Of a DNA stretch of 46,715 bases, positions 1-46,715 are shown one piece after another. Source of the DNA: Bdellovibrionales bacterium (GTDB lineage Bacteria; Bdellovibrionota; FAC87; UBA2466; JACKAF01); assembly GCA_020435295.1 (NCBI GenBank), contig JAGQZV010000005.1, positions 1 through 46,715 of the forward strand. Reading direction: 5' to 3'. Each line of letters starts with the position of its first letter. The first letter of the stretch is position 1. The translations under genes were made by a program, and so were the position numbers. A model generated the notes under the pieces. That model saw nothing but the letters and a program-made list of their open reading frames with translations, was not told the DNA's origin and searched no databases.

Positions 1-626
1 CTGAGTTTATTGAACGTAGTCAGCCACCCCTTAGGTGGGACCCGGTAAAAAATGGGAGCCGTCCACATCAGCGCCTGCCCGAGAAATCCCACCGCGTAAC
101 GAACATCCTGGTAAACCGTTCCGAAGCTCATAAAAGGCAGGCCGAAACAGAGTCCCAATGCGATTAGCGCGGGAAGCCCAACCAGAAGCGTCAAGATCAG
201 CTCCCACTTAAACCAAATATGGAAAAAGAACAGCATAACGACAGCCACAAACAGAAACTTCACCACAAAGTTTAGGAGCAAACCCCACACCGTCGCAAAG
301 ATCATACTCATATTCCCGATCGGAACCCGGCGAAAAACTTGGCGGCTCTTGAAGGCAAGGTCCATGGGCAGAATCACGGCATCCCAAAAGACTCCCCAAA
401 AAACCACCCCAGTAAGTGCATGAATTTCATACGGTATTTCGGCTCCATGGCCACCGAGGTTCAACTGTTTGCCTACAAAAACCACGGGAATCGCTGCCGC
501 CAATTGGCTCACGATATTCCAGCCATAGCCAAAAAGGGTGAGTTTTGCGCGAAACTGGAGCTCGCGGTAAAAGAGGTACCAGCCCCGATGAAACTCCACG
601 GTCAAACGTCTCCACAGGTCTCGCAT
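1..626 (-). CDS. ABC-2 type polysaccharide export permease (Wzm-like), 3' end cut by window edge
   Basis: About 208 residues are visible, from an ATG at 626 running off the left edge. The product starts MRDLWRRLTVEFHRGWYLFY and contains long hydrophobic stretches separated by short loops. An N-terminal cytoplasmic helix leads into the first membrane span, and a late stretch containing APIFYRVPP matches the conserved end region of ABC-2 permeases that export O-antigen, teichoic acid or capsule. The missing part should hold the last membrane segment or segments. Such a permease pairs with a Wzt-like ATPase, which is not in view and may lie beyond the left edge. The gene is divergent from the glycosyltransferase unit at 792, and the glycosyltransferase-rich context supports polysaccharide export. 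No clear Shine-Dalgarno sequence is visible and the frame stays open upstream, so the start is uncertain. Confidence 0.75.
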   Translation of the reverse strand, partial: MRDLWRRLTVEFHRGWYLFYRELQFRAKLTLFGYGWNIVSQLAAAIPVVFVGKQLNLGGHGAEIPYEIHALTGVVFWGVFWDAVILPMDLAFKSRQVFRRVPIGNMSMIFATVWGLLLNFVVKFLFVAVVMLFFFHIWFKWELILTLLVGLPALIALGLCFGLPFMSFGTVYQDVRYAVGFLGQALMWTAPIFYRVPPKGWLTTFNKL

Positions 627-791
627 ACGGGAATTTCTATCACAGCCCCGGCCCAGGCGAAACCGCGCTTGCTTGCCGGGGTCCGCAATTCAGGCTAGAT
701 AAGGCAGAGCGCGACTGCGCCAATTCGGAGTGGATCACTGGGCAAAATCTCGGACAAGCTAGCACGAGGGTATGGGCGGTTCGGCGGGTTT

Positions 792-1862
792 TTGCTGCAG
801 ACAGCCGATCGCGCCCGCCACCGCGCGCCCTACACACTGGTAGTCCTGCAACTTGTGCAGGACTTGGATGTCATTTTGCCGGTCCTTCAAGAGCTCACCC
901 AACGCGGCACATCAGTGCGTGTCATCGTCACCAAGGAACTAGTCGAAAAATCCCGACGTGTGCAAACCCTACTCGATTCCACAGGGATTCGTTTTGAAAT
1001 GGTTTCCCGGGCGCGCCTGCTCGGCGGAAAAATCCCCTTTTGGGGAAACGTTCGCCAGCTCGTAACGGCCACCGAGTCTACGGCTAGCCCGCACAAACTG
1101 ACTCACGCACTGACTTTGCAGGCCCGCAAGCGGGGGATTCCCAGCTACACGTTCCAGCACGGTTTTGAGAACGCTGGCCTCACGTATTTCGACACGCAGT
1201 TCTCCCCTAGCAGTATCGGCTTCGGATCGGAACACATCTTCATTTGGGGGGAACCGGATAGCTTGGACAGCCGGGTCCCCGAGCAAATTCGCAGGCGTTG
1301 CATACCAATTGGACGCCCTCTGGCGCAGCGCCAACCCATTCGCCCCGAAGCTCTGCAGAGCGCTCAAACGAAGGTAGGGATATTTGAAAATCTGCATTGG
1401 GAACGTTACTCTACAGAGTATCGCAGATCCTTTCTGCGCGATCTGCGACTGACCATTGCGGGGTTTCCCGATTGCCTTTTTGTAATAAAACCTCACCACG
1501 CAGGCATGTGGTTCACCAAAGAAAATAGAGAATTCGCGTTCAAAAACCTCCTAGTCGTGGATCCGAAGGATCCGGAGTGGGAACCGTACACGGCCCCGGA
1601 TCTCATCCCAAATTTTGATGCTGTCATTACAACGCCGTCCACCGTGGCACTGGACTCTGCCTCCATGGGCGTTCGAACGGCGGTCGCGGCATACGATCTG
1701 GATCTGCACAAATACTCACCGTTGCCGCTGCTGAGAAATGCCGGGGATTGGCTCTGTTTCATCAAGAATTCAAACTCGCCTGCCGTAGAGCAAACATTTG
1801 TTAGCCGGTGGGTAAGAACTGGAAACGCGGCCGAAAGAGCGGCGCGGGAGCTCTGCTCATGA
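792..1862 (+). CDS. GT-B-like surface polysaccharide glycosyltransferase or glycerophosphotransferase-like protein
   Basis: This 356-residue protein has the layout of GT-B sugar or polyol-phosphate transferases. The N-terminal half is Rossmann-like (TLVVLQLVQ at 15-23). FQHGFENAG at 121-129 and VIKPHH at 231-236 resemble the QHG and KPHP motifs of CDP-glycerol glycerophosphotransferase and related capsule enzymes. TTPSTVALDSASMG near 280-293 resembles the serine-rich donor-site loop followed by a small helix. Acceptor and donor cannot be read from the sequence. The only standard start codon in the frame after the stop at 696-698 is the TTG at 792, and it has only a weak GGCGGG upstream, so the N-terminus is uncertain. 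The last bases overlap the next gene as ATGA, so the two are probably translationally coupled. Confidence 0.5.
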   Translation: MLQTADRARHRAPYTLVVLQLVQDLDVILPVLQELTQRGTSVRVIVTKELVEKSRRVQTLLDSTGIRFEMVSRARLLGGKIPFWGNVRQLVTATESTASPHKLTHALTLQARKRGIPSYTFQHGFENAGLTYFDTQFSPSSIGFGSEHIFIWGEPDSLDSRVPEQIRRRCIPIGRPLAQRQPIRPEALQSAQTKVGIFENLHWERYSTEYRRSFLRDLRLTIAGFPDCLFVIKPHHAGMWFTKENREFAFKNLLVVDPKDPEWEPYTAPDLIPNFDAVITTPSTVALDSASMGVRTAVAAYDLDLHKYSPLPLLRNAGDWLCFIKNSNSPAVEQTFVSRWVRTGNAAERAARELCS

Positions 1863-3199
1863 AGGCAATTGTGGTAAGCGGACGAGAATGGGTAGTCGCT
1901 TCGAGCCCCCGATACTGGCTTACCCAAAACCTCGCACAAGAGATCGCTAGAAGCCTGCTCACCAAGAAGGCCGCCGCTTTTTGTTGGGATGACCTGGTAC
2001 TGACGCCCCAACCGATGCGCCTAAATTGGCCGCGCTGCTTTGTAGAAACAATCGGGGAAAATCACCTAAGCGGTAGGTTTGCCGTCGACAAATCTGTCAT
2101 TCAGGATTTGTACAAGAGGGGTCTGGTTGCGCAGCGGGACGACTGGGCAGGCGCTCTAAGAGAGCTCTTCAAAACATCCCCGGAACTTGTAATTCATTTG
2201 CCGAATGTGTTTCGTCTACCCACTCCGTTAAGTGACTGGCAAAGCCGCCACACCGAAGCGAATCTGCCCCAGGAAATATTGAAGTTCGATCCCAGTGTCT
2301 CGGTCATTATCAACTATCGCGATCGCGTCGAACTCATGGAAAGTTGCCTAATGGCCCTTGAGCACCAGCACCTTCCCAGCCGTATGGAAATTATTCTGGT
2401 GAATAACCAGTCAACCCCGGAGAACCGTGAAAAAGTAGACGGGTTACTTAGAAAACTCCCCGCACAAATCGCTAGACAGCACCTCGACTACCCCTATCCG
2501 TTCAATCATTCGGCTCAAAGCAACCTCGGCGCTCGGCACGCGAACGGAGATATCCTGGTAATGGTAAATAACGATGCGCAAGCCCAATCCCCTTATACTT
2601 TGCGGTTGCTCGCCGGGTACGCTAGTTTGCCAGGCGTGGCAACCGTTGGGCCACGATTTGTGGGTGACAACGGACGCTTGGTTTCTAGCGGAGTAGAGAT
2701 TTACCCAGATGCCAGGCTCTTGTCCGGTGCAGGTTTCAAAGAGAGTGAACAGCCGTACTATTCACGGCAAATACATGAAACAGCTGGTAATAGTTTCGCT
2801 TTTGCTGCGATTCCAAAAACGGTTTGGGATCGAGTCGGCGGTCTGGACGAAACGGACTTTATTAACGACTACAACGACGTGGATTTTTTCATGCGCACAC
2901 TACGACTGGGGTTGCGCCATATCTATGTCGGAAACGCGACCGTTTATCATGAACCTGGAACTTCTCGATCCCCCGACCGTCCATCCCCAAAACTTATCTT
3001 GGAGCGCTTCTGCAAAAAGTACCCCGACATTTCTCAATTCGTGGATCGTTCTTACCGCCTCGAAGCCCTGCCATCTGTCCCCGCCACTCCAAAACCATTT
3101 AGCGTGTATAAAAGACTGCGATCCTTGCATTTTACCCGGCGAATCAGGCGCGCAGTGTCTGAGCGCCTGGCGCGTCTAAGAGTCAAGTATGAGCACTGA
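1859..3199 (+). CDS. GT2-family glycosyltransferase with an unassigned N-terminal extension
   Basis: This is a 446-residue protein. A GT2 (GT-A fold) domain begins near residue 147 (VSVIINYRDR), continues through the nucleotide-binding strand IILVNNQST at 178-186 and the metal-site region ILVMVNNDA at 232-240, and ends with a YNDVDFFMR-type motif near 338-346. This layout is typical of rhamnosyltransferase-like enzymes that build polysaccharide repeats from nucleotide sugars at the inner face of the membrane. The first 140 residues are not recognisable and may be an extra domain. I chose ATG 1859 because it overlaps the stop of the preceding gene (ATGA); the frame extends upstream but there it only covers the preceding gene. 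The 3' end overlaps the next gene by 11 bp, consistent with one operon. Confidence 0.8.
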   Translation: MKAIVVSGREWVVASSPRYWLTQNLAQEIARSLLTKKAAAFCWDDLVLTPQPMRLNWPRCFVETIGENHLSGRFAVDKSVIQDLYKRGLVAQRDDWAGALRELFKTSPELVIHLPNVFRLPTPLSDWQSRHTEANLPQEILKFDPSVSVIINYRDRVELMESCLMALEHQHLPSRMEIILVNNQSTPENREKVDGLLRKLPAQIARQHLDYPYPFNHSAQSNLGARHANGDILVMVNNDAQAQSPYTLRLLAGYASLPGVATVGPRFVGDNGRLVSSGVEIYPDARLLSGAGFKESEQPYYSRQIHETAGNSFAFAAIPKTVWDRVGGLDETDFINDYNDVDFFMRTLRLGLRHIYVGNATVYHEPGTSRSPDRPSPKLILERFCKKYPDISQFVDRSYRLEALPSVPATPKPFSVYKRLRSLHFTRRIRRAVSERLARLRVKYEH

Positions 3200-5156
3200 G
3201 GCGCCTTCTACCCAGCACGCCCCTTCGCTACTGAACTACTTTTTCTTTGTTTTTTTGTCTCTCATGATGAATCTAAAAGTTCGCGTAGATGCCATCCTAC
3301 CGGGAGACGACGAGTCGCGTGATTGGGCAGTGAGCTATGCCAAGCTCAAGGGATGGAAATTTGGCAAGGACATTCTCTTTACCCACGGGCCGATGAGCCA
3401 CTTGGTGGATCGGTGTATCGACTTGGGCTGGAATGTCTATTCCGCGGTGGGCTTTTCGCTGATCTGCTGCGTACTCATTGCCACGGCGGTTTGCTTTTTT
3501 GCTGCGTCCATGGATTTTAAGCCTCTCAACCGCTTCCTAGTAGGCTTGATTTTGTTGGGATCAGTTTCAATTCCTGCGCATTCCTTTTACGTTGCCGCGC
3601 CAGGATGTGAGGACCAGCTGCTCTTGATAAATCTCCTGCTGCTATTGAATGCGCTCTACCGCAGAAATGAACGAGTATGGCTCGTTCTTTCGGCTGCGCT
3701 GAGTGCTGTCTTTATTCAAGTAAAACTCTCACTGGGTGTGGGGAGTTGCGTAAACCTAGCCATCGTCGGGCTACTTTCAAGCAATTGGAAAACGCTACCG
3801 CTAAGAGCTGGGCTTGCAGCAGGCACGTTCAGTCTCGTACTTTTAATCACCTGGCTATTCAACGGACAAAGCCTTTACTTACTTCCCGAGTACGTGCGCT
3901 GGGGATACCACATTGTATCGACGTACCCCCACACTCTCAGCCTCGACATCCGGCACTGGCAACTTTTGACAGCGATGTACGTAGTTTTCTCCCTGTTTTG
4001 TATTGGCTGGGCGTTCACCCTGCGCGCCGAAGCTGGAAAACTCTGGCTGGTGTTCCTATTCCCTCTTTTCACCGCTTTCAAACATTCCGTCGTCCGCATG
4101 GGAAATTCCCACCTTTTTCATTTTGTTCACTTAGGGCAGTTTACGCTACTTGTCCTTCTAGTGTTTTCGCTCCGACGCTACCGTTTTTCCCAAGCCTTGT
4201 CGTACGCGCTGGGAGGGTTCGTTCTATTGAGCGTCGCTCCTCTGACAACTGACTGGCAGAACTACTATCTCACACACGGCAAAACCCTCCCGCACGAAAT
4301 GGTCGCTGTCTTAAAGCGCTTCCCCGACGAAGGCTTACAGAGCTTAAACCGACTGGCACACTTGCCCGAAATCCGCAAAAGCGAGGCCACACAAAGTCGC
4401 AAGGCTTTAGGAAAACGCGTGCTACCCAGAGTTTTTTTAGAAAGAATAGGGCAGGAATCAATCGATGTTTGGTCATTTGACCTATCCTATCTTCCAGCGA
4501 ATCAATTGAATTGGCGCCCGCGTCCAACCATCACGTCCATTATCGCAGGCAATACGCTATTAGATGATTATGATAACCGTTTCATGCAGTCGGACCACGC
4601 CCCGCGCTTTTTGCTCCTCGATCGCTTTGTCCACGGGCTGGAAGGATCTAGCTTGTACTATTACGAGCCCCGTACTCAGCGTACAATACTAAGTCGTTAT
4701 GCACTTGTCGGCGTCGAACGTGGTGTGGCGTTGCTGGAACGCCAACCGACAGACCGCTATGGAGGTCCCGTTGTTTTGAGCGAGGCGCGGGTGTCATTTG
4801 GTCAGACGGTGAAGGTACCGGTTGGTGCACCCGATGACCTGTTGGCCCTGGAAGTCGAAGTAACGTGGCCATTCGTACACAAGATTAAGAATTTTCTTTT
4901 TAAACCCAACACTTTTCACCTCCACCTCTACTACGAAAATGGAGAGCACCACGCCTTTCGATTTTTCACGCCGAGCTCCAGCAACGGACTGCTCATCAGT
5001 CGGCTTCCGATTCGAAGATTCCAAGGACTCGATCGTCCAGCCCATCGTCAAATTTGGAATACCCGCGAATGTCGTAGATGCCGGATTTTAGGTGAACAAT
5101 CCGATCGAGTTGGGTCCAAACGGATTTCCAAAGAGCAGGCAAATGGTCGGCCCTAA
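3189..5156 (+). CDS. Polytopic membrane protein, possible GT-C-like glycosyltransferase; C-terminal tail antisense to the next gene
   Basis: The 655 residues show about ten hydrophobic spans between roughly 15 and 375, followed by a soluble C-terminal part. The first extracytoplasmic loop carries acidic residues and FGKDILFTHGP, a pattern seen in large uncharacterised membrane proteins of polysaccharide loci. GT-C enzymes, which use lipid-linked sugars, have comparable acidic first loops. The function is therefore a guess: outer-face glycosyl transfer or polymer handling. From about residue 603 onward the sequence lies over the convergent gene on the other strand. There it turns rich in Arg, Cys and Gln, unlike the rest of the protein, which suggests that the native 3' end was lost and reading now runs into antisense sequence. 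The start overlaps the preceding gene by 11 bp. Confidence 0.6.
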   Translation: MSTEAPSTQHAPSLLNYFFFVFLSLMMNLKVRVDAILPGDDESRDWAVSYAKLKGWKFGKDILFTHGPMSHLVDRCIDLGWNVYSAVGFSLICCVLIATAVCFFAASMDFKPLNRFLVGLILLGSVSIPAHSFYVAAPGCEDQLLLINLLLLLNALYRRNERVWLVLSAALSAVFIQVKLSLGVGSCVNLAIVGLLSSNWKTLPLRAGLAAGTFSLVLLITWLFNGQSLYLLPEYVRWGYHIVSTYPHTLSLDIRHWQLLTAMYVVFSLFCIGWAFTLRAEAGKLWLVFLFPLFTAFKHSVVRMGNSHLFHFVHLGQFTLLVLLVFSLRRYRFSQALSYALGGFVLLSVAPLTTDWQNYYLTHGKTLPHEMVAVLKRFPDEGLQSLNRLAHLPEIRKSEATQSRKALGKRVLPRVFLERIGQESIDVWSFDLSYLPANQLNWRPRPTITSIIAGNTLLDDYDNRFMQSDHAPRFLLLDRFVHGLEGSSLYYYEPRTQRTILSRYALVGVERGVALLERQPTDRYGGPVVLSEARVSFGQTVKVPVGAPDDLLALEVEVTWPFVHKIKNFLFKPNTFHLHLYYENGEHHAFRFFTPSSSNGLLISRLPIRRFQGLDRPAHRQIWNTRECRRCRILGEQSDRVGSKRISKEQANGRP

Positions 5157-6303
5157 ACTTCGGGCGGAGCGATCGGGCTTCCGGATGGTTACAGTGTAGC
5201 GCTCCTGACTGGCAAGCTTCCAACACTTCCTGCCGGAGATGCCGATACACCTTCTGTGCAAACCTCGCATCACGATACGTCGCAAATTTCTCATGGCCCG
5301 AAGACATTCGCAGAAAATAAACAGAGTGCGAATAGTCGGGACCATCACATTTTCCGTAACGACGGCAGGCCTCCGATTCGTCCGGGACTTGATCCAATAT
5401 CGCACCGATGGCTGCAAAGGTCGGGCTCAGTTGCTTAAGCTTTGCGCGCTCAGCTTTATTGATCAAGTAATTGTCTGGCTCCCCTTCCTCAATGGCAGCA
5501 ATCGCGCCCATCGCCTTTGGAAAGGCCCCTTCAGTGTTCTCGTCCATCAAAAAAACCCCGTACTTAACGGCGTTAAGCGTACAAATGGTGCCGTAGGCAA
5601 GAAGGATTGCTAAAGTCCCCCCGCCACAAAGCGCCAAGAAAGTTCCCCACTTTTCTCGAAAGTGAAGGCCCCGATTCAAGTAGAAGGCATAAAAGGCAGC
5701 CCCAAATACCAAGGCTGGATAAAACAAGATTGCCTCTTCTCGCACTCCCCACCAGAAACCAATTAACAGCAACAGCACTAACCAATAGCGGGAACGCAGA
5801 TCTCGAAAGCGGACCTTCCTTGGTTCACTGCACTTGATAAAAATAATGCCGACGACAAGAATCTGTAAGCAGAGCGCAAATTGATTGCGCAAAACGCGTA
5901 TAGCGTCGTTGTCATAGGTGTGGGGCAAAAGTGCGCTAACGACAAAAAACACGGCCGTCGTCGTTCTTGAATACCCTAGCCGCAACAGGCCATACGCCAC
6001 GGTAACCAACGAGACTAGGTAGAGAGCTGTCATCGCCGGCAAATAACGAAGATTGAGAAGCGAACTAACGGCCAAGAAGACGGAAAAAAGAGGCCGCTTG
6101 ATGAGAGTGTTCGCCGCATAGTCGCCGAGCCAAACACCCCGCAAGATGGATTGTGCGTGCGACACGTACATGTAGTCGTCGACCCAGCCCATCATGGGTA
6201 TAGGACGCTGATCCCAGGTTAGGTTGTAGAGGAAAAGAAAACTACCGAGTACCAGAAGGAGCAAAAAACCGAATACAACGTTTTTTCTTGCTCCGAACCA
6301 CAT
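4996..6303 (-). CDS. GT-C-like polytopic membrane glycosyltransferase (putative)
   Basis: This is a 435-residue protein. An N-terminal span (residues about 8-28) is followed by a loop with GWVDDYMYVSHAQSILRG, which resembles the first periplasmic loop of GT-C enzymes: paired acidic residues, then a Tyr and an A..I pattern. About seven further hydrophobic spans follow to roughly residue 255. A soluble Cys-containing C-terminal part ends in a coherent sequence (FDDGLDDRVLGIFESEAD). GT-C enzymes transfer sugars from polyprenyl-phosphate carriers on the periplasmic side, and the GT2 gene three bases upstream could supply such a carrier sugar. That pairing is inferred. The 3' end overlaps the convergent gene by 161 bp. 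The ATG at 6303 has no clear Shine-Dalgarno sequence and probably relies on coupling. Confidence 0.6.
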   Translation of the reverse strand: MWFGARKNVVFGFLLLLVLGSFLFLYNLTWDQRPIPMMGWVDDYMYVSHAQSILRGVWLGDYAANTLIKRPLFSVFLAVSSLLNLRYLPAMTALYLVSLVTVAYGLLRLGYSRTTTAVFFVVSALLPHTYDNDAIRVLRNQFALCLQILVVGIIFIKCSEPRKVRFRDLRSRYWLVLLLLIGFWWGVREEAILFYPALVFGAAFYAFYLNRGLHFREKWGTFLALCGGGTLAILLAYGTICTLNAVKYGVFLMDENTEGAFPKAMGAIAAIEEGEPDNYLINKAERAKLKQLSPTFAAIGAILDQVPDESEACRRYGKCDGPDYSHSVYFLRMSSGHEKFATYRDARFAQKVYRHLRQEVLEACQSGALHCNHPEARSLRPKFRADHLPALWKSVWTQLDRIVHLKSGIYDIRGYSKFDDGLDDRVLGIFESEAD

Positions 6304-6306
6304 TGG

Positions 6307-7056
6307 CTAAGCGGGCTGCTTTTCCAGTCGCGCGGCGTGTAGGGAGGCCTTGCCCTTCCAAAAGAAGACCTCTCGTAGGAACTGGAAGTAGTAGGCGGCA
6401 CCCCACTTTAGGATCTTGAGCTTGCGCTCCCCGCCGATGCGGGGGGGCTCGTCTCCGGGAATTTCTCCCACCTTGAGTTTCATCTTGGCTGCGCGCACAG
6501 ACAGCAGGGGTTCCCAGCTGATGTTGGTACGAAAGAGCTTCTCCGCAGTCGCATACCCTTCTTCCTCGGTGAGATCCAAGTCATAGACCAGTCTCTTCTT
6601 GTACGCGCGAAAGATGACCATTGCATCGGTGTATTTCCCACCATGCAACAAATTCACGGTCCGCGTAAAAAGCCAGTTGCCGAAAGAAGTCACCGGATCA
6701 TCGTCATCGCTCTTGGCATCCCCAAGGTAACGGGACGCAATGACCATGTCATAACCGTCTTTCATTTTTGCGATGATATCTGGAATCAGTTCCGGAATAG
6801 AGTTCCCATCCGGGCTAAATGTCAAAACGACATCGCCTTCCACGTATGGCATCACCTCATTGTACGCATGGCGAAAGCCGATTCGCTTTTGTACGTACAC
6901 AAAGTACCCCTGCTCTTTAGAGTACTCTATGGTGCCGTCGGTCGAACCGCCGTCCAGGATGATGATTTGATCCACCCATTCCGGCTTGACGCGCGGCATG
7001 ATGGCCTTCATCCCTTCAATTTCATTGAGGGTCGTGACAATTAAACTGACTTTCAT
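6307..7056 (-). CDS. GT2-family glycosyltransferase, DPM-synthase-like, no membrane anchor
   Basis: The 249-residue protein opens with VSLIVTTLNEIEGM and has IIILDGGSTDGT near residues 31-42, the classic GT2 nucleotide-binding start. DVVLTFSPDGNS near 75-86 corresponds to the metal-site strand. The C-terminus (WGAAYYFQFLREVFFWKG) is amphipathic and does not form a clear pair of membrane spans, unlike polyprenyl-phosphate glycosyltransferases of the ArnC or GtrB type. It probably transfers a sugar to a lipid carrier or growing chain at the cytoplasmic face. A GGAGG lies just upstream of the ATG. The gene is followed three bases later by the GT-C-like gene and preceded by an SDR gene after about 59 bases, so it belongs to the large minus-strand operon. 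Confidence 0.82.
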   Translation of the reverse strand: MKVSLIVTTLNEIEGMKAIMPRVKPEWVDQIIILDGGSTDGTIEYSKEQGYFVYVQKRIGFRHAYNEVMPYVEGDVVLTFSPDGNSIPELIPDIIAKMKDGYDMVIASRYLGDAKSDDDDPVTSFGNWLFTRTVNLLHGGKYTDAMVIFRAYKKRLVYDLDLTEEEGYATAEKLFRTNISWEPLLSVRAAKMKLKVGEIPGDEPPRIGGERKLKILKWGAAYYFQFLREVFFWKGKASLHAARLEKQPA

Positions 7057-7115
7057 AAGCCTCCAAAATTAGTACGGGTGGGCCCGAAACTCAAGGCCAA
7101 AGCCAGAACCTGGAC

Positions 7116-8054
7116 CTAGACGTTCGAATAGCGGGAGTTCTTCAGCATCTTGAACCCCTTAATCAGCTCTTCGATCCCCGAATCCAGCGAATGGGCGGTT
7201 CTAAAACCAGTTTTCTCGAGCTTTTCGTTAGACACGATATAGTCGCGTTTATCGGGATCCTCTCCGACCGGGGCCTCCAAAAAGACGAACTTCGGAAGGT
7301 GGCGTTGAATCACCTGGCAAAGTTCCAACTTTGAAAGGTTGGCATCGGAAAGCCCAACGTTGAAAATATTGCTCTTCATCTTGTCGAAATTCTCAATCGC
7401 AAAGAGGAAGACTCGCGTTACGTCGCGTACATGGATGTAGTTGCGTTTAAAGTGGGCTTCGAACAACGTCACACAACTGTCTTTGCACGCCCGGTACACG
7501 AAGTCGTTTACAAGCAAGTCGATTCGCATGCGGGGCGACATACCAAATACGGTCGCCAGGCGGAAGCTGACGGCGTTCTCGCGCTCCATCAGCTCTTTCT
7601 CCACCAGCACCTTATCTCGCGCATAGATGGAAATAGGTTGCAGCGGCGTCTCCTCGGTACAAAATTGGGAGCCTTGCCCTGAACCGTAAGCGCTATTGCT
7701 TGTGGGCATCAATACCCATTGATCTTTGCTGAGCGTCTTAAATTGGTGAGAGGGTGCCTCGTGATTGATCGTTTGCGCACCCACTGGATCTTTCTTACAG
7801 AGTGGCGCTCCGACCAAAGCGGCAAGTGGAATAATGATATCCGCCTTTTTAGCCAGAGGATCCACCATCTCGTAGTTGCGCACATCGGCATTTACTACGT
7901 CGAAGTTAGGGTTCGCGGCACACGCCGCAAGACTGTTTTCTCCGTACAGAAAATTGTCTACTACGGTTACGTTGTGCCCCTTATTGAGCAGCTCCGGCAC
8001 TAGAATGGATCCAATGTAACCCGCACCACCTGTAACCAGAATATTAAATCCCAT
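7116..8054 (-). CDS. Extended SDR, NAD(P)-dependent sugar-nucleotide epimerase/reductase
   Basis: This 312-residue extended short-chain dehydrogenase has the dinucleotide-binding motif GGAGYIG at 9-15 and a YARDK catalytic pair (YxxxK). The usual Ser-Thr-Asp-Glu signature of sugar 4,6-dehydratases is replaced by PTSNSAYG, so it is more likely a 4-reductase or epimerase than a dehydratase. Its C-terminal substrate domain contains NYIHVRDVTR and FNVGL, normal for UDP-, dTDP- or GDP-sugar epimerases. It is embedded among GDP-sugar genes (hddC, a colD-like gene), so a role in finishing a GDP-deoxy or GDP-branched sugar is plausible but not shown. Its ATG overlaps the gmhA stop by one base (TAATG). 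Confidence 0.78.
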   Translation of the reverse strand: MGFNILVTGGAGYIGSILVPELLNKGHNVTVVDNFLYGENSLAACAANPNFDVVNADVRNYEMVDPLAKKADIIIPLAALVGAPLCKKDPVGAQTINHEAPSHQFKTLSKDQWVLMPTSNSAYGSGQGSQFCTEETPLQPISIYARDKVLVEKELMERENAVSFRLATVFGMSPRMRIDLLVNDFVYRACKDSCVTLFEAHFKRNYIHVRDVTRVFLFAIENFDKMKSNIFNVGLSDANLSKLELCQVIQRHLPKFVFLEAPVGEDPDKRDYIVSNEKLEKTGFRTAHSLDSGIEELIKGFKMLKNSRYSNV

Positions 8055-8650
8055 TACGCGTTCTCCTCGGGAAAGAGCTCAGATTCCACGCACTCGCAAA
8101 GAGTGTGGTAGAGCACAATATGGTTTTCCTGAATTCGGCTGGTGGCGCTCCCCGGTGCCACGATGCAAAGATCTGCTAGCGGTTTTGCAGGCCCGCCATC
8201 TCTTCCGCAAAACACAATGGAAGGAACTTCCATCGCTTTGCACGTTTCCAAAGCTTTCAAAATGTTAATCGACTGACCAGATGTAGTGATGCCGAGAAAA
8301 ACATCACGCGGGGTCATCTTGCCACGGATCTGGCGCGAGAAAACTTGATCATAACCATAGTCATTGCCAATGGCGGTAAGGATAGAAGTATCCACAGTCA
8401 AAGCCTCGGCGGGGAGCGGATCCCTGGGGCGGGCCAGCTTGCTCACAAATTCCGCTGCCAGGTGTTGCGCGTCAGCTGCGGATCCACCATTCCCGGCGAT
8501 GTAGAGGCGGCCGCCTTTCTTGTAAGCGTCCACGACCACTTTCACTGCCTGAGCAAAAACTTCCTGCATCCCTTCGGCAGCGAGCAGCTGCTGGTGCGCC
8601 TCGATGGAGTCCTCAATATTTCTGCGAAGAGTCTCGATGTAGTGTTTCAT
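8054..8650 (-). CDS. gmhA: Sedoheptulose 7-phosphate isomerase GmhA
   Basis: The 198-residue SIS-domain protein has the usual GmhA length. The sugar-phosphate site GNGGSAADAQH is at 53-63, followed by AAEFVSKL and the second phosphate loop ITTSGQS at 121-127. The late helix ENHIVLYHTLCECVE carries the His-containing segment of the GmhA active site. GmhA converts sedoheptulose 7-phosphate to D-glycero-D-manno-heptose 7-phosphate in the cytoplasm. The neighbours hddC (ATGA overlap) and hddA provide the next kinase and the guanylyltransferase, so this copy should serve GDP-D-glycero-alpha-D-manno-heptose synthesis. The 1,7-bisphosphate phosphatase GmhB is not in the window. Confidence 0.93.
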   Translation of the reverse strand: MKHYIETLRRNIEDSIEAHQQLLAAEGMQEVFAQAVKVVVDAYKKGGRLYIAGNGGSAADAQHLAAEFVSKLARPRDPLPAEALTVDTSILTAIGNDYGYDQVFSRQIRGKMTPRDVFLGITTSGQSINILKALETCKAMEVPSIVFCGRDGGPAKPLADLCIVAPGSATSRIQENHIVLYHTLCECVESELFPEENA

Positions 8651-9360
8651 GACAAGACCTCCCTTATGATTCCCTCAGCTGCAGCGTAGTCCTCGGGAAC
8701 CCCAATGTCGATAAATCTGCCGGTTGAAATAAAGCCGTAGACGTTTTTTTTGGACTTGAGCCAATTCGGCATCAGATCGTCTTCCAAGGACCGGGGCCCC
8801 TTTTCTCCAAGAGTGTCCGTAAACAGTGAGGCTCGCGCCAAATATGCCCCCCCGTTCACGAGCATCCGGCCTTGGCCGGCTTCTCGCTTACGAATGGAGG
8901 CGACGCGGCCATCCTCCTCCATGTCTATGCCACTATAACGATCGTTGGCGTCCACAGAATGCAACGCCAACGTCAGATCCGCCTGCTTGGCCCGATGAAA
9001 AGTCAGAAGATGGTCAAGCTTGACCTCAAAAAACGTATCCCCATTAAGGATTAAGAAAGTTTCGTCTTTGTCACGCAGCTTCTCCAGCGCCAGCAAGAGT
9101 CCCCCGCCCGTCCCAAGCGGCTCATTTTCGACTGAGTAGTCGAGCTCCACACCGTCGTAGCGGTCGCCAAAGTGGTCTTGGATCTTCCCCGCCATGTAAC
9201 TGACTGCCAAGATGGCACGAGTAACGCCTTCACGCTCCCAGTAATCCAGCTGGTGTTCCAGAAAAGGGCGCCCGGCAATAGGGGCCATCGGCTTGGGAAG
9301 ATCCGGTACGGCGCTTCGTAGCCTTTTACCCAACCCCCCTGCTAAGACAATCGCTTCCAT
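8647..9360 (-). CDS. hddC: D-glycero-alpha-D-manno-heptose 1-phosphate guanylyltransferase HddC
   Basis: This 237-residue nucleotidyltransferase starts with IVLAGGLGKRLR, followed by a conserved lysine in the LPKPMAPIAGRPF segment, as in sugar-1-phosphate nucleotidyltransferases. LNGDTFF near residue 100 is the metal-binding aspartate loop, and FIDIGVPEDYAAAE closes the fold. The short length and the lack of a C-terminal beta helix match HddC and related guanylyltransferases. HddC activates heptose 1-phosphate with GTP to make GDP-heptose. The gene overlaps gmhA by 4 bp and shares an operon with hddA, which supports heptose specificity. Mannose-1-phosphate activity cannot be ruled out by sequence alone. 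Confidence 0.87.
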   Translation of the reverse strand: MEAIVLAGGLGKRLRSAVPDLPKPMAPIAGRPFLEHQLDYWEREGVTRAILAVSYMAGKIQDHFGDRYDGVELDYSVENEPLGTGGGLLLALEKLRDKDETFLILNGDTFFEVKLDHLLTFHRAKQADLTLALHSVDANDRYSGIDMEEDGRVASIRKREAGQGRMLVNGGAYLARASLFTDTLGEKGPRSLEDDLMPNWLKSKKNVYGFISTGRFIDIGVPEDYAAAEGIIREVLS

Positions 9361-9390
9361 TCGTTCTCTAAATTTCTCGGACCACCCGCT

Positions 9391-10560
9391 TTAGGGCACG
9401 GAGTCCGTGAGGGTCTTGCGCAAATGTTCAATTTGCGGACGCAAGTCCATGGGTGCATTCCCCACAAAAAAACCGCGATCATGCGCTGTGTAAGCGTTCT
9501 TGATCTCGCCCACCGTATCGTAATCAAAATACTTGATCACGTCATGCTGCAGGAAATTTCCGCCCGTAATAATGCGATATTCTATTCCCGCTTCTCGCAA
9601 CTTCTCGCGCACGTGATCTCTATTCGCATCAAACTCAGGGTTCAAGATAAGCGTAAAGGAAAACCACGAGCTCTTGCCATTCTCTTTTTGAATAATAAAA
9701 CGCGGATCGTCCCCAAAAAGCCCGACGAAGACCTCAGCATTTTTACGGCGCTGCTCCACCATGGAGTCCAGTTTCTTCAACTGCTCAATACCGATCGCCC
9801 CGGATAGCTCCAAAGGCCGGGCGTTGTAGCCGGGCAGAATGAAGCGGTACGCTTCGTAAAAGTCGTCCACAGACTTCTTGTAAAGCGGTGAGCTTGCAGG
9901 CAGATTGCGAGTCCAACCATGCGCCCTCAAACAGAGCGCTAGGTGGTACAGCTCCTCGTCGTCCGTCACAATGACCCCGCCTTCCATCGTAGAGATGTGG
10001 TGGGAAAAAAAAGTGCTAAAGGTACCGAAATGGCCAAAGGTTCCACAAGCCTTACCGTTTAATTCGGCTCCCATCGACTCGCAGTTATCTTCGAAGAAAA
10101 TCAAATTGTGTTTATCGGCGAACTGGCGCATGACATCGAGGGCAGCCGGATTGCCTAGAATACTCACTCCCACAATCATGCGGGTTTTAGGCGTAAGCGC
10201 CGCTTCTAACTGGCTTACGTCCATGTTCAGTGTCTGCAAATCCACATCCACAAAACGCAGTTTTAATCCATACTGCTGGAGTGGGTAAAACGTCGTAGAC
10301 CAAGAAATGCAAGGCACGATCACTTCGTCTCCCCGCTGGAGTGGGGCTTTGCTCCTGTAAAACAGGCAGCCAACGCCTACCAAATTGGCCGCCGATCCCG
10401 AACCCACCATCACGGCATGCTTACTACCAAACTTGCTCGCAAAGTCCTTTTCAAACGCCGCCACGTTCTCGCCCATAGTAAAGCGGCCGCTATCCACTAC
10501 CTTCTGAATCGCATCGAGTTCTTCTTTACCCCACGTGGAACACGCAAGTTCATACTTCAT
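9391..10560 (-). CDS. colD: ColD-like GDP-4-keto-6-deoxy-D-mannose 3-dehydratase (PLP-dependent)
   Basis: The 389-residue protein belongs to the DegT/DnrJ/EryC1/StrS fold but lacks the Schiff-base lysine. At the usual lysine position it reads FFSHHISTMEGG, with His187 where ColD of E. coli O55 has catalytic His188. From memory, long stretches match ColD: SRFTMGE-like N-terminal region, IVPCISWSTTFYPLQQYGL, EDNCESMGA, RAHGWTRNLP and PGYNARPLELSGAIGIEQLKK. ColD removes the C3 hydroxyl of GDP-4-keto-6-deoxymannose using PLP and glutamate and needs no iron-sulfur cluster, which gives GDP-4-keto-3,6-dideoxymannose. It lies 2 bp after the E1 beta gene. The Gmd-type dehydratase needed for the substrate is not in view. 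The true substrate could be a GDP-heptose derivative, given the hdd genes. Confidence 0.85.
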   Translation of the reverse strand: MKYELACSTWGKEELDAIQKVVDSGRFTMGENVAAFEKDFASKFGSKHAVMVGSGSAANLVGVGCLFYRSKAPLQRGDEVIVPCISWSTTFYPLQQYGLKLRFVDVDLQTLNMDVSQLEAALTPKTRMIVGVSILGNPAALDVMRQFADKHNLIFFEDNCESMGAELNGKACGTFGHFGTFSTFFSHHISTMEGGVIVTDDEELYHLALCLRAHGWTRNLPASSPLYKKSVDDFYEAYRFILPGYNARPLELSGAIGIEQLKKLDSMVEQRRKNAEVFVGLFGDDPRFIIQKENGKSSWFSFTLILNPEFDANRDHVREKLREAGIEYRIITGGNFLQHDVIKYFDYDTVGEIKNAYTAHDRGFFVGNAPMDLRPQIEHLRKTLTDSVP

Positions 10561-10562
10561 AG

Positions 10563-11600
10563 CTAGTTCACCATCTTCTTTACTGCTTTTTTGATCGTCT
10601 CAACGTTTGGATAGTAGAGTTGCTCCAGCTTGTACCCCGCCGGCGTTGGCACATCAGGAAGGCCCACTCTGGCGACCGGCGCTTTGAGTGCAGAGAAACA
10701 CTTCTCCGCTGCCACAAAACCCACCTCCGCGCAAACTCCACCACGTTCCCATCCGGTATCGACGACTAGAAGCTTGCCGGTCTTTTTCACGGTTTCGACG
10801 ATAATCTCTTCGTCGAGAGGCTTAATAGAACGGAGGTCGACGACCTCTACCGAAATACCCTCTTCTTCGAGTTCATCCGCGGCCCGAATGGAAAGGTCCA
10901 GGATGTGGGACGTGCCCACAATACTCACATCCGTTCCACGCCGTCGGTACGTCCCTTTACCAAAGGGAACGGTATAAAAGCCCTCCGGCACAACTCCCTT
11001 GGTGCGGGTGAGCCAGCGGTGTTCAATAATCACCACGGGGTTGTTGTCCGCAATGGCGGCAAGCATCATGCCTTTGGCATCAAAAGGTGTACTGGGCATG
11101 ATCACTTTTAGACCCGGTACGCCCACGAGCATTCCCTGAACGGCCTGAGAATGCTGCGCTCCGGATCCCCAACCGCGGCCAATCGCTGCCCAAATCACAA
11201 AGGGAACATTGTTTTTCCCTTCATCCAAGTAGCAAATCTTGGAAGCGTGAGTCACTAACTGGTTCATGGACAAAAGTATGAAGTCAGGCCGATTGTGCGT
11301 CATTACGGGCCGAATGCCGCCGACAGCCGCTCCAGTAATGATCCCCGTCATCCCTTCTTCCGAAAGCGGGACATCAAAAACCCGTTCACCGCCAAATTTT
11401 TCCTGCAACCCTTTGGTCACGCCAAAGCTGGCAGCGGGATCGTCTACACCTTGTCCTAAGACAATAACCTTCTTGTCCATCTCCATCGCTATGGAGAGTG
11501 CCTCGTTCAGGGCGTCAACGTAGGACAACACGCGCCCCTGTTCCGAAGAAAGAACGCTTTCTCTTGTTTGTGCTCTAATGAGTGCTTCTGCCCACGGCAT
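10563..11600 (-). CDS. Thiamine-diphosphate enzyme, E1 beta subunit (transketolase-like)
   Basis: This 345-residue protein matches the beta subunit of 2-oxoacid dehydrogenase E1. PLSEEGMTG at 78-86 contains the glutamate (Glu81) that activates thiamine diphosphate. GAQHSQ at 147-152 carries the conserved active-site His150, and the C-terminal transketolase domain follows (VEVVDLRSIKPLDEE). In place of the usual E1 beta acidic motif it has RPVMTHNRPDFILL, a version I associate with E1-like pairs found in polysaccharide clusters. It overlaps the E1 alpha gene by 26 bp. No lipoyl E2 or E3 gene is nearby, so oxidative decarboxylation to acyl-CoA is unlikely. Transfer of a two-carbon unit to a keto-sugar is the favoured inference. 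Known analogues are PDH-E1-like pairs implicated in branched sugars of avilamycin and aldgamycin. Confidence 0.85.
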   Translation of the reverse strand: MPWAEALIRAQTRESVLSSEQGRVLSYVDALNEALSIAMEMDKKVIVLGQGVDDPAASFGVTKGLQEKFGGERVFDVPLSEEGMTGIITGAAVGGIRPVMTHNRPDFILLSMNQLVTHASKICYLDEGKNNVPFVIWAAIGRGWGSGAQHSQAVQGMLVGVPGLKVIMPSTPFDAKGMMLAAIADNNPVVIIEHRWLTRTKGVVPEGFYTVPFGKGTYRRRGTDVSIVGTSHILDLSIRAADELEEEGISVEVVDLRSIKPLDEEIIVETVKKTGKLLVVDTGWERGGVCAEVGFVAAEKCFSALKAPVARVGLPDVPTPAGYKLEQLYYPNVETIKKAVKKMVN

Positions 11601-12639
11601 CTTTATTTACCTCGTATTGAATGCGTTCGCTATAAACATGGGTTGCCAAATCTGACTCGTCAGGTTCGGGACTGTTTCGAGCAAAATCGTAGGCCTCTTC
11701 GAATTCTCGCGCTATTTCCTCTTCCATCTCCGCCCTATCGGCATCCGACAACAGATGGTTCGACTTCAGGAAATTGAAATAACTTTCGATGGGACAAACT
11801 TTCTTCCAGTCCACAAGCTCTGCGGGATCGCGATACCCCTTTGAATTGTCATCCCCCGCCCCTCCGTGGCCACGCCAACGGTAGACACGCGACTCTACGA
11901 AATAGGGCCCGTCACCACTCAGCGCCCCCTCGCGGGCCTTGGCGACCGCTTCATATACCTCAACAACGTTAGAGCCATCTACGACCCTGCTCGTGGCGCC
12001 AAAAGCTTCCGCTTTTTTCCATAGCTCGACGTTTTCCGGCTGGCGCTTGTAGAGGGGCGTAAAAACCGAGAAAAAATTATTCTCACAGAAAAAAACTACC
12101 GGGAGTTTCTTGAGTGCCGCAAAATTGATCGCTTCCCACACAACTCCCTCTTCCGCGGCCCCATCGCCGAATGTGCACATGTTCACACGCTTTACGCCTT
12201 GAAGCTTAGCTGCCAACGCGAGCCCCACGGCTATGGGAACGTTACCACCGCAAATCGCTGAAGAGCCCGCCATCCCCACACTTTGATCAATGAGGTGCAT
12301 GGATCCGCCGCGCGATCCCGCACAACCATTCTTGCGGCAAAAAAACTCGGAAAGCATCGCCTTGAGATCACCTCCCTTGGCCAAATACACGCCATGAGTC
12401 CGGTGACTCGCATAGACCAAATCTTCTTTGCTCAGCGGCGCACAGGCACCGACGCACGAGGCTTCTTGGCCGATCACCAAGTGGATGGGGGTCTTCATCT
12501 CATCCTCGTGATAATGCGCCTCTACGCCCTCTTCGATTCGGCGGATGCGCAGCATAGAATAAAACAGATCAGTTAATGTCTCTTTTCCGAGCGTCGTTTT
12601 TGTATCCGCAAACGCTTTACCTTTGTATCCGTATTTCAC
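11575..12639 (-). CDS. Thiamine-diphosphate enzyme, E1 alpha subunit
   Basis: This is a 354-residue E1 alpha-type subunit. It has HRTHG at 79-83, like the YRxHG motif of E1 alpha, and the thiamine-diphosphate motif that begins GDGAAEEG at 158-165 and ends in ENN at 186-188. GSRGGSMHL near 108-116 is also typical. I chose the GTG at 12639 as start. It lies one base after the stop of the preceding gene and has GAGAGG upstream, whereas the longer reading frame only runs back through the preceding gene. With the beta subunit it should form an alpha2-beta2 heterotetramer that decarboxylates a 2-oxoacid, probably pyruvate, to a hydroxyethyl-thiamine intermediate. Its place between colD-like and fcl-like genes suggests carbon-carbon bond formation on a nucleotide sugar. 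Confidence 0.85.
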   Translation of the reverse strand: MKYGYKGKAFADTKTTLGKETLTDLFYSMLRIRRIEEGVEAHYHEDEMKTPIHLVIGQEASCVGACAPLSKEDLVYASHRTHGVYLAKGGDLKAMLSEFFCRKNGCAGSRGGSMHLIDQSVGMAGSSAICGGNVPIAVGLALAAKLQGVKRVNMCTFGDGAAEEGVVWEAINFAALKKLPVVFFCENNFFSVFTPLYKRQPENVELWKKAEAFGATSRVVDGSNVVEVYEAVAKAREGALSGDGPYFVESRVYRWRGHGGAGDDNSKGYRDPAELVDWKKVCPIESYFNFLKSNHLLSDADRAEMEEEIAREFEEAYDFARNSPEPDESDLATHVYSERIQYEVNKDAVGRSTH

Positions 12640-12640
12640 T

Positions 12641-13594
12641 TTATAAGGCCTCTCTATTGTCCAAAAACCACTCGTATGTTTCCCGAATGCCTGCTTTAAG
12701 TTCAATCTTCGCTGCCCAGCCCAACTCTTCCAACCTGGAACTGTCGAGCAATTTTCTGGGCGATCCATCTGGGTGGCTGGCATCGAACTCAATCGTACCC
12801 CCAAACCCAATAACGTCAGCTACAATGCTGGCAAGTTCACGGATCGAATAATCCTCTCCGACTCCGATATTAATCGGATATTGCAAATCGGCTGGAGCAC
12901 GGAGCAACAAAAACAGGCTCGCATCCACGATATCGTCCGCGTGCACGAATTCACGACGGGGGGTTCCAGTTCCCCAAAGCGTGATACTCTTTTGGTTGCC
13001 AACTTTGGCGTCGTGAAACTTACGGATGAGAGCCGAAAGTACATGCGAAGACTTTGGATCAAAATCGTCATTGGGTCCGTACGCATTGTTCGGAATGGCC
13101 ACCATGAAGCGGTTTCCGCCATACTGGGCATTGTACGACAAACAGGTGATGAGACCTGCCAGCTTTGCTACCGCGTAGGGCAAACTGGTGTCTTCCGGGC
13201 GCCCCGCAAATAGACTGCTTTCCTGCATCGGCTGCAAACACTCCCGCGGGTACATGCAGGAAGAGCCAAAGAACAAGAACTTTTCAACCCCCGTTTGGTA
13301 GGCCGCTTTAATCACGCTCAACTGAATATCCAAGTTTTCGGTGATGAACTCTGCCGGGTGATCTCGGTTTTCAACGATCCCACCCACGCGTGCCGCACAG
13401 AGAAGCACCACTTTGGGACGTTTTAACTGGAAATACTCAAGCACGGCTCTTTGATCGGTGAGATCAAGGGCCTCGCGCCCTTCGGTCAAAACATTGGTAA
13501 ACCCGTCTTTTTCAAAACGGCGTAAGAAAGCGGACCCGATCAACCCCCGGTGACCCGCAACAAATATTGGTGTGTCCTTGGGTAGCTGCTGCAT
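12641..13594 (-). CDS. GDP-L-fucose/GDP-L-colitose synthase-like epimerase-reductase
   Basis: The 317-residue extended SDR is closely similar along its length to E. coli Fcl (WcaG). FVAGHRGLIGS is the NADP-binding loop. GSSCMYP holds the catalytic Ser and Cys, PYAVAKLAG the Tyr and Lys, and DPKSSHVLSALI the His that corresponds to Fcl His179. TPRREFVHADD and DGSPRKLLDSSRL complete the family pattern. Keeping both Cys and His predicts C5 or C3/C5 epimerisation plus 4-keto reduction. Next to a ColD-like dehydratase, the obvious role is ColC (GDP-colitose synthase). If a two-carbon branch is added at C4 first, it would instead act on that product or on a parallel GDP-sugar. It is tightly coupled to hddA upstream (3 bp) and E1 alpha downstream (1 bp). 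Confidence 0.83.
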   Translation of the reverse strand: MQQLPKDTPIFVAGHRGLIGSAFLRRFEKDGFTNVLTEGREALDLTDQRAVLEYFQLKRPKVVLLCAARVGGIVENRDHPAEFITENLDIQLSVIKAAYQTGVEKFLFFGSSCMYPRECLQPMQESSLFAGRPEDTSLPYAVAKLAGLITCLSYNAQYGGNRFMVAIPNNAYGPNDDFDPKSSHVLSALIRKFHDAKVGNQKSITLWGTGTPRREFVHADDIVDASLFLLLRAPADLQYPINIGVGEDYSIRELASIVADVIGFGGTIEFDASHPDGSPRKLLDSSRLEELGWAAKIELKAGIRETYEWFLDNREAL

Positions 13595-13597
13595 TGT

Positions 13598-14596
13598 TCA
13601 ACCCAGCCCATTCGGTTGGTAGAGAACAATCTTGCTGCCCGAATTCTCGAAACGAAAGGGCACGTGGATAAAATGTTTAAGCGCCTCTTGGACCTGCGAC
13701 CGCGTTTCAGGTTTCACAAAAAGACAGAGAAACCCGCCTCCCCCAGCACCAAGCAGTTTGCCGCCAATGGCACCCGCAGAGCGAGCCACATCATAAATTT
13801 CGTCAATCTTCGGCGTGGAAACTTGATCGGAGAGCGACTTTTTCAGCTCCCAGTTTTCGTGCATCAATTCCCCGAAGTATTCGAGCGGCGTCTGGTCTCG
13901 CTGTACGATGGCAATGGCTTCGTCCACCATGGCGTGCATTTTTAAAAGAGCCTTCTCACGATTTTTAAAATTATCAATTTTGCTTTTCGCAATCTTAGAA
14001 GCCGTCCGCGAGAAGCCTGTAAAGAACAGCATCAGGTGGGATTCGAACTGTTGTTTGCGCTCTTTGGAAAGAATCATGGGCGATACGTCGAAGCTTCCGT
14101 CCCGCTTGAACTTGATGTGATTAAAGCCCCCAAACGCGGCGCAGATCTGGTCCTGCGAGCCCACATGTTCTTTGATTACATTCTGCTCGATGTGCAAAGC
14201 CTGGGCGGCGAGTTCCTCACTAGAAATGCGTTGCCCGCGCAGCGCGTATACTGCGTTGATCAATCCCACGGTGAACGCGGAGCTGGTTCCCAATCCAGAA
14301 CGCGCCGGCAGATCACCGTCATAGTGAATCTCAAGCCCCGCTTCTTGCCCCAGTTCGCAGAGCACCGCCTTAGCAGCAGGGTGATCCATTTCCGAAGGGT
14401 GATTTACCGTCTCAATATTTGAATACACCAGGCGAAATTTGTGTTCGAAAAACGGGGGCAACAACCGACAACTAATATAAGAATACTTGTCAAAAGTCGT
14501 CGCCAGAACCTGTCCGCTATTCTTGGTGTACCAGGCAGGGTAATCAGTCCCTCCGCCAAAAAACGAAATGCGAAAAGGTGTACGACTAATGATCAT
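13598..14596 (-). CDS. hddA: D-glycero-alpha-D-manno-heptose 7-phosphate kinase HddA
   Basis: This 332-residue GHMP-family kinase opens with ISRTPFRISFFGGGTDYP, typical of HddA. It has the ATP-binding motif PARSGLGTSSA at 97-107, the EHVGSQDQICAAFGG segment, and the C-terminal GHMP motif GGKLLGAGGGGF. HddA phosphorylates C1 of D-glycero-D-manno-heptose 7-phosphate on the alpha face to give the 1,7-bisphosphate, feeding the GDP-heptose branch. With gmhA and hddC in the same operon, three of the four steps are present, and only GmhB is missing. A GGAG lies upstream of the ATG at 14596. An L-fucose kinase-like activity is a less likely alternative. Confidence 0.9.
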   Translation of the reverse strand: MIISRTPFRISFFGGGTDYPAWYTKNSGQVLATTFDKYSYISCRLLPPFFEHKFRLVYSNIETVNHPSEMDHPAAKAVLCELGQEAGLEIHYDGDLPARSGLGTSSAFTVGLINAVYALRGQRISSEELAAQALHIEQNVIKEHVGSQDQICAAFGGFNHIKFKRDGSFDVSPMILSKERKQQFESHLMLFFTGFSRTASKIAKSKIDNFKNREKALLKMHAMVDEAIAIVQRDQTPLEYFGELMHENWELKKSLSDQVSTPKIDEIYDVARSAGAIGGKLLGAGGGGFLCLFVKPETRSQVQEALKHFIHVPFRFENSGSKIVLYQPNGLG

Positions 14597-14621
14597 CTCT
14601 GGTCTCCATCTACCCTCCCCT

Positions 14622-16136
14622 TTACGGGGCGTCTACCGAGTAGATCTTGCGCTTTAAAGTAATCTTGTTCATCTCATTCAGATTCGCGACTACGTCTGGA
14701 CCAAACTTCTCCTCAACCATTTTCAAGTAGCGCGGGTTTGTGAAGTACTTCACGAACGCTTGGTCCCGGAACTTCAACACTTCGCCGTTAGTCAACTTCT
14801 CGGTACGCAGCGGAAAGGACTCATAACTATGCTGAGAATAACCGATCCAATTGTCCGGCAACGCCCAGCCCTGTTCTTCCGCCATAGAGTAGAGTTTGGA
14901 GCCCGGGTAAGCCATGGCGCTGTAGAAGTTAGCAAACTCACAATTCGCTTCTATCGCCAGCTCGAGCGTTTCCTCCATAGAGTCGTGCGTATCGTCCGGG
15001 AGCCCGAAAATATAATTGCCGATGATGTTGATACCCGCGGCCTGAATTTTGCGCACGGTCTTAAGGATATCCTCTCCACCGAAACGCCCTTTTTCCACGC
15101 CATCGCGTACGTGTTTGCTTCCTGACTCGATGCCCAAAGCGAGCCAACGGAACCCTGCACGCTTCAACTTATCGAGGAACTCATCGCGTACTGTATCGAC
15201 ACGCGCGTACGCCCAAATGTTGAGATTGTAATCCCTCTCGATGAGCAAGTCGCACAAACCCATGACGTGCTCTTTGTTGAGCACAAACATCTCATCGACA
15301 AATTTGATGTTCCTCACCCCATACTTGGAGTGCAGCAAATCGATTTCTTTGGCAACGGCGGCAGGTGACCACATCCTGTACGACGGCTTGCCAAACGGTG
15401 CGTTAATACAACAGAAAGAACACTTAAATGGACACCCCAGACTCGTGTGCATCGACACATAGGGCTTGCGATTATGGATGTCCTCAAATGCGTGCCAGTT
15501 GTGACAACGGTAGCGGTCCATAGGAAGTAGGTCCCACGCGACTCCCGGCATTTCCTCATCCAGATTATCCATCAGTGAGCCGGCCGGAGTGGAACAAACG
15601 CTGTCACCCTTCCAAAAATAGAGGCTGGGAATGTTTTCAAGTTTGGGTGCCCCTTCTAGGAGGTTCTTAGCCGCAAGGTAAATTGTCTCCGGGCCTTCGC
15701 CACTACAAACAAAATCGACTGACTCCTCGCGTAAGGTGCGCTCCGGTAGCGCCGCAGGGTGCGTCCCCGTCATCAGGATCGCAGTCTTGGGGCTGCGCGC
15801 TTTGATTTCGGCGCAAATCTTTCCAGCCGCCGGCATATTTTGAGTAGAAGCGGACGGTTGGAAGCCATACACGACCACAGCGACTAGTGTAGGTTTGTAA
15901 TGTTCCACCGTGATGTCCGCGACCTGCTCGGGCGACAGCCCAAAAGGCGGCGCATCAAGAATGTCTACACTCAACCCTTTGTTGCGTAGGTATGTCGCAA
16001 AAAGGCCCGCCAAGGACGGCGGCTCGATCGCAGAAAACTCATTTGCCAGCTGCTGGTAAACCGCGTGCAAACTTCCGGGATTGATCAGCAAAACGTCCAC
16101 CGACTTCTGATTTTTGAGTTCTTCTAAGGACCTCAA
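14622..16136 (-). CDS. Cobalamin-binding-domain radical SAM enzyme (class B type)
   Basis: The 504-residue protein has an N-terminal B12-binding-like Rossmann domain (VDVLLINPGS, LMTGTHPAALPE, VCSGEGPE). A radical SAM core follows with the cluster motif Cys235, Cys239, Cys242 (CPFKCSFC), then IKFVDEMF and LGIESGS. Members include methylases of unactivated carbon and other enzymes; the exact reaction here is unknown. It is the first gene of the operon that holds the GDP-sugar genes, so modification of a sugar or lipid carrier, for example C-methylation, is a reasonable guess. The start is a TTG at 16136. An AAGGAG at 16143-16148, six bases upstream, supports it over the later in-frame GTG. Confidence 0.85.
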   Translation of the reverse strand: MRSLEELKNQKSVDVLLINPGSLHAVYQQLANEFSAIEPPSLAGLFATYLRNKGLSVDILDAPPFGLSPEQVADITVEHYKPTLVAVVVYGFQPSASTQNMPAAGKICAEIKARSPKTAILMTGTHPAALPERTLREESVDFVCSGEGPETIYLAAKNLLEGAPKLENIPSLYFWKGDSVCSTPAGSLMDNLDEEMPGVAWDLLPMDRYRCHNWHAFEDIHNRKPYVSMHTSLGCPFKCSFCCINAPFGKPSYRMWSPAAVAKEIDLLHSKYGVRNIKFVDEMFVLNKEHVMGLCDLLIERDYNLNIWAYARVDTVRDEFLDKLKRAGFRWLALGIESGSKHVRDGVEKGRFGGEDILKTVRKIQAAGINIIGNYIFGLPDDTHDSMEETLELAIEANCEFANFYSAMAYPGSKLYSMAEEQGWALPDNWIGYSQHSYESFPLRTEKLTNGEVLKFRDQAFVKYFTNPRYLKMVEEKFGPDVVANLNEMNKITLKRKIYSVDAP

Positions 16137-16322
16137 CGCGCACTCCTTGCGAACTTAGAATAGTGTTCCCCAAGTTGTCCCGCTCACTACTTGGCACTGT
16201 CAACTTTTTTGTAGAAATTTGGGCACTTTCCGTGACTCTGAGCGGCTGAAATGCCTTGTCAAAGGTAGAACTTGCTGGGGCGGCTTTTCTACCCTAAAAG
16301 TAAGGGTACGAAAAGAGGGTTC
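16137..16322. other. Divergent intergenic region between two polysaccharide units
   Basis: These 186 bases separate the minus-strand operon (first codon TTG at 16136) from the plus-strand unit starting at 16323. They must hold both promoters, but I see no convincing sigma70 boxes. They contain the minus-strand Shine-Dalgarno AAGGAG (16143-16148), a T-rich stretch near 16205-16211 and the inverted repeat described separately. No gene is evident. Confidence 0.5.
16284..16315 (+). promoter_or_regulatory. Inverted repeat / RNA hairpin in the leader of the methyltransferase gene
   Basis: CTTTTC-TACCCT (16284-16295) is followed by a 7-base loop and AGGGTA-C-GAAAAG (16303-16315), giving twelve pairs with one bulged C. 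The 3' arm runs into the AGAGGG ribosome-binding sequence at 16314-16319. The structure could therefore hide or expose translation initiation, or the DNA palindrome could be an operator. No T-run follows, so it is not a classical terminator. Confidence 0.5.
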
Positions 16323-17198
16323 ATGGATCTATCGCTTGAAAAGCTTCCAGGTATGGGCAAATGGCTGCGCGGGCTCAAGGGTCAAAATGAAACCGCGCCG
16401 CCGGCACCGGTAGACGATTTACCCCTGACGGGTTTTGAACCGTCGAGTATACCCACGCCTAATCTGGACCTCCTTAGTGACGAACAGCTGAGTGAGCTAA
16501 ACCAATTGGTGCGGTGGTTCGCCTTCACGGTAGACTCGAAGGGTCGTCGCGTCGGGCAACGCGCCAACCCAAACAAGCGGGCGGTCCCACAAGAAATCCC
16601 GGATCCCCGCATTCGGCGCATGCATGAGCTCTTAGATCTCAAAGACAAATCAGTTTTGGAAGTCGGGTGTTTTGAAGGCATCCACACGATTGGCCTTTGC
16701 CAATATGCAAAGCATGTTGTCGCCGTAGATGCCCGATTGGAAAATGTTGCGAAGGCCACACTGAGGGCGGGCTTTTACAATGTCTCTCCAACATTCAAAG
16801 TGGCCGACGTCGAACGCGATTACGAACTACTGGAGGGTCCCTTTGACTGCTTGTTTCACATCGGGGTGCTCTATCATCTTTCCGATCCGGTCGCCCATCT
16901 GAAAAAGATTGCGGCGGGGATCCGTCGCGGGCTCGTTCTGGATACACATTACTCCACGGACGAAAAAGCAACGCAGAGTTATGTGGTGGACGGGAAGACT
17001 TACCGATTCATGCCAAACAGTGAACACCCCGAACGTAGCGTTTTCGAGGGAATGTACGATCACTCGAAGCGGTTACCGCTCGACGATTTAGTAGCCGTCG
17101 TCAAAGACTGCGGCTTTGCCAAAATTCACGTTTTGGAACCGCGGGAAGAACGCAATGGCCCGCGAGTCTTAATCATTGCGGAACGGGAGATGCAATAA
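16323..17198 (+). CDS. SAM-dependent methyltransferase
   Basis: The 291-residue class I methyltransferase has the SAM-binding motif VLEVGCFEG at 111-119, a following acidic strand end (VVAVDAR) and FDCLFHIGVLYHLSDP, the motif IV region. The first 90 residues are helical and partly low in complexity (APPAPVDD) and unlike a catalytic domain. The ATG at 16323 has AGAGGG upstream; an earlier in-frame TTG would place the leader hairpin inside the gene and is less likely. It overlaps the next gene by one base. The locus points to O-methylation of a sugar or lipid-linked glycan as the role, but the substrate cannot be read from sequence. Confidence 0.8.
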   Translation: MDLSLEKLPGMGKWLRGLKGQNETAPPAPVDDLPLTGFEPSSIPTPNLDLLSDEQLSELNQLVRWFAFTVDSKGRRVGQRANPNKRAVPQEIPDPRIRRMHELLDLKDKSVLEVGCFEGIHTIGLCQYAKHVVAVDARLENVAKATLRAGFYNVSPTFKVADVERDYELLEGPFDCLFHIGVLYHLSDPVAHLKKIAAGIRRGLVLDTHYSTDEKATQSYVVDGKTYRFMPNSEHPERSVFEGMYDHSKRLPLDDLVAVVKDCGFAKIHVLEPREERNGPRVLIIAEREMQ

Positions 17199-18076
17199 TG
17201 GAAAAAGTTCGCGTTTTTGTCGGCACGGATCGATCACAGCTTATCGGAGTGAAGGTCTTGGAGTACTCAATCCGGCAACACACCTCGCTACCGGTCGAAG
17301 TTGTACCCATGATGAATCTCCCCGTTCGTCCCCCGATTGACCCCGCCCAAGATCAACGAACCGGTTTTTCTTTTAGCCGATTTTGTATACCCAAACTTTG
17401 CAACTACGAAGGACGCGCCATCTACATGGATGCTGACATGCTCGTTTTCAAAGATATCAAGAGTCTTTGGGAAATCCCTTTCGACGGAGCCAAAGTTATT
17501 ATTCAAGAAGAGCTCACCGCAAGACAAAGCTCCACCGCCGACAAAAACAAGGCCCCCAAGAAGCGGATCAAGCAATGCTCGGTCATGCTGTTAGATTGCT
17601 CGCGGTTGGATTGGGACGTTGACAAGATAGTGGATGGTCTTGATGAGAAGCGCTACGATTATGCTGGATTAATGTACGACATGTGCTTGCTCCGTGAAGA
17701 CGAGATCGCCTACCGAATCCCGTTTGAATGGAACAGTCTTGAATATTGGGACGAGAACACCGCGCTTATCCATTATACGGATATGGGTACGCAACCTTGG
17801 GTCTGCAACAACAATCGTCATGGTGGGCTTTGGATTAACGCCCTGCGATCTGCCATTGACGACGGCTTTGTCTCGCTCGACGAAGTTAAGGAAGACATCC
17901 ACCTAGGCTATGCCCGCCCGAGCTTGTTGTGGGAATTGAAAATGGAAAACCCCGGCTACCGGTGGTACCTGACGGGGATGGACAAGCTACGTGGCTTTCG
18001 CGCCCATCGAGTGGCCTATGAAAATCGAGTCGCCCACCTGCGAAAACTTCGGCTTGCCGCTGGAGTGCCTGCGTGA
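17198..18076 (+). CDS. GT8-like glycosyltransferase
   Basis: This 292-residue protein begins VRVFVGTDRSQ and has AIYMDADML at 75-82, the DxD metal site of GT8 enzymes, which follows a typical Arg-x-x-Ile-Pro stretch (FSRFCIPKLC). LIHYTDMGTQPW near 190-201 corresponds to the late His and Lys-Pro-Trp-like motif that contacts the donor phosphate. GT8 enzymes are retaining transferases that use UDP-sugars. A cytoplasmic role on lipopolysaccharide core or O-chain is plausible. No membrane span is seen. The start overlaps the previous stop by one base, and the 3' end overlaps the wecE-like gene in a GTGA junction, so the unit is strongly coupled. Confidence 0.75.
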   Translation: MEKVRVFVGTDRSQLIGVKVLEYSIRQHTSLPVEVVPMMNLPVRPPIDPAQDQRTGFSFSRFCIPKLCNYEGRAIYMDADMLVFKDIKSLWEIPFDGAKVIIQEELTARQSSTADKNKAPKKRIKQCSVMLLDCSRLDWDVDKIVDGLDEKRYDYAGLMYDMCLLREDEIAYRIPFEWNSLEYWDENTALIHYTDMGTQPWVCNNNRHGGLWINALRSAIDDGFVSLDEVKEDIHLGYARPSLLWELKMENPGYRWYLTGMDKLRGFRAHRVAYENRVAHLRKLRLAAGVPA

Positions 18077-19212
18077 ACATTCCGTTCAGTCGCCCGTACC
18101 TACCTGAACGTTCGATTGCGTACGCTAACGAGGTACTTCGCTCGCGCCAGTTAGCGGGCGATTTGGGTTACACCAAGCGCTGTCAAAGCTGGCTGGAAAG
18201 CCGAACCGGTGCTCCTCGGGCGCTACTGACTAGTTCGGGAACTCACTCGCTAGAGTTAAGCGCACTACTCGCCGAAATCCGTCCAGGGGATGAGGTCATT
18301 CTCCCGTCCTTTACTTTTTCTTCTACGGCGAATGCCTTTGTGCTTCGGGGTGCCAGGATTTGTTTCGTCGATATTCGCCCTGACACCATGAACTTGGACG
18401 AAACGCGCGTAGAACAAGCCGTTAACTCTAAAACGCGCGCGATTGTCCCAGTTCATTATGGCGGCGTCGGCTGCGAGATGGAAACTTTGGTGGAGATAGC
18501 TCGATCCAAGCGTTTGCTGTTGATTGAGGACGCCGCCCAAGCACTGCTCGCAACGTACAAAGGCAAAGCACTTGGCACCTTTGGTGAGTTGGGCTGTCTT
18601 AGTTTTCACGAAACCAAGAATTACACTTCTGGAGAAGGCGGGGCCTTACTCGTAAATTCAGACGACTACTTGGACCGGGCGGAGATTATTCGTGAAAAAG
18701 GCACAAATCGCTCGCAGTTCTTTCGTGGACAAGTTGCAAAGTATAGCTGGCTAGATGTGGGCTCCTCGTTTCTTGTAAGCGATCTGAACGCAGCTCTGCT
18801 GTACGGCCAATTTGAAATTGCACAGGAAATTCTCAAGAAGCGGCTGGACATTTGGAACTTTTACCGCGAAGCACTGACGAGTCTAGAAGAAACCGGCCGC
18901 ATCGGTCTGCCCACTGTCCCGTCTGATTGTGTGCACAACGGCCACGTCTTTTATGTCAAAGCTCGAGATCTAGAGGAAAGAAGTGCGCTTTTGGAATTTC
19001 TACGCTCTCGTGGCATCGGGGCGTGCTTCCACTACGTCCCACTGCATAGTAGCGCCGCAGGAAAAAAATTCGGCTACTTCCACGGGGTCGACCGGCATAC
19101 TACCCAAGAAAGCGAACGTTTAGTCCGCTTACCCCTGTTCTTCGAACTGACCCCAACGGAAATGACCTACGTGTGTGACGGTATCCTTTCGTTCTATGAA
19201 GGGAGAACTTGA
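18073..19212 (+). CDS. wecE: dTDP-4-amino-4,6-dideoxy-D-galactose transaminase (WecE/RffA)
   Basis: The 379-residue PLP aminotransferase of the DegT family matches E. coli WecE almost from end to end. Examples are GDEVILPSFTFSSTANAFVL, RPDTMNLDET, AIVPVHYGGVGCEM and REKGTNRSQFFRGQV. The Schiff-base Lys182 is present in FHETKNYTSGEGG, in contrast to the ColD-like protein of this window. WecE aminates dTDP-4-keto-6-deoxyglucose to dTDP-4-amino-4,6-dideoxygalactose (Fuc4N). No dTDP-sugar rmlA/rmlB genes and no obvious RffC-type acetyltransferase lie in the window. The start is a GTG in a GTGA overlap with the GT8-like gene. The stop overlaps the WbqC-family TTG start. Confidence 0.92.
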   Translation: MNIPFSRPYLPERSIAYANEVLRSRQLAGDLGYTKRCQSWLESRTGAPRALLTSSGTHSLELSALLAEIRPGDEVILPSFTFSSTANAFVLRGARICFVDIRPDTMNLDETRVEQAVNSKTRAIVPVHYGGVGCEMETLVEIARSKRLLLIEDAAQALLATYKGKALGTFGELGCLSFHETKNYTSGEGGALLVNSDDYLDRAEIIREKGTNRSQFFRGQVAKYSWLDVGSSFLVSDLNAALLYGQFEIAQEILKKRLDIWNFYREALTSLEETGRIGLPTVPSDCVHNGHVFYVKARDLEERSALLEFLRSRGIGACFHYVPLHSSAAGKKFGYFHGVDRHTTQESERLVRLPLFFELTPTEMTYVCDGILSFYEGRT

Positions 19213-19973
19213 AGCGGGCAGCCATCATTCAACCCTGTTTTCTACCCTGGCGCGGGTATTTCGCTATTATTCAAGCCGTAGACGTCTTTATCTTTCTAGA
19301 TGACGTTCAATATGACCGACGAGGGTGGCGGAATCGAAACAAGATAAAGACACCTACCGGCCCCCAATGGATTTCAGTGCCCGTAGATTCGAAAGGTAAG
19401 TACGATCAGCTCATTCAAGACACTCGCATTTGTAATGAAACGCCTTGGGCGAAGAAACTTTTGCGCGCCGTCGAACAAAACTACGGCAAGGCCCCCTATT
19501 TCAATCAGTACTACCCTTGGCTGAAAGATCGGCTGCTTGGCGCAGCAGACAGCTTGTGCGAATTGGATATACAAACCACCCGCGACATCTGCGGTTTTCT
19601 AGGCCTACAGACGGAGCTAAGGCGATCCAGCGAACTAAAGCTCGGAAAAATCGATCGAACCGAGCGGCTAGTACACCTGTGCAGAGCGGTTGGAGCCTCG
19701 AGCTACCTTTCAGGCCCCTCGGCTCGTGAGTATATTGGAGAAGCGCAAGCCTTCACGAGCGCTGGCATCGAACTGCGGTACGCCCAGTACGACTTTTTAC
19801 CCTACCCGCAGGGAGGTGGCGATTTCATTGGGGAAGTTTCCGTTATCGATCTTCTATTCCACTGTGGCCCGGCGGCCGCCAGCCACGCGCAGTTTGGCGC
19901 TATCGAGAAAGGGGATTGTGAGTCCCCCGCAGCCATGCTAAATGCGCCCCATGAAGATCTTATCCGTACTTAG
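19209..19973 (+). CDS. WbqC-family protein
   Basis: This 254-residue protein shows the WbqC-family start AAIIQPCFLPWRGYF. FLDDVQYDRRGWRNRNKI follows, then SYLSGPSAREYIGE, YPQGGGDFIGEVSVIDLLFHCG and other family blocks. WbqC-like proteins occur in O-antigen clusters and their chemistry is poorly defined; acyl or aminoacyl transfer to aminosugars has been proposed. It is coupled to wecE by a TTGA overlap, so acylation of Fuc4N is a reasonable hypothesis, especially since no RffC-like enzyme is present. The TTG start is set by the overlap with the upstream stop. No signal peptide or membrane span is seen. Confidence 0.82.
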   Translation: MKRAAIIQPCFLPWRGYFAIIQAVDVFIFLDDVQYDRRGWRNRNKIKTPTGPQWISVPVDSKGKYDQLIQDTRICNETPWAKKLLRAVEQNYGKAPYFNQYYPWLKDRLLGAADSLCELDIQTTRDICGFLGLQTELRRSSELKLGKIDRTERLVHLCRAVGASSYLSGPSAREYIGEAQAFTSAGIELRYAQYDFLPYPQGGGDFIGEVSVIDLLFHCGPAAASHAQFGAIEKGDCESPAAMLNAPHEDLIRT

Positions 19974-21219
19974 CCTGGTCTTACTCACTACCCTGCTTGG
20001 CTGCGCCGATCCCCTCTCGGTACCCGCTCCGCAGGAGACCACTTTCATCAATCAGTTTGGTTTCTGGCCGAACTTTCGCGGCCCCGAAGGGACCGGAGTC
20101 ACAAACGAAAAGTTAACCAGCAAGTGGCCCGATCCGGTACCTACTCCAGTTTGGCAGAAGGAGTTGGGGGGCGGCTACTCCTCATTCTCGATAGCGGAAG
20201 GGCGCGTGCTTACCATGAGCCGTTCCGGCGACGAAGAGATCGTTCATTGCTGGGATCCACACTCGGGGCGTACCTTATGGGAACACAAATACAAAGCCGT
20301 CTACAAGGACTTTGCGGATCTCGATCCACTCTGGCATAGCGGCCCTCGTACCACACCCACTATCGACGGAGATCGGGTCTATACTCTCGGCACGACGGGC
20401 GTCTTAAAATGCTTAAACGTCGAAGATGGGAAAGAAGTCTGGAGCCTCAATCTCTTTGAACTTTCCGGCGAATCGAAAATGCACAAATTCGGCTACAGTA
20501 ACTCCCCGCTTATTGTCGGTAACAAATTGCTGGTAGAGCCCGGTGGCACGAACGGCCGTTCTTTGGCGGCGCTGGACAAGATCACTGGAAAGACCCTCTG
20601 GATAAAAGGCAACTACCGTTATGGGTACGCAACCCCAATCTACTTCGAGTACCAGGGCGAAAAACAGGTCGTATACTTTACTGGCGAAGGCCCGGTGTCT
20701 GTGCGCCTGGAGGATGGCTCCGAAATCTGGCGCCACGTGTGGGAAACAACACTGGACATCAACGTATCTACCCCCATTTTTGACAAAGGAAGACTCTTTA
20801 TTTCTTCCGCTTACGGACGCGGTGCTGCGCTCTTAAAGTTGGCCGGAAGAAAAGAACCCGAAGTACTCTGGAAAAAGAATTCAATGGCGAATTATTTTTC
20901 GTCTTCAGTCTTGCTGGATGGAAATCTGTATGGATTCAGCATGGCCCGCCTGCGCTGCCTCGACTTCGAAACAGGCAACATTCTCTGGGACGAGCCCGGA
21001 TTGGGTAGAGGCTCTGTTCTAATTGCTGACCATAAACTCGTCGCACTGGGTGAACGAGGCATGCTTGTAATTGCCAACATCAATGCCAGAGAATTTGACG
21101 AGATCTACCGATGGCAAGCGCTAGAGGGAGCGGTCTGGAATGCACCGGTGCTAGCTGCCGGGAAACTCTTCATCCGCTCCGAAACAGAACTGAAGGTCTT
21201 TGATGCGCGTTACCCTTAG
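19942..21219 (+). CDS. PQQ-like beta-propeller lipoprotein
   Basis: The product is 425 residues from ATG 19942; an ATG at 19951 gives a three-residue shorter and equally plausible start. A lipoprotein signal is clear: a hydrophobic stretch followed by LLGC with Cys21. The mature part is made of WD/PQQ-like blades: WPNFRGPEGTG, HCWDPHSGRTLWEHKY, LNVEDGKEVWSLNL, ALDKITGKTLWIKG, RLEDGSEIWRHVW and CLDFETGNILWDE. This resembles PQQ_2 propeller proteins rather than a PQQ dehydrogenase, since no catalytic domain is apparent. It should be anchored in the outer or inner membrane and may be a scaffold for polysaccharide or protein assembly. Its start lies inside the wbqC-like gene, and its stop overlaps that of the convergent gene (TTAG). 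Confidence 0.8.
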   Translation: MRPMKILSVLSLVLLTTLLGCADPLSVPAPQETTFINQFGFWPNFRGPEGTGVTNEKLTSKWPDPVPTPVWQKELGGGYSSFSIAEGRVLTMSRSGDEEIVHCWDPHSGRTLWEHKYKAVYKDFADLDPLWHSGPRTTPTIDGDRVYTLGTTGVLKCLNVEDGKEVWSLNLFELSGESKMHKFGYSNSPLIVGNKLLVEPGGTNGRSLAALDKITGKTLWIKGNYRYGYATPIYFEYQGEKQVVYFTGEGPVSVRLEDGSEIWRHVWETTLDINVSTPIFDKGRLFISSAYGRGAALLKLAGRKEPEVLWKKNSMANYFSSSVLLDGNLYGFSMARLRCLDFETGNILWDEPGLGRGSVLIADHKLVALGERGMLVIANINAREFDEIYRWQALEGAVWNAPVLAAGKLFIRSETELKVFDARYP

Positions 21220-22139
21220 TCGATAAGCTTGCGCTTTACCACAAAGAACGGTCGCCCTCGAACTTCGTCAAGGATGCGCCAAAGATATTCTCCGATGACT
21301 CCTAATGTAAGTAGAACCAGTCCACCAATCCCCGCCGTCAACGTGGCGATAGAGGTCCAGCCGGGATACCGGGTGCCAAGAAAAAAATAACTGAAGACCG
21401 CTCCCACGGTAAAAAACAAAGCCGACACCGAAACAAGAACACCCATGTAGGAGATAAAACGGATGGGAAGAAAGGAGAATCCGATGAACGTGTCAGCGAG
21501 CAGTCGAAGTTTTTTAGCGAGCGTCCACTGCGACTTCCCTTCCCGACGCAACCGCCTACGGTACGGAATCGTTTGAAAATCGTAGCCAAGCCAAAACACT
21601 ATCGCAAAGATATTTGTATTTCCCTCGCGAAAACGGTTCACATCACTGGCTACTTGTTTATCAAACAAGCAAAAATCAAACCCGCCTTCAGGATAATTTG
21701 TGAGAGCGAATCGACTAACCGCTTTCCAGTAGGTTTGCGAAACGAAGCGATGAAAGAATCTCTCCTCCCGCTCAGTTCGCTCCGCTATAACCACGGAGTG
21801 CCCTTCTTTCCAGATGCGAATCATTTCAAGAAACAATGTAGGCGGGTCCTGGAGATCTGCTGAGATAATGCCAACGCAGTCACCGGTGCTTTCTCGAATA
21901 CCAGCACGGATGGCGGATGTCTGTCCAAAATTCTTGGTAAACTGGACTAATTTTATTACACCAGGGTATTGCCTTTGGTAATTCAGAAGAATGTCAAACG
22001 AACTGTCCTTGGATCCATCATCGACAAAAACAAGCTCTAGCTCTCCCTCTAAGGAAGGAGCCAAGCTAAGTAGTTCAGGGATGGAGGTATCAAGGTTGGC
22101 TTCATTCTGATAAACAGGAACAACGATCGTAAACTTCAT
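21216..22139 (-). CDS. GT2-family polyprenyl-phosphate glycosyltransferase (GtrB/ArnC type)
   Basis: The 307-residue GT2 enzyme has VVPVYQNEANL and FVDDGSKDSS in the nucleotide-binding region and the DLQDPP motif typical of GtrB, ArnC and dolichyl-phosphate-mannose synthase-like enzymes. Two C-terminal membrane spans follow (about 228-255 and 268-290) with a short tail. Such enzymes attach a sugar to undecaprenyl phosphate at the inner face, and the product is later used by a GT-C enzyme outside. The polytopic proteins of this locus are possible partners. The gene overlaps the SPASM radical SAM gene by 4 bp (ATGA). Confidence 0.88.
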   Translation of the reverse strand: MKFTIVVPVYQNEANLDTSIPELLSLAPSLEGELELVFVDDGSKDSSFDILLNYQRQYPGVIKLVQFTKNFGQTSAIRAGIRESTGDCVGIISADLQDPPTLFLEMIRIWKEGHSVVIAERTEREERFFHRFVSQTYWKAVSRFALTNYPEGGFDFCLFDKQVASDVNRFREGNTNIFAIVFWLGYDFQTIPYRRRLRREGKSQWTLAKKLRLLADTFIGFSFLPIRFISYMGVLVSVSALFFTVGAVFSYFFLGTRYPGWTSIATLTAGIGGLVLLTLGVIGEYLWRILDEVRGRPFFVVKRKLID

Positions 22140-23146
22140 ACTTCAGCAACGTGCACTTCGGCTCCCTCTCTGCGAAAATCCTCCATCATGTCCGCGTAGC
22201 TTCTGCCCTCGCCAGGCCAACGCGTAAGGCTCCAGTCGGGACATTTCCCGCAAAAGTTATGGCACCCATATTCATTTTTCAAATGGGCCTCACGCAGGCG
22301 GCGGTAAGTTTCCCCTTGCCAGACCTGGCGTATAGTGGACGTGCGGTAATCGGCAATCGCCGATCCCTCTTCCCAGTCCTGCGGGCAGAACCCGATGTGC
22401 CCACTTGCTTTCAAAACAATGCGCTCCCACGGGTAGACACACGGTTTGCGATCCCCCGAATCCGCGTGCTGCCAGATGTTGCTCGCAATAGACATGTTCG
22501 CCCCCGCAGCCGAGTGCAAACGGCGAATCACCACAAAATTGGCGCCCTTAGATTTCCAAAACTCCTCAAATGGCGCGCTTTCTCCCAGATTCTGTGGCTG
22601 CTCCACGAAGCTCAAAACAACACGAAGCGATGAACCCGTTTGGTCCCGCCGTTCCAACAGACGCAGGACGTTCGCACGAACCTCGTTCAGATCCCCACCC
22701 ACGCGAATTTTAGAGTACGTATCGGCATGGAAGGCGTCTAAACTGATATCAACCATGCTGATCTTTGTCTGCAGCAAGGCCTCCACGCGTTTAGCGTTCA
22801 GCACTTTTCCGTTGGTGGTTAGGGTGACTTGAACCCCGGAATGGGCTGCCGCGTAGGCCAACATCTCGAAAATATTTCGATGCGCCAGAGGCTCTCCGTT
22901 ACTTGTATAGCGGATGTACTGGGTTCGGTTCCCTCCAAACTCCCGCACCTCGTCCACCATCTTCTTATTCAGTTCGGGGTCTAGGGCCCGCGCCGCATAG
23001 TGCGGCCCCTGTTTATACTCCGGGTGGGGGCAATGGATGCAGGCCAAATTACAGACCTCAGTGGCATCCACCACGATTTGGGACGGAAACGCCTCGTTTA
23101 GACGCCCATAAAACCCGTACTTCGCTGGTTTTGTATTCAGTGACAT
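22136..23146 (-). CDS. Radical SAM protein with C-terminal SPASM-like domain
   Basis: This 336-residue protein carries the radical SAM cluster motif Cys32, Cys36, Cys39 (CNLACIHC) after QIVVDATEV. YTSNGEPL, TLTTNGKVL and VDISLDAF mark the barrel strands. Several more cysteines near the C-terminus (CVYPW, GFCPQDW, YGCHNFCGKCPDW) fit a SPASM-type auxiliary cluster domain. SPASM enzymes modify peptides, sugars or other substrates; the locus suggests sugar or carrier-lipid chemistry, but no peptide precursor or substrate is evident. It is translated just ahead of the GT2 gene, so the two may work on the same lipid-linked sugar. The ATG at 23146 is the only reasonable start. Confidence 0.85.
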   Translation of the reverse strand: MSLNTKPAKYGFYGRLNEAFPSQIVVDATEVCNLACIHCPHPEYKQGPHYAARALDPELNKKMVDEVREFGGNRTQYIRYTSNGEPLAHRNIFEMLAYAAAHSGVQVTLTTNGKVLNAKRVEALLQTKISMVDISLDAFHADTYSKIRVGGDLNEVRANVLRLLERRDQTGSSLRVVLSFVEQPQNLGESAPFEEFWKSKGANFVVIRRLHSAAGANMSIASNIWQHADSGDRKPCVYPWERIVLKASGHIGFCPQDWEEGSAIADYRTSTIRQVWQGETYRRLREAHLKNEYGCHNFCGKCPDWSLTRWPGEGRSYADMMEDFRREGAEVHVAEV

Positions 23147-23262
23147 AGTTCCCGATGGTCCCAGAGCTACCAGTGAATGGGCTTGAAGTCACGGACAATT
23201 GGGGTACAGTCCTGTAGCGTGTCAGCATTGTGTCCGGCACCATCTGCCGATCGGAGAAACCC

Positions 23263-23850
23263 ATGGATCTTGGGCCAAAGATGTATAACGCCGTCCAACG
23301 GCTCGTAGTCGATTTTGATGACACATACTCGCTGCTAAAAAAGGAAATGGGGTTCGGGCCGGGCGACACTGTCGTGGATATTGGTTGTGGAACGGGCCTC
23401 ATCGCAGAGCATTTTATCAACGACGGTGTACGCTACGTCGGCATTGATACCGCTGCTGAGCGCATCGCCTTTGCAAAAGAACTACATCCGCAAGGAGAGT
23501 TCTACTGCGAAGATGTGCGCCGTCTGAGTAACAAACTGTCATTCCGCTATACGCTCATGCACGGAGTGCTGCACCATCTCAGCGACGGAAATGCGCGCGA
23601 CATATTGGAGTTCCTGGCGACACAGGACTGCCGCTCCTTCGCGGCGTTGGAGCCGGAAAGACCGGGACCCGGCTGGCAGCACCTTCTCGGCCACCTGTAC
23701 TGCGTCCTCGATCGCGGGGACTTCATCCGTTCAAAACAGGGGTATGACGGCCTGCTTCCATCCGGAAAGAGTTGGCGCGTCGTCAGGTTTAAACGTCCTC
23801 TCGTTCCGGTAAACTCTTTGGTTCTGGTCGCCGACCTGAACGCAACATAG
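23263..23850 (+). CDS. SAM-dependent methyltransferase
   Basis: The 195-residue class I methyltransferase has the SAM-binding motif VVDIGCGTG at 37-45, YVGIDTAAERI, and LMHGVLHHLSD as the catalytic-side loop. It is short and lacks accessory domains. The ATG at 23263 is preceded by CGGAGA at a good distance and is preferred to the in-frame GTG at 23230. It lies three bases upstream of the polytopic-protein gene, so both are probably co-transcribed. The substrate is unknown; a glycan or lipid intermediate is suggested only by location. Confidence 0.78.
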   Translation: MDLGPKMYNAVQRLVVDFDDTYSLLKKEMGFGPGDTVVDIGCGTGLIAEHFINDGVRYVGIDTAAERIAFAKELHPQGEFYCEDVRRLSNKLSFRYTLMHGVLHHLSDGNARDILEFLATQDCRSFAALEPERPGPGWQHLLGHLYCVLDRGDFIRSKQGYDGLLPSGKSWRVVRFKRPLVPVNSLVLVADLNAT

Positions 23851-23853
23851 AAA

Positions 23854-25755
23854 ATGCAACGTTCAACTCTCCTTTTTATTGGTGCGTGCGTATTTGTTTT
23901 CTTTGTCCGCGCCTACTTTATCATCCTCCCCGCAGCGGTCATGAAGTGCCCGCGCTTGGGTGACGACTCACTTTTTTACCTTTCGAAAGGATACGGTTTC
24001 TTCACTCGATACGGTGAAGGATCCCCGCTACGAGCTAGTTTCAAGAACTTGCTTGAAACCACGCAAACAAAAAACGAGGCCTCCCTGCGTCAGCGATGGA
24101 GAATCAGCAATCAGATCACAGGGACCCTTAACCCAATGTACGATCTGCTGACGGGCTTAGTGCTAAAAATCGGCCTGCCGGTTCAATGGTCGTTTGCAGT
24201 AATGGAGTTATGCTGTGCGCTCTTAATGACTGTTGGAATAGCGTACTTTCTCTCGGGCCTATTTGGCGTAGCCGCCGCAGGCCTCGCCTCCGTTTCCCTT
24301 GGTTTCGCAATTCTTCCAAATCAAGGTCTGCATTACTTCATTCCAAGTACGTTTACTCTTTCCTTGGCGCTGATTGGATTTGGTTATTTGCTGCGTCCGC
24401 GCACCAAGCTCGGAGACGGTATTTTGGTGGCCTCGTCGTTCTACTTCGGGGGGCTGCACCTCATATCGCGCGCCTATCTGGGGCTGGCCATCGCTATTCT
24501 CTGGCTTGTGAGCGAAACCCCTCGCCGCAGGAAAATTGGCCTAACCGTCACTTTTCTGGCGAGCGCTTGGCTCTGGTGGTTCTTACCCAAACATACACTT
24601 TTCTTCTCCCCCCCCCTGGCTTCTGACTTGGGCGGGATTGCAGGTGCGGACTCAATTATTGAAAACTTCCACGTTGCGTCCGTAATGCTGGCAGCGACGC
24701 TACGGAAAAACCTGTGGCTTCTACTTGGCCTCTTGCTTTTGCTTCAGCCTAGAGAAATACCTCGAAAAACTCGATTAACGACCGTGCTTTTTACTTCCTT
24801 GCTACTTGTCTCGCTCTTCCATGTATTGCCTCGCTATCCGGCGGAAACATTTTCCCGATTGCTAGTATTGATCGTGATCCTTGGTAGTGGCCTGATGGGC
24901 TCTTACGTAGTGGATAGAGTCCAGAGTTCGCGCTTGCGGTGGCCACTTGCAGTTTTGGTCACTGGCGCCCTGGGCCTTTCAATGGGGCATTGGAACCGGA
25001 CTCTGTATTCCAATATGAACGAGAGGCAATCGGTGCTAGATGCGGAGGCACTTAAGAAAACGCTCAAATCCCTCCCATCACACTCGTCGTTGCTCTACGC
25101 AGAGACCGAAATTGCGCTGCGTTTTGCGATGGCATACGGGGCATCGCAATTCGCAGGCCTTCCGTACCCAATGCTGGCCGGCAGCGACGACCTTAGCGCG
25201 CACTTCAAGAAGGCGAGTGCTGACTATACCGTAGTTCCAAACTTCGAACATTTGAATGTTATCGATGCGCTCGGGATCGCCACTGCACAAAGACGACGCC
25301 ACGGGTTTCCGGCACAGTGGGTACAGACCTTGGAACTATCGGGGGTTCTTCCTGCTCACCCTTTGCTCTACATCGAGAACGCGAACGCCGAAGTAGAGAT
25401 CCTGGTGCAGGGACAGCGCCTAGAAAGAGTAGTGGTGCCCGCTGGGTTTGAGGGCTGGATGGCCCTATCTGATCTGGGTAGCAATCCGAAGTCGCTCGTC
25501 ATCACTCTGCCAAAGACTGGCCTATGGGTGAGCGGTCTGCGCTCAGAGTCACAAGCGCGCGACATCCGATGGCCGTGGTCTACGCCACTTAGAGTGCGAG
25601 CTAAGGGATACCCCGAGTTCGCCTTCGAATTGGTATATGACTTCAGTCTCGCCGGTATACTCAAACACCATGGGGCGCAAGAGTTGATCCCGTTTGAAGC
25701 CGATTCGAAAGTCCTCAGCGACGGATCCGGCCTCGTATTTTGGACCAGGAAGTAG
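23854..25755 (+). CDS. Large polytopic membrane protein, GT-C-like (putative)
   Basis: The 633 residues comprise an N-terminal span, then a loop with LGDDSLFYLSKGYGFF, and about nine further hydrophobic spans to roughly residue 385. A soluble C-terminal domain of about 240 residues follows. The paired acidic residues followed by aromatic residues in the first loop recall GT-C glycosyltransferases that use polyprenyl-phosphate sugars on the outer face of the inner membrane. The GtrB-type GT2 at 21216 could supply the donor. Sequence similarity is not strong enough to name a family. It shares the membrane-loop-plus-C-domain plan with the proteins at 3189 and 4996. It ends 49 bases before kdsD. 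Confidence 0.6.
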   Translation: MQRSTLLFIGACVFVFFVRAYFIILPAAVMKCPRLGDDSLFYLSKGYGFFTRYGEGSPLRASFKNLLETTQTKNEASLRQRWRISNQITGTLNPMYDLLTGLVLKIGLPVQWSFAVMELCCALLMTVGIAYFLSGLFGVAAAGLASVSLGFAILPNQGLHYFIPSTFTLSLALIGFGYLLRPRTKLGDGILVASSFYFGGLHLISRAYLGLAIAILWLVSETPRRRKIGLTVTFLASAWLWWFLPKHTLFFSPPLASDLGGIAGADSIIENFHVASVMLAATLRKNLWLLLGLLLLLQPREIPRKTRLTTVLFTSLLLVSLFHVLPRYPAETFSRLLVLIVILGSGLMGSYVVDRVQSSRLRWPLAVLVTGALGLSMGHWNRTLYSNMNERQSVLDAEALKKTLKSLPSHSSLLYAETEIALRFAMAYGASQFAGLPYPMLAGSDDLSAHFKKASADYTVVPNFEHLNVIDALGIATAQRRRHGFPAQWVQTLELSGVLPAHPLLYIENANAEVEILVQGQRLERVVVPAGFEGWMALSDLGSNPKSLVITLPKTGLWVSGLRSESQARDIRWPWSTPLRVRAKGYPEFAFELVYDFSLAGILKHHGAQELIPFEADSKVLSDGSGLVFWTRK

Positions 25756-25804
25756 CCTCGGCCAAGTCCTTGCCCACCGAGAAAGAAGCGTCTAGATTGT
25801 TCCC

Positions 25805-26848
25805 ATGCTCGAAAGCACTACACCGCACAGCTCCGAGAAAAGTCCCAGATCGCCCGCGAACGCGAGCTTGGAGAATCGCAAAGAGGAACTTCTAGAAAGC
25901 TTGCGACACACGATCAGTTTAGAGGCGTACGCGCTCGCCCAGCTCACCAACCTGGTAGACGACAGTTTTTTTGAGGCGATCCGACTCCTGGCGGAATGCC
26001 GCGGAAAAGTTATTCTTACAGGAGTGGGCAAATCGGGAATCATTGCCCGCAAGATCGCCGCCACCATGAGCAGCACCGGAACAACCGCCACCTTTTTGCA
26101 CCCATCCGACGGCATGCACGGCGATCTTGGCGTGCTCTCCGAGGACGATGTGGTCATTGCGCTAGGAAAAAGCGGCGAAAGCGAAGAATTGGTAAAACTA
26201 ATTCCAGCTTTCAAGCGCCTTGGGGCGCGTATCATCGCTATCACTAGCCGCCGGGACTCGACGTTGGGGCGGGAATCTGACGTCACGCTTTTCGCTCCGG
26301 TGGAACGGGAAGCTTGCCCGCTGGACTTAGCGCCTACCGTATCCACCACGGTGGCGCTGGCTATCGGTGATGCTCTTGCCGTTACTTTGATGAAGGTAAA
26401 AGACTTTCGCTCTGAGGACTTTGCCAAGTACCACCCTGGCGGCAAACTCGGGAAACGGCTACTTCTGAATGTTTCTGATCTGATGATACGCCGTGAGGAT
26501 TGTCTCGTTCTAAATCCAAACGGAGCCTCATTTGAAGATACGATTTTGGGGCTTGGTGAATCGGGCCTCGGGATTGTGCTGTTTTCAGTTGATGGCAGTT
26601 CGCTCTATGGCGTGCTCACCGATGGAGACGTCCGCCGTCTCGTTTCCAAACACAAAGCAGATGCCTTTAATCTTCTCATGACTGAAGTAATCAACCGCAA
26701 ACCCATCACTATTCCAAGCCACTGGATGGCAGTCGACGCACTGAAATTCATGGAAGACCACAAACCTCCTCTAAATGTTCTGCCTATCGTCGATGATAGG
26801 CAACTAGTTGGTGTGGTACGCCTGCACGAATTGCTTAGTGTTTCCTAA
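25805..26848 (+). CDS. kdsD: D-arabinose 5-phosphate isomerase KdsD
   Basis: This is a 347-residue protein with an N-terminal SIS domain and two C-terminal CBS domains, the KdsD layout. GVGKSGIIARKIAATMSSTG and HPSDGMHGDLGVL match the sugar-phosphate site. ALGKSGESEELVKLIP and ACPLDLAPTVSTT are further family signatures. The CBS pair starts near NVSDLMIRRED. KdsD converts ribulose 5-phosphate to arabinose 5-phosphate, the first step toward Kdo for lipopolysaccharide inner core. About twenty residues more than E. coli KdsD are present at the N-terminus, so the true start may lie further in. Its stop overlaps the stop of the convergent kdsC-like gene (CTAA). Confidence 0.92.
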   Translation: MLESTTPHSSEKSPRSPANASLENRKEELLESLRHTISLEAYALAQLTNLVDDSFFEAIRLLAECRGKVILTGVGKSGIIARKIAATMSSTGTTATFLHPSDGMHGDLGVLSEDDVVIALGKSGESEELVKLIPAFKRLGARIIAITSRRDSTLGRESDVTLFAPVEREACPLDLAPTVSTTVALAIGDALAVTLMKVKDFRSEDFAKYHPGGKLGKRLLLNVSDLMIRREDCLVLNPNGASFEDTILGLGESGLGIVLFSVDGSSLYGVLTDGDVRRLVSKHKADAFNLLMTEVINRKPITIPSHWMAVDALKFMEDHKPPLNVLPIVDDRQLVGVVRLHELLSVS

Positions 26849-27402
26849 GAAGATGCGTAGGTCTTGCGCACATCGGGAGAAAGCCACGGACTCTCATTCC
26901 CTTTCAGATTTCTCCGGACGCGAAAAACAGTTTCGCATAGTTCACGAATCGCCCCGCGACCACCGCGCGCGTTGAGCACCCATTTAGCAGCCGCCTTCGC
27001 TTCTGGGTAAGCGTCACCAACCGCCACACCTACTCCGACAATTTCAAGCGCCTCCAGATCATTTGCATCGTTGCCCACAAAGGCCATTTTTCCGAGCTCG
27101 ATCCCTTTTTCTTCTGAGAGCTGCCGAAGCAGCCGGCCTTTGTCCGGACACCCCGAAACACACTCCAGTTTCAGCTTGCGCGCTCGCGCCTGCACGACAG
27201 GATTCACTTCTGTAGAAAGAATCATGGCAGGCAGTTTTTCCGCCTTTAGCAGTCGGAATGCCAAACCGTCACTGCGATTGCAGATAACTGCCTCCATACC
27301 GTTCTCATCCACGATCACCTGATTTGTCGTGAAAACGCCGTCAAAATCAAAAACGACCAGCTCCAGGCCGCGAATGACAGAGTGCAGGCTTTTTTCCAGC
27401 AT
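26845..27402 (-). CDS. kdsC: KdsC-like HAD phosphatase (3-deoxy-D-manno-octulosonate 8-phosphate phosphatase family)
   Basis: The 185-residue C0-type HAD phosphatase has the catalytic aspartates in FDFDGVFTTN (Asp19 and Asp21). RSDGLAFRLLK follows, then the later Lys region and GNDANDLEAL, where Asp residues bind magnesium. KdsC removes the 8-phosphate of Kdo 8-phosphate. The segment ILSTEVNPVV resembles HAD domains attached to acylneuraminate cytidylyltransferases as well as KdsC, so 2-keto-3-deoxy acids other than Kdo are possible. Its convergent placement next to kdsD favours Kdo synthesis. The gene is divergent from pckA. Confidence 0.8.
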   Translation of the reverse strand: MLEKSLHSVIRGLELVVFDFDGVFTTNQVIVDENGMEAVICNRSDGLAFRLLKAEKLPAMILSTEVNPVVQARARKLKLECVSGCPDKGRLLRQLSEEKGIELGKMAFVGNDANDLEALEIVGVGVAVGDAYPEAKAAAKWVLNARGGRGAIRELCETVFRVRRNLKGNESPWLSPDVRKTYASS

Positions 27403-27445
27403 TTCCGGACCTTAGCACAGAGGAACATTTTCGACCACTTACGTC

Positions 27446-27474
27446 TTGAGTCTTTACACAAATCCGCCTAAAAG
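27446..27474 (+). promoter_or_regulatory. Putative sigma70 promoter of pckA
   Basis: TTGAGT at 27446-27451 is separated by exactly 17 bases from TAAAAG at 27469-27474. A strong AAGGAG at 27506-27511 lies upstream of the pckA ATG at 27517. The leader would be about 35 bases. The prediction rests on consensus alone. Confidence 0.45.
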
Positions 27475-27516
27475 TGTTCTTTCAGCGGCAGTCGATTTGC
27501 ATTTAAAGGAGATGCT

Positions 27517-29010
27517 ATGCGTCGGACGGAACTCATCGAAGAAGCCATTGTCAAAAAAATGGGTGTCTTGAGCGACACTGGGGCGCTAGTCGTGAATACT
27601 GGCGAGCACACCGGACGGGCAGCGCAATGCCGCTACATTGTGCAGCACGCAGAACTCGCCGAGACAATTGATTGGGGAAACACAAACCGTCCGATCTCTC
27701 CGGGAATGGCGGAGCGCTTAAAAGGTTATGTTCTTGGACGCTTTGAAACACAAAAGGTTTACACTTTTCAAGGTTTCGTTACCGGCTTTCCAGTGGAAGT
27801 GCGATCCCTCTCTCCGTGGCACTCGGCCTTTGCCGCCAACATGTTCCGTTCCGAAGCTATCCAGTCACTAAAGGGTCTGTCCGACAAGAAAGTGCAGGTT
27901 TTTCACGATCCATACGGTAAGGCCTCCGAGATTGGCAGCGAGTTTGATTGCGATACGTACATCGTACTTGATCCTGTAGCCATGACGTCCGTCATTGTCG
28001 GGACTGCCTATGCGGGCGAAATAAAAAAATCGGCGTTTGCACTTTGCAACTATGCTTTGCCGCAGATGGGAGTACTCCCCATGCACGCGTCGGCAAATTG
28101 CCTTGATGACGGGTCCAATAGCTGCGTACTGTTTGGACTTTCCGGCACCGGGAAAACCACGTTGTCGGCGGCAGCAGATCGCGCACTTATCGGTGATGAT
28201 GAAATCGTCTGGACGCCGCAAGGCCTCTCCAACATGGAGGGCGGCTGCTACGCAAAACTCATTGATCTAGATCCCGAAAAAGAACCTCAAATTTTCCGGG
28301 CCACTAATCAGTTTGGCGCCATCCTGGAGAACGTTTCTTTCAAAAAGGGCACGCGGCAAGTAGATTACGCCGATCGCAGTAAAACCGAAAACACCCGAGG
28401 CTCTTACTCTCTGGGAGCCATCGATAATGTTTTCGACCAAAGTCGCGATGCCTCACCGCCAAAGAGTATCGTGTTCCTGGAGGCCGATGCGTTCGGTGCG
28501 ATGCCTGCCGTTGCCAAACTGAACTCGTATCAGGCACGTTTTTATTTCATTTCCGGATACACTGCTAAAGTCGCCGGAACGGAAATGGGCGTGAAAGAAC
28601 CTTCTGCAACTTTTAGCGCCTGTTTCGGCGCCCCCTTTATGCCCAGGCACCCGGCCGTGTACGGGGATCTTCTAGCAAGACTGGCGGAACAGCACGGCTG
28701 CGAAGTCTGGTTGCTCAACACCGGTTGGACTCAAGGAGATTTTAAGACGGGCCAGCGCTTCCCAATTCCAGTCACGCGAAAGATCCTCTCAGCCATTCAA
28801 TCTGGGGAGCTGGGTAAACAACCGACCGTAAAGCACCCCGTGTTTGGGTTTGAGGTACCGACGAGTTGCCCCGGAGTGGAAAGCAAGTGGCTCGAAATTC
28901 CCAACGGCGACGCACCCGCAAATCTCGCACGCACTTTCCATGACAATATTCAAAAACACGCGGGCGCAATGGATCCGGAAGTCATCCAAAAGGGCGGGCC
29001 CGCAATATAA
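27517..29010 (+). CDS. pckA: Phosphoenolpyruvate carboxykinase (ATP)
   Basis: The 497-residue enzyme shows the PckA kinase core: YAGEIKKSAF, LPMHASANC, the P-loop GLSGTGKTTLS, the metal-binding IGDDE segment, EGGCYAKLI and TENTRGSYSL. It decarboxylates and phosphorylates oxaloacetate with ATP to give PEP, the entry to gluconeogenesis. The N-terminal substrate loop, usually GRSPKDK, reads TGRAAQCR. The substrate-binding arginine is kept but the Ser-Pro-Lys-Asp part is lost, which is unusual and worth checking. The ATG follows AAAGGAGATGCT. The length is slightly under the usual 520-540 residues. The gene stands alone, with a GST gene convergent at its 3' end. Confidence 0.95.
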   Translation: MRRTELIEEAIVKKMGVLSDTGALVVNTGEHTGRAAQCRYIVQHAELAETIDWGNTNRPISPGMAERLKGYVLGRFETQKVYTFQGFVTGFPVEVRSLSPWHSAFAANMFRSEAIQSLKGLSDKKVQVFHDPYGKASEIGSEFDCDTYIVLDPVAMTSVIVGTAYAGEIKKSAFALCNYALPQMGVLPMHASANCLDDGSNSCVLFGLSGTGKTTLSAAADRALIGDDEIVWTPQGLSNMEGGCYAKLIDLDPEKEPQIFRATNQFGAILENVSFKKGTRQVDYADRSKTENTRGSYSLGAIDNVFDQSRDASPPKSIVFLEADAFGAMPAVAKLNSYQARFYFISGYTAKVAGTEMGVKEPSATFSACFGAPFMPRHPAVYGDLLARLAEQHGCEVWLLNTGWTQGDFKTGQRFPIPVTRKILSAIQSGELGKQPTVKHPVFGFEVPTSCPGVESKWLEIPNGDAPANLARTFHDNIQKHAGAMDPEVIQKGGPAI

Positions 29011-29718
29011 TTAGGCCCCTTTGGGCTTTTCGAAGCCAAATAGGATTCGACGCGCTTCGTCTGTCATGTTTGCCGATGTTCCGGAGCTGACCGCTCTCCC
29101 CTTTTCGTATGCTTTCTTAACCGAAGCTTTGGCTCCGATACGTTCGAACCACTTCTTCAGATGCGGGAAATCATTTAGGTTCTGCCCCTGAGCTTCATGG
29201 GCCACTATCCAGGGGTAGCTGGCCATGTCTGCAATCGTGTAGGAATCGCCGGAAACATATTCACGATCCGCGAGACGCTTATCGAGAACGCCGTAGAGGC
29301 GGGCAGTTTCTTTTACGTAGCGATTGATCGCATAAGCAATTTTTTCCGGCGCGTAGCGATTAAAGTGGTGGTTCTGACCGGCCATGGGGCCCAGCCCGCC
29401 CATTTGCCAGTACAGCCATTGGAGCGTCTCGTAGCGCTTTGGATCGCCAAACGCAGGCAGAAACTCGCCCGTTTTGTCAGCGAGATACTCCAAGATGGCA
29501 CCAGATTCGAATACCGAGATTGGCCCAGAGCCGATGCTGGGTTCGGAATCCACTAGCGCCGGCATGCGATTATTCGGCGATATTTTCAAAAACTCCGGCT
29601 CAAATTGATCCCCCTTCGTGATATCCACCGGCACTATCTCGTAGGGCAATCCAGCCTCCTCGAGAAAAAGAGTAATCTTGTGTCCGTTGGGCGTGGGCCA
29701 ATAATACAACTGCAACAT
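29011..29718 (-). CDS. yfcG: YfcG-type glutathione S-transferase / disulfide-bond oxidoreductase
   Basis: This 235-residue protein has a thioredoxin-fold N-terminal domain with [14 protein letters not shown], the Thr and Asn of the YfcG active site, and the cis-proline region [28 protein letters not shown] leads into the helical C-terminal domain, where [14 protein letters not shown] is almost identical to E. coli YfcG as I recall it. The family reduces disulfides with glutathione in the cytoplasm. The ATG at 29718 has AAGGAGG upstream, so a longer frame starting at 29766 is not used. The stop codon is adjacent to the end of pckA. The gene is divergent from gpmA. Confidence 0.9.
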
Positions 29719-29849
29719 GGGGATCCTCCTTGAACTCCTACTACTGCGACCGATGCAGAATGTCACTACCCAGGCTTGTGCGCAAAATTCGGCCTAAAGC
29801 CTTGAACTTTCTCGGAGGACTCAATATCGTTCGTGCGAGGTCAATTCGA

Positions 29850-30599
29850 ATGATTAAGTTAGTATTGATTCGCCACGGCGAAAGTGAGTGGAATAAAGAA
29901 AACCGCTTCACCGGCTGGACTGACGTAGATCTCAGCGAGAAAGGCCGATCCCAAGCCGCTGACGCCGGAAAACTCCTCAAGAAGGAGGGGTACACTTTCG
30001 ACTTAGCATTCACCTCGGTACTGAAACGCGCCATCCACACGCTTTGGCGCGTCCTAGACGAGATGGATTTGGCCTGGATCCCGGTCGAGAGAGCCTGGCA
30101 ACTCAATGAGCGCCACTACGGTGCCCTCCAAGGCCTGAATAAAGCCGAAACTGCGGCCAAGTTTGGCGAAGAGCAAGTTCTGAAATGGCGCCGCGGTTAC
30201 GCCATCCTTCCTCCTCTTTTGGAACAGACCGATCCCAGACATCCGAAATTTGAAAAAAAATACGCTGACCTTTCCCCGGAAAATCTACCGAGCGCCGAGT
30301 CCCTCGAAACGACTGTGGCACGGGTGCTGCCGTACTACCGAGAAACCATTACGCCACTACTGCGTGCGGGCAAAAAGATTGTGATTGCCGCCCACGGGAA
30401 TAGCCTAAGAGCCCTGGTTATGCACCTGGATGAGCTTAGTGAGCAAGCCGTACTCAACTTAAATATCCCCACTGGAATTCCAATGGTTTATGACCTCGAC
30501 GATGCTTTGAAGCCAATCCGCCACTACTATCTGGGAGATCCTGAGACATTGAAGGCAGCCATACATTCCGTGGCTTCCCAGGGAAAGGCACAACATTAG
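29850..30599 (+). CDS. gpmA: 2,3-bisphosphoglycerate-dependent phosphoglycerate mutase
   Basis: The 249-residue protein matches the usual GpmA length. [12 protein letters not shown] holds the phosphohistidine, with [12 protein letters not shown] next. [26 protein letters not shown] and [11 protein letters not shown] give the second catalytic His and the phosphate-binding arginines. It interconverts 3- and 2-phosphoglycerate in glycolysis and gluconeogenesis, in line with pckA nearby. The ATG at 29850 gives the normal N-terminus ([10 protein letters not shown]). A longer open frame upstream would add about 40 residues that do not fit the family. CGAGG upstream may be a weak ribosome-binding site. 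Confidence 0.95.
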
Positions 30600-30645
30600 A
30601 CGCGCCACACATAGACGAGGTTCGAAAAACGCACTGTTTTGCTGC

Positions 30646-31053
30646 GTGTTCTTAGTATTTGTAGCTTGCAGCAGCAAACGCCCGGAGGACCTAGGGATCA
30701 TGAACGACTCGCTCAAACCATGTCCAGATTCACCGAACTGCGTTTCGACTTTCAGCAAGAAAGAAGGAAGCGCTATCGCACCCATCACTACAAAAGGGAC
30801 TCGAGACCAAGTCATGGCAAAAGTCAGAAAGGTCCTCAGCGAAATGCCGCGCACCAAAATCGTTTCTGAAAAACCGAATTACTTGCACGTAGAATTTACA
30901 AGTGCACTTTTCCGCTTTGTGGATGATGTAGAATTCTTGCTGGATGAGGCAAATACGCTGCACTTCCGTTCAGCTTCTCGGATCGGACATAGCGATTTGG
31001 GGGCAAACCGCAAACGCATGGAAGAATTTCGGATCCGATTTTTTCAGGCCTAA
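30646..31053 (+). CDS. DUF1499-family lipoprotein-like protein, start unclear
   Basis: The 135 residues from the GTG at 30646 include KPCPDSPNCVSTFSKKE, the conserved DUF1499 start, and a C-terminal RSASRIGHSDLGANRKRMEEFR motif typical of the family. The function is unknown. LVFVACSS gives a lipobox-like Cys, but the GTG leaves only seven residues before it, too few for a signal peptide. The frame stays open upstream for more than 90 bases and encodes basic residues then NALFCCVFLVFVAC, a good lipoprotein signal. It has no ATG, GTG or TTG there; the candidates are CTG 30634 or ATT 30595. The alternative is a cytoplasmic start at ATG 30700. It follows gpmA by about 46 bases. Confidence 0.7.
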   Translation: MFLVFVACSSKRPEDLGIMNDSLKPCPDSPNCVSTFSKKEGSAIAPITTKGTRDQVMAKVRKVLSEMPRTKIVSEKPNYLHVEFTSALFRFVDDVEFLLDEANTLHFRSASRIGHSDLGANRKRMEEFRIRFFQA

Positions 31054-31067
31054 AAAGGGGTAGCATC

Positions 31068-31640
31068 ATGATCGCGCGCAAACTGACGCTGGGTGGGATC
31101 GCTGGCGGAGTCATCTACTTTTTATGGAGTTTTTTCTCCTGGGTTCTCCTGCCATGGCACCTCGCGACTACGGAAAAATTTTCAGATGAAGATTTAGTTG
31201 CCAATGCATTGCGCGCCAACGCCCCCAAAAAAGGCATCTACATTCTTCCAAACGTTCATAAACAAGATCCGGGCACCGAAAAAGATTACGATCGAATTGC
31301 CGAAGAAGCCGCGAAGGATCGGATGCGAACCGGGCCTTTCGCTTTTGCCGCAGTTACGCCAAACGGAATGGAACCGGATATGGGCCGAACCATGCTCCTA
31401 TCTTTCGCTGCGCAGATCTTGGGTGCCATTCTACTCTCCTACCTCCTCCTGCAGACGACCGGACTTTCCTACTCAAAAAAGGTTTTCTTTGTGGCGGCTT
31501 CTGCTGTTACCGCAAACGTACTCTGTCAATTCCCCTACTGGATCTGGTGGGGGTTTGGCACGTCTTACACCTTGGTGAGTCTATTGGACGTAACTATAGG
31601 CTGGACGCTTGCCGGGCTTGCCATCGCGAAGATTGTGTAA
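31068..31640 (+). CDS. Uncharacterised membrane protein with four predicted spans
   Basis: The 190-residue protein has a first span at about 9-30 (GGIAGGVIYFLWSFFSWVLLPW). A soluble loop of some 75 residues between spans one and two contains KKGIYILPNVHKQDP and many charged residues. Three more hydrophobic spans lie at about 108-125, 137-155 and 165-188. I do not recognise a family or catalytic motif. Similar proteins occur as conserved hypotheticals in Gram-negative genomes, but I cannot name one. An AAGGGG-like ribosome-binding site lies before the ATG. It may be co-transcribed with the DUF1499 gene 14 bases upstream. Confidence 0.7.
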   Translation: MIARKLTLGGIAGGVIYFLWSFFSWVLLPWHLATTEKFSDEDLVANALRANAPKKGIYILPNVHKQDPGTEKDYDRIAEEAAKDRMRTGPFAFAAVTPNGMEPDMGRTMLLSFAAQILGAILLSYLLLQTTGLSYSKKVFFVAASAVTANVLCQFPYWIWWGFGTSYTLVSLLDVTIGWTLAGLAIAKIV

Positions 31641-31673
31641 ATAAGCTAGCAAAACGCGAGTGGAGAAAAATGC

Positions 31674-33569
31674 ATGGCCGAGAAAGCTAAGTATGGAAGC
31701 TGGAAATCCCCCATAACGGCGGACGCGATCGTTGCAGAGTCCATTGGGCTGGGAGGCATATCGGTCGACGGCGATCGTCTCTTTTGGTTGGAAGGACGAC
31801 CGCAGGAAGGCGGACGGCAAGTTATTGTGGAGCGACGCGGATCAGAGGCCAGCGTGGACCGTTTGCCTGCCCCATATAACGCGCGAACGCGCGTTCACGA
31901 GTACGGCGGGGGCTCTTTTCTCGCACAAAACGACAGACTCTATTTCAGCAATTTTTCCGATCAGCGACTCTACATGCTTGAAGACGGAGGATCGCCAAAG
32001 GCACTGACCCCCGAAGGAAAGTGGCGTTATGCCGACGCCGTTCTAGACACCCGGCGCGAGCGCCTCATTCTCGTGCGCGAAGATCACTCTGAATCAGACC
32101 AAGAAGCCGTCAATACTATTACTGCCGTTGGACTTGGGGAAGTAAACCGCGGCACTCCGCTAGTTTCAGGAAGCGACTTTTACGCATGCCCTCGTTTGGA
32201 CGCCGCAGGTGAGCGCCTTTGTTGGCTCCAGTGGAACCACCCGAACATGCCCTGGGATGGCACCGAACTTTGGATCGCAGACATTCAAAGCGATGGTAGC
32301 TTGGGAAACAAAGAAAAGATTGCCGGAGGGATTGAGGAGTCTGTCTTCCAACCCGATTGGTCCGCGGACGGATCGCTTGTCTATGTTTCCGACAAAGCCG
32401 GTTGGTGGAATCTCTATCGATGGCGGAAGACTAGCGGTATCGAACCGCTCCACCCCGCCAAAGCCGAATTCGGCCTCCCATTGTGGCAGTTTGGAATGAG
32501 CACGTACGCCATGCTTCCGAGTGGAAATTTGGTTTGCTGCTACACGCAAAAAGGACTCTGGCAACTAGCAATCGTAGATCCGCAAACTAAGAAGTGGAAC
32601 GCCATCCAAACTCCTTACAGCACTGTCACCCACCCTGTAGCGTACAAGCACGGTTTTGTTTTTGAAGGCGCGTCCGCCGCCGAACCCACGTCATTGGTGT
32701 ATTACGATCTCCAGTCGGGCGAACTGACTGTTCTGAAAAAATCCACTACGTTGCGCATTCCAGAAAAATATCTCTCTAAGCCCGAAGCACTAGAGTTTCC
32801 CACTGTCGGGGGTTCGGCTTACGGTTTTTACTACCCGCCGAAAAACGCCGATTTTGTCGCACCCGACGGAGAGCTCCCACCACTACTTGTAAAGAGTCAT
32901 GGCGGCCCCACCACAGCTGCAACAGTTCGGCTCAACCCCGGAATTCAGTTTTGGACAAGCCGCGGTTTTGCCGTGCTGGATGTAAACTACGGAGGCAGCA
33001 CGGGGTACGGGCGCGCGTACATGAAACGCCTCGAGGGCAACTGGGGAATTGTCGACGTCGAAGACTGCGCGGCAGGGGCGCGTTTTCTAGTGGGGCAAAA
33101 GAAAGTAGACCCAGAGCAACTCGCTATTTTTGGCGGAAGCGCCGGCGGCTACACAACTTTGTGCGCGCTGACGTTTACGAACGAATTTAAAGCTGGCGCT
33201 AGCCACTACGGAATTGGGGATCTCGAAGCTTTAGTCCGCGACACTCACAAGTTTGAGTCACGTTATCTCGATCGCCTCATCGGCCCGTATCCCGAACAAA
33301 AGGCCGTATATGAAGAACGCTCGCCGCTCTATTCGGCAGACAGGCTTTCTTGTCCTGTGATTTTCTTTCAAGGTCTGGAGGATAAAGTGGTCCCCCCAAA
33401 TCAGGCAGAGGCCATGGTCGCGGCTCTCAAAAAGAAAGGCATCCCTGTTGAGTACGTTCCGTTTGAAGGGGAACAGCACGGGTTCAGAAGAGCAGAAAGC
33501 ATTAAGACAGCTTTGAATCGGGAACTCGCCTTTTACGGCAAGGTCTTTGGCTTCGCTACTCAGGCCTAA
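31674..33569 (+). CDS. S9-family prolyl oligopeptidase-like serine peptidase
   Basis: This 631-residue protein has an N-terminal propeller with WD-like repeats (for example LYMLEDGG and LVYVSDKAGWWNLYRW), followed by an alpha/beta-hydrolase domain from about residue 380. The catalytic triad is readable: Ser489 in GGSAGGY, Asp570 in GLEDKVVPP and His602 in EGEQHGF. SHGGPT near 410 is the oxyanion region. Such enzymes cleave short peptides after proline or act as acylaminoacyl peptidases. No signal peptide is present, so it is likely cytoplasmic. The ATG has GGAG upstream. The 3' end overlaps the convergent arfB gene by 14 bp. Confidence 0.9.
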   Translation: MAEKAKYGSWKSPITADAIVAESIGLGGISVDGDRLFWLEGRPQEGGRQVIVERRGSEASVDRLPAPYNARTRVHEYGGGSFLAQNDRLYFSNFSDQRLYMLEDGGSPKALTPEGKWRYADAVLDTRRERLILVREDHSESDQEAVNTITAVGLGEVNRGTPLVSGSDFYACPRLDAAGERLCWLQWNHPNMPWDGTELWIADIQSDGSLGNKEKIAGGIEESVFQPDWSADGSLVYVSDKAGWWNLYRWRKTSGIEPLHPAKAEFGLPLWQFGMSTYAMLPSGNLVCCYTQKGLWQLAIVDPQTKKWNAIQTPYSTVTHPVAYKHGFVFEGASAAEPTSLVYYDLQSGELTVLKKSTTLRIPEKYLSKPEALEFPTVGGSAYGFYYPPKNADFVAPDGELPPLLVKSHGGPTTAATVRLNPGIQFWTSRGFAVLDVNYGGSTGYGRAYMKRLEGNWGIVDVEDCAAGARFLVGQKKVDPEQLAIFGGSAGGYTTLCALTFTNEFKAGASHYGIGDLEALVRDTHKFESRYLDRLIGPYPEQKAVYEERSPLYSADRLSCPVIFFQGLEDKVVPPNQAEAMVAALKKKGIPVEYVPFEGEQHGFRRAESIKTALNRELAFYGKVFGFATQA

Positions 33570-33948
33570 AGCCCCGCAGGCGCTTCTTCTCTCCCTGCTT
33601 GCGCTTAGTCGTCAAACGCTTTTCCTTTGAGGCCTTAGTGGGCCGGGTTTTGCGCCTCCTGCGCGGAGGAGTTTTTACTGAATCAAGCATTTCATTGAGC
33701 CGGAGAATGCAGTCCTCTTTGTTTCGGGGTTGGTCCCTATACCGATCGCTCTGCAGCAAGCACTCGCCGTCCTCGCGAACACGATTGGAAAATTTTGCAA
33801 GAAAGCGCAGTATCACGGCACGCGGCAAGGCGCTGTGGCGAACGTTCCAATGCAATACCGCTTTGGAGTTCACCTTATTCACGTTTTGCCCCCCCGGACC
33901 GGAGCTACGTGCAAAAGTGAAATAAATTTCGTTACGAGGAACTTTCAT
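33556..33948 (-). CDS. arfB: Alternative ribosome-rescue factor ArfB (peptidyl-tRNA hydrolase)
   Basis: The 130-residue protein has the release-factor-like GGQ motif in SSGPGGQNVNKVNSK and a C-terminal basic tail (PRRRRKTRPTKASKEKRLTTKRKQ) that enters the mRNA channel of stalled ribosomes. ArfB hydrolyses peptidyl-tRNA on ribosomes stalled without a stop codon. The length is near the usual 140 residues. The gene overlaps the Rieske-protein gene by 17 bp and is the last of a three-gene minus-strand unit. Its tail-to-tail overlap with the S9 gene means the end of each lies antisense to the other. Confidence 0.92.
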   Translation of the reverse strand: MKVPRNEIYFTFARSSGPGGQNVNKVNSKAVLHWNVRHSALPRAVILRFLAKFSNRVREDGECLLQSDRYRDQPRNKEDCILRLNEMLDSVKTPPRRRRKTRPTKASKEKRLTTKRKQGEKKRLRGFRPE

Positions 33949-34273
33949 TGATTGTCGCGTCCGGCGCTAGCGACAAGTATACCCCATCTGCGCGCTTTTC
34001 GGCGGGATAGCAACGTAGGTCCCGCCGTGCGGGAGGATTAATCACCTTTCCCGTGATCAAATCGAACTTTGCAGCGTGCCATGGGCAACGGATTTCGGTT
34101 CCGTTTAACTGGCCTTCGGAAAGCGGCGCTCCGCGATGCGGGCACTTGTCTTGTACTGCGCACACTTCTCCCTTTACTAAAAAGAGTGCAATCTGCTCGC
34201 CGTTCACTTCAACCAACAAACCTGTACCTTCATCAAGTTCATCGAGTTCCGCAACTTTTACAAAGTCTGGCAT
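33932..34273 (-). CDS. Rieske [2Fe-2S] ferredoxin-like protein (NirD/BphF type)
   Basis: This 113-residue small Rieske protein has both cluster motifs: Cys44 and His46 in [11 protein letters not shown], and Cys63 and His66 in [13 protein letters not shown]. There is no signal peptide or membrane anchor, so it is a soluble cytoplasmic electron carrier like NirD or dioxygenase ferredoxins. No nitrite reductase or dioxygenase gene is nearby. It lies between yyaL and arfB with overlaps of 16 and 17 bp, so its role may relate to the YyaL-like protein. The partner reductase is not evident. Confidence 0.9.
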
Positions 34274-36306
34274 CGCTTACTCAGTTCGACTCCGTTGGTA
34301 ATCGGAACCTCGCAGGTCCTTTCCTTGCAAAGGTACACGGTGCTCTTTCCCTCTAAAGACGGCTTTGAATGCGCCAGTTCAAGAGGGGACGTACTGGCTA
34401 CGACCAACAAACCCGGTACGAAGGTCTCTCTCAGAATTCCAAGTAGCGTTTCACGATCCTCTCCATCAGTCACAACAGCATCGATAACACCGTGGCTGGC
34501 GAGATCCAAAGCGATCAACCACTGACCGGCGGCCATCGGGTGCTCGCGCATCAAGGGCTCAAAAACCGTGAGACTCCCTCGTGCTTTTTCTTCGAAATCT
34601 GGGCGGGAAAGTAAGCGCCCCAGCTGCAGCAAAGCTGTCGTAAGCACTGCACTCGCCGCTGGCGTCGCGCTATCTTGATAGTCTCGCGTTCTGGCCACCA
34701 AGGTCTCGTGATTCTTGCCGGTAAAATAGAAACTACTGGTAGCCGGATCCCAAAAATCACAAAGCACTCGCTCGCCCAATCGTTCCGCCCACCGCACCCA
34801 CTCCATGTCAAAGTCACATTCGTACAGCGCAACAAGAGCCTCCATCAGGTAGGCGTGATCATCCAAGTAAGCGGCAAAGCGGGCTTGGCCATCCTTATAG
34901 GAGTGGAGCAACGTCCCCTCCGTTTCATTCCACAGTTTCTCGCGTAAAAACCGCGCGCTGGAACGGGCGGCCTCTAGATAGGCTTCGTCACCAAGAACCA
35001 GATAGGCTTTAGAAAACGCCGTAATCATGAGGGCGTTCCAGGATACCAGCACCTTTTCGTCGCGAAGCGGCTTTGGTCGACGTTCGCGCAGAAGCAAAAG
35101 CTGCTCGCGCCATGCGGACCGCTTACGCTCTAACGTTGTGATGTCCCAATCCCATTTCTCGAGCAACGCCCCGACGTCACCTGGGTACAGGATATTCGTG
35201 CTCTCCCAAGTCCCCCCCTCTACCACGTGGTAGAGCTCGCAAAATCGCTCTCCGTCTTGCGTTCCCAAGGCTGCAATAACTTCACTTTTCTTCCAGGTAT
35301 AAAACTTGCCCTCGACGCCGTCGCTATCGGCATCCTGTGTGCTAAAGAATTCTCCTTCAGGCCCCGTCATTTCGCGCTTTATGTACTCCAGAATTTCGTG
35401 CACGATCCGGGCGTAGCGCGTTTCTTTTGTTACCTGAAAGGCCTCGAGAAACAGCACCACTAGTAAGGCGTTGTCATAAAGCATTTTTTCGAAGTGCGGA
35501 ACAAACCATGCGGCGTCAGTCGAGTATCGATGGAACCCACCGCCTAAGTGATCATAGATACCGGCAACGGAAATCTTGTCCAACGTGTCGGTCACCATCT
35601 TGAGCGCTCTTTCGATCTTGAAAACCTTGTACGCTCTTAGACAAAGACGAAGATCCATCGTATGGAAAAACTTGGGCGCTCTACCAAAACCTCCGTGCAC
35701 GTCATCATAATGGACGCGAAGATTCTCGAACGCCTCTTTGACAAGATTCCCGGTGGGTTCTTCCCCAGCCCCAAGTTGACCCTCAGTCAAAGACTTCAGC
35801 GCCTTTGTAAATTCCTCGGCAGAAGTCAGCACCTCCTGTTTGCGATTCTTCCAGGCACTGGCAACCCCCAAGAGCACCTTGCGAAAGCTCGGCAAGCCAC
35901 CCCGGTCATTTGGCGGAAAATACGTACCGCCGTAAAAGGGTTTGAGTTCAGGGGTAAGGAAGACAGACATGGGCCATCCCCCGTGCCGAGTCATCGCCTG
36001 CACCGCACTCATGTAAACCGCGTCCACATCGGGACGCTCTTCCCGATCTACCTTTATGTTCACAAAATGCGCGTTCAAGATATCGGCTGTCGCTTCGTCC
36101 TCAAAACTCTCCTTTTCCATGACATGGCACCAGTGGCAGGCGGAATAGCCTACAGAAAGGAAAATGGGCTTATTCTCCCGCTTAGCCTTGGCCTTGGCCT
36201 CATCCCCCCATGGGTACCAATTCACCGGGTTATTCGCGTGCTGAAGAAGGTAAGGACTGGTCTCGTGGATCAGCCAATTCTTATGTGTCTTTGAAGGTTT
36301 AGCCAC
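34258..36306 (-). CDS. yyaL: YyaL/DUF255 family protein with thioredoxin-like domain
   Basis: The 682-residue protein starts with a thioredoxin-like DUF255 domain: NRLIHE-like start, [29 protein letters not shown] with Cys57 and Cys60, EERPDVDA, and [16 protein letters not shown]. The rest is an (alpha/alpha)6 barrel-like region, with [14 protein letters not shown]-type segments. The family includes B. subtilis YyaL and eukaryotic SPATA20. Its biochemistry is poorly known; redox and glycan-related ideas exist. The GTG at 36306 gives the expected N-terminus, with GGGTGGGGAC upstream as a possible ribosome-binding site. It is the first gene of the overlapping unit with the Rieske and arfB genes. 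Confidence 0.9.
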
Positions 36307-36423
36307 GTCCCCACCCTATCTGCGCCTGCCGGGAGCGTAAAGAGAGTTTTGCACGCTCTTTATTAACACTTGAAATTTCGGCTCTTTAGGCCAAATGGAC
36401 GCAATATTTGGTAGTTTGGGATA

Positions 36424-36453
36424 TTGATCTTCGGATTTCGGACGTGGTATACA
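36424..36453 (+). promoter_or_regulatory. Putative promoter of the outer-membrane protein gene
   Basis: TTGATC at 36424-36429 is spaced by 18 bases from TATACA at 36448-36453. A leader of about 77 bases would follow to the ATG at 36537, with GAGGAGAAGG as the ribosome-binding site. The whole 230-base region between yyaL and this gene is otherwise empty of recognisable features. The call rests on consensus only. Confidence 0.4.
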
Positions 36454-36536
36454 GCGTGTCTCTCTGTGCAATCCGGGGGATGGATGTTGAAGCGCCTCCC
36501 AAGGTGTTGTGCCTTAACATTGATGAGGAGAAGGAT

Positions 36537-37421
36537 ATGTTAAAGAACTCATTTGCGGTACTCGGCCTCAGCTTCTTGGTCCTGACCGCTCTTGCCTTCG
36601 GAGCCGAAGGCGATTCTGAAGTCGAAAGCGTAGAAGCGGGCGAACTCGCTGCCGCTGTCGAAGCTCCGTCAACCACAGACATCTACGGTTCCTTGGATCT
36701 GCGCCCCAGCGTGTATCCGAACAGCGCCTCCCCCACTGGAGCGGGCGCCGGTTTGGAAAACACTCTGGAAGCCGGTGTTAAGATCGGTGAGAACACGAAG
36801 ATCGGTTACGTGCAGGTATTCAACGCCAACTTTTCAAACAGCCCCCTTACCGGTGGCAGTGACTTGGAAGCTGGCGACGGCTGGTTCAAAGCTAACTTTG
36901 CAAACCTTTGGGTGAGCGGAGACGGCAACACCAGCTTCAGCTATCAGCCTCGTGTGTACCTTCCTACGGCGCCTGCAGCGCGTGACGCCGGGATGATCAC
37001 CACGGTTCGCAACTACCTGACGCTTTCCACCAAGTATTCCGACTCCTTTAGCTTGGCCACCTCGCTGGTTCCGATCGTTCACTTTTTCGATCGTAGCGGC
37101 AACGGTGCAAAGCCCAATAAGGCGTTTGAAACACGTTTGTACGTAATCCCTACGTTCACGCTGGCGCAAGGCCTGTCGTTGTCCGTGCCCGTTATGGCGC
37201 ACTACAACCTGAGCCGCAGCCATGGTGGCCAACAGGACAACACGTTCGTAGTGTGGACGTGGCCCGAACTGCTTTATCAATTGGACAACACCAACACCGT
37301 TGGTGTCGCCTACTACTCCGGCAACTTCCTAAAAGGTGCGGCTGGCAGCCAATCCTTGGATTTCGGAAACGGATTCGGCAACGAATCTGCTTTCCAGCTG
37401 GTTTATCAGGCCTCGCTGTAA
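36537..37421 (+). CDS. Probable outer-membrane beta-barrel protein
   Basis: This 294-residue protein has a Sec signal (MLKNSFAVLGLSFLVLTALAFGAEG). An acidic linker of about 25 residues follows (DSEVESVEAGELAA). The mature part alternates polar and aromatic residues: YGSLDLRPSVY, KIGYVQVFNANF, TSFSYQPRVYLP, NYLTLSTKYSDSFSLATSLVP and LYVIPTFTLAQGLSLSVPVMAHYN. It ends FQLVYQASL, in the style of a barrel's last strand. The function is unknown, perhaps a porin or structural barrel. A longer frame from 36408 is rejected because GAGGAG sits right before the ATG at 36537. The strong terminator that follows fits a well-expressed monocistronic gene. Confidence 0.7.
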   Translation: MLKNSFAVLGLSFLVLTALAFGAEGDSEVESVEAGELAAAVEAPSTTDIYGSLDLRPSVYPNSASPTGAGAGLENTLEAGVKIGENTKIGYVQVFNANFSNSPLTGGSDLEAGDGWFKANFANLWVSGDGNTSFSYQPRVYLPTAPAARDAGMITTVRNYLTLSTKYSDSFSLATSLVPIVHFFDRSGNGAKPNKAFETRLYVIPTFTLAQGLSLSVPVMAHYNLSRSHGGQQDNTFVVWTWPELLYQLDNTNTVGVAYYSGNFLKGAAGSQSLDFGNGFGNESAFQLVYQASL

Positions 37422-37445
37422 GCGAAAGTCCGATAGCATTCAGAG

Positions 37446-37506
37446 GTGCCCGGTTACTTTTGGAACCTGCCTCAGGTTCCAAAAAAGTGATCGGGCACTT
37501 TTTTTT
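37446..37506 (+). terminator. Strong rho-independent terminator after the outer-membrane protein gene
   Basis: A long stem pairs GTGCCCG (37446-37452) with CGGGCAC (37492-37498). Inside it, ACTTTTGGAACCTG pairs with CAGGTTCCAAAAAAGT around a three-base loop, with small mismatches, and a run of eight T follows at 37499-37506. The structure is unusually long for a bacterial terminator and begins about 24 bases after the stop codon. Confidence 0.9.
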
Positions 37507-37610
37507 GTACCCACCTAGAATACAGACCACCCCCACGTTTCTCGCCGAATACACGACACCGCACGTTATGCATACATTTCATACACTCATTTCCATGTTA
37601 AAATATTTGC

Positions 37611-38720
37611 ATGAGGGCTTTTGTACTGTTGTGTCTGATCAGTGTCGTGTCCGTCCCTTTGTACGCGGAAGACAGCTTTCCAGCACCCGCCTTGGGCACC
37701 GAGAAAAAAACGAGCAAAGCGCCGGTGGATACCCCCGACGTTCCTTATATCGCTTCTCTGGATACTTACGGCAGCGACCGCATTAGTGAACCGGTAGTTC
37801 GCAAATATTTAGGAAAAGAACTGGATGAGTGGCTAAAGAAAGGGGTAACGGGAGATCCGTCCGCCGTCGCCCTGCAAAAAAGCATCACAAAAAAGCTAAA
37901 CGACAAATTCAAGTTCGAGTTTATCCAATGGTCCATCATGCAGTACCTGCAACCCGGGGACTTAGCCATCCGCGTAACTCTGGACGTCGTTGAGCCACAG
38001 GACAAAAAACGAAGGATGCCCTTTCTGCCGGCACCGACGGAGTCCCCTGCCGATCCAGCTGGACTTGTCAAAAAATGGCAGGAATACCAGGCCACCGCAT
38101 TGGAACTTGGAAACAAGGGAGAATTAGACTCCGTGGAGATTAAATGTCCCGGAGCATTACATTGTCTCTTTGGCCACATGCACCCGAAGCTTAAACCGTT
38201 CGGAGAATACTTCGCTCGCGAAGTAAATCGTAACTTAGCGCCACTAACTGCCGTTTTGCAGAAGGATAAGAACGGGGACAACCGTGGAGCTGCCGCCTTT
38301 CTGATGGCGTATTACAAGGATGGTGCGAAGGTAGTGGATCTCCTAGTCGATCGCATCCGAGATCCTGATTCTCTGGTGCGCAACAACGCCCTACGGGTAC
38401 TTGGTGACATTGCCGAGTTTCAGCCAAACCTCAAGATCCCCGTTAAGCCCGTAGCGGAAGCTTTAGACTTCCCCCTAGTAACGGATCGGTCCAAGGCTCT
38501 TTTCGTCCTCTACGCCCTTGCTGAAGGTGACGAGCAAGCGCAGAAGGTGGCAACAGAACACGCCAAAGCTTTGCTCCAGTTGCTCCGATCGGAACAACCC
38601 AACCAGTCGGGCGTGGCTTACGCCATCCTGCGCCGCATCTCTGGGAAGGCCTTCGCTCCCACGGAATTCGACAAGTGGAACGGCTGGTACAATCGACTGC
38701 CAGCCCAGCAGAAGAAGTAG
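37611..38720 (+). CDS. Secreted protein with HEAT-like repeats
   Basis: This 369-residue protein has a Sec signal (MRAFVLLCLISVVSVPLYAED, probable cleavage after YA). The middle region is lysine-rich and contains an uncharacterised stretch with CPGALHCLFGHMHPKLK. The C-terminal third shows helical repeats, AAAFLMAYYKDGAKVVDLLV and LVRNNALRVLGDIAE, like HEAT repeats, and AYAILRRISGKAFAP near the end. It is probably periplasmic and a binding scaffold; no enzyme motif is seen. TTAAAAT lies 7-13 bases before the ATG with no Shine-Dalgarno sequence, so transcription may begin at the start codon. It precedes the heme operon in the same direction. Confidence 0.7.
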   Translation: MRAFVLLCLISVVSVPLYAEDSFPAPALGTEKKTSKAPVDTPDVPYIASLDTYGSDRISEPVVRKYLGKELDEWLKKGVTGDPSAVALQKSITKKLNDKFKFEFIQWSIMQYLQPGDLAIRVTLDVVEPQDKKRRMPFLPAPTESPADPAGLVKKWQEYQATALELGNKGELDSVEIKCPGALHCLFGHMHPKLKPFGEYFAREVNRNLAPLTAVLQKDKNGDNRGAAAFLMAYYKDGAKVVDLLVDRIRDPDSLVRNNALRVLGDIAEFQPNLKIPVKPVAEALDFPLVTDRSKALFVLYALAEGDEQAQKVATEHAKALLQLLRSEQPNQSGVAYAILRRISGKAFAPTEFDKWNGWYNRLPAQQKK

Positions 38721-38752
38721 TCGCCTCGCCCCCCGCCCACGTCGGTACTTGT

Positions 38753-38769
38753 GTGACATTCTCGTGACA
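38753..38769 (+). promoter_or_regulatory. Tandem GTGACA direct repeat (11-bp period), candidate OmpR-family operator of the heme operon
   Basis: GTGACA occurs at 38753-38758 and again at 38764-38769 with five bases between, so equivalent bases lie 11 bp apart, one helical turn. Winged-helix OmpR/PhoB-family regulators commonly bind such tandem repeats. The second copy also serves as the possible -35 box of hemA. The operon encodes an OmpR-family regulator, which makes this a candidate site for it. Inferred from sequence only. Confidence 0.45.
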
Positions 38770-38794
38770 CATCACACCCAGGTTTGGTTATATT
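38764..38794 (+). promoter_or_regulatory. Putative hemA promoter, possibly leaderless
   Basis: GTGACA (38764-38769) as the -35 box and TATATT (38789-38794) or TTATAT (38788-38793) as the -10 box are spaced 18-19 bases apart. The -10 box ends about seven bases before the ATG at 38801, where a transcription start would be expected. Only GGGG precedes the ATG, too close for a normal ribosome-binding site, so hemA may be read from a leaderless transcript. Confidence 0.4.
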
Positions 38795-38800
38795 GGGGCC

Positions 38801-40015
38801 ATGCCGATCCACGCTTGGGGAACAGATTTTAACCGCAGCGACCCGGAGTTCAGAAAACACCTCTTTCTGGCAGATGATTCACGTGCGAGCCGTATCCGCG
38901 ACATTCTTAGCCTCGGCTTTCGCGACCTGTATTATCTACATACCTGCAACCGCGTGGAGTTCTACACTACTGCTCGCAACCACTTCGAAGATAGCCGGCC
39001 CTTGTGGCTCTCGTTGCTTCGCTATCTGGGACTCCCTGAGCAGAGCTTCTACAACGGTTATTCCCTAGAGGGAAAGTCCGCTGTTCGGCATCTGGTGCGT
39101 GTCGCCTGCTCACTGGAATCGATGGTGGTGGGCGAGCCGCAGATCAACGGCCAGCTTAAAAACGCTCTCGCTTGGACGTTGGACCAAGACCTCCCCGTTG
39201 GCGCTCCTTTGCAGCGGGCGCTTCAACTCGCGTTTCAGACGGCGAAAGAAGTTCGCAACATCACGGGAATCGGAGAAAAGCCGCTGTCAGTCGCAAATCT
39301 AGGACTTCAGCGCTTCCGATCGTTAGAGGTCGAAAAAACGGCGGAATCGGTAGCTGTTGTCGGACGCAGCTCGATCAATCGAATCGTTATCCGGTGGCTA
39401 AAGGAAAATCGGCCTAGCGCCCAAATACTCTGGGTAAACCGGAATCCGGAAGCGCTCGCGCAGTACGAAGAAAGTGAAGGGCTTGAATGTGTTGGTCTAG
39501 ACACGTTCTTAGAAGCCCCGAAGACCTTCGACTATCTTTTCACCGCAACATCTAGCCCGAACCCCATTTTTGGGCACGAGTTTTTCAACCGGATTTCCGG
39601 CGGCCCCGCAGTGTTATTTGATTTCGCACAGCCTTCCGACGTGTGCGCGGAGTGCGTCCCGTCACACGTTAAACTCTTGTCGATGGACGATTTGGCTCGT
39701 GAGGCCGACGAAAATAGGAAGCTTCGATTGACTGAAATCCTGCGCGCAGAACCTATCATCGAGCAGGCCCTTCACCGGTTTTACCTAGAACAAAAAGAAA
39801 CCCCCCTTCTCAGGGACTTCAGCTCCGTCGAACCGCAGGTCTTGCGCTCCCTATCTGAAGAATTGCAGGGCATGGAAAAATGGGTCCCAGCCGAAGCGTT
39901 TCCAAAATTTGAGAAGTGGGCTCGCTCCCTAGTCAAAAAGCATATCCACCTTTCGCGCGAACACTTGAGAGGCATCCTTCGAGAAGCGGCTGCGGCGGAA
40001 AGTCAGAGTTTTTAG
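38801..40015 (+). CDS. hemA: Glutamyl-tRNA reductase HemA
   Basis: The 404-residue enzyme contains HTCNRVEFY with the catalytic Cys49, and CSLESMVVGEPQINGQLKNA, the family signature. A NADPH-binding domain follows (VAVVGRSSINRIVIRWL), then a dimerisation helix. HemA reduces glutamyl-tRNA to glutamate-1-semialdehyde, the first committed step of the C5 route. The glycine loop is GRSSIN rather than the common GAGxMG, a small deviation that should be compared with relatives. It heads the operon hemA-hemC-hemD-hemB-hemL. hemC follows after four bases. Confidence 0.95.
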   Translation: MPIHAWGTDFNRSDPEFRKHLFLADDSRASRIRDILSLGFRDLYYLHTCNRVEFYTTARNHFEDSRPLWLSLLRYLGLPEQSFYNGYSLEGKSAVRHLVRVACSLESMVVGEPQINGQLKNALAWTLDQDLPVGAPLQRALQLAFQTAKEVRNITGIGEKPLSVANLGLQRFRSLEVEKTAESVAVVGRSSINRIVIRWLKENRPSAQILWVNRNPEALAQYEESEGLECVGLDTFLEAPKTFDYLFTATSSPNPIFGHEFFNRISGGPAVLFDFAQPSDVCAECVPSHVKLLSMDDLAREADENRKLRLTEILRAEPIIEQALHRFYLEQKETPLLRDFSSVEPQVLRSLSEELQGMEKWVPAEAFPKFEKWARSLVKKHIHLSREHLRGILREAAAAESQSF

Positions 40016-40019
40016 TCGC

Positions 40020-40943
40020 ATGCGTTACCGCTTGGGAACTCGAGAAAGCGATCTCGCTCTTACCCAATCCCGATGGGTCCAAAGCAAGTTGGAAGCACTC
40101 GGTGTGCTCTGCGACTTGGTTCCTATTGTCAGCCGAGGCGACCGGGATCAAAAAACGGCGCTGTATGAAGCAGAGGCGAGCGCCCCTGGCTGGTTCACCA
40201 AACAGCTCGAAATCGCCCTGCAAGATGGGAGTATCGATCTGGCGGTCCACTCATTAAAGGACCTCCCCACGCTCCAGCCACCGGGGCAAACGCTTGCCTG
40301 CATCCCGGAGAGGAGAAACCCTGCCGATTGTCTACTTGTGCACCCAGACGCCTGGGAAGAAGGGGGAACTCTGCCGCTTCGCAAAGGCGCACGCGTGGGA
40401 ACCAGCTCCCTGCGCCGGGAAGCTCTTTTGCTATGTGAGCGTGGGGATCTAGATGTGCAACCCATCCGAGGGAATCTGCCCACCCGCCTGGCTAAACTTC
40501 GCAAGCGGGAATTCGATGCCGTCGTATTTGCTGAAGCGGGCTTAGAGCGGCTGGCAGCTGATACCAAAGACCTGCGACACGTATCGCTAGCGCCCACTCG
40601 GTTCGTTCCGGCGCCGGGGCAGGGCGCGCTTGGCGTGGAAGTCCGCGAGGACGCCCCCGCCGTGCTTCAAGCTGCGCTGGGGCACCTGCATAACGCCCAA
40701 GCGGCCGCAGAAACCCGCCTGGAGCGGCACATCTTGCGTGAACTCGAGGGCGGTTGCACACTGCCCCTGGGTGTTCTTTGCACCCATCAGGGAGCCGTGC
40801 TGAAAATCATGGCTTTTCTTGGGAAAAAGCTGGAAAACCAAGCTGGACACAGCTGGACGGGCTTCCTGCGTTTTGACATTTCAGGGTCGGATGAACAATA
40901 TCTTGTCGCTGAAACGCTGAAGTATTTTCGCAAGGGAACATGA
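40020..40943 (+). CDS. hemC: Porphobilinogen deaminase HemC
   Basis: The 307-residue protein opens with YRLGTRESDLALTQSRWV. It has the catalytic Asp in HSLKDLPT (Asp81), GTSSLRREALLL, PIRGNLPTRLAKL and APGQGALGVEVR. Cys246 in ELEGGCTLPLG binds the dipyrromethane cofactor. HemC polymerises four porphobilinogen molecules to hydroxymethylbilane. It overlaps hemD by 4 bp (ATGA). The usual family length is about 310 residues, so the gene is complete. Confidence 0.96.
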   Translation: MRYRLGTRESDLALTQSRWVQSKLEALGVLCDLVPIVSRGDRDQKTALYEAEASAPGWFTKQLEIALQDGSIDLAVHSLKDLPTLQPPGQTLACIPERRNPADCLLVHPDAWEEGGTLPLRKGARVGTSSLRREALLLCERGDLDVQPIRGNLPTRLAKLRKREFDAVVFAEAGLERLAADTKDLRHVSLAPTRFVPAPGQGALGVEVREDAPAVLQAALGHLHNAQAAAETRLERHILRELEGGCTLPLGVLCTHQGAVLKIMAFLGKKLENQAGHSWTGFLRFDISGSDEQYLVAETLKYFRKGT

Positions 40944-41668
40944 GCGAACCGCTAAAAATCTTAGTCACCGGGGAGGACACGCTACGAGATCGTCTGCCTA
41001 TGACAGTGGGGGATCGCGCTTTGGAGTGGACCATTCTTCCGGTCCTGGAATTCGAGCGCTTGCCGGTCCCGCCCGAGATTTTTGAGTCCCTTCACGCGTA
41101 CGCTTGGATCGTGTTCACCAGTCCCCGAACGGTTCAGTTTTGGAGTGAGGCTTTGCTGGAAGCGGGAACCGAAATGGGGCCGGAGACTCGGATCGCCTGC
41201 ATGGGACCACGCACAGCGAAAGTCGCCTCCAATGACGGGTACACTCCGGACCTCGTCCCAGAAAGACCTGGCACTGAGGGTCTTGTGCACGCTTTCGGAG
41301 CGCTTCGGCTGAGCGGGCTTAAGATCCTGATCCCCGAAGCAGAAAAAGGGCGTGGCGAGCTCAAAGCGCCGCTCGCGGCGAAAGGTGCCCTTGTCACGAC
41401 CGTCCCGCTGTACAGGACTCGCGTGCGCAGCGACCTAGAACGGGAGCCACGCACCCCGATCGCTTCCATAGACTACTTTGTTTTCACTAGTCCGAGCTCA
41501 GTACGAGCGGTGGTTTCCCACTTTGACGTGGATCGCACTCGCCCCGTTGCCTGTCTCGGTGAGTATACGGCGGCAGCGCTGCGCACAGAAGGTTTTGCAA
41601 ACCCCTATTGCTTGCCGGGAGCCAAATTCGAAAACATCCGAGACTGGATTGGAGAAACTAGATGCTAA
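40940..41668 (+). CDS. hemD: Uroporphyrinogen-III synthase HemD
   Basis: The 242-residue protein is weakly conserved, as HemD always is. It shows WIVFTSPRTVQFW in the first half and YFVFTSPSSVRAVVSHF in the second, the paired signature of the two-domain fold. CMGPRTAKVASNDGYTPDLVPE and ACLGEYTAAALRTEGF are typical as well. HemD closes hydroxymethylbilane with inversion of ring D to give uroporphyrinogen III. Its place between hemC and hemB supports the call. The 3' end overlaps hemB by 7 bp. Confidence 0.88.
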   Translation: MSEPLKILVTGEDTLRDRLPMTVGDRALEWTILPVLEFERLPVPPEIFESLHAYAWIVFTSPRTVQFWSEALLEAGTEMGPETRIACMGPRTAKVASNDGYTPDLVPERPGTEGLVHAFGALRLSGLKILIPEAEKGRGELKAPLAAKGALVTTVPLYRTRVRSDLEREPRTPIASIDYFVFTSPSSVRAVVSHFDVDRTRPVACLGEYTAAALRTEGFANPYCLPGAKFENIRDWIGETRC

Positions 41669-42651
41669 AGCCATTCGTCGACAGGCCCCGCCGCTTGCGG
41701 CGCAGCGCTCTCATCCGAGACATGGTTCACGAAGTTGAGCTGAACCTGTCTCAACTCGTTCAACCGTACTTCCTTTCGACTCAGAATAATCCGGAGGCAA
41801 AAGAAACCATTTCCGAGTTTTCCGGAGTTTACCGGTGGGGTATCGACTCGTTGTCCAGAGAAATGGAATCCCAAATCGACCGTGGACTTTCTCGCTTTCT
41901 TCTGTTTGGCAGCACCGATGACAAAGACGCCACCGGTAGCGCGGCCGTTTCGCAAAATGCGAAGGTCGCCGAAGCAATCACAAAACTAAAGAAACGCTTT
42001 GGCGACGCGAGCCTCTTATTCTCAGACATCTGCCTTTGCCCATATACGAATCACGGCCATTGCGGGATCGTCCGCGGGGAGAGCATTGAAAACGATGCCT
42101 CTATCGATCTCCTTTGTCGGATGGCACTCACACATGCCGAGGCGGGGGTTGACTTCGTAGCCCCTTCCGACATGATGGACGGACGGGTAGGTGCTATTCG
42201 TCAGATCTTAGATCAAAAACAGTTCTCCGATGTGGGTATTCTCGCGTACACGGCCAAGTACAAATCCAATTATTATGGTCCGTTTCGAGAAGCTTTGGAT
42301 TCCGCGCCTCAGAAAGGCGATCGCTCCACCTACCAAATGGACTACCGCAACCAGCGTGAAGCCCTGAGGGAGCTTCAGCTGGATTTGGCTGAAGGCGCCG
42401 ATCTTGTTATGGTCAAGCCAGCCCTTGCGTATCTAGACATTCTGTCACTTTTTGCCAAACAGAGTACGGTCCCCGTCGCCGCCTACAGCGTCAGTGGCGA
42501 ATACCAAATGGTCCAGCTTGCAGCAAAAGCTGGTATCGCCGATGTAAAGAGTCTAGCTCTGGAAAATCTTACTGCTATTCGCCGCGCCGGCGCGGACATT
42601 ATCCTCACCTATTTTGCGGCTGAGATCGCTGAGAAAGGCTGGCTACGATGA
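41662..42651 (+). CDS. hemB: Delta-aminolevulinic acid dehydratase HemB (zinc type)
   Basis: The 329-residue enzyme has the two active-site lysines Lys199 (YTAKYKSNYYGPFREA) and Lys252 (VMVKPA). Cysteines 124, 126 and 134 in CLCPYTNHGHC match the zinc-binding type of catalytic site rather than the magnesium type with aspartates. HemB joins two aminolevulinate molecules to porphobilinogen. SGEYQMV and RAGADIILTYFA close the barrel. It overlaps hemD by 7 bp and hemL by 4 bp. Confidence 0.96.
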   Translation: MLKPFVDRPRRLRRSALIRDMVHEVELNLSQLVQPYFLSTQNNPEAKETISEFSGVYRWGIDSLSREMESQIDRGLSRFLLFGSTDDKDATGSAAVSQNAKVAEAITKLKKRFGDASLLFSDICLCPYTNHGHCGIVRGESIENDASIDLLCRMALTHAEAGVDFVAPSDMMDGRVGAIRQILDQKQFSDVGILAYTAKYKSNYYGPFREALDSAPQKGDRSTYQMDYRNQREALRELQLDLAEGADLVMVKPALAYLDILSLFAKQSTVPVAAYSVSGEYQMVQLAAKAGIADVKSLALENLTAIRRAGADIILTYFAAEIAEKGWLR

Positions 42652-43910
42652 CGCATTCGGAACAATGGTACCAACGCGCACTGAAGGTAACTCCTGGAGG
42701 TGTCCACTCGCCGGTACGTAGTCTAAAGAACGTAGACGCGCAACCGATCTTTTTCTCTTATGGAGACGGGGCGTACCTCCACGACGTGGACGGCAAGAGT
42801 TATGTGGACTTTTGCCTGTCCTTTGGCCCACACATACTCGGGCACTGCCCGGAAGTCGTAACGCGCGCTTTGCGCGAACAAGTCGGAAAAGCGCTCAGCT
42901 TCGGAGCTTGTCACCCACTCGAAGTAGAACTTTCCGAGCGGATTCTACAAAGCTACCCGTTCCTGCAAAAGGTCCGCTTGGTCAACAGTGGAACGGAAGC
43001 CGTGATGACCGCTATCCGCACCGCACGCGCGTTTACCAGAAAGTCTAAGATCATCAAGTTCGACGGCTGTTACCACGGACACAGCGATAGCTTGTTGTCA
43101 AAAGCGGGCAGCGGAGTCGCCGCGCTCAATGAAGCCAGTTCTCTAGGTGTCACCCCGTCGCAAGTGAGCGACACGTTGACCGCCACATTCGACGATCTAT
43201 CTGAATTTGAGGCTCTGCTGGAGAAATGGAAAGGCGACGTCGCCGCCGTACTTCTCGAACCCGTCCCCGCCAATAACGGCCTACACGTTCCACGCCGCAA
43301 ACACCTTCAGGCTATGATGGAACTCGCGCACCGCCACCAAGCGCTCGTTATTTTTGACGAGGTCATCACGGGATTTCGGCTCAGCCTTTCCGGTGCAAGT
43401 GGCTACTTTGACCTCACACCCGATCTTGTGACTCTCGGGAAGATTATCGGCGGAGGCCTCCCGCTCGCCGCCGTCGCCGGACGCACGGAAATCCTCGATC
43501 AGCTGGCTCCACTTGGTGGAGCGTACCAGGCCGGGACGCTCTCGGGAAACCCACTCGCCACAGCCGCCGGGTGTGCCATCTTGACTGAGCTGGCGCAAAA
43601 CCCGCCGTATCAAAAACTCGAATTGGCGACCCAAGATTTTGCCGACGAACTCGAGCGGTTAGTGCAAAAGTTCGACATGCGCGTTCCTAGAATCGCGTCA
43701 ATGTTTTGGTTGCAGGCATCAGAGGGAGAGGCCTTTCCACCACAAATTGGCGACGCGCAGCGAGCGCTCTACGGAAAAATCTTCCGCAAGGCCCTCAAAG
43801 TCGGCGTGTACCTACCTCCCTCACCTTACGAGGTCGGTTTTCTTTCAACAGCCCATTTGGGAAGACCGTTGGAGCAGACGCTGGAAAAGTTGGAGTCATG
43901 CTTGAAGTAA
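42648..43910 (+). CDS. hemL: Glutamate-1-semialdehyde 2,1-aminomutase HemL
   Basis: This 420-residue fold-type I PLP enzyme has SPVRSLKNV near the start, NSGTEAVMTAIRTARAFT, FDGCYHGHSDSLL, FDEVITGFR and Lys265 in LGKIIGGGLP as the Schiff-base lysine. It converts glutamate-1-semialdehyde to 5-aminolevulinate. Together with hemA it confirms the C5 pathway. The first bases overlap hemB as ATGA. The end overlaps the histidine kinase gene by 13 bp, linking heme and signalling genes in one transcript. Confidence 0.96.
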   Translation: MTHSEQWYQRALKVTPGGVHSPVRSLKNVDAQPIFFSYGDGAYLHDVDGKSYVDFCLSFGPHILGHCPEVVTRALREQVGKALSFGACHPLEVELSERILQSYPFLQKVRLVNSGTEAVMTAIRTARAFTRKSKIIKFDGCYHGHSDSLLSKAGSGVAALNEASSLGVTPSQVSDTLTATFDDLSEFEALLEKWKGDVAAVLLEPVPANNGLHVPRRKHLQAMMELAHRHQALVIFDEVITGFRLSLSGASGYFDLTPDLVTLGKIIGGGLPLAAVAGRTEILDQLAPLGGAYQAGTLSGNPLATAAGCAILTELAQNPPYQKLELATQDFADELERLVQKFDMRVPRIASMFWLQASEGEAFPPQIGDAQRALYGKIFRKALKVGVYLPPSPYEVGFLSTAHLGRPLEQTLEKLESCLK

Positions 43911-44878
43911 AACACAAGCGATGGTTACGCCTGTTTGCCTTGGTCGCGGCACTAGTCCTCGCTCAAGTAGTCTGGTGGAACGTTGTGTTCATGAATAGCG
44001 TCGGTAGTATCGAAGGGCTACGCTCGGAAATACTTGGGTACCGCAACCAACTCGGTTTATCCTCAGAGACCACTCCAACGTTGATCGCGGAATCCGCCCA
44101 CAAGCAACGTACGATGTTTGTCTCCGAGTCTATCTTTTTTGTGATGCTGACGTGTCTGGCGATTTATCTACTCTACCGTGCTCTGAAAGCGGAAGAAAGA
44201 TCGCGAGAAATCCAAAAGAATTTTATTGAGATCGTAAGCCATGAATCAAAAACGCCGCTCACTGCACTCAAGCTCCGTCTGGAGTCACTTCAGGAGTCCA
44301 GCAACTCCGAAGAGACCAAGCGCGAAGCCCATTTGTCGTTGGACGAAGTCCGCCGCCTGACATCGCTGTTTGACAAGATCATGAATTTGAATCGCTTTGA
44401 AAGGCGCGCCTTTTCATTCGAGTCCATCAACCTTTCTGCCCTGGTGGAATCTGTGGCCGCGCGGGTGGAACCGATGCTTCGCGCCAAGTCCATTCAGCTC
44501 GAGACCGATTTGGACCCCAAAGCATTGGTCAACGGAGATGCAGACAGTTTACAAAATTCTATCCAAAGTTTGGTGGAGAATTCGATTCTCTACAACGACA
44601 AAACGGAAAAGAAGATTCGTATCTCCGTCCAACGAGATCCGGGCGGTACTACAGTATTGGATATCGATGACAACGGACCGGGAATTCCGGCCCAGGAAAG
44701 CCCACTTATTTTCGAACGCTTTTACCGCGGCCGAGCCGGGCGTCGGGTTCCAGGGACTGGGCTTGGGTTATTCACCGCAAAGTTTATTGTAGAAGCACAC
44801 GCGGGATCTTTAAAACTCGTTCACTCCGGCCTTGGAGGCACCCATTTTCAGATAGAGCTACCCCGGGGGAGCGCATGA
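43898..44878 (+). CDS. Sensor histidine kinase embedded in the heme operon
   Basis: The 326-residue membrane kinase has a first span at about 10-31, a short periplasmic loop of some 45 residues, and a second span at about 78-95. The H-box IVSHESKTPL carries His115; a Ser replaces the usual Leu before KTPL. ENSILYND is the N-box, DIDDNGPGIP the G1 box and GTGLGL the G2 box. No HAMP or PAS domain is seen, so the signal must come through the small loop or the spans. I chose ATG 43898, which overlaps the hemL stop and has GGAG upstream; a longer frame from 43706 runs back only through hemL. It should phosphorylate the regulator encoded next. Confidence 0.92.
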   Translation: MLEVKHKRWLRLFALVAALVLAQVVWWNVVFMNSVGSIEGLRSEILGYRNQLGLSSETTPTLIAESAHKQRTMFVSESIFFVMLTCLAIYLLYRALKAEERSREIQKNFIEIVSHESKTPLTALKLRLESLQESSNSEETKREAHLSLDEVRRLTSLFDKIMNLNRFERRAFSFESINLSALVESVAARVEPMLRAKSIQLETDLDPKALVNGDADSLQNSIQSLVENSILYNDKTEKKIRISVQRDPGGTTVLDIDDNGPGIPAQESPLIFERFYRGRAGRRVPGTGLGLFTAKFIVEAHAGSLKLVHSGLGGTHFQIELPRGSA

Positions 44879-45573
44879 AGGCTCTGATTTGCTTGGTTGA
44901 GGACGAGCCCACCATTTCCAAGTTTGTAGCAGATCGTCTGGCCCGCGAAGGGTACCAAGTTTCGGCCTTCCGATCCGCTGAGGAAGCGATCGCCAGTGAG
45001 CGAATTTGGGACCTCTATATATTGGATGTTATGCTCGAGGGCGATCTTTCAGGGCTGCAGCTCTGCGCCCACCTTAGAGAGCACGACCCCAATCTTCCTA
45101 TTTTGATGCTGTCAGCACTCGCTGAGGCAAACCACCGTATTGAGGGGCTGCGCATCGGGGCCGATGACTATCTTACTAAACCATTCGAGATGGAGGAGCT
45201 ACTTCTGCGTGTGTCAGCAATGTTGCGACGCCGCGGCTGGTACAGCACACTCCCTGACGATACCGCTGTATACCGTTGGAACGACAAATGGGTGGATTTC
45301 AGAAAATTCGAGGCGGGTCGAGGGCGCAAAAAATTCGAACTCACTCAGAAAGAGTGTATGCTCATGAAGCTCCTCATTGAAAAAAAGGGCGAAGTAGTCA
45401 CCCGCAGCGAAATCCTAGACAAGGTGTGGGGGTACAATGTATTCCCGAGTTCGCGAACCGTGGACAACTTCATCCTACGGTTAAGGAAATATTTCGAATC
45501 GGATCCCAGTGCGCCGAGCAACATCCACGCTGTTCGTGGACTGGGATACAAGTTTACACCGGAGGCCACATGA
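44875..45573 (+). CDS. OmpR/PhoB-family response regulator
   Basis: The 232-residue protein comprises a receiver domain with acidic residues in VEDEP, the phosphorylation site Asp51 in YILDVML, and Lys102 in YLTKPFEM. A winged-helix DNA-binding domain follows (FELTQKECMLMKLLIEKKGEVVTRSEILDKVWG, RTVDNFILRLRKYFE, IHAVRGLGYKF). It overlaps the kinase gene by 4 bp (ATGA) and hemE by 4 bp (ATGA). Being between hemL and hemE, it is probably a regulator of heme synthesis. The direct repeat upstream of hemA is a candidate binding site. Confidence 0.93.
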   Translation: MKALICLVEDEPTISKFVADRLAREGYQVSAFRSAEEAIASERIWDLYILDVMLEGDLSGLQLCAHLREHDPNLPILMLSALAEANHRIEGLRIGADDYLTKPFEMEELLLRVSAMLRRRGWYSTLPDDTAVYRWNDKWVDFRKFEAGRGRKKFELTQKECMLMKLLIEKKGEVVTRSEILDKVWGYNVFPSSRTVDNFILRLRKYFESDPSAPSNIHAVRGLGYKFTPEAT

Positions 45574-46598
45574 AACCCGATGTTATTCGACACCTGGAAG
45601 GCGAGTCCCTAGGACGCTTTCCAGTCTGGATGATGCGCCAGGCAGGTCGGTATCTCCAAACTTACCGAGACATTCGCAAGGAGAATTCCTTTTGGGAGAT
45701 GGTCAGCCGCCCGGAAGTCGCCGCGCGGGTTAGCTTGCTCCCGCTCGAAGTCCTCGACGTAGATGCCGTAATCTTTTTCTCCGATATCCTAACCCTGCCC
45801 TACGGGCTGGGCGTTCCCGTGGAACTACACGAAGGCGTGGGTCCGGTCCTTCCCGCACCACTGCGATCGGAAAACGACTTTGCCACATTCGAGTCCTTTG
45901 ATCCGAGCACTCACACAAAGTTCGTTGGAGACGCTCTGACAAGAATTAGAGAGGGCCTGCACCCATCTAAAGCACTATTTGGGTTTGCCGGTGCCCCCTG
46001 GACGGTCGCAAGCTACCTCATCGAAGGGCGATCGAGCCGCGAGTTCCGGCATTTGCTTGGGTGGATGCAAAAGGATCCACAAGGCCTTGCGCGCGTTCTC
46101 CAAACACTGGCAGAAGCGACAACACGGTACCTGGAGTACCAGATCCGCTCCGGTGCCCATGCGGTGCAGCTCTTTGACACCTGGGCCAGCGTGCTGCCCC
46201 TCAATTTTTATGAGCAATACTATTTGCCCATTGTGAACGGCGTTTTTGAAAAGTTGGCGCCACTTGGGGTGCCGAGGATCTACTATTTCAAGCAGGCAGC
46301 ACACCTGGCACCTGCGGTTGCTAAGCTGCGAGCAGACGTACTCAGTGTAGACAGTAACCTTACACTCCCTGAGTGGTCTCAGCTCTTTGAAGGCCGCTTC
46401 TCGCTGCAAGGCAACCTGGATCCGACAACACTGCTTCTGGATGAGGCCACGGTGCGCGCAAAAACGCGCGAACTAGTGCAGCAAGCCGGCACACTGGCAA
46501 AGCCTGCGATACTCAACTTAGGTCATGGGATTTTGAAAGACGTGCCGGTGGCAAATGCAAAGGCATTTGTCGACGAGGCTCGCCAATTGTGGGTCTAG
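45570..46598 (+). CDS. hemE: Uroporphyrinogen decarboxylase HemE
   Basis: The 342-residue enzyme has the N-terminal signature PVWMMRQAGRYLQTYR, DAVIFFSDILTLPYGLG with the substrate-binding aspartate, GFAGAPWTVASYLIEG and QLFDTWAS. NLGHGILKDVP near the end carries the conserved His. It removes four carboxyl groups from uroporphyrinogen III to give coproporphyrinogen III. The ATG at 45570 overlaps the regulator stop and has GGAGG upstream, so the longer frame from 45426 is rejected. Confidence 0.96.
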   Translation: MKPDVIRHLEGESLGRFPVWMMRQAGRYLQTYRDIRKENSFWEMVSRPEVAARVSLLPLEVLDVDAVIFFSDILTLPYGLGVPVELHEGVGPVLPAPLRSENDFATFESFDPSTHTKFVGDALTRIREGLHPSKALFGFAGAPWTVASYLIEGRSSREFRHLLGWMQKDPQGLARVLQTLAEATTRYLEYQIRSGAHAVQLFDTWASVLPLNFYEQYYLPIVNGVFEKLAPLGVPRIYYFKQAAHLAPAVAKLRADVLSVDSNLTLPEWSQLFEGRFSLQGNLDPTTLLLDEATVRAKTRELVQQAGTLAKPAILNLGHGILKDVPVANAKAFVDEARQLWV

Positions 46599-46616
46599 GG
46601 TAAAGGATCGGACACG

Positions 46617-46715
46617 ATGGACATTAATCCCCTTTTCATGAAATACAGCCGGCCAGGGCCAAGGTACACCTCCTACCCGACCGCGCCCCACTGGAGTGAC
46701 AACATCGGAGTGGAA
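46617..46715 (+). CDS. hemN: Oxygen-independent coproporphyrinogen III oxidase HemN, N-terminal fragment
   Basis: Only 33 residues lie in the window. KYSRPGPRYTSYPTAPHW is the conserved N-terminus of HemN. HemN is a radical SAM enzyme that turns coproporphyrinogen III into protoporphyrinogen IX without oxygen. It starts 18 bases after hemE, with GGATCGGA as a weak ribosome-binding site, so it continues the operon. The cluster-binding Cys residues are beyond the window edge. Confidence 0.88.
   Translation, partial: MDINPLFMKYSRPGPRYTSYPTAPHWSDNIGVE

Follow-up and report, generated by a model that had tools for sequence, protein, structure and literature searches.

The question raised by this locus is what purpose is served by a short direct repeat that lies just in front of a heme biosynthesis operon. 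The window, i.e. the whole stretch of 46,715 nucleotides that was analysed, contains the repeat GTGACATTCTCGTGACA (GTGACA-N5-GTGACA) as an exact match at 38753-38769 on the + strand, with half-sites at 38753-38758 and 38764-38769. Counted from the hemA ATG at 38801, the repeat spans positions -48 to -32, with 31 nt between repeat and ATG, and is the sole exact match to GTGACA-N5-GTGACA within the window. This bears out the description in an earlier note on this DNA, two perfect 6-bp copies with an 11-bp period upstream of hemA. Shuffling of the 80-nt leader gives a chance of 1.4% for a perfect 6-bp direct repeat with period 11 and of 20% for one with any period from 7 to 22, and as a single sequence the window repeat is on its own no more than suggestive. 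Judged from the comparisons given here, the repeat is very probably the operator, or hem-box, of the HemR-type response regulator of the OmpR/PhoB family that is encoded in the same operon.

The operon has the order hemA-hemC-hemD-hemB-hemL-kinase-regulator-hemE (38801-46598), and successive genes overlap by a few bases at every junction but that of hemA and hemC. The repeat, the promoter element and the genes are as follows.

38753-38769, + strand: hem-box-like direct repeat, exact, kept at hemA across the order and the phylum
38789-38794, + strand: predicted -10 element TATATT, separated from the box by 19 nt and from the ATG by 6 nt
38801-40015, + strand: hemA, glutamyl-tRNA reductase (Pfam GlutR_N 102 bits, over the cut-off), predicted leaderless
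40020-40943, + strand: hemC, porphobilinogen deaminase (Pfam Porphobil_deam 216 bits)
40940-41668, + strand: hemD, uroporphyrinogen-III synthase (Pfam HEM4 135 bits), overlaps hemC
41662-42651, + strand: hemB, delta-aminolevulinic acid dehydratase (Pfam ALAD 431 bits), overlaps hemD
42648-43910, + strand: hemL, glutamate-1-semialdehyde aminomutase (NCBIfam NF000818 500 bits, cut-off 398; Aminotran_3), overlaps hemB
43898-44878, + strand: HemK-like sensor histidine kinase (HisKA and HATPase_c over the cut-off), overlaps hemL
44875-45573, + strand: HemR-like response regulator of the OmpR/PhoB family (Response_reg and Trans_reg_C over the cut-off), overlaps the kinase gene
45570-46598, + strand: hemE, uroporphyrinogen decarboxylase (Pfam URO-D 336 bits), overlaps the regulator gene

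The kinase has two hydrophobic stretches around about 45 residues, a topology assigned by eye.

The repeat is conserved before hemA in related genomes. In a sample of 15 genomes of the order the pattern RTGACAN5GTGACA had 18 matches in 13 genomes, and 13 of these matches, one per genome, were situated just upstream of hemA. The wider pattern RTGACAN5RTGACA had 21 matches in 14 of the genomes, again 13 of them at hemA, and the same pattern read backwards had 3. Among the order relatives that were read, the flanks have diverged around an unchanged box. A scan of the window's own genome for further copies gave one exact match, the one at hemA. A larger regulon was considered by inspection of the 8 matches outside hemA in the 15 genomes (3 for the reversed control), which sit inside genes, beside unrelated genes or near no recognised gene; no recurring target was found, and therefore no wider regulon is claimed. 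One of the order genomes (G007, L242 1158-1174) has a perfect box about 97 nt upstream of a gene for a CxxCH-rich, multiheme-like protein, which is possibly a further target or a chance match.

The box and the regulator occur together across the phylum. A search of 191 genomes gave a hemA match in 156, and 54 hem loci were read, namely those of every one of the 14 order relatives and, from the remaining 143, 40 picked to span families. In each locus the interval between 200 nt upstream and 100 nt downstream of the hemA frame start was scanned, and its best RTGACAN5RTGACA site was scored. The 40 loci with the regulator in the operon had a perfect box in 28 cases, one mismatch in 7, two in 1 and three in 4. 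At a limit of one mismatch, a box was accordingly present in 35 of the 40 operons with the kinase-regulator pair vs none of the 6 complete loci without the pair, where the best site had 4 or 5 mismatches (Fisher p = 4.9e-5, a value that treats the genomes as independent and overstates this independence because they are related). The other eight loci were truncated by contig ends and left out of this comparison; four of them had a perfect box and four had none. In all, boxes with at most one mismatch were found at 39 of the 54 loci (35 with the regulator, 4 of unknown regulator status) vs 0.175 expected from shuffling. It is this conservation, in 13 of 15 order genomes and 39 of 54 phylum loci, that places the repeat above chance.

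The most telling case of co-occurrence is a genome within the order (G009, L187) in which hemL is followed by hemE without the kinase and regulator genes in between, and the box is gone. The best regulator elsewhere in this genome has 37% identity, which is the level of a paralogue, and no orthologue was found there. The G009 locus retains TATATT before hemA. The exceptions among the operons with a regulator are L188, with two mismatches, and L237-L240 of family f9, with three mismatches, where the downstream half-site alone is intact. In G011 the regulator is intact beside a two-mismatch box. A TGA had been flagged in this gene, and a broken regulator was considered and rejected, as the frame runs unbroken to a TGA stop at its proper end; the degenerate G011 box is therefore not due to a dead regulator. 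G014 has a box, a search of its assembly gave no regulator orthologue, and its contig ends in hemL; this genome therefore neither helps nor refutes. In family f6 (L216-L220) hemA and hemB point away from each other on either side of the box, and one box could therefore serve both directions.

The position of the box relative to the promoter was compared in an alignment of 39 boxes with at most one mismatch. The earlier note had placed the second copy over the likely -35 box. Its position holds, since the -35 position, 17 bp upstream of TATATT, falls on the second half-site, but no good -35 hexamer is found there. TANNNT lies exactly 20 nt past the box in 23 of the 39 aligned sites, where chance would give about 1.3 at any one offset, and further sites have it at 19 or 21 nt. 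The second half-site opens with G in 23 of the aligned sites, with A in 16 and with T in none, although the selection of sites scored a T there as one mismatch and did not exclude it; the half-site is therefore not kept as a plain TTGACA -35 box. A sigma-70 -35 element has TTGACA and a spacer of 16-18 bp to the -10 element, whereas here the first T is lacking and the spacer is 19-20. That the repeat is simply a -35 element which happens to be repeated is for these reasons hardly credible: GTGACA does match TTGACA at five of six bases, and a perfect period-11 repeat in the window leader has the 1.4% chance given above, but both half-sites are kept across the phylum while a -35 box does not need the upstream half, and the box is absent where the regulator is absent. 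In class II activation by PhoB-type proteins the activator overlaps the -35 position, and a regulator bound to the box would sit there in the same way.

An in-frame start codon is found 31-37 nt past the box in 29 of the 39 aligned loci, with start codons assigned by reading frame alone. As the start codon follows a few nt after the -10 element, the hemA message is predicted to be leaderless. Each of the 14 order relatives read has, upstream of hemA and in the same orientation, a gene for a HEAT-repeat protein (window 37611-38720), and TAAAAT precedes the start of this gene, also at leaderless distance.

The complement of the box reads TGTCA-N6-TGTCA, which the E. coli Pho box has as its core, and the regulator has PhoB among its best NCBIfam matches. 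The Pho box is a tandem 11-bp direct repeat with a TGTCA core, bound by PhoB over the -35 position, and the window box has the same period and, on the opposite strand, the same core pentamer. Its orientation relative to the gene is, however, reversed, and its target is hemA. The PhoB equivalog model TIGR02154 gave the window regulator 163.1 bits, below the cut-off of 296.2. When 41 hem-operon regulators, among them that of the window, were aligned with 17 paralogues of the order, the hem-operon regulators shared the recognition-helix signature R-T/S-V/I-D-N, the window regulator being of the RT[VI]DN type. N198 was present in all 41 while the 17 paralogues all had T or V there; PhoB differs from the hem-operon regulators in having V at the matching position of its recognition helix. 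The site tracks the hem-operon regulator, and with its single exact match at hemA the own genome showed no recurrence at phosphate-gene promoters at the exact level. A Pho box bound by PhoB is consequently a very improbable reading. The suggestion of the earlier note that the geometry is that of an OmpR/PhoB-family site, with such a regulator in the operon, is supported by the Pfam domains and by the box tracking the regulator, and can be sharpened: the repeat would be a HemR-type hem-box rather than a site for a generic OmpR/PhoB pair.

The hem-box motif was reportedly defined by Morero et al. in 2014. In Leptospira the hem-box of HemR is TGACA[N6]TGACA according to PMC11426443, where HemR is described as OmpR/PhoB-like and as the proposed activator of hemA (in L. 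biflexa) and repressor of hmuO. The same paper presents HemKR as a singular form of heme control in this genus, which is without a canonical Fur. Pathogenic Leptospira, e.g. L. interrogans, have the two-component genes in linkage with hem genes (PMC2266917). The window system resembles HemKR in several respects: the box equals the Leptospira motif and lies in the hemA promoter, the regulator is of the OmpR/PhoB family with a partner kinase carrying HisKA and HATPase_c, kinase and regulator genes share a locus with hem genes, which is also the case in L. interrogans, and the target is hemA. It differs in that the window genome belongs to another phylum than Leptospira and in that no second target such as hmuO or exbB/D was seen in its own genome at the exact-match level. 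With the sequence features of HemKR, the system is likely to work like it, and we infer orthology of the regulator with Leptospira HemR.

Bdellovibrio bacteriovorus, a likely relative of the window lineage, is stated in PMC2266917, as 'data not shown', to have a two-component pair in linkage with hem genes. The kinase-regulator pair is a likeness to the window, while the available passages of that source contain no operator, which is here located and aligned. A term search of the main text of PMC3627812 for a transcription start of Bdellovibrio hemA gave neither heme nor hemA. The HrrSA and ChrSA systems of corynebacteria are alike in being two-component heme responses that touch hemA; their regulators are of the NarL/LuxR type, not of the OmpR/PhoB type. 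In the open-licence literature searched, no description of a hem-box outside Leptospira was found.

The direction of control was considered from the promoter layout and from the Leptospira data. The regulator might bind the same box but mainly repress hemA through occlusion of the -35 region. In favour of this, the box overlies the -35 position, Leptospira HemR is reported to repress hmuO through the same motif (a reference cited in PMC11426443), and in the hemKR deletion of L. biflexa hemA was up about 2.5-fold under iron deficit (PMC11426443, of 2024). Under standard conditions hemA was not significantly changed in this deletion (same paper), and activation may therefore not be the whole story. 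Against repression, there is no good -35 hexamer to block, the second half-site does not start with T in any of the 39 sites with at most one mismatch, and the gap of 19-20 nt from box to -10 element suits an activator. In the Leptospira mutants of a 2008 study the expression of hemA, hemE and hemL was down 2-10 fold (PMC2266917). A mainly repressing regulator is thus unlikely, with perhaps one chance in several, and activation is the preferred reading.

Under activation, phosphorylated HemR would bind the box as a dimer in head-to-tail arrangement, with one subunit per half-site and both on one face of the DNA. Bound HemR would cover the -35 position and recruit RNA polymerase in the class II manner, with the -10 element 19-20 nt downstream. 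Because hemK and hemR lie inside the controlled operon, an autoregulatory loop would pass through both, and the autoregulation of heme synthesis suggested by the earlier note gains support from the place of the regulator gene. In Leptospira ALA triggers the phosphatase activity of HemK (PMC11426443). By analogy, ALA or a later porphyrin may switch HemK to phosphatase; HemR would then be dephosphorylated and hemA transcription would go down. The net effect would be end-product control of tetrapyrrole synthesis at the first committed enzyme.

Relatives of the regulator in Bacteroidota, mostly with 45-50% identity, have the same helix RTIDNF, and three of them adjoin hemL (L084, L104 and L120). 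In 60 genomes of the order of L104, 29 had hemA, and a box with at most one mismatch was present upstream of hemA in 13 of the 29 (L289 and L300 included) vs about 0.1 by shuffling. All 13 box-bearing genomes have the regulator, and the box is found in none of the 6 hemA genomes without it. The 16 hemA genomes lacking a box comprise 10 with the regulator and 6 without (Fisher p 0.02, where relatedness again makes the value overstate independence), so that 10 of the 23 hemA genomes with the regulator are without a box at this threshold. A perfect box in a Saprospiraceae MAG (L247 1501-1517) lies shortly upstream of an oxidoreductase-like gene, and is possibly a further target or due to chance. 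In the fetched flanks of the regulator relatives from Geobacter, Calditrichota and Ignavibacteria (L092, L093, L095 and L097) no box with at most one mismatch was found outside genes.

The order of L094 has a different pattern. Among 58 genomes hemA was found in 1 and the regulator in 57. Of 29 readable loci, 6, which are the nearest relatives, have a box in reverse orientation just after the regulator gene. Where read (L249-L254, L094 and L099), this box precedes genes for a T9SS-sorted protein and a TonB-dependent receptor, and in the genome of L094 the box near the TonB-receptor operon is the sole exact box. One of two T9SS-sorted proteins gave an HmuY match of 21.5 bits, below the cut-off of 27. 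The box before HmuY-like and TonB-receptor genes in Bacteroidota is, on these sequences, a lead to a target of the regulator. A wider reading is held only tentatively, at somewhat less than even chances: HemR and its box would form a cross-phylum switch of heme supply, acting at hemA through one and the same box and recognition helix in Spirochaetota, Bdellovibrionota and Bacteroidota, with a leaderless hemA and fixed spacing of box, -10 element and start in Bdellovibrionota, and with the box moved to an HmuY-like/TonB-receptor operon where hemA was lost and the regulator kept, i.e. from synthesis to uptake.

The HemKR/hem-box switch is already known in Leptospira, and the present finding extends this known kind of system to a much wider range. 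As far as the open-licence literature searched shows, the operator outside Leptospira, the depth of its conservation, the fixed promoter geometry and the extension to Bacteroidota are new. Should the box prove to be a HemR operator, the same feedback circuit at the first step of heme synthesis would be common to Bdellovibrio-type and uncultured bacteria of a phylum other than that of Leptospira and to some Bacteroidota, and it could be studied in cultivable, non-pathogenic relatives, with the natural loss of both pair and box in G009 as a ready comparison.
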